DNA from: a bacterium
Lineage (GTDB): Bacteria; Oederibacteriota; JAAXVQ01; JAUVAV01
Assembly: GCA_023139775.1 (NCBI GenBank)
Contig: JAGLMY010000163.1
Location: forward strand, 1 to 39,582
Length of the DNA: 39,582 nucleotides
Reading direction: 5' to 3'
Both the position numbers and the translations under genes were made by a program. How positions within the stretch are numbered: the stretch's first letter is position 1; the number at the start of each line of letters is the position of its first letter. A model generated the notes under the pieces. That model was not told the DNA's origin. It saw nothing but the letters and a program-made list of their open reading frames with translations, and did not search any database. Of this stretch, positions 1 to 39,582 are shown piece after piece.

Positions 1-577
1 GCTTTTCTTTAATCTCAAGCAACTGATTATCCAGCAGCGCCAACTCCACTTCCGCCCGTAACACGTCCTGCTCCAACCCACGTCCACCTTCATATTTTGC
101 TCTGGCCACTTTAGCCAGACGCTGAATCAGCTTCTGATTCTTCTGAAGAATCTGCGCAGCCTCACGTAAATACAAAAGCTGAACCACCGTACTGGTTACA
201 GCATGCCGAACTTCCCAGCGCTTGTTCTGCCACTGCGCATGGGCGGCCCTGGCTTTGGCCTCGCCCGCACTACCACGCAGGGGCGCTTTCCAAAAAGGAA
301 CCTTTTGCATTAACATCAATTGTTTCCCGCTCATGGGGGTGCGTGAAAAATTCCATTCCCCGGATGGCAGATTTAGAAAACTCATTTTGAGTTTCGGATT
401 TGGCCACCAGCCCTGCTGGACAGTTTGGGCCTCAGCGGCCTGCCAGGCAGACTGCGCTGCCAGGACCGCGGAATTTGCTTTTTCCGCTTCCTGCTGTAAT
501 TGTGCCAAGGTCTCTGCCTGAACTGCTATGGCAGAAAACATAATTCCTAATATGCTTAATCCGAGTGCGTTTTTCAT
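1..577 (-). CDS. TolC/CusC-like outer-membrane efflux protein (N-terminal part, runs off the window)
   Basis: The reading frame starts at an ATG complementary to 575-577, preceded by an AGGAG Shine-Dalgarno, and is open to the left edge, so the C-terminus is missing. About 192 residues are visible. They begin with a signal peptide (MKNALGLSILGIMFSAIAVQA) and continue as an alanine/glutamine/glutamate-rich helical sequence (LAQLQQEAEKANSAVLAAQ), with a WWPNPKLK segment typical of the CzcC/CusC branch of outer-membrane factors. TolC-type proteins form the outer-membrane channel of tripartite pumps; pump subunits (membrane fusion protein and RND transporter) would be expected further left, but this is inference. 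The gene starts 4 bases after the stop of the CnrX-like sensor gene, so it is probably co-transcribed with it. Family assignment is confident; the substrate, probably a metal by context, is not. Confidence 0.88.
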   Translation of the reverse strand, partial: MKNALGLSILGIMFSAIAVQAETLAQLQQEAEKANSAVLAAQSAWQAAEAQTVQQGWWPNPKLKMSFLNLPSGEWNFSRTPMSGKQLMLMQKVPFWKAPLRGSAGEAKARAAHAQWQNKRWEVRHAVTSTVVQLLYLREAAQILQKNQKLIQRLAKVARAKYEGGRGLEQDVLRAEVELALLDNQLLEIKEK

Positions 578-581
578 TACT

Positions 582-1112
582 CTACTCCTGCTGGTTTTCC
601 GATTCGCCTTTTTTACGCGAATTGGTCCCGGTTCCACAACACGTTCCGGCAGCTATATTTTTCAAGTATTTTTGTCCTGGCAGCCAACGCTGTTGTATAG
701 CGTCTATAAATTCACCCCTCTGTTTGACAGGCAACACATCCCGTACAGCTATTACGAAGCCATACGTAGCCTGTTCTTGCGCGGATTGAATTTCGTGAAT
801 CCGGGCAAGCAATTGCAGAGCCTGAGTATCATCGGCTTTGGCCGCTTTTAAGTATTCGAATAATTGTCCCCGTTTTTCACACAAACGAGCGCAGGTTTCA
901 CGATACTTCTGCATAAATGCCTTGTCCATACTTTGGATGGTGGACAACGTTTTCTCGCCGAGTTCCAAAGTACCGGCCAGATAAGCCGTTTCCGAGCAAC
1001 CGGATAGTTCGTGATTTGACAGAGTTGTTCCACTCTTCGTAAGAGCATAACCACCAATTCCGGCGATGATCAAACCTACAACTGCACTAATAACCAAAAT
1101 CGTTTTATTCAT
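582..1112 (-). CDS. CnrX/Spy-like periplasmic metal-sensor protein, membrane anchored
   Basis: This 176-residue protein has a short cytoplasmic N-terminus, one membrane segment (about residues 4-25) and a helical periplasmic domain of about 130 residues containing SGCSETAYLAG and a KYRETCARLCEKRGQL helix. It ends in a polar tail with a CC pair. This is the layout of the heavy-metal resistance/Spy-CnrX family, whose CnrX member binds metal in the periplasm and relays the signal to the anti-sigma factor CnrY. I chose the ATG at 1112 because AAAGGAG precedes it; a possible start nine codons upstream lacks such support. The start overlaps the end of the upstream anti-sigma-like gene by 8 bases. 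Context (sigma factor, one-TM protein, sensor, outer-membrane factor) supports the role. The metal-binding residues cannot be assigned from sequence alone. Confidence 0.65.
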   Translation of the reverse strand: MNKTILVISAVVGLIIAGIGGYALTKSGTTLSNHELSGCSETAYLAGTLELGEKTLSTIQSMDKAFMQKYRETCARLCEKRGQLFEYLKAAKADDTQALQLLARIHEIQSAQEQATYGFVIAVRDVLPVKQRGEFIDAIQQRWLPGQKYLKNIAAGTCCGTGTNSRKKGESENQQE

Positions 1113-1446
1113 GCTGAACACTCCTTTGCGGTGAAACAATCAGAGTCAGCGCCATAGAACCGCTATCCAAACCACCGGCCTGACTAATTTCTTGCGCCAC
1201 CAAGTCCGCAGATAATGGCTCCGGCGGGCTTCCGGCAAAACGTCCCAAAACAACTCCGGCGAAGAACCCCAGGCCCATGGCTGCCACCGGGACCCACTGC
1301 CAAGACCTGGCCCTGGTGGGGCTGCTTTTTTGACTTGCTCTGGCCCGGAATTGCTCGACATATCCAGGCCGCGGTTTCTGCCAAGGTATTTCCCAAAAGG
1401 CTTTTTTTAACCCATCTTCATTCTGTTCGGTCCATTCTGGTTTCAT
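1105..1446 (-). CDS. Putative single-TM anti-sigma factor (CnrY-like position)
   Basis: The protein has 113 residues: a cytoplasmic N-terminal stretch of about 50 residues rich in W, P and charged residues, one hydrophobic segment (WVPVAAMGLGFFAGVVLGRF, about 50-70) and a C-terminal tail of about 40 residues. No enzymatic motif is visible. A GGAGG Shine-Dalgarno lies 8 bases before the ATG. Its position between an ECF sigma gene and a periplasmic sensor gene, with an 8-base overlap into the latter, is where membrane-bound anti-sigma factors such as CnrY sit. The function is inferred from topology and neighbours; sequence similarity to known anti-sigma domains is not obvious. It could also be an uncharacterised membrane subunit. 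Confidence 0.5.
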   Translation of the reverse strand: MKPEWTEQNEDGLKKAFWEIPWQKPRPGYVEQFRARASQKSSPTRARSWQWVPVAAMGLGFFAGVVLGRFAGSPPEPLSADLVAQEISQAGGLDSGSMALTLIVSPQRSVQHE

Positions 1447-1467
1447 CTGTCTTGCCTCCTACTCTTC

Positions 1468-1494
1468 AATACGAACGAAATAAAAAATGATTCC
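1468..1494 (-). promoter_or_regulatory. Candidate ECF-type promoter for the anti-sigma/sensor/efflux genes
   Basis: On the minus strand GGAATC (1489-1494) is followed after 15 bases by CGTATT (1468-1473), resembling the GGAAC / CGT elements used by many ECF sigma factors. It lies about 20-45 bases upstream of the ATG at 1446 and just downstream of a strong hairpin that would separate these genes from the sigma gene. The match is partial and spacing is at the short end, so this is a hypothesis only. Confidence 0.3.
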
Positions 1495-1532
1495 GAAAAA
1501 AATGCCAGTACGAATATATTTGTTTTAGCATT

Positions 1533-1566
1533 AAAGAAGCCCCGCGGGCTTCCGCGGGGCTTCTTT
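1533..1566 (-). terminator. Strong GC-rich hairpin between sigma and anti-sigma genes
   Basis: Perfect 15-bp arms (1533-1547 and 1552-1566) enclose a GCTT loop. The stem contains GAAGCCCCGCGG and closes with AAA/TTT pairs, so a short U-run ends the stem in either direction. It lies 48 bases past the sigma gene stop and 87 bases before the anti-sigma start. It could terminate or attenuate sigma transcripts. Confidence 0.6.
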
Positions 1567-1613
1567 TCGTACATCCGGGTTCCTGCCTTACATTATCCGA
1601 ATACACCCTTCTG

Positions 1614-2162
1614 TCAGAGAAATATCTCAGCCGGCAATGCTGACAGTTCTGCTTTGAGTTGTACTCGAGCGCGATGCAACAATGAGGTGGTCGCGCGTAC
1701 AGATCGTTTGAGCACAAAAGCGATATCCTGTATTTTCATTTCTTCCAGATAGTGCAAATATAATACAGTGGCATATAGCTCCGGCAATTTCGCTAATGCT
1801 TTTTCCATTTGCGCCTGCTTTTCCTTAGCGGCTAATTCGCTCTCAGGATTTTGCGCTGTAACAATTTCCCGTTTTTCAATGGCATTGTCAAGTACTTCGC
1901 GCTTTTTTCGAAAAGAATCAATCATGGTATTCCGGGCAATACGATACAGCCAGGTTGGCCACGACTGTTTGGGATTGTAAGTGTTTCTGGCTTGCCAGGC
2001 TTTGAGAAAACTTTCCTGGGTCAGATCTTCAGCTGTTTCCGTCCGGCGGACAAAACGGTAAAGATAATTGTACACTCTGGGAAAATAGTCCTGCAGCAAG
2101 GCTTGAAACTGTTCTGTAGATATATCTGTAGGTATATTGGTCTGCTTGTGAAAGCGTGTCAT
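1614..2162 (-). CDS. RNA polymerase sigma factor, ECF (sigma-70 family)
   Basis: This 182-residue protein has the two-domain layout of ECF sigma factors. Region 2 (about residues 20-95) contains RVYNYLYRFVRRTETAEDLT and the core-binding/-10 recognition helices around TWLYRIARNTMIDSFRKKR. A charged linker follows, then region 4 (about 118-172) with LPELYATVLYLHYLEEM and a helix-turn-helix near the C-terminus. A run of G residues 6-11 bases before the ATG serves as ribosome binding site. It heads a cluster with a one-TM protein, a CnrX-like sensor and a TolC-like subunit, so it probably directs transcription of a stress- or metal-responsive efflux system (inference). A strong hairpin follows the gene, which suggests its transcript is separated from the downstream genes. 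Confidence 0.93.
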   Translation of the reverse strand: MTRFHKQTNIPTDISTEQFQALLQDYFPRVYNYLYRFVRRTETAEDLTQESFLKAWQARNTYNPKQSWPTWLYRIARNTMIDSFRKKREVLDNAIEKREIVTAQNPESELAAKEKQAQMEKALAKLPELYATVLYLHYLEEMKIQDIAFVLKRSVRATTSLLHRARVQLKAELSALPAEIFL

Positions 2163-2177
2163 TTCAGACCCCCCGGA

Positions 2178-2194
2178 AGTGTCATGTTGACACT
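2178..2194. promoter_or_regulatory. Short inverted repeat upstream of the sigma gene
   Basis: AGTGTCA and TGACACT (7-bp arms) flank TGT, ending 16 bases before the sigma ATG. The size suits a dimeric repressor site or a small leader hairpin overlapping the 5' untranslated region. No regulator is assigned. Confidence 0.35.
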
Positions 2195-2262
2195 AGCTGT
2201 AATTCGGTCAAAGCATTATTCGTATTATTATTCTGTTTGGCTGCCACCTTGGCCAATGTCTT

Positions 2263-2295
2263 GTGGGACAAAACACTATGAATGACTTGTCCCAC
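2263..2295. promoter_or_regulatory. Inverted repeat GTGGGACAA/TTGTCCCAC between ptsI and the sigma gene
   Basis: Two perfect 9-bp arms (2263-2271, 2287-2295) are separated by 15 bases. The repeat lies 43 bases past the ptsI stop and about 100 bases before the sigma start. No U-run follows on the minus strand, so it may be an operator or an RNA 3'-end structure instead of a classical terminator. Confidence 0.35.
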
Positions 2296-2337
2296 TTCTT
2301 CCCATATTTTCCAGCCTCACAAGTACCGGCAACCAGG

Positions 2338-4056
2338 TTATTGGTGAAAGGAGCGAAGCAGCGTTTCTACTTCAGCGGCAGTGGTTTTTTGGAGTGCCTG
2401 GTTGGCGAGTGTTACGCATTCCGGCAGCACGTACTTCCCTACATTGTTGGCCAGGTCCGGCAACAGTACCGGGGCTACGGAAAAATTTCGTAAACCCAGC
2501 CCCAATAATAAAGGCAGGTATATGGGATCGCCGGCCATCTCCCCGCAAATACTGATATCTTTTTCTTTAGCGCGCGCGGCGGCGGCCAACCCTTGCAATA
2601 ATTTGAGGATAACGGGAGAGCAGGAACGATAGTAGGATTGCATACGCTCTGAGGTCCGATCTGCTACCATCACATACTGTACTAAATCATTGGTCCCGAT
2701 GGATAAAAAATCCGCTTCTGTCAGCAACACTTCCGGCGCGACCGCTGAAGCCGGAGTTTCCACCATGGCGCCAATTGGCACCTTGGCCTGATACGGAATT
2801 CCCTGTTCCTTCAGCTCGTGTTCGGCTTTGCGCAGCAATTGCTTCACCAAGCGCAGCTCCTCGACCCCGTTGATCATGGGGAGCAAAATACGAACCGGAC
2901 CATGCACAGCCGTCCGTAGCAACGCTTTTAATTGCGCGAGAAAAATTTTCTCATGCGCGAGGGACAGCCGGATGGAGCGCCAGCCCAAGACGCAGGCCTC
3001 CCTGTTTACTTCCACCGGATTATCAAAATCAAAATGCTTGTCTTCCCCTAAATCCAACGTGCGAATGGTAACCGGCTGAGGTGCCATCTTCTCAACCACA
3101 TGCGTATACGCGAGGTACTGCTCCTCCTCGTTTAAAAACTCTCCGCGATCCATAAAAAGAAACTCGGTTCTAAGCAAACCTACACCCAGAGCTCCTACAC
3201 GAACTGCCTCTTCCACTTCCTTTTCGCGTGTCAGATTGGCTAAAAAACGCACCTCCACTTTATCCAAAGTCTGTGCGGCTTGGGCTGCCCGTTCCTGCAA
3301 AGCCGTGCCCACGCGTCGTTTTTCGTCTGCTTTGGCCAGGGATATTTGCTCCGGCGTGGGATCAATGACGACCACGCCTTGGGTTCCGTCCACCAGAATC
3401 CTTTCCCCGCTTCGGATCTTTTTCAAGACCTCTGGAATACTTAATACCGCCGGCAAGCGCAGTGATCTGGCCAAAATAGCGGCATGCGAAGAGACGCCCC
3501 CAAATTCGGTCACAAAGGCCCCTACCTGTTGGCGATGAAAATGGACCGTATCTGAGGGCATTAACTCTCTGGCTACCATGACCACCAGCTCGCCTTCCTC
3601 CACTGTGCATTGGCGCTGGTATGAGATGAGATTATCCAAAACCCGGCGGCCTACATCGCGATAATCATTGGCCCGTTCCCGCAAATACGGATCCGGTATC
3701 TTTAGAAAAATTTGCGTCATCTCTTCCGTGGCATCTTCCACCGCTGCTTCCAAATTAAGGTTTTCATTGATTAATTTTTTCTCGACCTGGGCATAAAAGG
3801 AAGGATCATCCAACAACAAATTATGTGAAGAAAAAATAGCGGCCTCTTCCGGGCCCAACTCCTTCTCCACCCGTTGGCGCAGATCTTCGATCTGTTGCCG
3901 GGATTGCTCCAGGGTTTCGTCCAATCGCCGGAGTTCTTCTTTCACCCGGTCCGGTTTGATGGTATAGCGCGGAATGGCTTTTGGATCACTCCAAAAACAA
4001 ACCCGGCCGACTGCCAATCCTGGTGATGCTGCAATGCCTCTGAACTCTGTCTCCAT
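2338..4056 (-). CDS. ptsI: Phosphoenolpyruvate-protein phosphotransferase (PTS enzyme I)
   Basis: Enzyme I transfers phosphate from PEP to HPr in the cytoplasm, the first step of the sugar phosphotransferase system. The 572-residue product matches the usual length. It has the N-terminal domain, the phosphorylatable histidine in GGVSSHAAILARS (H191), and the C-terminal TIM-barrel PEP-binding motifs RTLDLGEDK, LLRTEFLFMDR, GTNDLVQY and CGEMAGDP. The ATG at 4056 is preceded by GAGG and begins the conserved METEFRGIAASPG sequence; 49 extra in-frame codons upstream do not look like protein. It is the last gene after ferritin, flavoprotein, ferritin-like and rubredoxin genes, 73 bases from the rubredoxin stop. 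No HPr or EII gene lies in the window, so a regulatory (nitrogen-PTS-like) role is possible, although no GAF domain is present. Confidence 0.93.
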   Translation of the reverse strand: METEFRGIAASPGLAVGRVCFWSDPKAIPRYTIKPDRVKEELRRLDETLEQSRQQIEDLRQRVEKELGPEEAAIFSSHNLLLDDPSFYAQVEKKLINENLNLEAAVEDATEEMTQIFLKIPDPYLRERANDYRDVGRRVLDNLISYQRQCTVEEGELVVMVARELMPSDTVHFHRQQVGAFVTEFGGVSSHAAILARSLRLPAVLSIPEVLKKIRSGERILVDGTQGVVVIDPTPEQISLAKADEKRRVGTALQERAAQAAQTLDKVEVRFLANLTREKEVEEAVRVGALGVGLLRTEFLFMDRGEFLNEEEQYLAYTHVVEKMAPQPVTIRTLDLGEDKHFDFDNPVEVNREACVLGWRSIRLSLAHEKIFLAQLKALLRTAVHGPVRILLPMINGVEELRLVKQLLRKAEHELKEQGIPYQAKVPIGAMVETPASAVAPEVLLTEADFLSIGTNDLVQYVMVADRTSERMQSYYRSCSPVILKLLQGLAAAARAKEKDISICGEMAGDPIYLPLLLGLGLRNFSVAPVLLPDLANNVGKYVLPECVTLANQALQKTTAAEVETLLRSFHQ

Positions 4057-4129
4057 AACTTTTATCCTCAAACCCTTCCGCGTGTTGCGTCTGCTGCTTT
4101 CTCGTTTTGTCCTGCTTTGTTCCTCCGGA

Positions 4130-4291
4130 TTAATCCTGAGGAGAAAATTGATCCTTGCCGACACCACATTCCGGACATACCCAGTCCTCAGGCAACTGCT
4201 CAAAGGGGGTGTTGGGAGCTACACCATTGTCCGGATCACCTTTAGCCGGGTCATATTCATAACCACACACATCACATACATACTTTTGCAT
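4130..4291 (-). CDS. Rubredoxin
   Basis: This 53-residue one-electron carrier binds a single Fe by four cysteines: C6 and C9 in [11 protein letters not shown]39 and C42 in [13 protein letters not shown]. The conserved GDPDNGV and DWVCP segments are intact, so the protein should be functional. AAGGAGG lies 7 bases before the ATG. It follows the ferritin-like gene by 12 bases. In anaerobes rubredoxin passes electrons from NADH-dependent reductases to rubrerythrin, superoxide reductase and flavodiiron proteins. The window also has rubrerythrin and desulfoferrodoxin (15.4-16.4 kb) as likely partners, which is inference. Confidence 0.96.
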
Positions 4292-4303
4292 TTTCGTTCC
4301 TCC

Positions 4304-4777
4304 TTAGCCGAGTGTTTTTTTCAATTTCATCAATTGCATAAAATGACGCCGTTCTTCCTCGATAATATTATCCACAGCGGTTTGCTGCGTGGCTGGAATG
4401 AAATTTTTGATTTCTTTGTAATAATAGATGGAATCCAATTCTTTTTGGATGGCAAAACGGATGGCTGCTAAGGTGTTGGTAGTCCCTGTAAAGTTGACGC
4501 TGTCCGTGTTTTGCGGAAACAAGACATTCTCCACAAACGCGTTGAGATAGTCCATGTATTCTCCCGGATAACTTTCTGCCGGAGTATACTCCTTCAGCTT
4601 GCTTTGCAATTCTTCAAATATTTTTTTGTGGTTTATTTCTTCATTGGCCAAATGCTGAAAAATCTTTTTCGTCTCATCGTTATCAGTAATGGTCATAGCC
4701 TGCCGATAAAAGCGTTCCCCGTTTTCTTCAATCTTTATGGCAATATTGAATATTTCCTGAGCCTGGAAGATATTCAT
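4304..4777 (-). CDS. Ferritin-like diiron protein, rubrerythrin-related, without rubredoxin domain
   Basis: The product has 157 residues and is all-helical, with the paired carboxylate/histidine pattern of a four-helix diiron bundle: EENGERFYRQA (about 17-27), ANEEINHKKIFEEL (about 44-57), a second glutamate-rich half with QKELDSIYYYKEI, and EEERRHFMQL near the C-terminus. No C-terminal CxxC rubredoxin domain is present; a separate rubredoxin gene follows 12 bases downstream and could supply that function. GGAGG precedes the ATG. The family includes peroxide-reducing rubrerythrins and ferritin-like proteins of anaerobes. The reaction is not certain. Confidence 0.82.
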   Translation of the reverse strand: MNIFQAQEIFNIAIKIEENGERFYRQAMTITDNDETKKIFQHLANEEINHKKIFEELQSKLKEYTPAESYPGEYMDYLNAFVENVLFPQNTDSVNFTGTTNTLAAIRFAIQKELDSIYYYKEIKNFIPATQQTAVDNIIEEERRHFMQLMKLKKTLG

Positions 4778-4792
4778 GGACTTGCCTCCTAA

Positions 4793-5308
4793 TTACGCGC
4801 CAACACGATAGGTGGGCGCTGTCTTGGGTACCTTACCTTTAATCACCGTACGGTAATACTCATACGTCAGCGGGATTCCTTCCTTGAGCACTTCACTATA
4901 CACCACCTCGCCCACGAAAATGGCGTGCGTGCCTACATCCATCTCATTAATCACTTTGCACTCAATCACAGCCAAGGCGTGATCGAGTAGTAAGGGGACT
5001 TTGCTTTGGCCCACACGAAAATCAGCCTTGGCGAACTTATCTTCTTTCCGCCCGCTCTGGAAGCCCCAAGCGCCGAAAAAAGAAAACGGCGTCTCCTGTT
5101 CCAGAACGGACATGCCAAAGGTCCGATCCTTTTTAACATACTCGTAGGTTAAATTTTCCTTATTCAAACAGATTGCCAAACGCAGGGGCTCCACCGTAAT
5201 CTGGGTACCCACATTCACAATTTGACCGTTATACTTGTCCTCAACCCGGGCGGTAACTACATACAGCCCATAGGTAAAACAATAGAGCGCTCTTTCATAT
5301 ATATTCAC
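4793..5308 (-). CDS. Flavin reductase-like FMN-binding protein (Hrb/flavoredoxin type)
   Basis: The protein has 171 residues and the split-barrel flavin reductase fold: an N-terminal YERALYCFTYGLYVVTAR strand region, NVGTQITVEPLRLAICLNK, the SVLEQETP helix start, a FGxxSGRKEDKF segment that binds the FMN phosphate in this family, and the GTHAIFVGEVV strand. It resembles the flavin domain of high-molecular-weight rubredoxin (Hrb), which feeds electrons to flavodiiron proteins. Here the rubredoxin is a separate gene in the same operon. The start is GTG (5306-5308) with GAGGAG 6 bases upstream. A related but distinct paralogue lies at 37.4-37.9 kb. Confidence 0.85.
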   Translation of the reverse strand: MNIYERALYCFTYGLYVVTARVEDKYNGQIVNVGTQITVEPLRLAICLNKENLTYEYVKKDRTFGMSVLEQETPFSFFGAWGFQSGRKEDKFAKADFRVGQSKVPLLLDHALAVIECKVINEMDVGTHAIFVGEVVYSEVLKEGIPLTYEYYRTVIKGKVPKTAPTYRVGA

Positions 5309-5328
5309 TGCTCACTCCTCAACCGTAA

Positions 5329-5844
5329 TCATGCGCCTGGAGCTTGGGTTGCATCCACAAAAACACGTTGGCTCAATTCCTTGTCCAGCATATACAGACT
5401 TTCCTTGGACGCCTGAACCATCTTAATTTGGCCGAGAATGGTCATGGCATTGGCCTCTTCTTCCACCTGTTCGGCCACAAACCACTGCAGCATGTTATTG
5501 CTGGCATGGTCTTTTTCAGCCAGCGCCAAATCAACCAAATTATTAATCAGCGAGGTAACCAGCTGTTCGTGTTTAAGCACTTCCTCAAAAACCTGCTGCG
5601 TATCTTTCCATTCTGTGGGCGGCTGTTGAATTGTGGTCAAGATAACTTTGCCGCCGCGTTCCAAAACATATTTATAGATTTTGATTCCATGGGTGGTTTC
5701 CTCTTGATACTGTACATACATCCAATTGGCAAATCCCGGCATATCCTGGGCTGCAAAATACGCGGACATAGACAAATACAAATAAGCGGAATACAACTCA
5801 GCGTTGATCTGTTCATTCAAAGCTTTTTCCATTTTTTCATTCAT
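5329..5844 (-). CDS. Ferritin (non-haem, FtnA-like)
   Basis: Ferritin oxidises Fe(II) and stores iron in a 24-subunit cage. The 171-residue product starts MNEKMEKALNEQINAELYSA and keeps the ferroxidase ligands: E16 in the first helix and the YQEETTHGIKIYKYV stretch with E48, E49 and H52. Further acidic residues (EEVLKHEQ, AEQVEEEANA) lie in the third and fourth helices. GGGAGG precedes the ATG at a good distance. It is the first gene of a five-gene run (ferritin, flavoprotein, ferritin-like, rubredoxin, ptsI) with gaps of 12-73 bases, consistent with one transcript for iron and oxygen stress (inference). Confidence 0.94.
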   Translation of the reverse strand: MNEKMEKALNEQINAELYSAYLYLSMSAYFAAQDMPGFANWMYVQYQEETTHGIKIYKYVLERGGKVILTTIQQPPTEWKDTQQVFEEVLKHEQLVTSLINNLVDLALAEKDHASNNMLQWFVAEQVEEEANAMTILGQIKMVQASKESLYMLDKELSQRVFVDATQAPGA

Positions 5845-5912
5845 AGTATTCCCTCCCCGGTTAATTGATTGCGCGCAGTATCTTCACTGCGGCTTGAATT
5901 TTTTCCACCACA

Positions 5913-5930
5913 TCCTATTAGGACATTATA
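5913..5930 (-). promoter_or_regulatory. Candidate -10 box with palindromic operator upstream of ferritin
   Basis: On the minus strand TATAAT (5925-5930) is immediately followed by the perfect palindrome TCCTAATAGGA (complement of 5913-5923), about 70 bases before the ferritin start. No good -35 box is visible at 17 bases, which would fit an activator-dependent or weak promoter. The palindrome is not an obvious Fur or PerR box. Confidence 0.35.
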
Positions 5931-6410
5931 TTTTCAGCAAAAAAAAAGCTAATTTCCATGTCGACAAAGACCTGGGAGATCAAGTCTATAAACCACGCCG
6001 TCCTGAAAAAACAAAATTGTGGCAATGTTTGCCAATTACCTTAACTATTATTAAAGAGAAGCATGAAAAAAGCAATGGCTATTTGAGACCGATAGGTTGG
6101 AGAGGTAGTAAACAAATATCTGGCATGTGGGGATTTGAGCAAAGGTTTTGCGCGGATAGTATGCCGAAAATGTAAACAAGAATATTTATGATTCTGCTGC
6201 AAAACCCCTTTTGCTGTCTTTGCGGGCATGTATTTATCCGGGGCGGTATCTAGGAAATATTTTTGCTTATATTACAGTGTTTTTCTGAATTCCGCCCCGG
6301 ATTTAGGCATACCGGGGTGACGATCATGCCGGCTGCGAAGCGTCCCTATATATCTTTTCCTGTCGGGGAATGACGGGATGTTTTACTACTGTTTGAACCG
6401 CAGATATGTA
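5931..6410. other. Gene-free stretch between ferritin and response regulator, with repeat fragments
   Basis: No convincing gene is seen. The stretch contains CTGCTGCAAAACCCCT (6194-6209) and GCTGTCTTTGCGGGC (6213-6227), which resemble one end of the palindromic element at 24715-24841. It also holds an inverted repeat CCCCGG/CCGGGG (6295-6300, 6312-6317) and a nearby GGGGAATGACGGG segment typical of REP-like dispersed repeats. These lie downstream of the response regulator and may form its transcript end. Confidence 0.45.
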
Positions 6411-7139
6411 TTATAAATTGACGTCTTTTTCAAATTTATACCCGGCGCGATAAACGGTTTTAAGCTGCTGCGGTTGATTAGGATCTTTCTCTATTAATTG
6501 GCGTAATTTGACAATATAATTGTCAACTGTACGAGTGGTGGGAAAAGACAATTCATCCGTATAGTTCCATACCTGCTCTAATATTTCTTCCCGGGCTATA
6601 ACTTTTCCCGGGTTTTTAAAAAAGTATTCCAGCAGTTTTTTCTCCTTTTCGGATAGTGCTATTTTTTTATTATCTCGCAGGATTTCGTGTTTTGCAAAAT
6701 CAATAACGCAACTCGGGTTTAATCTGACTTTAACCGGTTCGTTTGATTGCCGGTCCGGCAGTGACCGCCGTAAGATAGCTTGGACCCGGGCCAGCAGCTC
6801 TTTTAAACTGAATGGTTTGCTTACATAATCATCAGCGCCTGATTTAAGCCCCTTAATTTTGTCAGCTTCCTGGGATTTGGCAGTAAGCATAATTATAGGT
6901 ATATAAATTTTATCCGCTCTTAATTGGCTGCATATTTCATAACCGTTTTTATAGGGAAGCATAATATCCAGAATAATCAGATCCGGACCGGGCTCCGATT
7001 TTTGCATATGATATCGTATGCCTTTATCGCCTTGCCGGCCGTCCGGATAAACAACTACTTCATAGCCTTCCTTTTCCAAAGCATATTCTACGCCGGTTGA
7101 AATGGAGAGATCATCCTCCACCACAATAATTTTAGACAT
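6411..7139 (-). CDS. Response regulator, OmpR/PhoB family
   Basis: This 242-residue DNA-binding regulator has an N-terminal receiver domain with the acidic pocket VVEDD (residues 6-10), the phosphoacceptor D58 in LIILDIMLPYKNGYE, and K108 in SKPFSLKELLAR. A C-terminal winged helix (about 140-240) follows, with the FPTTRTVDNYIVKLRQLIE recognition region. The ATG at 7139 has GGAGG upstream and overlaps the kinase stop by 8 bases, so translation is probably coupled to its partner kinase. Another 27 in-frame codons upstream belong to the kinase coding region. It is the last gene of the barrel-TPR-kinase-regulator unit, and its targets may include that unit (inference). Confidence 0.95.
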   Translation of the reverse strand: MSKIIVVEDDLSISTGVEYALEKEGYEVVVYPDGRQGDKGIRYHMQKSEPGPDLIILDIMLPYKNGYEICSQLRADKIYIPIIMLTAKSQEADKIKGLKSGADDYVSKPFSLKELLARVQAILRRSLPDRQSNEPVKVRLNPSCVIDFAKHEILRDNKKIALSEKEKKLLEYFFKNPGKVIAREEILEQVWNYTDELSFPTTRTVDNYIVKLRQLIEKDPNQPQQLKTVYRAGYKFEKDVNL

Positions 7140-9201
7140 CACGGCCTCCGTTTTTGAATCTGCACTTTTTAAAAGTAATTTTAACTCTCGTTCCTTTTTT
7201 CTGCTCGCTCTTAATATCAATCCGGGCTTTATGGTCTTTTAATATTTTTTTAACAATCGCCAATCCCAGTCCAACCCCTTCCCGGGAATATAACCGCTCA
7301 TCACGAATACGGTAATATTTTTCAAAAACTTTTTTAATCTCAATTTTAGACATCCCGATGCCGAAATCAATTATTTCCACCGCAGCATATTTTTTAAAAT
7401 CCAGCAAATGAATGTGGAGCTCTTTTTTAGTTTGAGAATATTTTACCGCGTTTTCCAGCAGATTGGCCCATACTTGCTGGAGGGTATATTGATCCGCCTT
7501 AACCCATATTTTTTCCTCAGGAGCAATATACTGAATTTTAAAATCGTAGTTATTTTTTTGCCTTTGAAAAACCGCTATCGCTTCCGTTACATGTTTATTT
7601 AAATCCAAAGGAGTTAAGGAAAATATAAATTTTCTTTTCCGGTTTTTCGTGAAATCCAGCACCTTTTTTATTAAATCACTTAAGCGTTCGGTTTCTTTTC
7701 TTAATATCCCGACAAATTCCCTGCGCTTATTCGGATCAAGATTATCCTCATCCTCCAGAATTTCAGAATACATTCGAAGGGACGTAAGCGGAGTTTTAAG
7801 CTCATGGGAAATATGCTCTACAAATTCCGATTTCAGGCGGAGCAGCTCAAATTCCCTCAGTAATATTTTAACAGAAAATATAATCGCAAGCAGAACATAA
7901 CCGACAAATATCAGAAATATCACCCTATAAAAGCGGTGTCTTTTTTCCTGTTGGCTGCGGATAGCCGGCAAATTTCCCGGTTCCATCTGAAAATCAAAGG
8001 CTAGTCCTTTATACTGCCAGTTTAATTCTGTTTTCCAATGATTGCCGGACCGGTCTGTTGGATATTTTTTGGCCGGGAAAGACCAGGGAACAGATTTTCC
8101 ATATTGATCTTTTATTGCCAAATAAATATTTTCCTTAGGCGCTATTTTTTCCAAAAGCGGACCAAAGCTCTGATCCAACCAGGCTTTGAAGTCAAGCCGG
8201 CAAATTAAAAATTTTGTGCCATTATAACGGGTAATAACCGTAAGCTGATGCGCCTTTTCAGAAGTAAAGTATAAAAGCTGAGGTTGAATAAGCTGGTTTA
8301 ATTTTTTCAGATAATGTCTCTGGAAATATTTTCGTTTTCTTTCCAGCCGCGCTTTAGTTACTTCCCGGGAGCTTATCTTTTTATAGGCAGTTGCTGTATT
8401 TAAATCATACTGTTTTGCCATTTGATGCAGCCATTGCAATTGTTTTTTGTAAAAACTCGGTTTAAGCGTAATTTTTTCCGACACAATATCCTGATAAAGC
8501 GCCAGCAGATTTTTCTTTAAAGCCAAAAAATTATTCGAACTTTCATATATGAAATGCATCTGGCGGTAGGCCGCAATGGCTATGGGGATGCCGTCCCAAT
8601 TAGGATGCTGATGATATTGCAGCAAAATGAGCTGATAATGATCCACTGCTTTTTGATAATTCCCGGCTTTTAAATAGGAACGGGCAATGCAGTTCAATAA
8701 TCTCGCCCGCAATACCGGTTCCAGTATGTTTATAAATATTTTTTGGTATTCCGCAATCGCGGCAGCGTAATTTTTTTCAATAATTTCTTGGCGTTCGGCT
8801 GCGCGTATAGTGGAGATTTCTTGAGCAAATTTGTCCGGCTCAAAAGGCTCGGCTTGCCAAAAAAGCGAAATCGCGCCCGTAGGATCAACCAACAAGCTCC
8901 TGTCTTTCACCGCAAAAACCTCCATAATATTCTTATGGGCTTTAAAGAAGATATTCAATTGTTTGGAGGGGTTTTGTTCCCAATTCATGTTCTCTAAAAA
9001 CCGTAAATTAGCAGCTAAAAAATTGTCAATCTCGCTCAGCAGCGCTTCCTTGGTTTGCCTGCTGCTTTGTTTTTGTGCTTGCTCAATTTTGCTGAGAAAT
9101 TCGCGGTCCTCTTTTTGCATATATTGCCGGCCCAGTCCGACTAGAAATATAGAAGGGATAAGTAAAAGAAGTATAATCAGAATATAAAGCGGCAATTTCA
9201 T
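7132..9201 (-). CDS. Sensor histidine kinase with TPR-type extracytoplasmic region
   Basis: The product has 689 residues. TM1 is at about 4-25. A large extracytoplasmic region (about 26-425) follows and includes TPR-like helices near residues 130-200 (NCIARSYLKAGNYQKAVDHY). TM2 is at about 426-447. The HisKA dimerisation domain has the phosphoacceptor H466 in EHISHELKTPLTSLRMYSEI. The ATPase domain has the N box NLLENAVKYS and the G boxes DFGIGMSK and GVGLGLAIVKK. It phosphorylates the regulator encoded immediately downstream (overlapping by 8 bases). The TPR segment aligns by eye with the small secreted TPR protein encoded 3 bases upstream, suggesting they share or compete for a ligand (inference). 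HAMP and PAS domains are not visible. Confidence 0.93.
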   Translation of the reverse strand: MKLPLYILIILLLLIPSIFLVGLGRQYMQKEDREFLSKIEQAQKQSSRQTKEALLSEIDNFLAANLRFLENMNWEQNPSKQLNIFFKAHKNIMEVFAVKDRSLLVDPTGAISLFWQAEPFEPDKFAQEISTIRAAERQEIIEKNYAAAIAEYQKIFINILEPVLRARLLNCIARSYLKAGNYQKAVDHYQLILLQYHQHPNWDGIPIAIAAYRQMHFIYESSNNFLALKKNLLALYQDIVSEKITLKPSFYKKQLQWLHQMAKQYDLNTATAYKKISSREVTKARLERKRKYFQRHYLKKLNQLIQPQLLYFTSEKAHQLTVITRYNGTKFLICRLDFKAWLDQSFGPLLEKIAPKENIYLAIKDQYGKSVPWSFPAKKYPTDRSGNHWKTELNWQYKGLAFDFQMEPGNLPAIRSQQEKRHRFYRVIFLIFVGYVLLAIIFSVKILLREFELLRLKSEFVEHISHELKTPLTSLRMYSEILEDEDNLDPNKRREFVGILRKETERLSDLIKKVLDFTKNRKRKFIFSLTPLDLNKHVTEAIAVFQRQKNNYDFKIQYIAPEEKIWVKADQYTLQQVWANLLENAVKYSQTKKELHIHLLDFKKYAAVEIIDFGIGMSKIEIKKVFEKYYRIRDERLYSREGVGLGLAIVKKILKDHKARIDIKSEQKKGTRVKITFKKCRFKNGGRDV

Positions 9202-9204
9202 GTT

Positions 9205-9567
9205 TTACTTTTCCCTTTTTAAATGTTTCAAGGCAAGTTGTGCTTCCCTGACTTTCTGAGTATTTTTCGGATACCAAGTAATAACTAAGCGGTAATAAAG
9301 AACTGCTTCAACCAAACGGTCAAGATTTTCATAACACCGCGCAATACTAATAAGAGTTACGGCGCATATATCCTCATATTGAGAATAATGCGTAAAGATC
9401 ATTTCATAAATTCCAATAGCTTTTTCTAAATCCCCAGCTCCATATTCCTGAAAATTAGCTTCCTGATACCAACCCAGGGCTTCCTGCCGTTTGGGATCAA
9501 GTTCCGCGGCCATTCCGCAGCTGCCGGATAAAAGGAGAAATAATAGTACAGCAATGACATTTTTCAT
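9205..9567 (-). CDS. Small secreted TPR-repeat protein
   Basis: The protein has 120 residues: a signal peptide (MKNVIAVLLFLLLSGSCGMAA) followed by about 95 residues of helical TPR-type sequence with LEKAIGIYEMIFTHYSQY and ISIARCYENLDRLVEAVLYY. A cysteine lies in the signal region, but the residue at -3 is not a good lipobox match, so lipidation is uncertain. Its ATG shares one base with the stop of the barrel gene (TAATG), and the kinase starts 3 bases after its own stop, so all three are probably translationally coupled. By eye it resembles the TPR part of the kinase's extracytoplasmic region. I infer a periplasmic adaptor between the outer-membrane protein and the kinase. Confidence 0.75.
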   Translation of the reverse strand: MKNVIAVLLFLLLSGSCGMAAELDPKRQEALGWYQEANFQEYGAGDLEKAIGIYEMIFTHYSQYEDICAVTLISIARCYENLDRLVEAVLYYRLVITWYPKNTQKVREAQLALKHLKREK

Positions 9568-11504
9568 TATTCCACCTTAATGAAAAATCGCGTAGTATCC
9601 TGCAAATCATTCGTCTCAACCCATTTAATTTCAATGTTCTTAAGGCCCTGTTCTGCAAAATAAGTAAGAATATTATCCAGTCTTTCCTGCTGATACTTTT
9701 TCCAATTAGGCTGGTATAAAGCGGTTATGATTATTTGCAAATCAGCATATTTGTTATGCAAATCGGCGATTTCTTTCAGAGTATTAAAAAGACTCAACTT
9801 GGGCGTGTTTTTGATAAAATCAAAAATCCCTACGCGATATTCCTCTGGCTGGGGCAAAGCTAATTTTGTTACTTTATTGGAGTTTGGTGATTTATATTTG
9901 GGAGTAAGTTTAGTTTCAGGCTTGATTTCAGATTTAATTGTGAGCGGAATGTGAATGTTCGTATAAATCCCCCAATTGGGTCCCATCTCCATATTCTGGC
10001 CCGTGGTTTTGGGTGTATAACGTCCCATAATATCTAAATTATAATGCTCAGCTATTTTTATAGCCATTCCAGCACTAATAGTTGATGAATTAATCCACCT
10101 GGTTGAATTATCGAAATAACTTTTATCATGGGTATAAGCAGACCGCAAAGCAACATAAGGTGTAACCCAGCCTTCAATTCCGACTCCAAAAACATCATTC
10201 ACGTCTTCCAGAAAAATATTAGTTACGATATTAGTCATAATTGATTTTCTATTATATTGAAACGCAAGCTGTATTTTTTTCTTAAAAAACTGAAATCCCA
10301 GACCACTGCCGAATTCTCTGTTTTGGGTTTCGTTTTTACTGTTTGACATTTCATAGTCAGTCTCAGCCTTACTAAAAATATAGTGGGCCCCGAGCAGCAA
10401 ATTGCAATCATAACCTAAAGGGATCATGCCTTTGATCATTGGCATTACACCCCATCCATCCATTTGTGAGTATTTACCTTCGTACTCTTTTACTTGTTTT
10501 GTAATTTCCCGGGATTTCCAATATGCCTGTGTTCCAATCTGGAAAAAGTCTTTGATATTAAAAACACTCTGCGCGGCAAGTAAAATCGTAGCAGGTGTAT
10601 ATGTATAAGTAGTTTTGAACTCCGAAAAAGTGTGTTCGCTTGTAAAATCATCCACTTCATCATCATTGCCCGCGATAAAGATGATGTCATCCGGAAAAGT
10701 ATATTCAGTTCTGAAATCATCCACTTCATCATCATTGCCCGCGGTTACGCCTAACTGTAAAGCTATGTCCTTGCCAATTTTGAGGCCTGATCCAATTTGC
10801 CAATGAAGCAGACTCATATTGGCTTCGCATTCAGTATATGTATCCATATCAGTACTATTAGTAAAAATATACGCAAGTTCTCCGCCTAAGGAAAAAACAT
10901 CCCCTAACCGGATTGCTGTCTTCAAATCGCTATACACGCCAAACGAGGAACCGTTGAAGGAAAAATCGTAACTGTTAGATGAATTATATGGCTTTTCTGG
11001 CGAATAATTATAAATATATTCAAAATACTTTTCCCTATATTTTGATTGGACCTGCACAGGCATGAGATTTATATTTATCGCCCAATTATCGCTTACCCAA
11101 TAATTAAAACCGCTGAATTCACCTTCTGCCGGATATAGTGCAAGAGTTTTGAAATCGTCTTTTTGTTCAAGTATAGTGCTTATGTAGCTGTAGGAACCAG
11201 GCGGCCAAGAATAATATTCAGTATAGTAATCGCGCGTAGTTATTGAAGAAACAGAATTATCATAATATATTCCAAAATTTATCCAGTTCTCTTTGGGCGT
11301 AAAAGCCAGACCAGCGGGGTTTTCCATATTAAAGAGCGATAAGTCTGTGGTCTGGTCTTCCAAAGCTAAAAATGCGCCGCCTAAAGTCATTACCCGCAAA
11401 TTGTAATTATTCGGCCACTCCCGGGCCAGCCCGGGAGTTGGAACTACCCCTGACAACCCTTGAAAAAATAAAACCATTAAAATCCATAAAATATTTTTAT
11501 TCAT
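9567..11504 (-). CDS. Outer-membrane beta-barrel protein with C-terminal OmpA-like tail
   Basis: This 645-residue protein has a signal peptide (about 1-28) followed by RVMTLGGAFLALEDQTTDLSLFNMENPAGLAF. That segment is typical of FadL/PorV-like barrels, where an N-terminal hatch precedes alternating aromatic beta strands. Many amphipathic strands follow (about 60-520). The last 110 residues contain a helix-strand pattern ending in IEIKWVETNDLQDTTRFFIKVE that may be a divergent OmpA-like or periplasmic domain. A 23-residue acidic segment (AGNDDEVDDF) is present twice in tandem around residues 255-290. GGAGGG precedes the ATG. It is the first gene of a coupled unit with a secreted TPR protein and a two-component system. 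Role as sensor, porin or secretion component is unknown. Confidence 0.75.
   Translation of the reverse strand: MNKNILWILMVLFFQGLSGVVPTPGLAREWPNNYNLRVMTLGGAFLALEDQTTDLSLFNMENPAGLAFTPKENWINFGIYYDNSVSSITTRDYYTEYYSWPPGSYSYISTILEQKDDFKTLALYPAEGEFSGFNYWVSDNWAININLMPVQVQSKYREKYFEYIYNYSPEKPYNSSNSYDFSFNGSSFGVYSDLKTAIRLGDVFSLGGELAYIFTNSTDMDTYTECEANMSLLHWQIGSGLKIGKDIALQLGVTAGNDDEVDDFRTEYTFPDDIIFIAGNDDEVDDFTSEHTFSEFKTTYTYTPATILLAAQSVFNIKDFFQIGTQAYWKSREITKQVKEYEGKYSQMDGWGVMPMIKGMIPLGYDCNLLLGAHYIFSKAETDYEMSNSKNETQNREFGSGLGFQFFKKKIQLAFQYNRKSIMTNIVTNIFLEDVNDVFGVGIEGWVTPYVALRSAYTHDKSYFDNSTRWINSSTISAGMAIKIAEHYNLDIMGRYTPKTTGQNMEMGPNWGIYTNIHIPLTIKSEIKPETKLTPKYKSPNSNKVTKLALPQPEEYRVGIFDFIKNTPKLSLFNTLKEIADLHNKYADLQIIITALYQPNWKKYQQERLDNILTYFAEQGLKNIEIKWVETNDLQDTTRFFIKVE
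10645..10743 (-). repeat. In-frame 69-bp tandem duplication within the barrel gene
   Basis: A 30-base core is identical at 10645-10674 and 10714-10743, an offset of exactly 69 bases (23 codons), and flanking bases are also similar. It encodes the repeated acidic motif AGNDDEVDDF followed by xxExTF. The in-frame, near-identical copies point to a recent slipped-strand or recombination event in what is probably a surface loop. Confidence 0.85.
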
Positions 11505-11801
11505 TTGTAAATTCCCTCCTTTATTTTATTAATTGCGTTGGATTAGACGCCTTGCTTGATCTATTCATACCATGCAATTAAAAACCATGTTTCATGGAAA
11601 AGTAAAAATTTAAGGGAGTTATCATGGAAATGTCAGGCTGGAAATGTTTGGTAGGTTTTCAGATGCGAATTTGCTTGTGCAGGACTTTTGCGGCCAAAAC
11701 CGGGGTCTTCTGCGAAGGCGGATAAATCGCCTCCCTCTAGGAGTGTGAGCATTTAGTTGCTTTTTAAAATTTCTGAACAGTTGAACAGTGGAAAGTAGAC
11801 C
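11505..11801. other. Gene-free stretch upstream of the barrel gene
   Basis: No gene is seen. The short palindrome CCATG-TTT-CATGG (11585-11597) lies about 80 bases upstream of the barrel start and could be a regulator site. A GGCG/CGCC hairpin occurs near 11720-11735. No convincing -35/-10 pair was found. Confidence 0.35.
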
Positions 11802-11847
11802 GCATTTGAGATATTTTATCTAATTTCTACTATTGAATCTCAAATGC
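11802..11847 (-). repeat. Inverted repeat downstream of nrdJ (second hairpin)
   Basis: Perfect 11-bp arms GCATTTGAGAT (11802-11812) and ATCTCAAATGC (11837-11847) enclose a 24-base AT-rich loop. A TCTACT in the loop can pair with AGTAGA just outside the arm near 11795-11800, so alternative or pseudoknot folding is possible. It directly follows the hairpin at the nrdJ stop. Confidence 0.5.
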
Positions 11848-11851
11848 TCTG

Positions 11852-11879
11852 GAGACTGAGCAACTAATTGCTCAGTCTC
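11852..11879 (-). terminator. Hairpin abutting the nrdJ stop codon
   Basis: Perfect 12-bp arms (11852-11863 and 11868-11879; GAGACTGAGCAA and its complement) with a 4-base loop start at the base after the nrdJ stop. There is no U-run after it on the minus strand, so it may stabilise the 3' end or end transcription with help from the following hairpin. Confidence 0.5.
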
Positions 11880-14800
11880 TTAGGCGCACTTGGAAAAGCC
11901 GCACACGCGGCATACCACACAACCGCTCTCATGCTCCACGGTTCCACCGCACTCCGGACATGCGCCAATCAGATGATCCAGAGCATTCAAGCCCGCTGAC
12001 ATCTTCTTCCGGCCAGGGGTTTTAGCATTGCTCTGCCATTTGATAATATTTTCCATGGCCAGTCCCACCGCATCCGGACAAGAGAGCACCATGCCTCCCG
12101 CACTCCAGGCCGGACTGGAACAGCGCAAACCGCGCAGGTTTTTAATAATCGCTTCCGGATTCACATCCGCACGCAAGGCCAACGAAATCAGACGGGCAAT
12201 GGCCTCGGATTGGGCTGCCGCGCATCCTCCTGATTTCCCCATCTGTGTAAATACTTCAAACAAGCCTTTTTCATCATGATTCATAGTTATATAATAATTA
12301 CCGCACCCGGTTTTTATTTTTTCCGTAATCCCGGAAACCACTTCCGGCCGGTCCCGGGGTTCCAGTTTGTGTCCCGGCCCTGCTGCGACGCCTGCTCCTG
12401 CGGACGTGGACAACACCTGACCCTCACGACTACCATCCCGGTAAATGGTAACACCCTTGCATTGAGCGCGATAAGCTTCCAGAAACACTTCTTTTACATC
12501 TGCTTCAGTAGCCGACTGAGCAAAATTAACCGTCTTGGAAACTGCGTTATCCGTATGTTTTTGAAATACCGCCTGCATCCGGATATGCCATAAAGGTTCC
12601 ATATCATGCGCAGTCACAAAGATTTTACGCATTTCCGGCGGCACTGCCTCCATCCCTTGCACGCTTCCTTTTTTGGCAATCTCCTGCATCAGCTCCTCTG
12701 AGGCAAAATCATGCAAAATCGCTTTTTCCTCAAAGATCGGATTTACTTCCACCAATTGATCATTGTCCATCACATTACGAACATACGAGACCGCGAACAA
12801 GGGTTCAATGCCGGAACTGGTATTGGCAATAATACTGATTGTCCCGGTTGGCGCGATGGTGGTTGTGGTCGCGTTGCGCTGCGGCGGTAGTTTTTGTTTG
12901 GCCCAACGACTCCGGGCAAATTCCGGAAATGGTCCGCGGTCCACAGCCAATTCCCGCGACGCCTGTCTGCTTTCCTCAGCAATGCACTGCATGATGCTTT
13001 CGGCCGTGGCCAACGCTCGCTCAGAATTATAGGGAATTCCTAATTTCAGCAACAAGTCGGCAAAACCCATCACACCCAGACCGATTTTCCGGTTTTTCTT
13101 CACCACGGCTTCGATCTGGGGTAAAGGAAACTTTGAGGCATCAATCACATTGTCCAGGAAATGAACCGCACTTTTAACAATGCGACGCAGGCGGGCATAG
13201 TCAATTACTTTTGCTCCGTCTTTGTCGGTCACCAATACGGAAAAATTGATGGAACCCAAATTGCATGCCTCATACGGCAACAACGGCTGTTCTCCGCACT
13301 GTGCCGTAACAAAACCATTACTTACAACAGAATGGGTTTCAGGCTCTGTGGTACAATAAACATCCTCTCTGCCGGCAGGAACTATCTCTTTAACCTGGTC
13401 AACAAAATACTCTTTATTGGAATTACGCTTTTTAGAGGCAATCCACTCTTCGGCCTTCTTCTGTTTGGCAGGAAGCATGAAGCCTATATTTTCGATAAAT
13501 TTATCCCGATTGGCGCCATCTATGATCAATTCGTATTGGGCGGCATAGTGATACAATTTCGGTTGTCTCTTGGAATCCGGCATGAATTTGACGCCCGGTT
13601 TTCGCCGCAGTTTCAACTTTGCCGCCAGGCCTTCATTTAAAAGCATAATTTGGATTTGCTGCAATAATTTTTTCGAACTATTGGCCAAACGTATTGAGCA
13701 GCATCCTTTACTGAGACTTGCGTTGACTGTACCGTCGGCTGTAAAAAGCGCTTGTAAAAATCCCAAAACTGCTTCTCTCGGCGCAGTCCAAAGGGATTTT
13801 GGCACTTCTTTTTCCAAGCCGGAGCATAGTGTAATTCCTAAGGAATTTAAAAAATAATAGAGCACGGATTTGTAGTACAAAGTGTATGTGCCGTTACGTT
13901 CCACGGAAGTACCGTTTAATCCCAACCAGCTTTTTATTAATGAGCGAAACGCAGGCGCCAACTCCTTCTTTTCTTCGTTTCCAAACATTAATCCCACAGT
14001 ATAATTTGGAATATTGCGCCCTGACGGAATTTCCCGGCTCACCCAACCATCGCCAATAATCCAGCCTAATAATTGCCCTAAATCACGCGACCACGTTTCG
14101 GGCCGCTTGCACTCCCCGCGTTGTAATCTGGCTTTCAATTTGTTGTCAGGAAAAAATGGCGGCAAGAGGTTGTCCTTCCCCCATGCTCCTCTGCCAGACT
14201 GCATTAAAATTTCGTCCCCGGGTTTAAGCTCCTTCAATTTCATACGACCGCGAGGTGTTATGAACTTATGATCCGCCGTGGTCGTCACCTCATAACCATC
14301 CTTGGTTTCCAACCGGAATACCGGCCAATTGGCTCTGGTTTTAAAAACCGGGACTGCCGGACGAAAAGTTATACCAGTCACCGGGCGGGTTCTAACCAAC
14401 ATTTGACCTTCAAATATCTTTTTATCATAGCCGGCTACCCGATTGTCTGTCGCAACCTTTATTTTTAGTTGTTCAATATATAATTCTTCAAAGGTGCTCA
14501 GTCCCTGGTCCGTTGCCAACCGCATGGATCCTGTAAAACACGGATTTGTGCTCTCGATCCCGCCTAATTGAGGAGTGGGATTATATTTGTTGATTTGATC
14601 AATAAATACAATTCCCGGCTCCCCGGTTTCCCAGGCGTTTTTCACAATTTGCGCAAAAACCAACCCGGCTGACAAGGTTCCGGTTTTTTGCTGTGTGCGG
14701 GGATGAATTAAATCATACTCGGTCTCTGCTTCTACCGCCTGCATGAACGCATCGGTCAAGGCCACACTAATATTGAAATTGGTTAATTCCCTGGTGTCCT

Positions 14801-15389
14801 GTTTGCAATGAATAAAATCCATAATATCCGGATGGTCCACCCGCAAGACAGCCATGTTGGCGCCCCGACGGGTCCCGCCCTGTTTGACCGCTTCCGTCGC
14901 TGCGTTAAACACTTTCATAAATGAGACCGGTCCGCTGGCGCAACCGTTGGTGGTTCGCACAATATCATTTTTAGGACGTATTCTGGAAAAACTAAAACCC
15001 GTACCCCCGCCACTCTTGTGAATCAAGGCCGCGTTTTTAACACTCTCAAAAATGGATTCCATGGAATCTTCCACCGGCAACACAAAACAGGCGGACAATT
15101 GCTGCATATCCTTACCCGCGTTCATAAGGGTTGGTGAATTTGGTATGAACTCCAAATTAATCATCAACCGGTAAAATTCTTCCGCCACTAACGTGGTATC
15201 ACTCTCCGGGGAGTACAGTTTATCTTGCGCGGCAATATTTTCAGCTACCCGGCGAAACATCATTTCCGGAGTTTCTGAAAGATTATTCCGCGCATCTCTA
15301 CTGAGATACCGTCTTTCCAATACCCGAATGGCATTCTTGGATAACCGAAGCATTTTTCCGGTTGTGGTATCCACGGGACGTCTCTCCAT
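11880..15389 (-). CDS. nrdJ: Adenosylcobalamin-dependent ribonucleotide reductase (class II) precursor with intein
   Basis: Class II reductase makes deoxyribonucleotides without oxygen, using B12 to generate a thiyl radical. The translated precursor is 1169 residues; removing the intein (residues 284-697) leaves 755, normal for NrdJ. Host motifs include NSPTLMNAG, the redox cysteine in LSACFVLPVEDSM (C101), the loop HKSGGGTGFSFSRIRP, and GGTRRGANMAVL. The active-site motif N-P-C-G-E is split by the intein so that C698 follows it. PTGTISIIANTSSGIEPLF follows. The C-terminus is a cysteine-rich tail with CPECGG and CRVCGFSKC, which may receive electrons from a thioredoxin-like donor. No N-terminal ATP-cone is seen. 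The gene is third in a run with rubrerythrin and desulfoferrodoxin (20-base gap). Confidence 0.95.
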   Translation of the reverse strand: MERRPVDTTTGKMLRLSKNAIRVLERRYLSRDARNNLSETPEMMFRRVAENIAAQDKLYSPESDTTLVAEEFYRLMINLEFIPNSPTLMNAGKDMQQLSACFVLPVEDSMESIFESVKNAALIHKSGGGTGFSFSRIRPKNDIVRTTNGCASGPVSFMKVFNAATEAVKQGGTRRGANMAVLRVDHPDIMDFIHCKQDTRELTNFNISVALTDAFMQAVEAETEYDLIHPRTQQKTGTLSAGLVFAQIVKNAWETGEPGIVFIDQINKYNPTPQLGGIESTNPCFTGSMRLATDQGLSTFEELYIEQLKIKVATDNRVAGYDKKIFEGQMLVRTRPVTGITFRPAVPVFKTRANWPVFRLETKDGYEVTTTADHKFITPRGRMKLKELKPGDEILMQSGRGAWGKDNLLPPFFPDNKLKARLQRGECKRPETWSRDLGQLLGWIIGDGWVSREIPSGRNIPNYTVGLMFGNEEKKELAPAFRSLIKSWLGLNGTSVERNGTYTLYYKSVLYYFLNSLGITLCSGLEKEVPKSLWTAPREAVLGFLQALFTADGTVNASLSKGCCSIRLANSSKKLLQQIQIMLLNEGLAAKLKLRRKPGVKFMPDSKRQPKLYHYAAQYELIIDGANRDKFIENIGFMLPAKQKKAEEWIASKKRNSNKEYFVDQVKEIVPAGREDVYCTTEPETHSVVSNGFVTAQCGEQPLLPYEACNLGSINFSVLVTDKDGAKVIDYARLRRIVKSAVHFLDNVIDASKFPLPQIEAVVKKNRKIGLGVMGFADLLLKLGIPYNSERALATAESIMQCIAEESRQASRELAVDRGPFPEFARSRWAKQKLPPQRNATTTTIAPTGTISIIANTSSGIEPLFAVSYVRNVMDNDQLVEVNPIFEEKAILHDFASEELMQEIAKKGSVQGMEAVPPEMRKIFVTAHDMEPLWHIRMQAVFQKHTDNAVSKTVNFAQSATEADVKEVFLEAYRAQCKGVTIYRDGSREGQVLSTSAGAGVAAGPGHKLEPRDRPEVVSGITEKIKTGCGNYYITMNHDEKGLFEVFTQMGKSGGCAAAQSEAIARLISLALRADVNPEAIIKNLRGLRCSSPAWSAGGMVLSCPDAVGLAMENIIKWQSNAKTPGRKKMSAGLNALDHLIGACPECGGTVEHESGCVVCRVCGFSKCA
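13299..14540 (-). other. Intein with LAGLIDADG homing endonuclease in NrdJ
   Basis: The in-frame insert runs from C284 (CFTGSMRLATDQGLS, block A) to Q697 (HSVVSNGFVTAQ, block G region) of the precursor, 414 residues. Block B has TTADHKFITPRGRMKLKELKPGD with the TxxH signature. Two dodecapeptide motifs, LGWIIGDGWVS (about 441-451) and LGFLQALFTADGTVN (about 542-556), keep the acidic metal ligands, so the endonuclease may be active. The penultimate position is Ala instead of His, and the last residue is Gln instead of the usual Asn; Gln-ending inteins are rare, but a viral reductase example is known to splice. The +1 residue is the host cysteine C698. Confidence 0.93.
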
Positions 15390-15409
15390 GTTTTATTGCC
15401 TCTCTGTTT

Positions 15410-15790
15410 CTAGGCTCTTGCTTCCCACAAGCCATGTAAATTGCAATGCTCCCTGACAGTGAGCTTTTCAGCCTTGACCTGAAAAACCGCCTTCGGCGGT
15501 TCACCAGGTTTCAAAAACTGAAGGTAACTCTTCTTATTGGCAATTAATTCAATCCATTCAATATAATGTTTTTCCTCCATGGGGTGTTCAACGCTACCCA
15601 CGGTTATGGTAACCACGTCGCCCTGTTTTTCAATAACCGGGACATGCTTTTCCTGAGCCGCGTCCGTGATACCTGCTTTCACTTTTTTCATTGGCTGTCC
15701 ACAGCATGAGGGCAAAACTCCAGCGTGCAGTACTTCCACGATCCCGCCGCACTCCTCACATCTGTATATTTCCAAAATTTTGGTTCCCAT
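15410..15790 (-). CDS. dfx: Desulfoferrodoxin (superoxide reductase, two-centre type)
   Basis: The 126-residue protein reduces superoxide to peroxide in the cytoplasm of anaerobes. Centre I, the desulforedoxin-like Fe(Cys)4 site, is C11, C14, C29 and C30. Centre II, the catalytic Fe(His)4Cys site, is H49 in EKHVPV, H69 and H75 in [15 protein letters not shown], and C116/H119 in EHCNLHGLW. The conserved E47-K48 pair next to H49 is present. All ligands are intact. GGAG precedes the ATG. It lies 27 bases after the rubrerythrin stop and 20 bases before nrdJ. Electrons would come from the rubredoxin encoded at 4.2 kb (inference). Confidence 0.97.
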
Positions 15791-15817
15791 AATTATCTCC
15801 TTTTTTATAGTTGTATA

Positions 15818-16393
15818 TCAATAATTTTGCACTTTTAACTCAAAATGTGCCTGCGGATGAGCACAGGCCGGACAGCTTTGCGGGGCTTCCTCGCCTTCAT
15901 GCACATAACCGCAGTTGCGGCAAACCCAGCTTACTTTTGTCGATTTTTTAAACACTTGGTTTTTTTTGATATTCGCTGCTAAAGCACTGTACTGATTCTC
16001 GTGATTTTTCTCTGCCACAGATACGGCCTCAAATACCTTGGCTATGTCCTCAAAACCCTCAGCCCGGGCAATTTGGGCAAACTCAGGGTACATTTTAGTG
16101 TTCTCGTAACGCTCACCGGCTGCGGCAGCCTCTAAATTGTCCACAGTATCCCCGATCACGCCGGCTGGAAACGCTCCGATAATTTCCACCTCGCCGCCTT
16201 CCAGGAACTTGAAGAAGCGTTTGGCGTGTTCCTTTTCCTGGTTGGCGGTTTTTTCAAAAATTGCGGAAATCTGAACATAGCCCTCTTTCCCGGCCTTGGC
16301 CGCAAAATAGGTGTAACGGTTTCTGGCTTGAGACTCTCCGGCAAAAGAGGTCAATAAGTTTTTTTCGGTTTTGGTTCCTTTAAGTTTTGGCAT
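15818..16393 (-). CDS. rbr: Rubrerythrin
   Basis: Rubrerythrin is a peroxidase reduced by rubredoxin or NADH-dependent reductases. The 191-residue product has the diiron four-helix domain (E20 in FAGESQARNRYTYF, E53/H56 in NQEKEHAKRFF, a second EGFEDIAKVFEAVSVAEKNHE half) and a C-terminal rubredoxin domain (about 155-185) with WVCRNCGYVHEG and CPACAHPQAHFE cysteine pairs. The length is typical. GGAGGAG lies before the ATG. It is the first gene of rbr-dfx-nrdJ, so together the products remove superoxide and peroxide while the third makes DNA precursors. A promoter presumably lies in the 220 bases upstream, but no clear -35/-10 pair or PerR box was found. Confidence 0.97.
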   Translation of the reverse strand: MPKLKGTKTEKNLLTSFAGESQARNRYTYFAAKAGKEGYVQISAIFEKTANQEKEHAKRFFKFLEGGEVEIIGAFPAGVIGDTVDNLEAAAAGERYENTKMYPEFAQIARAEGFEDIAKVFEAVSVAEKNHENQYSALAANIKKNQVFKKSTKVSWVCRNCGYVHEGEEAPQSCPACAHPQAHFELKVQNY

Positions 16394-16612
16394 TTTTTAC
16401 TCCTCCTTGGATTTGTTGTTTTTTTGGCATATAGGTGTCGCTGATACTGGAATTGTCCATCTTGTTTTCGCAGCTTTATTTCCACAGGTATTTTACCAGG
16501 CCGGCTATGGGTTACACAACCAAAACATGCCTTGACATATATTTTTCACCGTCAAAATCAAACCGCTGATTTGACATGTTCATTTTAAGAGGTACTCATT
16601 TCTTTTTCCATT

Positions 16613-17491
16613 CTATTTGGTTCTTAGCATCAAGATATTGCCCAAAACAATCAAACATATGCCTAGCAATGAACTATTGTCCCAAGTATAGCTTTCAAAT
16701 ATTGATGAAATAAGCATTGAGATGATGGGAATCATAATTAAGGCATAGGCCGCGCGATCCGGACCAATCCTGATAACGGTTTTGATATAACACGCAAAAG
16801 CTACAATAGAGCCGAATACAACCAAATAAAATAATGATGAGATATAACTCAGGCTCATTTCAAACTCAAATGCTTTTCCAGTTATCAATGTTAGCAGGAA
16901 CATACTCAACGCGCCATATAGCATCCCAAAAGTATTGGCTTCTATCACCTTAACATCATGTTTGCTAATTTTAACCGCCATGATATTACCTAGCGAAGCC
17001 AGCAGCAAAGAAACAAAGCATAAAATGATAGCCATAAAGGATTGATCACTGAAACTAAAGGCTCCTATTTCCCGTTTAAAAATAAGCCCAATACCGCTCA
17101 TGCCCAGCAATCCCGCTAATAGCACCGGTATTCGTATTCTGGTTTTTAACAATAGCTTACCAAAAATTATATTAAAAAACACAATGAGAGAAAATATCAC
17201 CGCGATCAGCCCGCTGGTCAGATGCAGTTCCGCTATATACACCAGCCAATAATTAAGCCCAAACAGACATAATCCTTCCAACAAAAACAAAGCATGAAGT
17301 TTGATACTGTATCGCAATTTTCTTCTGGTCACCAGGCAAAAGCTGAGCATCAAAAACCCGGCCAGGGCATAGCGGTAAAAAACCGATACCATCGGATCAA
17401 CCACACCCACCTGGAATTTTATAACAAACCAGGTGGAGCTCCAAATCAATGTGGGTAGAGTAATTAAAATAAAGCTGGATGTATTCATCAT
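16613..17491 (-). CDS. EamA/DMT-family membrane transporter
   Basis: The protein has 292 residues with about ten hydrophobic membrane segments arranged as two homologous EamA halves. The first starts LPTLIWSSTWFVIKFQVG and contains FYRYALAGFLML; the second has a central VKISKHDVKVIEANTFGMLYG and ends in GICLIVLGNILML. The drug/metabolite transporter superfamily exports amino acids and other small metabolites, but the substrate cannot be told here. No strong Shine-Dalgarno is visible, and two adjacent ATGs are possible starts. It stands alone, separated from rubrerythrin by 219 bases and from the antitoxin gene by 233 bases in which nothing else was found. Confidence 0.9.
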   Translation of the reverse strand: MMNTSSFILITLPTLIWSSTWFVIKFQVGVVDPMVSVFYRYALAGFLMLSFCLVTRRKLRYSIKLHALFLLEGLCLFGLNYWLVYIAELHLTSGLIAVIFSLIVFFNIIFGKLLLKTRIRIPVLLAGLLGMSGIGLIFKREIGAFSFSDQSFMAIILCFVSLLLASLGNIMAVKISKHDVKVIEANTFGMLYGALSMFLLTLITGKAFEFEMSLSYISSLFYLVVFGSIVAFACYIKTVIRIGPDRAAYALIMIPIISMLISSIFESYTWDNSSLLGICLIVLGNILMLRTK

Positions 17492-17724
17492 TTATTTGTT
17501 CTTCAATTTTAGATCTTTTTATTTATGATTTTTTTGGCTGATAAGTAATTGCTTTCCAAGGAAAATATAACAAAAGCTGTAATAGGGAGTCAATGACTAA
17601 AAATCGAACGGGGTATACGGGATGTATTTGACTTATGAACTTACGGTTTTCAAAGCTAAAGTTCTTAAATCAAACAAGTTCCCTATCACACTATCATTCA
17701 CAATCCGCCGAATGAGTGTAGAAA

Positions 17725-17922
17725 CTAAGAAAGATCAAGACGTTTCTTGGCTTCTTTTAAAGAAATGGTTTTAACGTTTTTTTCCTTTACCTTTGCCGAA
17801 CGTAACGCTTTTAAATCTTCGTAGTCATTCAGCACCTCTTGAATTCTAATGAATTCTTTGTACGGCAAAATAGCGAACTCGTTTTTACCATTTTTCTTTA
17901 AAATTTGCGGATGGATGGTCAT
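17725..17922 (-). CDS. Phd/RelB-like antitoxin of a toxin-antitoxin pair
   Basis: This 65-residue protein begins MTIHPQILKKNGKNEFAILP and contains PYKEFIRIQEVLNDYEDL followed by a charged ALRSAKVKEKN tail. This is the short Phd/YefM-type pattern: an N-terminal DNA-binding part with a C-terminal toxin-binding helix. GGAG precedes the ATG. It lies 12 bases downstream of a RelE-like toxin gene, so the order is toxin first. The antitoxin reading frame is intact, while the toxin frame is broken (see next entry). Family assignment is by pattern and context. Confidence 0.7.
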   Translation of the reverse strand: MTIHPQILKKNGKNEFAILPYKEFIRIQEVLNDYEDLKALRSAKVKEKNVKTISLKEAKKRLDLS

Positions 17923-17934
17923 AACAATAACTCC

Positions 17935-18184
17935 TTACTCATAAGCTTCTTTTCTATGCCGGACTCTGTAAATTATAACTCTATCATATTCGGTTTCAAA
18001 TAAAATCCGACAATCGCCAACCCGAAGACGATATTCTGGTGTGAAATTTGTTAATTTTTTTTACGTTACCTCGTAAATCATTTGACAGTAATTCAATTTT
18101 AGCGAAAATTATTTTCGCTGTTTTTTTATCTAGTTTCCTTAAGTCCTTTATCGCGCGAGACTTGAGTTCAACTCTGTATTTTAT
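17935..18184 (-). pseudogene. RelE/ParE-family toxin gene, frameshifted and lacking a start codon
   Basis: Reading on the minus strand from 18184 gives KYRVELKSRAIKDLRKLDKK and then KIIFAKIELLSNDLRGNV. The frame then breaks at a run of eight A (complement of about 18054-18062). With seven A the frame continues as KKLTNFTPEYRLRVGDCRI and LFETEYDRVIIYRVRHRKEA to a stop at 17935. That is a complete RelE-type mRNA interferase fold. The expected ATG before KYRVEL is ATA, in-frame stops lie just upstream, and no Shine-Dalgarno is seen. Two lesions suggest a decayed toxin, though a sequencing error or slippage at the homopolymer could explain the frameshift. Confidence 0.75.
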
Positions 18185-18528
18185 ATTTGTACTTTATCAT
18201 ATTGCGCGAGGAACATAAAATATATTTTTATGTATCTGTTCACTCTCTGACACTAAATCGGTTGAGGCAAAAGGATTTCAGCTTCCCCTTATATCCCCTT
18301 AATTACTCAGAGCAATTACTCCTCAAGCCCGCGCATTATAATATGAAAAATATCACAGCAACAGCTACCCTATTTTCACCTGCCTCATTTTATTGAGACT
18401 TTTCCTTATCGCTCACTACCACATCTTTTGCCTGCAGCAGCATAAGGTGGTTTGGAACCTGTGCCTGCATACCGGTTCTGAACGGCTCTCCTTCATCTTT
18501 TGTGCGCTAATCTGCGGGAAATCCTGGT
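18185..18528. other. Gene-free stretch between the toxin relic and the disulfide oxidoreductase
   Basis: No recognised gene, RNA or clear repeat. A 26-codon minus-strand ORF (MQAQVPNHLMLLQAKDVVV) ends near 18394 but lacks a good ribosome binding site. The stretch is AT-rich near the toxin side. Confidence 0.4.
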
Positions 18529-19185
18529 TTAGATAGCTCCACCAGTAACCAGGTTGACAATTTTTTCTACGAATTTCGTCTCCGGCAGGGCTCCGGCAAA
18601 ACTACCCACCCCCGCAAGCACGGTTTTAGGAACTCCCGTTACCTGCTCACGAATTGCCAAGTGTGGAAATTGAGAAACTTCAATCATATCCGCCTGAATC
18701 AACGGACTGGCGATTGCCAACTGATGCGCCAGGCGCACAGCGCCGGGACAATCAGGGCAGGTTAAAGTTACAAAAACTTTAATGTGCAAAGGATTGGTAA
18801 TAGCGCCCAATTTGGCTAAGGAGATTTTAGAGAACTCTGTACGGCCTTTTGACACACTTTTTATGGCATTTAATAAAGATGCAAACTCATAACCAGACGT
18901 AATACCGTAGAAACGAATTCCGTAATCCTTTTCACCTATCACAGCCAGGGCGGGAATTTGCTCTATTTTGAACTTAGCCACCGCCTCTTTAGCGGTCACA
19001 AAATCGTGCACTTCCACTTTTACTTTATCCGGCGCGCACTGCGCTACTTCTTTGGCTAAGACCCGGTTTTCACGACAATCCCGGCATTCCAATTCTTGTG
19101 TAAATACATGCAGAGTAATCGGCTTGGGATTGTCTGCCAGCTGTGTTTTGATCTGTTTTTTAATGTCTTCGCTAAGTAGTGCCAT
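18529..19185 (-). CDS. Protein disulfide oxidoreductase with two thioredoxin folds (glutaredoxin-like)
   Basis: The protein has 218 residues. The first thioredoxin-fold half carries C34-R-D-C37 in QELECRDCREN, with a cis-Pro region KIEQIPALAVIGEK. The second half carries C143-P-D-C146 in VTLTCPDCPGAV, with the cis-Pro region VTGVPKTVLAG. This layout matches the PDO/glutaredoxin-like family, which reduces or forms disulfides using electrons from a thioredoxin reductase. GAGGAGGAG precedes the ATG. It is monocistronic here, diverging from the giant membrane kinase-like gene, and no thioredoxin reductase lies in the window. It could supply electrons to the class II reductase (inference). Confidence 0.88.
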   Translation of the reverse strand: MALLSEDIKKQIKTQLADNPKPITLHVFTQELECRDCRENRVLAKEVAQCAPDKVKVEVHDFVTAKEAVAKFKIEQIPALAVIGEKDYGIRFYGITSGYEFASLLNAIKSVSKGRTEFSKISLAKLGAITNPLHIKVFVTLTCPDCPGAVRLAHQLAIASPLIQADMIEVSQFPHLAIREQVTGVPKTVLAGVGSFAGALPETKFVEKIVNLVTGGAI

Positions 19186-19337
19186 TATCTCTCCTCCTCT
19201 TTAAAGTTACGGTACAACTTGAAATAACATTATTTTATTTCATACGAAAAAAATAGTGTTAAAATTATGTGCAAACCGATTTGTGTTGGTTGTCCGGAAA
19301 CTGCCAACATCATTTATATTAAGGCAAAGGAACTGGT

Positions 19338-22300
19338 ATGCGAATTCATGCTGTAAACAGAGGTGTTCCGGCCGAAATCGTGCGTATAAAAAGACGCACG
19401 CTTGAATTCTTGTCGGCCGGAATACTGCTTTTTCTGCCCTGCTCTGCCCACGCTTTACCCGCTCCCTTTATGATTTTTGGTTTCTTTGAATTTTCCCTGC
19501 TTTTCATCGGGCTCGCGTCCGCAGGCTTTGCCTTGGCCGGCATTGCCTTTCTTCGTATGCTTAACAAACGTAAAAATCCCATCCGCTTTCTAATTGTCAC
19601 CAGCAGTCTGTTTGCTCTTCTTTGGCTCATTACGCTCTCGCTGTTACTTGTCAATTGGAGTGGAAAATCCAGAGAAAATTATTTGAACAATTTGGAAGCA
19701 TATATGCGGAGTGATATCAACATTCACGAAAGCCGCGTGTGGTATTGCAAATTTATACAGCATTACCCTCAGGCCACCCTGACGGATCTGCACACCAAAA
19801 TTATGGCTGATCCTGAGTATCGGCCTTTGTTGCTGATCTCCTGCAGTCTTCCCGTATATGCCTCCGGTATTCCCGGTGTCGGTTCACCGCAGAACCGGCG
19901 GCTGTTTGAGCGGGTGGATTTGGCTAATCTGGAAGCGCATCTGCAAAAAATCCCCTTAAAAAAAAGAAATCAGCTGGATCTGTATTGGATACCGATTCAA
20001 TTGTTTTACCGCGCGCAGCCTTTGGAAAAACACAAATCCCTGCTGACCCTACTGGCTTCCTTCCGCCGGGTGTATTATATAAAACCTGTGGTTGGTATTA
20101 CCAATTTTAAATTCAAACAGCTGCCTGACAACCGTCTGGTTCCGGCCATTTATACCAGTCCCCAAAAAAGATCCTATTGGCCGGTACGGCCGGATGTCTA
20201 TTTTCATGATGAGCCGCACGTGCGTTTTCCCAATATGACCACCGTGTTCTTTGCGCGTGATATCGGTAAATATATTTCCGATCAAACGTTTCCGATTGTG
20301 GCCCCCTACAACGGTATCCATCGCAGCCGGGAAATCCAGCTTGAGTATCTCTACACCTATTGCCTTTCCCGTCTGGGACCCGTGAACTGGCGCCAATATT
20401 TTGAAAAACCGGAGTATCAAAAACACATCCGCGCGCGCATGCAGCGTAATAATATTTATGCTATTGATTACGCGGCACCGGATTTTGAGAAACAGGCAAA
20501 ACGCTTGTCTGCCTGGTTGCGCGACAAGCCGTTTTTGGTGGTAGCGCTGACCAAGCATGACTGGCTTATGGGTGGTATGGATTTTTGCTATCGCCTGTAT
20601 CAAGACAGCCAAACCCGGAAACACTCCTTTCGCTATCTGGGAGCTACTTTGCAAATCGCGGAATTTTCCACGCTCTGGACCTGGAAAGAAAAAAATTCCT
20701 TGTTAATTAAGCAACCGCTGCGGCGCAGCCAGGTGTGGATTACTCAAGCCGCTGTTGTCTTGGCTAAAATCACAACTCCTTTTTCCGACCTCCTGCTCAT
20801 GCTCTTGGCGCTGCTGGTTTTTGCCGCGCTTTCTCCCCTACTGATTCCGGGACTCTGGGCCCAAAGTGTGCGCCGTGAACTTACCCTGGCAATACAACAA
20901 TCCCTGCCAAAACATCCCTATCGTGCCCGGCTCAAACCTTGGTTGTTGCGAAAAATCGGATATCATCCGTTCTGGGAAATGATCGAAAAAGCTTTGTCGC
21001 TGATCACTATTTTGGCCTGCTTTAAAATCCTGGTTTTTCCCGACAACCCGCTGCTTAGCAACCAAGGTTTTTTTCTGTCCGGACTGGATCAACCGCAGCC
21101 CTGGTTTAATGTGCTCTTGGTCCTGGTATCGCTTTTGCCGTTGCTCCCCAGACCTCTGAAACTACTCCGGCAGCCCGGTCCGTTCTGGAAATTAGTTTTT
21201 GCCATAGTGCTTAGTATTGGCTTCTTGCTTTTGCTCAATGCCTTGGTACCTGTTGCCTACGCGCTCTTTGCCTTCACCTTTTTAGTTCTTCGCCTGCTCA
21301 CAGCCCGGGCGGTTACCCGCACGGCAAAGCGCCGGATCGCGGAACTGTTTAATTTGAAAATCAGCTCCGCGTTTAAACCGAAAGTGTTTTTGCCAAACTA
21401 TCTCGTTCCCTTGGCGCCCAATTCCGTTTCGGTCCTGCCCGGCAAAGCAGCTGTGCTGGCCAAATTGTTCGCCTTTGATCATCCGCTCTTTTCTGTGCCT
21501 CCGGGATTTGTGCTCTTTCCCAAGCAAATTCCCCCAGCCACTTCTGAGGAATACGCGGCACACATCCGCCACGCCGCGGAATTGTATTTTTCCCAAGCCG
21601 CAACACAGACCTATGCGGTCCGCTCCTGCGCCGCCACGGAAGACAGCCGGACCGAGAGTCAGGCCGGCCGGTTTTCCTCAATCCTAAATGTTACTTTAAC
21701 CGAACTACCTCACGCCGTCGATCAGGTACTGACATCATATCAAAAACAACAAGTGCCTGTGGACGCTTCCAGCGGTGTGATTATTCAAAAAATGATTACT
21801 GCCGAAATAAGCGGAGTGCTCTTCACCCAATCTCCCAAGAGCGGAGTCTTAAGTCATATTGAATACGTGTCCGGCGCGGCTGAATCATTGGTCTCCGGCC
21901 GCAAGCAGCCCAAGGAAATTTTCTTTTCCCGCTGGTCCGGCGCGCAGGCACCACAGCCCGACGCCTATCTGCCTGAATTGCAAACCGTTTTTTTTAGCGG
22001 CATGCTAATGGAAAATTTCTTGTCCGCGCCGCAGGATATTGAATGGGTGTACTGCCAACGCGAGCATCAGCTCTATATAGTCCAAGCACGTCCTATTACT
22101 AAATTCTTATTCTCTCCGGAAATCCACCTGGAACAGGAACGTTTTCTTGGTTCACAGCTTGCTTCTCTTTTAAACACACCGGATAAACCACTATGGGATC
22201 TCAGTCCCGTATATGAAGTAGTGAACAATCCCAGCCCTTTTACCTTCTCCTTGTTACAAGAACTCTATAGCACACAAGGCAGTCTGGGAATCGCGCTTGA

Positions 22301-23540
22301 TCAATTGCATATCACTCACACAGGCGCCCATGGTCTGGACGTGGTTCCCGGCTTTAATCGTTTGTATATTGAGCGTCTGGGATTTCGTCATTTGCTCTCG
22401 CGTTTCCGTTATTGGCAGTCTGCCAAGCAGGTTGCTGCGCGCTTAAAAAGAGATCCCGCGCCCTTGCTGGCCCGGTTGCGCGCGCTGCAGAACAAAATAA
22501 CTGAATACGCTTTGCCGGATACACAACCAACAAACACCAAATCCCTGGCCGCGGCTTGCCAGGCACAGATCCGAATTTTTATCACGCAAATTTATCCCCC
22601 AGCCTTCCATGCTTCTTTGCTGTGTTCACTGCTTCCGTCGGCACTAACCAAACACCTGGCAGTTCCAACCCAAGCCGGCGCCTTGGCGAAAGCTTTGCAA
22701 CAGCTCTCAGCGGATAATGCTATGGATACTTTTCTTTCGGCCTGGGGCTATCGTAGTACCCAAGATTATGATCTCTTGTTTCCCAGCTTCCGGGAAAATC
22801 CCCAGCAGGCTTTGGATTTAGCCAAACAGTACCAACACTTTCAAGTTACCTCCTCAGCGGAACCAGCCTCCGGTTCTGCTCTGCAATTATTACAGGCCAA
22901 GGAAGAGATCAAGGATCTCGCCATTCAGTGGCTCCGGCAACGCCGGCCCTGGTTTTTAGCGCTCGGTAAAGCTCTAAAACTTACTTTGCCGGAAAATATT
23001 TTTTATCTGACCTTGGCTGACCTTTCCCGTGTGGCAGCACACGAATCATGGCCGGACCTTAAGGCTCAGGTAAGTAAAAACAAAAAAATCCAACAGACTT
23101 TTCAGGCTTTGGACTTGCCTGATCCCTTAAAACGCACGGATATTGAATTTCTCAACGCCTGCGAACTATTTCCTGCTGCCCGGTTACGGACCTCAGCCTG
23201 GCGGCAAAAAGCCCCGGATTTTTATGGTCAAGCGCTTTCCGTGCCCCGGGATTTTTCCGGAGAAATAGCTGTGATTGAGGATACGCTTCCCCTTTCACCG
23301 GAATATTACCACAACAAAATTGTGGTAACCAAATTCTTAAAACCTCAATTGGTAAGTTTGTATGGTACTGTGGCCGGCATTCTGACCGAACGCGGCGGGT
23401 ATCTTTCCCATGCCGCCTTAGTTGCCAGAGAAAAAGGTGTTCCAATTCTGCAGGTGGCTGCTTGCTGTTCACGCTTGTCTGATGGTGATCAGGTATACGT
23501 TCAAGCCAACGGAGATATCCATTTGCTTCCCCGTCCGTAG
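19338..23540 (+). CDS. Giant membrane protein with PEP-synthase/rifampin-phosphotransferase-like domains
   Basis: The product has 1400 residues. The N-terminus has a signal-like segment and two further TM segments (about 22-40, 47-73, 83-106). A soluble domain of about 350 residues (110-460) is not recognised. More membrane segments follow at about 466-508, 551-570, 587-607 and 614-655. The C-terminal half has a PPDK/PEP-synthase ATP-grasp domain (about 710-925) with YAVRSCAATEDSRTESQAGR, VIIQKMITAEISGVLFT and LYIVQARPIT. A helical linker (about 930-1310) follows. The last domain is a swivelling phosphohistidine domain with H1358 in ERGGYLSHAALVAREKGVP. No PEP-binding TIM barrel is present, so the order matches rifampin phosphotransferase, which moves a phosphate from ATP to a small molecule. 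AAAGGA precedes the ATG. The substrate is unknown. It is the only plus-strand gene for several kilobases. Confidence 0.85.
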   Translation: MRIHAVNRGVPAEIVRIKRRTLEFLSAGILLFLPCSAHALPAPFMIFGFFEFSLLFIGLASAGFALAGIAFLRMLNKRKNPIRFLIVTSSLFALLWLITLSLLLVNWSGKSRENYLNNLEAYMRSDINIHESRVWYCKFIQHYPQATLTDLHTKIMADPEYRPLLLISCSLPVYASGIPGVGSPQNRRLFERVDLANLEAHLQKIPLKKRNQLDLYWIPIQLFYRAQPLEKHKSLLTLLASFRRVYYIKPVVGITNFKFKQLPDNRLVPAIYTSPQKRSYWPVRPDVYFHDEPHVRFPNMTTVFFARDIGKYISDQTFPIVAPYNGIHRSREIQLEYLYTYCLSRLGPVNWRQYFEKPEYQKHIRARMQRNNIYAIDYAAPDFEKQAKRLSAWLRDKPFLVVALTKHDWLMGGMDFCYRLYQDSQTRKHSFRYLGATLQIAEFSTLWTWKEKNSLLIKQPLRRSQVWITQAAVVLAKITTPFSDLLLMLLALLVFAALSPLLIPGLWAQSVRRELTLAIQQSLPKHPYRARLKPWLLRKIGYHPFWEMIEKALSLITILACFKILVFPDNPLLSNQGFFLSGLDQPQPWFNVLLVLVSLLPLLPRPLKLLRQPGPFWKLVFAIVLSIGFLLLLNALVPVAYALFAFTFLVLRLLTARAVTRTAKRRIAELFNLKISSAFKPKVFLPNYLVPLAPNSVSVLPGKAAVLAKLFAFDHPLFSVPPGFVLFPKQIPPATSEEYAAHIRHAAELYFSQAATQTYAVRSCAATEDSRTESQAGRFSSILNVTLTELPHAVDQVLTSYQKQQVPVDASSGVIIQKMITAEISGVLFTQSPKSGVLSHIEYVSGAAESLVSGRKQPKEIFFSRWSGAQAPQPDAYLPELQTVFFSGMLMENFLSAPQDIEWVYCQREHQLYIVQARPITKFLFSPEIHLEQERFLGSQLASLLNTPDKPLWDLSPVYEVVNNPSPFTFSLLQELYSTQGSLGIALDQLHITHTGAHGLDVVPGFNRLYIERLGFRHLLSRFRYWQSAKQVAARLKRDPAPLLARLRALQNKITEYALPDTQPTNTKSLAAACQAQIRIFITQIYPPAFHASLLCSLLPSALTKHLAVPTQAGALAKALQQLSADNAMDTFLSAWGYRSTQDYDLLFPSFRENPQQALDLAKQYQHFQVTSSAEPASGSALQLLQAKEEIKDLAIQWLRQRRPWFLALGKALKLTLPENIFYLTLADLSRVAAHESWPDLKAQVSKNKKIQQTFQALDLPDPLKRTDIEFLNACELFPAARLRTSAWRQKAPDFYGQALSVPRDFSGEIAVIEDTLPLSPEYYHNKIVVTKFLKPQLVSLYGTVAGILTERGGYLSHAALVAREKGVPILQVAACCSRLSDGDQVYVQANGDIHLLPRP

Positions 23541-23750
23541 CTGGTTCCTGGCGCGGAAAACCATTTTTCTTATTACTGGAGTCATGTCATTTTCGCGCAC
23601 CTTTAGCGGGCAACCGGCTTGCCACAGCGTAGTTTTAGCGAAGCCGGAAGGAAGTCAGGAGTCAATTAAAGGAATCAACACCCCGTGCCGACAATTGAAA
23701 AAACCGGAACAGTTAGCAACTGAATCCGAACAACAAAAGGAGGCACGAAA

Positions 23751-24692
23751 ATGCGCAAGCAAAAGAACGAAGTCAATATCTTTACAAGTTACGCGCAGAA
23801 AGAAAATAATTTTACCAATGGATTAATTTCAATTCTCAAACTTGGAAACAGGGAAAATTCGGATTTTGTTTCGGATTTTGTTTCAAAAATCTTTTCAAAG
23901 CCTATTAATGACACCTTTAATGTTTTTCAGGTTTTGCAGAACGAACAGAAAAGCACTGCTGATGCTACACTAGCTGGAAATCGGTGCTATTTTCAATTTG
24001 AGACAAAAATTGAGTCGGCAACATTACGCGCGGAACAAATTAAAAAGCATCTTAAAACTTTCAAGAGTGACACACATAAAATACAGTCGTTGATTCTTTT
24101 GACCCCGGATGATGCGAATAGTAATTATATTCAGGACTTCGTCAAAATCGACAAAACCAGGATACAACACTTGGAATGGAAACATGTTTATAACTATTTA
24201 GAGAAATATATTCAAACATCTAATAAATCTGTTTTTGCCGCAATTGTTCAGCAATATTTGGATTTAATTGGGAATGAAATATTTAAACAAGATATTGTTG
24301 GAATTATTCAAAAAATTGCCTTTAATGACAAAACCGGCGTTGATAAGGATAAGTATCTTGATGAAATGAACAATGGACAATGGAAGTACTGGAATACACC
24401 TAAAGAGCTTAAGCAGCTTGTTGGAACCGGCAGAAAATTATTGCTTTATGATACAGAAAAGAAGGCCATAACCGTGGAAGCTGAAATTGCGAAAGTTAAA
24501 AAAACAAACCGGGAAAAAGATTTTACCTGGAGCAATATCTTTGCTCCGGGAAAACTAATTGTTTATGAACATCCAATATCACTTAGCGATATCTGCAAAG
24601 TGGATAGTTTTGCCAATTATGGCGGCGCACGGAATGCATATCGAAACTTAACTCACGAACAATATAAAAGCCTTAGAGTTACTCCAGCTTAA
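23751..24692 (+). CDS. PD-(D/E)XK nuclease-like protein
   Basis: The protein has 313 residues and is AT-rich compared with its neighbours, suggesting transfer. The N-terminus (NIFTSYAQKENNFTNGLISI) resembles the Q/E-N-x-x-TN-xx-L start seen in a group of defence-associated PD-(D/E)XK nucleases. The candidate catalytic set is D71 in STADATL, E84 and K86 in YFQFETKIES, with E91-like helix residues following. The C-terminal 100 residues (SDICKVDSFANYGGARNAYR) are not recognised. AGGAGG lies 7 bases before the ATG. It lies next to nucleotidyltransferase and MNT-HEPN genes, an accessory neighbourhood. The nuclease assignment rests on the short motif and context only. Confidence 0.6.
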   Translation: MRKQKNEVNIFTSYAQKENNFTNGLISILKLGNRENSDFVSDFVSKIFSKPINDTFNVFQVLQNEQKSTADATLAGNRCYFQFETKIESATLRAEQIKKHLKTFKSDTHKIQSLILLTPDDANSNYIQDFVKIDKTRIQHLEWKHVYNYLEKYIQTSNKSVFAAIVQQYLDLIGNEIFKQDIVGIIQKIAFNDKTGVDKDKYLDEMNNGQWKYWNTPKELKQLVGTGRKLLLYDTEKKAITVEAEIAKVKKTNREKDFTWSNIFAPGKLIVYEHPISLSDICKVDSFANYGGARNAYRNLTHEQYKSLRVTPA

Positions 24693-24714
24693 ACACGGAC
24701 GTTCTTGACTTGTT

Positions 24715-24841
24715 CTGCCGCAAACCCCTAAGCTGTCTTCGCGAGAAGCAGCCGCGACAATAAAGCCCTGGCCGGAGATAAAATTAAAGGAAAAGGACTC
24801 CCGCCGATCTCTCGCAATGACCTCACAGGGGTTTTGCAGCA
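24715..24841. repeat. Palindromic MITE-like element
   Basis: The left end CTGCCGCAAACCCCT (24715-24729) and right end AGGGGTTTTGCAGCA (24827-24841) are imperfect inverted repeats about 127 bases apart. The interior includes GTCATTGCGAGA on the minus strand, as in common bacterial dispersed repeats. A related end (TGCTGCAAAACCCCT and GCTGTCTTTGCGGGC) occurs at 6194-6227. It lies 22 bases after the nuclease-like gene stop. Confidence 0.5.
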
Positions 24842-24900
24842 TAAGCTTAACTCATCAATGTCCCATCCCCGCTTAGCAGCATTCTTGCTCTTTCCCGCAG

Positions 24901-24954
24901 CACATAAATATCAAACCTCTTTTTTCTACACACCTCGCCGGCACACTAAAGGAA
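24901..24954 (-). repeat. Dispersed repeat, copy 1
   Basis: This copy shares the blocks CACATAAATATCAAACC, TACACACCTC and GCCGGCACACTAAAGGAA with 26422-26485 in the same order. In copy 2 the last block is the 3' end of a gene, and the middle carries a ribosome binding site and ATG for MEKRFDIYVLSERI; here that ATG is lost. It looks like a decayed remnant of the same gene junction. An imperfect hairpin GGCACACTAAA/TTTAGTGGCTGGC overlaps it (to about 24971). No intact gene is seen in 24842-25066. Confidence 0.55.
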
Positions 24955-25066
24955 TTTTAGTGGCTGGCACCATTTCGGGGTCGTATCTTTACTTTGACAA
25001 TGCTGTTCTTCCTTTTGTCCGCCAAGTTTTTTACATTGAGTTTTAATAAAGGACGCCGGCGTGGAA

Positions 25067-25228
25067 TTAAAGGCTGTTCCTTAGTTTCTGCCGGATGATC
25101 TTGGTTCGTTTGGTTGAACACTTATTTATAAATTTATTCATTTGATGCAACCATTCAAGCTTTTGTTTAGGCGGTATTTTCATGAATCTTAAAAGACGTT
25201 GTTCTTCTGTTTCCCATTTGAAAATCAT
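25067..25228 (-). CDS. Small partner protein of the nucleotidyltransferase (53 aa)
   Basis: The ATG (25226-25228) overlaps the nucleotidyltransferase stop in ATGA, so translation is coupled. The 53-residue product (MIFKWETEEQRLLRFMKI, then PPKQKLEWLHQMNKFINKC) is helical and basic, with a W-x-x-E/L-E-W-L-x-x-M-N pattern. I recall small downstream partners of AbiEii/DUF-type nucleotidyltransferases with a similar helix, but no named family can be assigned. The arrangement suggests a two-gene module, possibly toxin-antitoxin; which partner would be toxic is unknown. Confidence 0.65.
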   Translation of the reverse strand: MIFKWETEEQRLLRFMKIPPKQKLEWLHQMNKFINKCSTKRTKIIRQKLRNSL

Positions 25229-25722
25229 CGTTTTTTTCTTAACTTATTAATTTTTTTCAAACCCTTCACATCCAACTGATCAACTATACGCCCGGTTTTT
25301 TCTTTCATTTTAATCAGATGCCTCAAGGAGATTACCGGCAGAATATAATCATCGACTTTGATATGCACGGCGCTTTTTTGAGCTTTATGAAAAGACACCG
25401 GCGATTCAATAATGATATCCACTTCCTTCCAGCCGTCATCCTTATAAAAATTAAAAGCCTTCATATGTTTGTTTTTAATCCAATCTTCCCTTGTTGCTTT
25501 ATCGGCAATTTTCATCGGATCAACGGGCTGCTTAACCCGATAACCACGCCGTTTCAGGATTTTGACTATCTTTCTGAGATTTTCATCACTCATTTCAACC
25601 AAAATGTCCAAGTCCGCCGTGCTTCTCAGCAAACCGAGAAGATTGGCCGCCACACCCCCGACAAGAACAAATTTAACCTTCTCCTTATGAAACACCCGTA
25701 ATATTTCTTCGTAAAAAATCAT
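25225..25722 (-). CDS. Nucleotidyltransferase-fold protein (AbiEii/MNT-like)
   Basis: The protein has 165 residues. The nucleotidyltransferase core is visible as VLVGGVAANLLGLLRSTADL and DILVEMSDENLRK: the GG loop and the D-x-D metal ligands (DLD) in their usual spacing. A third acidic strand (KEVDIIIESP) supplies the last ligand. The C-terminal basic helix (GLKKINKLRKKR) may bind nucleic acid or the small partner. Members of this group include toxin kinases/transferases of abortive-infection systems as well as housekeeping transferases. No obvious Shine-Dalgarno is seen; the ATG at 25722 is the first available. Confidence 0.8.
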   Translation of the reverse strand: MIFYEEILRVFHKEKVKFVLVGGVAANLLGLLRSTADLDILVEMSDENLRKIVKILKRRGYRVKQPVDPMKIADKATREDWIKNKHMKAFNFYKDDGWKEVDIIIESPVSFHKAQKSAVHIKVDDYILPVISLRHLIKMKEKTGRIVDQLDVKGLKKINKLRKKR

Positions 25723-25805
25723 CTTTCCCTCTGATTATAAGCAATAATTAATTTTCCTTCCGCCGAACAGCAACCTTCGTATACTTTTCTAAACTTTTAT
25801 CTTCC

Positions 25806-25977
25806 TTAATTTACAATATCGTCGAATTTCTCTGGTAATACGCCTTTCATATTAGCATATAGATTAGTCTTATATAAATGGCACAATCCTGGTTTTTCTT
25901 TTCTCAATTTCCACACTTTTTACTGTTAAGTCAATGATTTTCTCATGTAATGCTCTATAATCATATGGTTTTTCCAT
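25806..25977 (-). pseudogene. Frameshifted small gene remnant
   Basis: An ATG at 25977 opens MEKPYDYRALHEKIIDLTVK and SVEIEKRKTRIVPFI, then stops. Shifting frame by one base within the AAAAACC run gives KPGLCHLYKTNLYANMKGV and LPEKFDDIVN to a stop at 25806. Both parts look like protein, so this may be one broken gene of about 57 codons. The family is unknown. The rest of 25723-26049 shows no gene. Confidence 0.3.
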
Positions 25978-26049
25978 AAAATCATCAAAGCGGCGGATTG
26001 TAACTCATATTGCAACATCCTTAACTGAAAGTACTTCTCTATTTAGCTC

Positions 26050-26143
26050 GTCATTCCTGCATGTTTTTAGCAGGAATCCAGTGGCTTTGATCTTTAAATG
26101 CTTTAAAGTCACTGGATCCCGGCTTAATGATTGCCGGGATGAC
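26050..26143. repeat. REP/MITE-like palindromic element
   Basis: It begins GTCATTCCTGC and ends GCCGGGATGAC. It contains two hairpins (CCTGC/GCAGG and CCCGGC/GCCGGG) flanking an ATCCAGTG ... CACTGGAT pair. Such GTCATTCC-type elements are widespread in bacterial intergenic DNA. Confidence 0.7.
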
Positions 26144-26307
26144 AACGCGTGGAGCATCCTTTTAATAACAAGATATCTATTATCTTTTCGTCAACATGTT
26201 GCACTTGTGGTTACAATTCACCTAAAATCATCAAAGCCAATATCTATATTTTGTTTTCCCCTAAAATGAGAATTGGCAGTCAAGGCCAAGGCTGGTATTT
26301 TTCACCT

Positions 26308-26335
26308 AAAAAAGCCGTTGTTACATCAACAACGG
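26308..26335 (-). terminator. Rho-independent terminator
   Basis: On the minus strand an 8-bp stem CCGTTGTT/AACAACGG with a 5-base loop is followed by C and six T (complement of 26308-26313). It would end transcripts from the gene that stops at 26477. Confidence 0.75.
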
Positions 26336-26403
26336 TCTTGTGTTGTGCTCCATCATCTGGAAGATACCCCGGCATAGCAGCAAAGCTCAGCCTGCTTGAA
26401 GAA

Positions 26404-26448
26404 TTAAATTCTTTCACTCAACACATAAATATCAAACCGCTTTTCCAT
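26404..26448 (-). pseudogene. Truncated gene start (14 codons)
   Basis: GGAGG and an ATG at 26448 open MEKRFDIYVLSERI before a stop. The ribosome binding site is excellent and the following DNA remains open in another frame to about 26270, so this is probably the 5' end of a gene broken early. A related, more decayed copy lies at 24901-24936. Confidence 0.4.
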
Positions 26449-26485
26449 ACACACCTCCACCCCTGCTGCCGGCACACTAAAGGAA
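26422..26485 (-). repeat. Dispersed repeat, copy 2
   Basis: It shares three ordered blocks of 17, 10 and 18 identical bases with 24901-24954, with a 10-base insertion relative to it. The third block includes the last two codons and the stop of the gene at 26477. The two copies therefore mark a duplicated gene junction. Confidence 0.55.
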
Positions 26486-26791
26486 GCGATACGTTTTAGC
26501 CTTTGGCAGTTCTTTGGTTTTCTCGAAAAATTCTGACTCGGTAATTTCCGTGGCCCATTCCAGCCTTACAAAAATATTATATACTTCCCCAGCTTTAGTG
26601 AAACCAACTGCTCCCAAACCTATCAAGTGATTAATATCACGTATGAATGCTTTATACGGACTGCCCAGGTTTTTATAAATCAAATTTACTTTCCTGTCCA
26701 GGTCTTCTAAGTTGAATAAGCCCAGTAAAAATCCGGCAGCCCAGGCCTCGGTAATATATGCTCGCCCAAAGTCCTTGTCAGTAAATATCAT
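26477..26791 (-). CDS. Hypothetical protein (104 aa)
   Basis: The protein is not recognised. It starts MIFTDKDFGRAYITEAWAAG and includes FLLGLFNLEDLDRKVNLIYK and a GSPYKAFIRDINHLIGLGAV segment, then a mixed acidic C-terminus. It appears soluble, with a hydrophobic helix near residue 20. I prefer the ATG at 26791; an in-frame TTG at 26827 would add 12 residues, and neither has a well-spaced Shine-Dalgarno. It is followed by a short broken ORF and an intrinsic terminator. The neighbours are TA-like modules, so a role in an accessory system is possible but unproven. Confidence 0.55.
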   Translation of the reverse strand: MIFTDKDFGRAYITEAWAAGFLLGLFNLEDLDRKVNLIYKNLGSPYKAFIRDINHLIGLGAVGFTKAGEVYNIFVRLEWATEITESEFFEKTKELPKAKTYRFL

Positions 26792-27046
26792 ATCCTCATA
26801 ATCAATCTCCAGAAAAACCAATATCAAAGGCTGCTAATATTACATCATTTATATACTGCCTTTGTCATCGGTTCTTGGGTTTGTCGGGAATCATATAGCC
26901 CTTGAGCGCTTTGTTTATAATGAATTACCCTGGGGCAAGCTACAGGGAATGAGCAAATTTAATAATTTAATATAACCGCACAAGTTGTTAATCCATCACT
27001 TTCATCAGCCGTGTTTTTGATTGCAGCTCTAAAGGCCTTTTTTACT

Positions 27047-27475
27047 TTAGAATAATAGTTTCGGCGGCTGAGCTTCTTCAGGTATCCTCTTAATAATAGC
27101 CTTATATATCTCTTTACATAAATCCATCGCATTTTCAGTTTCCGTAAGCCCCGGTTCTTGGAAATTGCCGGGATAACGATATTTCCATGCGTATTGGGTT
27201 AATGAGGCAGCCCGGCTGAGCAGCGATTCCAAAGATGTATCCAGGGAAACGCATTTTTTGCCAATTTCTACTAAGTCATGAGTTTTGCGAAATGAAAGAT
27301 CATGCCATACTAAAAAAGCTTTCAAGCATTTTTCAACAGCCTGCTGACAGTGAAACAGGGCATCTTCAAGCAAGGGAGGAGAGTCTTTACAATCGATAGA
27401 CGCGGCCCTTATATCTTTATGCGCTCTTATAAGCCAGGCTTGCGTATCTTCGATACGCACCGGATCAGGCGGCAT
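27047..27475 (-). CDS. HEPN-domain protein (partner of MNT nucleotidyltransferase)
   Basis: This 142-residue all-helical protein has the HEPN-family signatures: ALFHCQQAVEKCLKAFLVWH (about 39-58), FRKTHDLVEIGKKC (about 62-75) and a late YAWKYRYPG. It overlaps the nucleotidyltransferase gene by 11 bases, forming an MNT-HEPN module. In characterised modules the HEPN protein is an RNase toxin that the MNT partner neutralises, often by AMPylation. The classical R-x4-6-H catalytic motif is not evident here, since only R-K-T-H occurs, so this branch may act differently. Confidence 0.87.
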   Translation of the reverse strand: MPPDPVRIEDTQAWLIRAHKDIRAASIDCKDSPPLLEDALFHCQQAVEKCLKAFLVWHDLSFRKTHDLVEIGKKCVSLDTSLESLLSRAASLTQYAWKYRYPGNFQEPGLTETENAMDLCKEIYKAIIKRIPEEAQPPKLLF

Positions 27476-27794
27476 GTAATAAATGTCCTTCCCGCATTAT
27501 GGTTGATGGAAATGAGGCTTTTAGGTGCAGTCGTTTCTCAAAATCGCTTTTTTTCCATACTAATATATCCCCTGATACTTCCTGTCCCCATAAAACCTGG
27601 TAGGCCAAATTGCTGTCGGCCAATTCGGCGGGAGCATTGTCAGAAACTATAAGCATAAGATCATAATCACTATCTATATTCGCATCGCCTCTGGCATGAG
27701 ATCCAAATAAATATATTCGTTCAGGATTATAGGCTTTAACCAGAATATTTACAATTTCCATTAGTGATTTGTTCTTGGCCGATTTTTTATACAT
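27465..27794 (-). CDS. MNT-type minimal nucleotidyltransferase
   Basis: The protein has 109 residues from the ATG at 27794, chosen because GGAGATAAC precedes it; a TTG five codons upstream is also open. The core motif GSHARGDANIDSDYDLMLIV fits GSx10DxD, and a third acidic strand SGDILVWKKSDFEKR follows. It sits directly upstream of, and overlaps, a HEPN gene, the standard antitoxin-toxin order. A CCAGG/CCTGG inverted repeat (about 27803-27825) lies just upstream and may be an autoregulatory site. The 27825-27975 gap shows no gene. Confidence 0.9.
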   Translation of the reverse strand: MYKKSAKNKSLMEIVNILVKAYNPERIYLFGSHARGDANIDSDYDLMLIVSDNAPAELADSNLAYQVLWGQEVSGDILVWKKSDFEKRLHLKASFPSTIMREGHLLHAA

Positions 27795-27975
27795 GTTATC
27801 TCCAGGCAAGAAATTATTACCTGGTATATTTTAGCCAACTTTTCAAACTTGGTCAATCCTCATTATTAGGGGTGTCGCAGCAAAGTGATAATGTCTTAAT
27901 GAACAGCCATATTTTAAGTAGTCTCATCCCATTTTGGGAGGGGATTATTTAAATTTAACCATCCTCCTCCTCACG

Positions 27976-28317
27976 CTACTTGGCACACTCAATACACGTT
28001 AGAATCGCCGGATCAAAGTCCAGACGCTGGAAACTGATCTCCTTTTTGCAGCGCACACAGAGTCCATATGTTCCTTTCTCAATCCGCAAAAGCGCATTAT
28101 CGATTCGCTGTACATTGAGTTCGCGGCGCGCTTTGGCGTCCTGGGCCATGGCCTGCACTTGCATGGCATCCATTCTGGATATTCGTCCCATGCCGGATTG
28201 ATCCAGTTCCACCGGCCGGGCTGCCTCATTCCCGATCTGCGCGAGTTTTATTAATTCCTCTCGCCTGGCGAGTAATTTGCTTTTCCTATCCGACCAATCC
28301 TGGGCTGAAGTATTCAT
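27976..28317 (-). CDS. DksA/TraR-family zinc-finger transcription factor
   Basis: The protein has 113 residues: an N-terminal coiled-coil helix pair (about 5-80, rich in charged residues) and a C-terminal C4 zinc finger with C87, C90, C108 and C111 in YGLCVRCKKEISFQRL ... LTCIECAK. The family binds the RNA polymerase secondary channel and alters promoter response, often with ppGpp. The ATG at 28317 is preceded by GAGG; an in-frame TTG upstream would add 18 residues. The spacing and IEKGTYGLC motif are typical. It is monocistronic, with 170 bases to the upstream permease gene. Confidence 0.9.
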   Translation of the reverse strand: MNTSAQDWSDRKSKLLARREELIKLAQIGNEAARPVELDQSGMGRISRMDAMQVQAMAQDAKARRELNVQRIDNALLRIEKGTYGLCVRCKKEISFQRLDFDPAILTCIECAK

Positions 28318-28541
28318 GCTGCCTCGCTGTGGGTAATATTCCTGTATCCTTTGGATTGTACGGGTATTCAAAACTACGGTCCAGATAATTTAAGTAATAT
28401 TTACACCCGGTTGCCACGAAGTGCTATGCCGTACTGCGTCCTGGCTTTATTGCTTTTTTCTTTTCTTCTTCTGTGGGCTCTGCGTCTCAGTGTAAAGACC
28501 GTCTTTTTTTTGACTTCATCGGACAAGAATGCTTTGGTGTT

Positions 28542-29639
28542 TTAATTCAAAGTTTGCTTAAAACGGTTAAACGAGAACGCCATGGCAACAACAGCCAGCA
28601 GGGCCAAGGCCCCCAGGTTGGACCAGAAGACCCAGTCATCCCCGCCTTTGAGGAGTATGTTGCGCAACAAGGTGAGAAAATATTTGAGCGGATTTAAATA
28701 GGCAATACCCATAATGGCTTTGGGCATATTCTCCAAGGGAAACATCATGCCGGAAAGCAGAATACCGGGAAACATAAATAGAAAACTCCCCATCATGGCT
28801 TGCTGTTGCGTTCGGGACATGGTGGAAATCATGGTACCTATGGCCACGGTCGTGCAGATAAACATAAACGCCGCCAAGTAAAACTTCCAGAGCGGACTCT
28901 GCATCGGTAAACCAAAGATGAGTACGGCTGCTATTAAAATCAGAGTCACTTGGACCAATGCCAGGATCACAAAGGGCAAGGTCTTGCCTAGTAATATTTC
29001 CCAATTGCGCACCGGCGCTGTCACCAGGGTCTCAAACGTCCCTATTTCCCGCTCCCGGACAATGGACATACTGGTCATGATCACCGTAAGCAAACACATC
29101 AACACAACCATGACGCCGGGCACCAGAAAATATGAGGTTTTCATAGCCGGATTGTACAGTACCCGCGTGTTGATGTTTAAGACCGGTTTTAAATCCTGCT
29201 GAGGAAATTCCCCGGCCAGCACCTCCCATATAATCGCCTGTAAATATTGCTCAATGCCGCGCGCCCGAATCATATTGGTCGCGTCCAGCAAGACTTGAAT
29301 CTCCCCGCCTCCGGACCGCAGGGCTGTGGTCAATCCTTTTGGCGGCGCGACCAAAACCACTTCCGCCCGGCCGGATTGAACCAGCACAAAGGGATCGCCT
29401 TCGCCTGTGGCCGGCACAAACCAACCGGATGCCAGCGCACGCTCTTCAATGTGTCGGGCCATACTATCCCCCGGCTGAAACTGAACAGCCAAACGAATAT
29501 TACGCACCTCATTGGAAATAGCATAGCCAAAAAGTGTTAATTGGATAATAGGCGCTATAAACAGTAACACCAGCATACGTTTATCACGAAATACCTGGAT
29601 AAACTCTTTTTTTATGAACCCTCTAATCGTCTGGTTCAT
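28542..29639 (-). CDS. ABC-2 type transporter permease (YbhR-like)
   Basis: The 365-residue permease has an N-terminal TM helix (LVLLFIAPIIQLTLFGYAI, about 24-42), a large extracytoplasmic domain (about 45-170) and a block of five TM helices at the C-terminus. These include PGVMVVLMCLLTVIMTSMS, the IVREREIGTFETLVTAPV coupling motif and LSGMMFPLENMP. This is the ABC2_membrane family layout of exporters such as E. coli YbhR/YhhJ. It overlaps the preceding permease gene by 4 bases and is the last gene of the efflux operon. Confidence 0.93.
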   Translation of the reverse strand: MNQTIRGFIKKEFIQVFRDKRMLVLLFIAPIIQLTLFGYAISNEVRNIRLAVQFQPGDSMARHIEERALASGWFVPATGEGDPFVLVQSGRAEVVLVAPPKGLTTALRSGGGEIQVLLDATNMIRARGIEQYLQAIIWEVLAGEFPQQDLKPVLNINTRVLYNPAMKTSYFLVPGVMVVLMCLLTVIMTSMSIVREREIGTFETLVTAPVRNWEILLGKTLPFVILALVQVTLILIAAVLIFGLPMQSPLWKFYLAAFMFICTTVAIGTMISTMSRTQQQAMMGSFLFMFPGILLSGMMFPLENMPKAIMGIAYLNPLKYFLTLLRNILLKGGDDWVFWSNLGALALLAVVAMAFSFNRFKQTLN

Positions 29640-30757
29640 GGTTCCATATCCTGCTTGAAACTTTTAATGGCAACTACGACCAGAATAATATTCAATAGTA
29701 AAAGCATAAGCAACGGCTCTGCCAGTTCATAAATCCCTGCGCCTTTTAAAAATAATCCGCGGCTGATCACCATAAACCAGCGCGGAGCCAATATATATGT
29801 AAAGTAATAAAAAAATTTGGGCATGCTCTCAATCGGAAAAATAAACCCGGACAGCAAAAGTGTAGGCAATAAACCGGATATAAACGAGAGCATCATGGCC
29901 AATTGCTGCTGGCGGGTGATGACGGAAATCAGCAACCCCTGGGCCAAACACAACGTTAAAAATAAAATTACTCCTCCGACAAACAGCAAATGGCTGCCGC
30001 GAAAAGGTATTCCAAATTGAAAACGGGCAATGAGATAAACCAATCCCGCACTGATAAGCACAATAACCAAATAGGGCGCTAATTTCCCCAATATAATTTC
30101 CAGCGGTTTCACCGGTGTGCTCAGCAACAATTCCATGGAACCGTTTTCCCATTCCCGGGCTACAGTCAGAGCGGTTAGTAATATGGAAAGCAACCCTACT
30201 ACGATCACGACCAGTCCCGGTACAATAAACCATTGGCTGCTCTGCTCCTGATTGAACAGGAACCGGCTTTTCATTTGTAGGGGCATGATTTTCCGCTCTC
30301 CATACAATTTTTGTTGGACTGCTTTTTGTATGCCGGCTACATACCCTATTATTATTCCCACTGTTGAATTATCCGCTCCATCCAGCAGTAGCTGCACCGT
30401 GGTTGGCTGTTTGGCGCCTACCGCTCTGCCAAAACCCGGTTCAATAATCAGCACCCCTTTAATTCGCTCCTGGTCCAAATCCCGGCGCACGTTCTCACCC
30501 GGCTTGACATGCTTTAATTTAAAATATTGCGAGCTGGAAAATTGCTGTAAAAATTGGCGGGAAGCCCGGGTATTGTCCCGGTCAGCTATATTCAGTTGGA
30601 CATCGCGCACATTAAAATCAATGGCATACCCAAAGAAAATTACCAGAATCAACGGCAGTCCGATGGACCAGGCCAGGGTAAAGGGATCCCGCCACACATG
30701 GCGTACTTCCTTGCGTGCCACTGAAAAAGCCCGGCTCCAACGGAATACTTCGCTCAT
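29636..30757 (-). CDS. ABC-2 type transporter permease (YbhS-like)
   Basis: The 373-residue protein shares the layout of its neighbour: TM1 (FTLAWSIGLPLILVIFFGYA), an extracytoplasmic domain of about 130 residues, then five TM helices. PGLVVIVVGLLSILLTALT, the coupling segment VAREWENGSMELLLSTPV and LSGFIFPIESMP are visible. The two permeases are paralogous and probably form a heterodimer. It overlaps the ATPase gene before it and the permease gene after it by 4 bases each, indicating coupled translation and balanced stoichiometry. Confidence 0.93.
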   Translation of the reverse strand: MSEVFRWSRAFSVARKEVRHVWRDPFTLAWSIGLPLILVIFFGYAIDFNVRDVQLNIADRDNTRASRQFLQQFSSSQYFKLKHVKPGENVRRDLDQERIKGVLIIEPGFGRAVGAKQPTTVQLLLDGADNSTVGIIIGYVAGIQKAVQQKLYGERKIMPLQMKSRFLFNQEQSSQWFIVPGLVVIVVGLLSILLTALTVAREWENGSMELLLSTPVKPLEIILGKLAPYLVIVLISAGLVYLIARFQFGIPFRGSHLLFVGGVILFLTLCLAQGLLISVITRQQQLAMMLSFISGLLPTLLLSGFIFPIESMPKFFYYFTYILAPRWFMVISRGLFLKGAGIYELAEPLLMLLLLNIILVVVAIKSFKQDMEP

Positions 30758-31686
30758 GCCGGATCACCTTCCACTTGTCGAATAAATACATCTTCCAAAG
30801 AGGGTTGAATCTTACGCAGTAGGTAGTCCCGGGGCAGCTTGCGACTGATTTTTTTCCATTCCTTCCCGTTTTTGACCAGAACATGATACCGCCGGCCGTA
30901 AGCTTGAATCACGGCTATCTTCGGATCTACTTTTAACTTGTCCATCCAGGACCGGGAAGCGCCCAGGGGCGGTTCAATTTCCAACAATGGCTCGGGAAAG
31001 GTTTTTTGTTTTAATTTTTTCGGTGTATCCAAAGCGATAATTTCACCGTCCCGCATGAGCGCGATACGATCGCATTGCTCTGCCTCATCCAGATAGTGCG
31101 TGGTTACAAATACGGTTTTGCCGGCACGGGCTAATTTGTTGATCAGTTTCCAAAACTTCGCACGAACCAACGGCGCGACTCCTGCTGTGGGCTCGTCAAG
31201 AAAAATAATATCCGGATCGTGCAATATGGCCGTGGCCAGAGATATCTGCTGCTTCACACCCCCTGGCAAATTTTTTACCAGGATTTTTTCCGGGTAGGTA
31301 AAGTCGACAAATTGAAAAAGTTCTTTTTTTCGTTTTTCCAACGCGGTTTCCTCCAGCTTGCGCAAATCAGCGGCAAACGCGAGATTTTCCGCTACGGTTA
31401 AATCATTGTAGAGGGTGAAATGTTGGGACATATACCCAACCTTGGTTTTTATGGCCTGCACATCCTGATGAATACTAATACCTGAAATATACGCTTCCCC
31501 TTCATTGGGAATAAGTAAACCGCAGAGCATGCGGATGGTGGTGGTTTTTCCCGCGCCATTAGCGCCTAAAAACCCGAATATCTCGCCCTGCTTCACGGAA
31601 AAGGAAATGCGATTGACAGCAACAAACGATCCAAAACGTATGGTTAAATCCTGAACATCCACTACCAGGGGGGGAGCTTTGCTCAT
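30754..31686 (-). CDS. ABC transporter ATP-binding protein (second nucleotide-binding subunit)
   Basis: The 310-residue subunit has Walker A GANGAGKT (41-48), Q-loop GYMSQHFTLYNDLT, signature LPGGVKQQ (140-147; canonical LSGG with Ser replaced by Pro), Walker B IIFLDE (160-165), a D-loop GVAP lacking the usual Asp, and an intact H-loop His (H197 in VTTHYLDEAEQC). A C-terminal extension of about 100 residues follows. It corresponds to the second half of fused E. coli YbhF. With the first ATPase it should form a heterodimer with one canonical and one degenerate site. It overlaps both neighbours by 4 bases. Confidence 0.95.
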   Translation of the reverse strand: MSKAPPLVVDVQDLTIRFGSFVAVNRISFSVKQGEIFGFLGANGAGKTTTIRMLCGLLIPNEGEAYISGISIHQDVQAIKTKVGYMSQHFTLYNDLTVAENLAFAADLRKLEETALEKRKKELFQFVDFTYPEKILVKNLPGGVKQQISLATAILHDPDIIFLDEPTAGVAPLVRAKFWKLINKLARAGKTVFVTTHYLDEAEQCDRIALMRDGEIIALDTPKKLKQKTFPEPLLEIEPPLGASRSWMDKLKVDPKIAVIQAYGRRYHVLVKNGKEWKKISRKLPRDYLLRKIQPSLEDVFIRQVEGDPA

Positions 31687-32417
31687 GGTTTCACCCTCTC
31701 GGAATATTTCACAAAAAAATCTTCGAAATTGTCCACGTTTTCTCTCTTCAATATGCTGCGTGGTTCTCCCGTGCTAAGAATCCTTCCTTCCTCCAGAACG
31801 TGTACCCGGGAGCACCGCTCCGCTTCATCCATATAGGCGGTAGATATAATTACCAATATTTTTTGCTGGAGTAAGCGGTAGAGCAGTTCCCAGAATTCAC
31901 GCCGGCTGATCGGATCCACTCCATTGGTCGGTTCATCTAAAAATACCACGTCCGGAGACTGCAAGAGCGCGCACATGAGCCCCAATTTTTTATACATCCC
32001 ACCGGATAATTTCCCGGCTACCCGATCTTGAAACGGCTCCATGCGGGTCAGGCGTAAAAGCTCTGCCCGGCGTGTGATATAAACCTCGCTGGGAATAACA
32101 TACATATCTTTGAAAAAATCCAGGTGTTCGCCTACTGAAAGATCCGCATACAAACTTTGTTGCTGCGGCATATAGGCAATTTTAGGCCTGATGCTTTGAA
32201 AGGCTATCGGCTGCTCACCTTGATAAAATTGAATACTTCCTTGATTAGGAGTTAGCAACCCGACCAAAATGCGGATGAAAGTAGTTTTACCCGCTCCATC
32301 CGGTCCGATAATACCATGCAAGCGCGCCGGTTCAAACCGGGTGGTAATTCCCTTTAGCGCCAGGGTAGCTCCCATTTTTTTGTGTAGGTTGTCGACCGTG
32401 ATGCTGATCTGTGACAT
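31683..32417 (-). CDS. ABC transporter ATP-binding protein (first nucleotide-binding subunit)
   Basis: The 244-residue subunit has Walker A GPDGAGKT (38-45), Q-loop AYMPQQQSLYADLS, canonical signature LSGG (137-140), Walker B VVFLDE (157-162) and D-loop NGVDP. The H-loop histidine is replaced by alanine (A194 in ISTAYMDEAERC). It corresponds to the first half of YbhF. I chose the ATG at 32417, preceded by AAGGA; the open frame upstream lies in a palindromic repeat and gives an implausible sequence. It is 164 bases from the membrane-fusion gene because of that repeat. Together with the next ATPase it powers drug or lipid export (inference). Confidence 0.95.
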   Translation of the reverse strand: MSQISITVDNLHKKMGATLALKGITTRFEPARLHGIIGPDGAGKTTFIRILVGLLTPNQGSIQFYQGEQPIAFQSIRPKIAYMPQQQSLYADLSVGEHLDFFKDMYVIPSEVYITRRAELLRLTRMEPFQDRVAGKLSGGMYKKLGLMCALLQSPDVVFLDEPTNGVDPISRREFWELLYRLLQQKILVIISTAYMDEAERCSRVHVLEEGRILSTGEPRSILKRENVDNFEDFFVKYSERVKP

Positions 32418-32441
32418 TACCATCATCCTTTTTAAAATCAT

Positions 32442-32581
32442 TTCACCACGGAGACACAGAGAACACAGAGGAATGATAGGATAAAATCTTAAAAGCAAAG
32501 ACACCTATTGCTCCTCTGTTCTATTCTGTTTTGGCTTTAAATCGTATGTTTTCTCTGCGTCCTCAGCGTCTCCGCGGTGAA
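32442..32581. repeat. Palindromic intergenic element inside the efflux operon
   Basis: Arms TTCACCACGGAGAC (32442-32455) and GTCTCCGCGGTGAA (32568-32581) match with one mismatch, and inner CACAGAGAACACAGAGG / TTCTCTGCGTCCTCAG segments extend the symmetry. This CACGGAG-type repeat is common in bacterial genomes. It ends directly at the stop codon of the membrane-fusion gene. Confidence 0.8.
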
Positions 32582-33328
32582 TTATTTTTTGTTTTCCGGT
32601 AATTTCACCTCAATTGTCATACCGGGTTTTAATATTTTATCAGGATTGACAAAGACCACTTTTACACCATAGACCAGACGTGCGCGCTCATTGCGCGTTT
32701 GTACATTCTTGGGTGTAAACTCGGCTTGATCACGTATCCTGGCAATAGTACCGACAAATTTCTTTTCCGGCATTTCCGGCAGAATACCCTGTACTTCCAT
32801 GCCCTGTGAAAGCACAGCCAGTTTGGGCTGCTCTACATATATATACGCCCATACTTCTTCAATATTGGTCAACGTCACCAATTGCATGCCCGGAGCAACC
32901 AACTCACCAACTTTTTTGTATATGTGCTCCACACGTCCGGATCGCGCAGCTTGAATCAGGCACCACTCCATAGCCAACTTTGCCTTATCCCGTTGGAACT
33001 TGAGTTTATCAAAATCCGCTTGAGTTAAAGATCCGCTTTTTAATAACCGCTGGGCCCGATCGAATTCCTTGGCTGCCAAATCGGCTGCCAGTTTCAAGTC
33101 TTCTCCTGCCAAGGTAAGGAGTACTTGATCTTTTTCCACGGCATCCCCTTCTTTAACTAAACTGGAATTGATCACTGAGGATACACGAGCAGATAGTGTG
33201 ATCTCAGTACCTTCAATCGTCCCGGCATACAAAAAGTCTCCTGGTCGTGTAAACCACCAAATGGCAAAGCCTATGCCGGCTAAAACCAGCAGCGCAATAA
33301 CTGGTCTGAGTTTGTGCGTTTTTTTCAT
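32582..33328 (-). CDS. HlyD-family membrane fusion protein (YbhG-like)
   Basis: The 248-residue periplasmic adaptor has an N-terminal TM anchor (about 9-26), a lipoyl/barrel-sandwich half (TIEGTEITLSARVSSVI ... VKEGDAVEKDQVLLTL), a short alpha-helical hairpin (about 78-115, AAKEFDRAQRLLKSGSLTQ), the second lipoyl half (AARSGRVEHIYKKVGELVAPG) and a beta-barrel domain ending KPGMTIEVKLP. It links the inner-membrane ABC pump to a TolC channel. It is shorter than E. coli YbhG, mainly in the hairpin. It starts 15 bases after the tolC-like gene stop. Upstream AAAGGGG gives a ribosome binding site. Confidence 0.94.
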   Translation of the reverse strand: MKKTHKLRPVIALLVLAGIGFAIWWFTRPGDFLYAGTIEGTEITLSARVSSVINSSLVKEGDAVEKDQVLLTLAGEDLKLAADLAAKEFDRAQRLLKSGSLTQADFDKLKFQRDKAKLAMEWCLIQAARSGRVEHIYKKVGELVAPGMQLVTLTNIEEVWAYIYVEQPKLAVLSQGMEVQGILPEMPEKKFVGTIARIRDQAEFTPKNVQTRNERARLVYGVKVVFVNPDKILKPGMTIEVKLPENKK

Positions 33329-33343
33329 AATTAATTCCCCTTT

Positions 33344-34708
33344 CTAAGACAAACTATCCAGCAATGCCAGCTGGATTAAAATTTGGGTATCAGTGATCGC
33401 GGCTTGTGTGCTTGCTTCCAGGACGCGTAAATTAGCTCCCTGTACTTCCAAATATTTCACCCGTCCTGCCTGATAGGCTTTGTACACCAAGTGTGCCAGG
33501 GCTTCAGAATGTTGAACAGCTTTGACATTGAGCTTCTGAACATCCATCAGCTGAACAAACCGATCCTGCGCATTTTCCCAGGTCAATTGTAACTTTCTTT
33601 TTGTCTGCTCCTGCAACGCCTCACGTGCTTGGACTTGTGCTGCTTGCTCTCTGACGAGCGCGCCGGTCCGGCCATTTTGCCATAACGGCCAACTTACCGC
33701 GGCGCTGACTACAGTCTGGTGTACTTCCTCCAGAACCGAACCATTGGGATAATCCAAACTGGTTTTAGCCTGCACATAGACTTGCGGCCAATACCCGGAA
33801 CCCGCACTGCGCGCCATTTGTTGCGCTGCCTCAGTGAGTGCGACCAGAGAGCGCAGATTCGGGTGTTCTGTACTCAACCGCCCCTTTTGTGCTGATTCCA
33901 ACTTGGCTTGGGAAATATCCGTTAGGTCCAGGGTAATTATTATTGTGGGTTGAGCCACTCCCCGGGGCAGTCGTTTGGTCTGTTTTTCTCCCAAAGGCAG
34001 GTTCACATCCATTTCTGCGTCCTGCCCCATCAGATTGAGAAGTGTCCGAATGGCGGCTGCCAAGTCGTTTCTGGCTTCGCGTAACTGCCGTTTTCGGGCA
34101 ATCACATCCAATTCGCTGGAAAGATAATCAATCCGGCTGGACGCCCCAACTTGAGCTTTGGCCTGAATATCACGGTTCTGGGCCTTGACCAATTGGAGTG
34201 CTTCCAGTAAAAGATTCACGCGCTCCAAAGCAAGCTGCGTCTGAAAATATACCAAGCGGGTTTGCAGGCGTACTTCTCGCTCCCAAGCGGATATTTCGCT
34301 CTGCTTGGCATCTGCAACCCTATGTAAGGCCGCGGCGCCGGCGCGAATGGCAAAAGAATCCCAGATATTCCAGACCGCTTGCAGTCCCAGGGAATAATTC
34401 AGATTATCTCCCATGGCCAATTTCATGGGTTCGGCATTGGGCAAAGGCAAGGCGATCTCGAATTCCGGGACTTCAGTAACATAATTAACACTACCTTCCA
34501 GGCTGAGCTTTGGCCACAACAAGGCTGACTGACTACCGGCTTTGGCACGAGCAGCTCTCCACTCCTGCTGTTTGGCTTTGAGCTGCGGAGAATGGGTCAA
34601 TGCTTGTTTTTCTGCTTGGTCTAAGGTGATCTGTATTCGCTGCGCTTCACCCCAAACCGAACCGGCCAACATTATGATAAGACTTAAACCTAGCATGCTT
34701 CGTTTCAT
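33344..34708 (-). CDS. TolC-family outer-membrane efflux protein
   Basis: The 454-residue protein has a signal peptide (MKRSMLGLSLIIMLAGSVWG) followed by ITLDQAEKQALTHSPQLKAK, the classic outer-membrane efflux protein start. Two homologous halves of long helices and short barrel strands follow (LSLEGSVNYVTEVPE; YWPQVYVQAKTSLDYP). The ATG at 34708 is chosen because GGAGG lies 8 bases upstream; an in-frame GTG two codons earlier is less likely. It supplies the outer-membrane exit for the ABC pump of the same operon, unlike E. coli ybhGFSR, which uses a TolC encoded elsewhere. Confidence 0.94.
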   Translation of the reverse strand: MKRSMLGLSLIIMLAGSVWGEAQRIQITLDQAEKQALTHSPQLKAKQQEWRAARAKAGSQSALLWPKLSLEGSVNYVTEVPEFEIALPLPNAEPMKLAMGDNLNYSLGLQAVWNIWDSFAIRAGAAALHRVADAKQSEISAWEREVRLQTRLVYFQTQLALERVNLLLEALQLVKAQNRDIQAKAQVGASSRIDYLSSELDVIARKRQLREARNDLAAAIRTLLNLMGQDAEMDVNLPLGEKQTKRLPRGVAQPTIIITLDLTDISQAKLESAQKGRLSTEHPNLRSLVALTEAAQQMARSAGSGYWPQVYVQAKTSLDYPNGSVLEEVHQTVVSAAVSWPLWQNGRTGALVREQAAQVQAREALQEQTKRKLQLTWENAQDRFVQLMDVQKLNVKAVQHSEALAHLVYKAYQAGRVKYLEVQGANLRVLEASTQAAITDTQILIQLALLDSLS

Positions 34709-34750
34709 GATCACCGGCCTCCTGTAATATGTCAGTAAACTAATGAAAAG

Positions 34751-34849
34751 AAAATTAACCGCCGATGAACGCCGATAAATACGGATTACAGATTAAATTT
34801 TTTTTATATCTTAAGCTATAAATATCTGCGTTCATCGGCGGTTAATTTT
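34751..34849. repeat. Perfect 22-bp inverted-repeat element between tetR and tolC
   Basis: Arms 34751-34772 and 34828-34849 are perfect complements (core TTAACCGCCGATGAACGC) with a 55-base AT-rich centre. The CCGCCGATGAACGC sequence belongs to a widely distributed bacterial palindromic repeat type. It differs from the element at 32442-32581. Confidence 0.85.
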
Positions 34850-34893
34850 GGTTCCTGTTTATCCGGATTAGGTTTTTCCCGCTTCACTGACAT
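34816..34893 (-). CDS. Small ORF (25 aa) downstream of tetR, tail supplied by a repeat
   Basis: AAGGAGG lies 8 bases before the ATG at 34893, as good as any ribosome binding site in the window. The product MSVKREKPNPDKQEPKLTAD ends in ERRYL. The last third (TADERRYL) is encoded by an arm of the palindromic element, so this may be a once longer gene truncated by insertion. The function is unknown, and the ORF may not be expressed as a stable protein. Confidence 0.4.
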   Translation of the reverse strand: MSVKREKPNPDKQEPKLTADERRYL

Positions 34894-34907
34894 GATACGG
34901 CCTCCTT

Positions 34908-35657
34908 TCATTTCCGACTGCTTTTTTGCTTGGGCTTCGTACTGCCCTTTTTCTGATCTTTCTCCATACTTTTCAAGAATGCCTCAAATCGTTTTTCCCA
35001 TTGTTTCTCATCCAATCCTTGCATATCCATAGGTACTATACCGCGCAGCACCATATCCAGCCGTTTTTCAATTACTTTGTCTGAAAGTATATACGGCACA
35101 GCTGTTTTTTTAACCAGATCATAAGGTGGGCGCAGCCTCACCCGTTCCAATACAGCTGCCATAATGACCGGTCCGAGCATGGCGCCCATAAAATAGGTCA
35201 TCACCAAAGGCAGCGGCGCCTTGGCAACCACCCCCTGCTTTTGGCATTCCCGCAGCAAACGGACGAGGACGATCCCGTGCCGGGGAACAAACTCCTCCAG
35301 CATACGTACTAATTGCCGGTTGCCGTCCAGGACATCCTTAATCATGGCTACCACCAGTTTGCGATTGTCCCGGCCAAAAAAAACCAGGGTCCGGATGGCT
35401 TTACGCAATTGCTCTTCAGTATCCTTCCCGCTCTCAATCTCTAAGGTGAATTTCCTGAAAAACTCCTCATAAAATGAGGATGTAACTCGTTGGATAAAGG
35501 CTTCTTTATTTTTAAAATGATAATGAAACATCCCCAGATTGACACCGGCTTTTTTCGCCACTGTCCGCATAGACAGACCGGAATAACCGGTAGTGGGCAA
35601 AAGTTCCAAAGCGGCTTTGATAAGTTTTTCGTCCGTGTTTTTTGAGGGTCTGCTCAT
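34908..35657 (-). CDS. TetR-family transcriptional regulator (CecR-like position)
   Basis: The 249-residue protein has an N-terminal helix-turn-helix: LIKAALELLPTTGYSGLSMR then TVAKKAGVNLGMFHYHFKNK (about 13-52). A C-terminal ligand-binding helical domain and a basic tail (KGSTKPKQKSSRK) follow. The ATG at 35657 precedes the conserved SRPSKNTDEKLIKAAL, with AAGGAG 11 bases upstream; 15 extra in-frame codons lie in a hairpin region and are unlikely. It is the first gene of the efflux operon, as cecR is for ybhGFSR, and probably represses the promoter at 35871-35899 until an inducer binds. Confidence 0.94.
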   Translation of the reverse strand: MSRPSKNTDEKLIKAALELLPTTGYSGLSMRTVAKKAGVNLGMFHYHFKNKEAFIQRVTSSFYEEFFRKFTLEIESGKDTEEQLRKAIRTLVFFGRDNRKLVVAMIKDVLDGNRQLVRMLEEFVPRHGIVLVRLLRECQKQGVVAKAPLPLVMTYFMGAMLGPVIMAAVLERVRLRPPYDLVKKTAVPYILSDKVIEKRLDMVLRGIVPMDMQGLDEKQWEKRFEAFLKSMEKDQKKGSTKPKQKSSRK

Positions 35658-35682
35658 TTTTATCCGGCTCCTTAACGTGTTT

Positions 35683-35720
35683 TCGTTTCCGCGATGAGTC
35701 AAAACCCATCGCGGAAACGA
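35683..35720 (-). other. Leader hairpin just upstream of tetR
   Basis: Perfect 14-bp arms (35683-35696, 35707-35720; TCGTTTCCGCGATG and its complement) flank a 10-base loop. It lies 26 bases before the tetR start in the transcribed leader. No U-run follows, so it is more likely to affect mRNA stability or translation than to terminate. Confidence 0.55.
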
Positions 35721-35794
35721 GTGAATGTCGCTGCCCTGACCTGAGTAATCGTTAAAAGGTTAGGACGCTTCGCTGCAGGCGAACAACTCACGTC

Positions 35795-35828
35795 AACAGA
35801 ACCACAGGTGCAAACCTGTGGTTCTGTT
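35795..35828 (-). other. Second leader hairpin upstream of tetR
   Basis: Perfect 15-bp arms (35795-35809, 35814-35828; AACAGAACCACAGGT and its complement) with a 4-base GCAA-type loop. It lies between the promoter at 35871-35899 and the other leader hairpin. Its role is unknown. Confidence 0.6.
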
Positions 35829-35840
35829 ATACTTACTATT

Positions 35841-35899
35841 TAATTATACACAGCGTATAGTTTAATTAAATCTATACGCTGTGTATAATTATTTGTCAA
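35841..35899 (-). promoter_or_regulatory. Promoter and palindromic operator of the tetR-efflux operon
   Basis: On the minus strand TTGACA (35894-35899) and TATAGA (35871-35876) are spaced by 17 bases. They lie in a 51-bp inverted repeat with perfect 20-bp arms (35841-35860 and 35872-35891). Each arm holds a 15-bp box TATAC-N5-GTATA (35845-35859, 35873-35887), and the centre TTTAATTAAA is itself palindromic. This is the expected form of a TetR-dimer operator pair that blocks the promoter. It is about 215 bases upstream of tetR. Confidence 0.8.
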
Positions 35900-35937
35900 C
35901 TCCGGGTTAAATATTTATCGCGCTGGGAGGGTGAGTC

Positions 35938-35965
35938 GTAGAGATGCGATTAATCGCGTCTCTAC
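35938..35965. repeat. GTAGAGA-type palindromic repeat
   Basis: GTAGAGATGCGATT and AATCGCGTCTCTAC form a 14-bp inverted repeat with one mismatch. Elements of this GTAGAGACGCGATTAATCGC type are common in bacterial genomes. The remaining 35966-36111 shows no gene. Confidence 0.65.
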
Positions 35966-36111
35966 AGTATCCGGTCAAAAGGGAAGAGAGGTCAGGCCGG
36001 GAACGATTATACCTCCCGGAGAATACGAACCAATATAAAAAAGGGGTGAGGGGCATGAATTGCCGGCGCGAATTTTCCCCTTCAAACCGCTGCTGTGTTT
36101 ATTTCCGTTGC

Positions 36112-36480
36112 TTAAATATTCTCGCTTTTAATATATTTTTGATTCAGCCATACCAACGAGGTAATGGTTAACTCTTGCCAGGAAATTTCCGGATTGCATT
36201 GGAACACAATAGTGTACCGTTCTTTTTCCGGCATATCGTTTAATTTCATAATCCAGGTAACAATTTCCTTAATGCCGGCTGAGTTTATAAACTTCAGTTC
36301 CGTCACGTCCACAAACACTTTTCTCATATGCTTAGCTTGTATGTTTTTATGCACTTCTTCAAAAAATGTCAAAAGATTTTTGTTGGCATTGCTAATATCA
36401 ACACTGCCGCTTATGGTAACGGTGTCGTCTTTGGCTTGAAGCCGGATACCGTTGCTTTCGATGGGTTTGATATTTAACAT
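36112..36480 (-). CDS. STAS-like regulator (slr1659/SiaC-type anti-sigma antagonist)
   Basis: This 122-residue protein has alternating strands and helices with KVFVDVTELKFINSAGIKEI (about 54-73), the STAS-like segment whose serine is phosphorylated in anti-sigma antagonists (here in NSAG). WQELTITSLVWLNQKYI follows at the C-terminus. It starts 2 bases after the stop of the HATPase-like gene. Such pairs act in partner-switching control of signalling or secretion. Family assignment is from pattern and pairing. Confidence 0.6.
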   Translation of the reverse strand: MLNIKPIESNGIRLQAKDDTVTISGSVDISNANKNLLTFFEEVHKNIQAKHMRKVFVDVTELKFINSAGIKEIVTWIMKLNDMPEKERYTIVFQCNPEISWQELTITSLVWLNQKYIKSENI

Positions 36481-36482
36481 GA

Positions 36483-36974
36483 TTATCGTTCCTCCTCAAA
36501 ATAGAACATAGCTTTCACTTCCAAAAGATCATTATCCATATATTGCGCACTAATTTTCGGTCCCGCTTCAAAATTTATGCGTGCCAACCCGATATTGGCC
36601 TGGCCGGCTTTGGTGTTCACCGATTCTTTCAGCTTTTTAATATAATATTCCAGGGCATTGGCAGTTGCCATTTCACTGAGTGTTTGAAATAGCTTTTCTA
36701 CCCGAGGCTTGCACGCATAATTAAAAACACTGACTTCCAGAGGTGTGCAGGAAAAATTCTTAATGCATAAACGAACTCCTGGTTTTTCCGAATACTTGAT
36801 CCCATTCTCCAGCAACTCTGAAACTGTCAATACGACTTTATTCTTTTTTTTGTCGCACTGCAAGTAGCGCGAGGCAATTTTGTAAATATAGTTCCGGGTA
36901 AACGGCACAAACTCCCAGAACGGGCTAAATGTAATATCTAAAAAACCTTTTTGCTTCGTAACCTGCTCAAGCAT
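36483..36974 (-). CDS. HATPase-like regulator (slr1658/SiaB-type) paired with STAS protein
   Basis: From the ATG at 36974 (AGGGGGAGCGAGAGT upstream) the product has 163 residues. The motif KNKVVLTVSELLENGIKYS (about 50-68) resembles the N box of GHKL ATPases. Later G boxes are weak, and NIGLARINFEAGPKISAQY lies in the C-terminal half. A longer reading frame begins at 37139, but its first 55 codons fall in palindromic repeats (37016-37114), so I reject that start. With the STAS gene it forms a two-gene partner-switching-like module; the target is unknown. Confidence 0.6.
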   Translation of the reverse strand: MLEQVTKQKGFLDITFSPFWEFVPFTRNYIYKIASRYLQCDKKKNKVVLTVSELLENGIKYSEKPGVRLCIKNFSCTPLEVSVFNYACKPRVEKLFQTLSEMATANALEYYIKKLKESVNTKAGQANIGLARINFEAGPKISAQYMDNDLLEVKAMFYFEEER

Positions 36975-37015
36975 ACTCTCGCTCCCCCTTTTCATCGTCT
37001 TCCCATAAATCATCC

Positions 37016-37114
37016 CCGCACTGAAGTGCGGAGTCTTCAGGTAACCCTCACCCTTTATCCCTCTCCCTAAGGGTAGAGAGGCTGCGGAAACTCCGGACTT
37101 TAGTTCGGGGTTTC
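37016..37114. repeat. Cluster of short palindromic repeats
   Basis: CCGCACT-GA-AGTGCGG (37016-37031) is followed by a CCCTCACCC...CCCTCTCCC stretch of a common repeat type. Then comes GAAACTCCGGACT / AGTTCGGGGTTTC (37087-37099, 37102-37114), an inverted repeat with two mismatches. It sits upstream of the regulator pair. 37115-37356 holds nothing recognised. Confidence 0.6.
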
Positions 37115-37356
37115 CTTTGATATATTGAAATTGTGCCATGCTTCCGGGTGTTCCGGTTCCCAGGAAAAGAGCTGGATTCTGAAATTAAAACACCGATTTT
37201 TTATCATAGTTTTCCTTTTAGAACATCGAAGTCCTAAGGAGCTACGTCAGAAAAAAACCCTATCTTTAGCAGTAAAATAATGAAGAAGCTTTTACAGGTC
37301 AATTGTTTCCAACACTGTGATCCGCACAACGTCTTGTTTTCCAAAAGATTGAATGT

Positions 37357-37929
37357 TTATTTAATGCTTTGTCCCATGGAAAAAGATCGGCCAATGATTT
37401 TTCCGATACTGTGATAATTCATGTTATTGTCCGGACAATAAACAAAGGGATTGACCAGCGCTACGTCCGGATGCCCTTGATGATTCAAAACTTTGTCTTC
37501 TGCTTTCACATCCAGTATTTCACCAACAAATTGGGTGTGCGCGCCCAGGTCAAACGTGTGCAGCAACGAACACTCCAAAATTAACGGAAATTCCTGAATG
37601 TACGGCGCATCCACCAACTCGCTTTTTACTGGTATCAGGCCGGTAGCGGCAAATTTATCTTTATTCCGGCCGGGTGCGACACCGAAAAAATCAGCTTCAT
37701 TGGCATACGTGACGGAAGGAATATTAACCGTAAACGCCTTGCGCGCCCTTATGTTTTCATAAGTAAGTCGTGCCGGGCGAACAGAAATGGCAACTGACGG
37801 CGGATCAGAACTACATATGCCTCCCCAAGCCACTGTCATGGCATTGGGTTTTCCATCTTGAGAATAGGTTCCTATTACTAAAACTGGAGTAGGATACAAT
37901 AGGGTTTGTGCTCCGAGTGATCGTTTCAT
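37357..37929 (-). CDS. Flavin reductase family protein (flavoredoxin-like)
   Basis: The 190-residue protein has the FMN-binding split barrel: PTPVLVIGTYSQDGKPNAMT, VAWGGICSSDPPSVAISVRP, the AFTVNIPSVTYANEADFFGV helix region, PGRNKDKF (flavin phosphate contact) and GAHTQFVGEILDVKAED. Flavoredoxins pass electrons in anaerobic sulfur or oxygen-defence metabolism. The ATG at 37929 has GGAG upstream; a GTG two codons earlier is in frame. It is a distinct paralogue of the protein at 4793-5308. It stands alone, with about 280 bases to the divergent membrane-protein gene, in which only short AT-rich and GC-rich palindromes are seen. Confidence 0.9.
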   Translation of the reverse strand: MKRSLGAQTLLYPTPVLVIGTYSQDGKPNAMTVAWGGICSSDPPSVAISVRPARLTYENIRARKAFTVNIPSVTYANEADFFGVAPGRNKDKFAATGLIPVKSELVDAPYIQEFPLILECSLLHTFDLGAHTQFVGEILDVKAEDKVLNHQGHPDVALVNPFVYCPDNNMNYHSIGKIIGRSFSMGQSIK

Positions 37930-38218
37930 GACCACAGTCTCCTTTTCATCTTTGATATAACTATTTTCCCCCCCTCCATTTAGAAAAGCAATGTCTTTTT
38001 ACTTAAATTTTGCCGCCGGGTCGTAGAGAAACCCTTTTGCGGTTAAAAATTAAAAATATTCGTACACGCAGAGGCGCGAAGAAGCCTCTTTTCCTGCTCG
38101 GCTCTGGCTTGTAGCGCCCCTCCGGGGAGGCTTTCAACGTTGCGGTTTTGCTTGCATTTTTTTCACAATTCTTCACAATACAGGTAGGCAACGAAATCAA
38201 CCCAGGGAGGACAAACTC

Positions 38219-38959
38219 ATGCCAGACCTGAATGATAATAACTTGAGCGAAGAGGCACAGCGTACGGCTGCGATTGCCGCTACCAGGCAAGCAGCGCAAA
38301 CTGTCGGTAGTGCTGCTACGACCTTTAAAAGTTGGACTCTTCGGATTGCCGGCGGGTTCGGTATTTTCATTGGCTTGCTCGTATTATTCTTTGGCAATCT
38401 AAACACAGCCTTGATTTTTCTCGGATTCGGCGCAGCCGGATTAGCGTACGGATTAGCGCAAAATATACGCTCCTGGTTACGTGCCTTGGGCGGGTTGGGA
38501 ATAATTATCGCCGGACTCGGATTTCTGTTATTTGGTATTCAAAGTTTTCAAAAAACCAAAGCCAGTGTCAACTGGCCTTCGGCGCCTGCTTCCATAACCA
38601 AGTCAGCAACCCAGCAACACACCTCTATGGGACACGAAGGCAACAACCGGCAAATAATAACGTCTGAAGTGGCTATTATCGAGTATACTTACGCTGTTGG
38701 CAGAGCAACTTTTACCTCTAATCAGATTGCTTTGGGTGAACAAAAGCGCGAAGATACACAGCGCTTGTTGAGCGAATACCCAATCCATAAGCAGCTTCGA
38801 GCTTATTACAATCCCAACAATCCCCGTAACGCTGTATTGGAACCTGGAGTATTATCAGGCAATTTCTTCTTCCTAGCCTTTGGAATTATTATCTGCCTGA
38901 TTGGGCTGTTTTATGCTTTGGGTGCTTTCCGTAAATTTTTGGATGAACTGAGTACCTGA
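38219..38959 (+). CDS. DUF3592-type membrane protein
   Basis: This 246-residue protein has a polar alanine-rich N-terminus. Two to three TM helices follow at about 42-110 (IAGGFGIFIGLLVLFFGN; GGLGIIIAGLGFLLFGI). An extracytoplasmic domain carries the DUF3592 signature (WPSAPASI, VIIEYTYAV-like strand, then YPIHKQLRAYYNPNNPRNAV). A final TM helix (FLAFGIIICLIGLFYALGA) ends it. GGGAGGA precedes the ATG. The family is of unknown function, often found with envelope genes. It diverges from the flavin reductase gene. Confidence 0.8.
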   Translation: MPDLNDNNLSEEAQRTAAIAATRQAAQTVGSAATTFKSWTLRIAGGFGIFIGLLVLFFGNLNTALIFLGFGAAGLAYGLAQNIRSWLRALGGLGIIIAGLGFLLFGIQSFQKTKASVNWPSAPASITKSATQQHTSMGHEGNNRQIITSEVAIIEYTYAVGRATFTSNQIALGEQKREDTQRLLSEYPIHKQLRAYYNPNNPRNAVLEPGVLSGNFFFLAFGIIICLIGLFYALGAFRKFLDELST

Positions 38960-39582
38960 TCGGTCTTATTCCATTCTCTCTAATTGCCTCCTTTCTTGCC
39001 GTACTCTGTCGCTTGCCCGCGTTTACTCTGCTCTTTAGTTGCAACTGCTGTTTTTCTGAATTGTTTTTAACTTCTTTTTATTCCAAATGCATGGGATTTT
39101 TTCCTGTTTTTATTTTTTTTCATTCCTCTTTTTTAAAATATTCTCAACGTGTATTTTTATGTTTTTTCCTTATAAAGTCGGCATCGGTTTTTTTATGTGG
39201 TTTTTTTTCGTGTAAACATCGTTCCTTATGGAAAACATTGGATTTTAAAAGTTTTTTGTGGGTCGTAAAAGTATGTGTTGCACCTGTAGAAACGGCTTAT
39301 TTATAAAAAATTATTCTGTCCGTTTTTCTCAAGCGTTATACTTGTACGAATAACCTAAAAGGTGTTTTTGTTGGTTTTTTTTAATTTTTTATTCCTTTCG
39401 GTATATCTATCTGCTAAAAATTGGTTTTTCCTCTCTCTCTCTTTTTAGATCCTCGCGGTTTTCACTGCTCCTGGAGTCCTGACATACTCCGCTTTTCTCA
39501 TTTATACTTATCAGCGCAAATGCTCCGCTCTATAACTAATTCTAGGAGCCTGAGCTTTTAGTCTGTTTTTTTATGTTGTCAT
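38960..39582. other. T-rich gene-poor tail of the window
   Basis: No convincing gene or RNA is seen. The plus strand is strongly T-rich with long T runs (for example around 39100-39250) and a short CT repeat near 39430-39445. The only open frames have low-complexity F/S-rich products and no ribosome binding site. It may be an AT-rich upstream region of a gene beyond the right edge. Confidence 0.5.

Follow-up and report, generated by a model that had tools for sequence, protein, structure and literature searches.

How events at the cell surface or outer membrane reach kinases of the inner membrane has been described for few systems. The surface protein PorA, for instance, acts upstream of the PorY kinase through an unknown mediator (PMC7712824). 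Here we ask whether a compact operon, in which an outer-membrane barrel and a secreted TPR protein are encoded next to a two-component system, represents such a route, and whether its composition recurs elsewhere. The operon lies in a stretch of 39,582 nucleotides, hereafter the window, which is an entire contig of a 3.59 Mb genome (362 contigs, 90.6% complete) from an uncultured bacterium of candidate phylum FCPU426.

Organization of the operon and its control region

An earlier note, made from the sequence alone, reported four tightly joined minus-strand genes coding for a barrel, a secreted TPR protein, a kinase with extracytoplasmic TPR helices and a regulator. The open reading frame coordinates agree with the order and joins it gave, and the product assignments are borne out by Pfam searches, hydropathy, AlphaFold and Foldseek results and a count of amphipathic segments. 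The features of the locus are as follows.

9567..11504, minus strand: outer-membrane beta-barrel, 645 aa; signal peptide, barrel at about 27-530, soluble C-terminal tail at about 531-645
9205..9567, minus strand: small secreted protein of 120 aa with TPR helices after its signal peptide
7132..9201, minus strand: sensor histidine kinase, 689 aa; two TM helices, TPR array, HisKA, HATPase_c
6411..7139, minus strand: OmpR/PhoB-type response regulator, 242 aa, assigned with Pfam
11595..11647, plus strand: three direct copies of TGGAAA(A/T)GT, candidate regulator-binding site, 5′ of the operon
11852..11879, no strand: perfect 12-nt inverted repeat, just past the ribonucleotide reductase stop

The barrel stop and TPR start overlap by 1 nt (TAATG), suggesting translational coupling of the two genes; a gap of 3 nt separates the TPR gene from the kinase gene, and placing the regulator start at ATG 7139, from which its receiver domain extends, rather than at TTG 7220, where the automated call begins, gives an 8-nt overlap with the kinase gene. 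On its 5′ side the operon is bordered by the ribonucleotide reductase gene and the inverted repeat, which likely marks the boundary between them, and on its 3′ side by a 0.57 kb gap followed by ferritin, flavin reductase and rubrerythrin genes. The ribonucleotide reductase large subunit (11880-15389, minus strand) contains an intein with Intein_splicing and LAGLIDADG_3 domains. Genes for anaerobe oxidative stress, namely two rubrerythrins, flavin reductase, ferritin and desulfoferrodoxin, flank the operon (4304-5844 and 15410-16393).

The three TGGAAA(A/T)GT copies are situated 91-143 bp 5′ of the barrel start. No second site in the 3.59 Mb genome has paired copies, and shuffles of the region reach three copies in 11 of 1000 cases, a figure to be read in the light of the repeats having been spotted post hoc. 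We regard the triplet as a candidate operator, a putative binding site for the regulator, through which the operon may be autoregulated. Among sister cassettes, L040 carries no copy, and L041 has two, both away from its kinase.

The barrel has a single, weak Pfam match (OMP_b-brl, 0.0034), and its residues 27-530 contain 18 alternating-hydrophobic segments, a number reached by none of 500 shuffles (9.0 ± 2.3). Since the C-terminal 115 residues lack this pattern, we consider them a separate soluble tail. In an alignment with seven paralogues (22-27% identity), which also supports the barrel assignment, every paralogue stops at the tail start; the window barrel has gained a periplasmic tail. An LSxxRAxxVxxYL-like spacing in the tail is visible by eye only. 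Membership of the barrel in the PorV/PorQ or FadL families was considered and rejected, because no curated PorV or FadL model matches and a profile comparison aligns only 40 columns with a probability of 50%; an OmpA-like peptidoglycan-binding tail found no support, with no OmpA-family match in Pfam or PDB.

Kinase and regulator belong to an OmpR/PhoB-type two-component system. The kinase combines HisKA (2.5e-18) and HATPase_c (1.2e-22) domains with the phospho-acceptor motif SHELKTP and a weak TPR match at residues 166-193, and the regulator combines Response_reg (1.3e-26) and Trans_reg_C (1e-22). Hydropathy gives the kinase two membrane helices, at about residues 3-28 and 422-448, and residues ~30-420 are therefore taken to be extracytoplasmic. 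With a TPR array between two transmembrane helices, the protein has the layout of a periplasmic-TPR sensor. In its AlphaFold model (mean pLDDT 64 overall), residues 125-264 are predicted mostly at pLDDT 70-91 and form about 3.5 helical hairpins, which Foldseek matches to solved TPR proteins. In order, the model presents a long helix, two strands (92-105), the TPR hairpins, a long helix, three strands (308-337), a helix and the second transmembrane helix, an arrangement consistent with the insertion of TPRs into a PAS/Cache-like fold, of which fold comparison confirmed the TPR part only.

This model bears on a first alternative, in which barrel and TPR protein never contact the kinase: the kinase would use its own TPR and possible PAS/Cache-like regions to detect a small ligand in the periplasm, as has been proposed for FimS or VbrK, and the two exported proteins would be regulated outputs, such as a transporter and its accessory. 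The helix-flanked strands at 308-337 would suit a PAS/Cache fold, operons joining a kinase to its targets are common, and VbrK unites TPR-like and PAS-like periplasmic domains (PMC8534201). Against it, Foldseek matched the TPR part of the sensor and, among the matches listed, returned only TPR-type structures and no Cache domain. We hold this account to be a serious contender, somewhat better than one chance in three.

Recurrence of the kinase and its TPR partner

The collection searched covers about 45 genomes of phylum FCPU426, as draft assemblies in which several loci end at contig edges. The nine loci of the bacterial family that encode a full-length relative of the sensor are spread over all of its six genomes; beyond the family, full-length relatives occur in a single genome from a different phylum (G099), and the matches in G221 and G264 are partial. 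Four of the five records with sensor relatives in the named collection belong to candidate division FCPU426, the fifth being labelled Firestonebacteria. A family profile that excluded the window sequence aligns with the window sensor over its full length (E 2.8e-17, model positions 7-432) and with none of five control kinases from the window's genome. A provisional tree sets the window kinase, on a long branch, as sister to the remaining eight (support 87/93), and its regulator is 41-45% identical to those of related cassettes.

The earlier note would have taken regular absence of the barrel and TPR genes beside homologues of the kinase as a refutation. Such absence is seen for the separate large barrel and not for the TPR gene. 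A separate large barrel adjoins the kinase at one of nine family loci, the window, and at none of the other eight. The TPR gene does so at six of the seven evaluable loci among the nine in six genomes (window, L040, L041, L046, L047 and L049), two loci being cut by contig ends; it is divergent from the kinase at L049, 81 nt away, and absent at L045. The neighbourhood search that the note had proposed thus returned the exact four-gene set from the window only, together with a related kinase-regulator-TPR::OMP set at five loci. We reject the exact set as a widespread arrangement, given that relatives of the barrel never adjoin such a kinase and occur in unrelated neighbourhoods.

At the five other loci with an adjoining gene, the TPR protein continues into a C-terminal domain of ~125 residues, so that a link to the outer membrane returns in a different form. 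Four of these fusions were aligned and share a linker rich in Lys and Pro and a Tyr-Phe end; the fifth, L049, matches the domain in sequence and has the same Tyr-Phe end. In L041, the one member analysed in this way, the domain contains eight alternating-hydrophobic segments (0 of 500 shuffles). The same domain is found as free proteins of 151-163 aa with signal peptides, most ending in YF, in other FCPU426 families and in G005. That it is made alone behind a signal peptide elsewhere supports its identification as a small outer-membrane barrel. A weak Pfam match was obtained for one of four sequences, a profile search of the domain against PDB returned nothing, and AlphaFold predicts the TPR part of a TPR::OMP protein confidently and its barrel part unreliably (pLDDT < 50). 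Free barrels of this size in FCPU426 are encoded at L107-L111, L122, L137 and L138; in the last two the free barrel adjoins a larger protein with a similar FxGFGS start and KxGQxxGxIP stretch.

The window TPR protein stops after the TPR part and has no fused barrel domain. Its Pfam matches to TPR are weak (best 4e-4) and its signal peptide was assigned by inspection, but a TPR::OMP profile built without it matches it at E 3e-18, and the TPR region of a homologue folds confidently in AlphaFold. That profile matches five places in the window's genome, one adjoining each of its three TPR-sensor kinases, so that all three have a TPR neighbour; by a rough estimate, chance adjacency amounts to about 1% or less per kinase. 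Short TPR proteins matching the TPR part of the cassette, lacking obvious signal peptides and located away from such kinases, were seen at L131 (3105-3443) and L132 (1684-2013).

These counts bear on a second alternative, that barrel and TPR genes are chance neighbours functionally unrelated to the kinase pair. Its ground is the single adjacency of the large barrel in nine loci and the unrelated settings of the barrel's relatives; yet the window genes overlap or nearly touch, and TPR with OMP recurs beside homologous kinases. We judge it very improbable. Persistence of this particular partner also counts against co-regulation alone, which leaves unexplained why an outer-membrane-anchored TPR protein, and not any output gene, stays by the TPR-sensor kinase throughout the family.

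A third account sees in the operon an envelope-assembly monitor, with the TPR protein as a BamD- or CpoB-like assembly or scaffold factor that serves the barrel and, in sister cassettes, T9SS components, while the kinase signals assembly defects in the manner of Cpx- or Rcs-type stress systems. It draws on the overlap of barrel and TPR genes and on the best NCBIfam leads, BamD (1.5e-4) and YbgF (5.8e-4) for the window TPR protein and PorW/SprE (9e-5) for a sister, all far under cut-off. Such leads amount to generic TPR-level similarity, and neither BamD nor CpoB resembles the fused OMP domain; this account seems to us unlikely, if well ahead of chance neighbourhood.

Outside the family, a TPR-PD40 protein follows the kinase-regulator pair of G099; to judge from this one genome, such kinases may have been paired with a secreted TPR protein before the family arose. 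The G221 relative has a PepSY-like neighbour and no TPR, and the G264 relative a DUF2092 neighbour with a TPR-like start seen by eye only.

Known systems and type IX secretion genes

The earlier note knew of no named system with this composition. For the whole set this agrees with the literature searched, but the kinase type is already known from FimS and VbrK (PMC11053733; PMC8534201). FimS/FimR of Porphyromonas gingivalis resembles the window in having a kinase with a TPR periplasmic sensor and a cognate regulator, and point mutations in the periplasmic TPR of FimS alter signalling (PMC11053733). The NCBIfam FimS model matches the core of the window kinase only (residues 419-672), without homology in the sensor, and the passages considered describe no gene for an outer-membrane-anchored TPR partner. 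In VbrK/VbrR of Vibrio parahaemolyticus, the sensor has the TPR-like plus PAS-like layout that the window model suggests; there is no detectable sequence relation between the two sensors, as a PDB profile search with that of the window gave designed and other TPR proteins only, and the portion of PMC8534201 at hand describes neither a barrel nor a TPR partner.

PorX/PorY with PorA is a T9SS-tied two-component system whose kinase is influenced by a surface protein (PMC7712824). It acts through the sigma factor SigP, and the locus tags of PorX and PorY are distant (PGN_1019, PGN_2001; PMC4800418). In the window, by contrast, the genes for the kinase and its OmpR-type regulator overlap and no T9SS gene is present at the locus.

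A further comparison is with the FCPU426 cassette itself (L040, L041, L046, L047, L049 and, in part, L134 and L136), whose kinase, regulator and TPR protein are homologous to those of the window. The window differs in its unfused TPR protein, its separate large tailed barrel, its reversed order, with barrel and TPR genes first, and in having neither a sorting-tail protein nor a PorV downstream. Two further genes come after TPR::OMP at L041, L134 and L136, the first for a protein whose C-terminus is FlgD-Ig or Por_Secre_tail, the second for a PorV/PorQ-family barrel. PorV_fam (NF033709) exceeds its curated cut-off at all three, and the sorting tail TIGR04183 scores 30.5 bits at L134 (cut-off 23) and more weakly at the other two; kinase and regulator are still visible at L041 only, L134 and L136 being cut by the contig end on that side. 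Large secreted proteins, cut by contig ends, follow the regulator or TPR gene at L040, L045 and L135. A 2158-aa SprA-like protein of the window's genome falls under the curated cut-off, which is exceeded in G003 and G006. SprA-like type IX translocons in FCPU426 (L139-L141, e.g. G000 contig C150) lie outside Bacteroidota.

No description of a recurrent pairing between a TPR-sensor kinase and an outer-membrane-anchored TPR protein was found in the literature searched, and the pairing looks new. The cassette, with T9SS cargo and PorV adjoining, is a candidate design for such a mediator as that expected between PorA and PorY, a question that the relay outlined below, if true, would answer (PMC7712824).

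A proposed relay from the outer membrane

Since the TPR::OMP-kinase-regulator set recurs and the exact four-gene set does not, we read the window operon as a divergent, split form of the FCPU426 two-component cassette, in which the state of the outer membrane would be relayed to the kinase by TPR-TPR contact. We prefer this reading tentatively, granting it a little less than an even chance, with co-regulation without contact close behind. In its favour are the recurrent TPR neighbour of homologous kinases, the fused outer-membrane domain, the adjoining T9SS-type genes and the FimS and PorA precedents; against it are the solitary occurrence of the window's gene set, the lack of a barrel domain in its TPR protein and of sorting-tail and PorV genes at its locus, the weak Pfam and AlphaFold results for the small barrel domain, and the chaperone or scaffold roles that TPR proteins can have. 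Three proteins would form the core of the cassette: a kinase with extracytoplasmic TPRs, its OmpR-type regulator and a secreted TPR protein that is retained at the outer membrane, either fused to its own small barrel, as in the standard form, or free and coupled to a large tailed barrel, as in the window. The barrel domain, or the large barrel through its tail, would position the small TPR protein beneath the outer membrane, where it could touch the periplasmic TPR array of the kinase. A change in the barrel, be it assembly, ligand or traffic of exported surface proteins, would alter this contact and with it kinase activity, and the regulator would then adjust expression of the operon and, in standard cassettes, also of the surface protein and PorV-like barrel. 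The direct physical route from outer membrane to DNA put forward in the earlier note would depend on such contacts, the structure predictions having been made on single chains.

A more specific version of the preferred relay, a dedicated trans-envelope module in which the anchored TPR protein docks on the TPR array of the kinase and reports the state of the outer membrane or of surface-protein export to the OmpR-type regulator, with the window as a rewired large-barrel form, is doubtful, and we place it below the relay in general. The module can be tested piece by piece.

Elsewhere in the window, a HEPN-domain protein (27047-27475, minus strand) lies ~1.3 kb from a nucleotidyltransferase-like protein (25225-25722, minus strand), possibly a HEPN-MNT-type pair.

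Follow-up and report, generated by a model that had tools for sequence, protein, structure and literature searches.

A class 1 intein at the radical cysteine of a class II ribonucleotide reductase and the three C-terminal endings of its site family

An intein that interrupts a ribonucleotide reductase (RNR) directly before its presumed radical cysteine, and that ends in glutamine, raises the question of whether the unusual ending marks conditional splicing, as the initial annotation of this locus proposed, or whether it is one of several endings with which inteins at this site can splice. The locus was analysed within a 39,582-nucleotide stretch of bacterial DNA (contig JAGLMY010000163.1, assembly GCA_023139775.1), here called the window, and its features are collected in Table 1.

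The host protein is identified as NrdJ by NCBIfam (TIGR02504, 710 bits), and the intein-bearing nrdJ ORF is a single open frame, read from 15389 to 11880 without an internal stop. A Pfam search of this ORF finds the RNR barrel interrupted by LAGLIDADG_3 and Intein_splicing domains, the latter matching at 39.3 bits against a cut-off of 35.8. When the sequence is aligned against Thermotoga maritima NrdJ from the PDB, C698 falls on residue 322 (T319-N-P-C322-G-E), C101 on C134 and C709 on C333; residue 322 of that enzyme is the established thiyl-radical cysteine, and residues 134 and 333 are the redox pair. The barrel, finger-loop cysteine (NPCGE) and redox cysteine pair of a class II RNR are all present, and the C-extein is full-length with intact catalytic motifs. 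A family-wide study places the thiyl cysteine in the finger loop of all characterised RNRs (PMC9531940). The intein directly precedes C698, and splicing is therefore required for NrdJ activity.

Table 1. Features of the intein-bearing nrdJ locus (positions in the window)
Feature	Position	Strand	Basis or remark
nrdJ precursor ORF, class II B12-dependent ribonucleotide reductase with intein	11880..15389	minus	1169 aa
N-extein, residues 1-283, ending ...IESTNP	14541..15389	minus	T. maritima NrdJ alignment up to P321
C-extein, residues 698-1169, CGEQPLL... and cysteine-rich C-terminal tail	11880..13298	minus	sequence, NCBIfam, T. maritima alignment
Cys698 codon, +1 splicing nucleophile and NrdJ finger-loop radical Cys	13296..13298	minus	alignment to T. 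maritima C322
Intein, class 1, 414 aa, Cys1...Gln414 (precursor residues 284-697)	13299..14540	minus	motifs, Pfam, model
Cys1 codon, step 1 nucleophile	14538..14540	minus	Cys in 62/65 relatives, alignment-column gap in 3
Block B Thr88-x-x-His91	14268..14279	minus	conserved 65/65
LAGLIDADG homing endonuclease domain, about residues 150-330	13551..14093	minus	PF14528 match
Endonuclease acids D164 and D269	14049-14051 and 13734-13736	minus	both acids kept in 62/65 relatives
Block F position 4, Cys396	13353..13355	minus	17/17 in the window's clade; Asp or Asn elsewhere
Block F His403-Ser404-Val405	13326..13334	minus	Val405 covaries with the C-terminal residue
Block G Ala413-Gln414	13299..13304	minus	non-canonical C-terminus
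Desulfoferrodoxin gene, upstream of nrdJ, same strand	15410..15790	minus	PF01880, 80.5 bits
Rubrerythrin gene, upstream of desulfoferrodoxin gene, same strand	15818..16393	minus	PF02915, 112.3 bits

NrdJ is not the sole reductase, a possibility ruled out by a class III NrdD encoded on contig C49 of the same genome; given this second enzyme, NrdJ is probably the reductase used under oxygen exposure. The NrdD ORF (L002, 309-2575) stops before the glycyl-radical motif, and the RVVGY module is found immediately downstream as a separate ORF of about 50 aa (MSKKCTQKTEVYSRVVGYFRPVQQWNKGK...) in a different frame; an NrdG-like radical SAM ORF comes next. Genomes G066 and G070 likewise give small, separate matches to the C-terminal part of NRDD, which makes a split NrdD, and not only a sequencing error, plausible from the sequences. 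Elsewhere in the window, a 1400-aa ORF (19338-23540, plus strand) has its PPDK_N domain far from the PEP-utiliser mobile domain and would be an unusually large phosphotransfer protein, and another PEP-utiliser ORF, of the PTS enzyme I type, lies at 2338-4203.

The intein junctions read ...GGIESTNP/CFTGSMRLATDQ...THSVVSNGFVTAQ/CGEQPLLPYEAC, or in short form IESTNP/CFTGS and FVTAQ/CGEQPL, where a slash marks each splice point. Cys1, the block B T-x-x-H motif, the cyclisable C-terminal Gln414 and the +1 cysteine are those of a class 1 intein, and the place of the typical penultimate histidine is taken by Ala413. This substitution does not bar class 1 membership, since functional inteins without a penultimate histidine exist (PMC4031507), and a C-terminal Gln is an accepted variant of the last intein residue (PMC4031507). 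The two helices of a LAGLIDADG homing intein are present, each with its acid. An AlphaFold2 model built with 24 relatives has a pLDDT of 90.2 and a pTM of 0.90, and its nearest solved structures are TliVMA (7qsu) and PI-PfuI (1dq3). On its sequence motifs, then, the element is classified as a class 1 LAGLIDADG intein splitting NrdJ at NP/C...AQ/CGEQ. The initial annotation had described much of this correctly: its coordinates for the intein are exact and lack only the strand (minus), it recorded the Ala-Gln C-terminus and the intact pair of LAGLIDADG acids, and its reading of N-P-C-G-E as split directly before the radical cysteine, with C698 doubling as the +1 nucleophile, agrees with the alignment, which places the catalytic cysteine at C698 and not elsewhere. 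The spliced host length of 755 aa, with the +1 cysteine at precursor residue 698, is also as it had predicted, and it was right that the reductase is inactive unless spliced, the unspliced precursor being unable to act as NrdJ.

In the splicing reaction proposed here, Cys1 would attack the carbonyl of Pro283, C698 would take over the thioester, Gln414 would cyclise to a glutarimide with the aid of the block-F His403, and the joined exteins would form the mature enzyme. Two features may weigh against efficient splicing: the penultimate residue is Ala rather than His, and a proline at the -1 position reportedly can slow the first step, as is said of the Mth RIR1 intein. Inteins ending in Gln are nevertheless able to splice, and the Chilo iridescent virus RNR intein (CIV RNR) does so better with Gln than with Asn; Gln slows some others, and the Pyrococcus abyssi (Pab) and Methanoculleus marisnigri PolII inteins are faster with Asn (PMC4031507).

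When NrdJ sequences were searched for inteins at this site and their block G residues compared, as the initial annotation had suggested, 65 distinct inteins from bacteria and archaea were found at the same junction (NP/C.../CGE). Their carriers include Elusimicrobiota, Omnitrophota, Bacillota, WOR-3, Rokubacteria and several archaea, with further members drawn from 341 Elusimicrobiota and 384 Omnitrophota genomes and others from the archaeal phylum to which the Methanophagales carrier belongs, these last being "haloarchaea-like" by sequence and not by name. Such recurrence argues that the arrangement is not a product of chance. Among the members, the NrdJ ORFs of L056, L109 and L124 are 2316, 1636 and 1562 aa long and probably hold more than one intein each. 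In a genome of the window's own phylum (G043), the NrdJ with an Asn-ending intein (L005, 2896-4988) has a frame break in its N-extein just upstream of the intein, which is either an assembly error or a broken gene.

Within the window's phylum the intein is present in 2 of 45 genomes. In G002, G003, G006 and G007, relatives from the same family and order, NPCGEQ is unbroken, and their host identities to the window are 74-76% / 67-70%, the value in the C-extein part being 67-70%. Compared with the Elusimicrobiota carriers, the window shows 61-64% identity in the intein and only 40-43% in the C-extein. Intein and host identities thus disagree and close relatives carry empty sites, and these comparisons establish, at the level of sequence, horizontal transfer of the intein into the window's nrdJ. 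The 24 bases around the insertion point, CAATTAGGCGGGATCGAGAGCACAAATCCG^TGCGGAGAACAGCCGTTGTTGCCGTATGAG in the empty site, show 71-96% identity when the window is compared with the hosts of its clade, which is what a homing target in conserved codons should show. Homing into the codons that are most conserved and essential for activity, from which the element cannot be lost imprecisely without destroying NrdJ, would best account for the placement before the radical cysteine. A direct phage or plasmid donor was sought and none was found, the best matches having only about 27-28% identity and viral contigs at most 26%.

The last residue varies widely within this site family: Asn is the final residue of 32 of the 65 inteins, Gln of 17 and Asp of 16, and at least nine changes of the last residue are needed on their tree. 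Glutamine is therefore no unique oddity of the window, whose closest relatives end in either Gln or Asn. The window is the earliest branch of a clade of 17 members (SH-aLRT 100), with a support of 82 for the branch separating it from the other 16 members. The branches that follow are also Gln-ending, six members of the clade in all, spread across long branches, and the 11 Asn members group together inside it (SH-aLRT 100). From this branching order, Gln was probably ancestral in the window's clade.

Each ending is accompanied by its own residues in block F. At position 405, two after the block-F histidine, all 17 Gln inteins have Met, Val or Ile, all 32 Asn inteins have Phe or Leu, and all 16 Asp inteins have Phe or Tyr. 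None of the 16 Asp inteins (L107-L117, L010, L041-L050) keeps the histidine itself, in whose place stands Leu, Phe or Tyr, and by sequence they constitute a second coupled non-Asn type. Among 402 alignment columns, position 405 alone separates Gln from the other endings with no errors in 65 (the next best column makes three), and only position 403 separates Asp perfectly. Independent pairs, those for Gln being taken on starred branches, are concordant in 3 of 3 cases for Gln and in all 5 for Asp; the numbers are too small to be significant by themselves, and for Gln the strict paired test does not reach 0.05. Some of the branches between Gln and Asn inteins are also weakly supported. For an independent two-state column on the tree, the probability of the Gln pattern is at most 3.6e-10 per column, or about 5e-6 when the choice among 402 columns and up to 32 letter groupings is roughly allowed for. 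Members found afterwards, namely the haloarchaeal Asn inteins and one further Asp intein, fit the block-F rule. A distant phage NrdE intein (Brochothrix A9, L150) breaks it by combining Asn with Val at position 405, so the coupling does not reach beyond the NrdJ site family. Along a strand, every second residue points to the same face. The block-F His of the Pab PolII intein lies 4.1 Å from the side chain of its C-terminal Gln (PMC8175363), and position 405 should accordingly sit near the cyclising residue. Glutamine appears to be one of three interchangeable, co-adapted endings.

How the endings came to differ is less clear-cut. It is possible, though doubtful, that the Gln, Asn and Asp forms were spread by recombination of C-terminal segments between inteins and not by point mutation, an explanation that is compatible with co-adapted endings. 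The letters of blocks F and G change together, and inspection of codons shows that a change from Gln to Asn takes at least two base changes through codons that would probably not splice. Against this, the Asn members L099 and L096 of the window's clade retain Gln-like surroundings (HSLIANGFVAAN versus HSVIANGFVTAQ), which looks stepwise.

The proposal of redox-conditional splicing holds that oxidation forms a disulfide among Cys1, the block-F Cys396 and/or the +1 cysteine, leaving the precursor unspliced and NrdJ off until reduction releases it. Of the intein's six cysteines, Cys1 and Cys396 alone are conserved in the window's clade, Cys396 in 17 of 17 members together with Cys1 and the +1 cysteine; control through Cys144, 239 or 280 is ruled out by their lack of conservation, and C281 occurs in six of the 17. 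There are precedents, in that the Gln-ending Pab PolII intein requires reduction of a Cys1-Cys+1 disulfide (PMC8175363) and the Mycobacterium smegmatis DnaBi1 intein senses H2O2 (PMC6195587). However, the same cysteines are found in the Asn-ending sisters, and in part in all class 1 Cys inteins, and so are not specific. The neighbouring genes also seem suggestive at first: a rubrerythrin gene, a desulfoferrodoxin gene and nrdJ follow one another, with 27 bp between the first two and 20 bp between the last two, so that the stretch upstream (15390-16393) resembles an oxygen-defence operon. This order is absent from same-family relatives (the desulfoferrodoxin gene is on another contig in G002, and neither gene is near nrdJ in the stretches examined) and did not turn up in the neighbourhood of the tested intein carriers, and a conserved operon is thereby ruled out as support for a redox switch. 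Moreover, a class II RNR is indifferent to O2 and is needed when oxygen damages NrdD, so that switching NrdJ off at that moment would be counter-intuitive. Overall, redox control is possible but very unlikely. A broader version, in which nrdJ is expressed with rubrerythrin and desulfoferrodoxin, the three cysteines gate an O2-indifferent reductase so that it matures only after reactive oxygen has been cleared, and a family-wide code of C-terminal residue and block-F partner sets the splicing rate, is marginally less likely again.

The least probable explanation, and a very improbable one, is that the Gln end marks a decaying intein with crippled or slow splicing in a cell living on NrdD: Ala-Gln does depart from His-Asn, the genome does encode the class III enzyme and PolII inteins are slowed by Gln (PMC4031507), but Gln is common to the six clade members over long branches and comes with its matching block-F residue in all 17 Gln inteins, Gln pairs are under strong purifying selection, the C-extein is intact and NrdD was not found in 6 of 14 intein-bearing genomes (whose assemblies may be incomplete). 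Recent decay in particular is ruled out, there being no degenerate motifs, frame breaks or relaxed selection.

The selection estimates come from pairs of relatives with usable synonymous distances, and those for pairs whose synonymous sites are saturated are rough. In the endonuclease region dN/dS lies at about 0.03-0.11, a range that covers the Gln pairs, while the N-terminal splicing part gives about 0.08-0.17. The pair L041/L043 is too nearly identical to be read in this way, and the window has no relative close enough to yield a value of its own. Purifying selection, the intact endonuclease acids and horizontal transfer together point to a homing element that splices efficiently. The claim of the initial annotation that the Gln end is a pointer to conditional splicing is thus not upheld; with Gln and Asp at the ends of 17 and 16 of the 65 site-family inteins, and with Gln likely ancestral, matched by a specific block-F partner and under purifying selection in Gln pairs, the residue looks co-adapted. 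The preferred reading is that of a class 1 intein, competent for homing and gained by horizontal transfer, at a recurrent NrdJ site, whose Gln ending would splice by default, and to this reading a probability of roughly 85% is assigned.

The intein is ordinary in kind, and the chief value of the analysis lies in the C-terminus of its site family, with three states each coupled to block F, a pattern which argues against taking Gln ends as signs of regulation. A single site that has switched among Asn, Gln and Asp at least nine times, with matching changes in block F, makes for an unusually informative family, and the tolerance of a non-Asn C-terminus, a long-standing question, becomes testable with few mutations. 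No description of such a C-terminus was found in the open literature searched; a key 2004 paper on Gln- and Asp-ending inteins lies outside that search, and novelty is accordingly not claimed.

Several known inteins resemble that of the window in part. The SPbeta bnrdE intein and the NrdE inteins of SPbeta-like phages also lie directly before the homologous radical cysteine (SNL/C...GN/C[ST]E), but are only about 26-27% identical to the window's intein, end in Gly-Asn and have a class Ib host. The CIV RNR intein, by its published description, shares an RNR host and a C-terminal Gln (PMC4031507). The PolII inteins of P. abyssi, P. horikoshii (Pho) and M. marisnigri all have the C-terminal Gln; they interrupt a DNA polymerase and are slow with Gln, and those of Pab and Pho are mini-inteins with a penultimate His. 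The Aquifex aeolicus NrdB intein, which was spliced in Escherichia coli, is likewise an RNR intein among catalytic residues, but it lies in the R2 subunit, where it separates metal ligands (PMC8772380). The closest likeness is to the other NrdJ/RIR1 radical-cysteine-site inteins (Omnitrophota, Elusimicrobiota, Halanaerobiales, Methanophagales and haloarchaea-like), which share the junction, are class 1 and mostly carry LAGLIDADG domains. Among these, whose last residue varies between Asn, Gln and Asp, the window's clade, which includes the Elusimicrobiota inteins, is set apart by a block-F Cys in place of Asp and mostly by Ala or Gly in place of His before the last residue.
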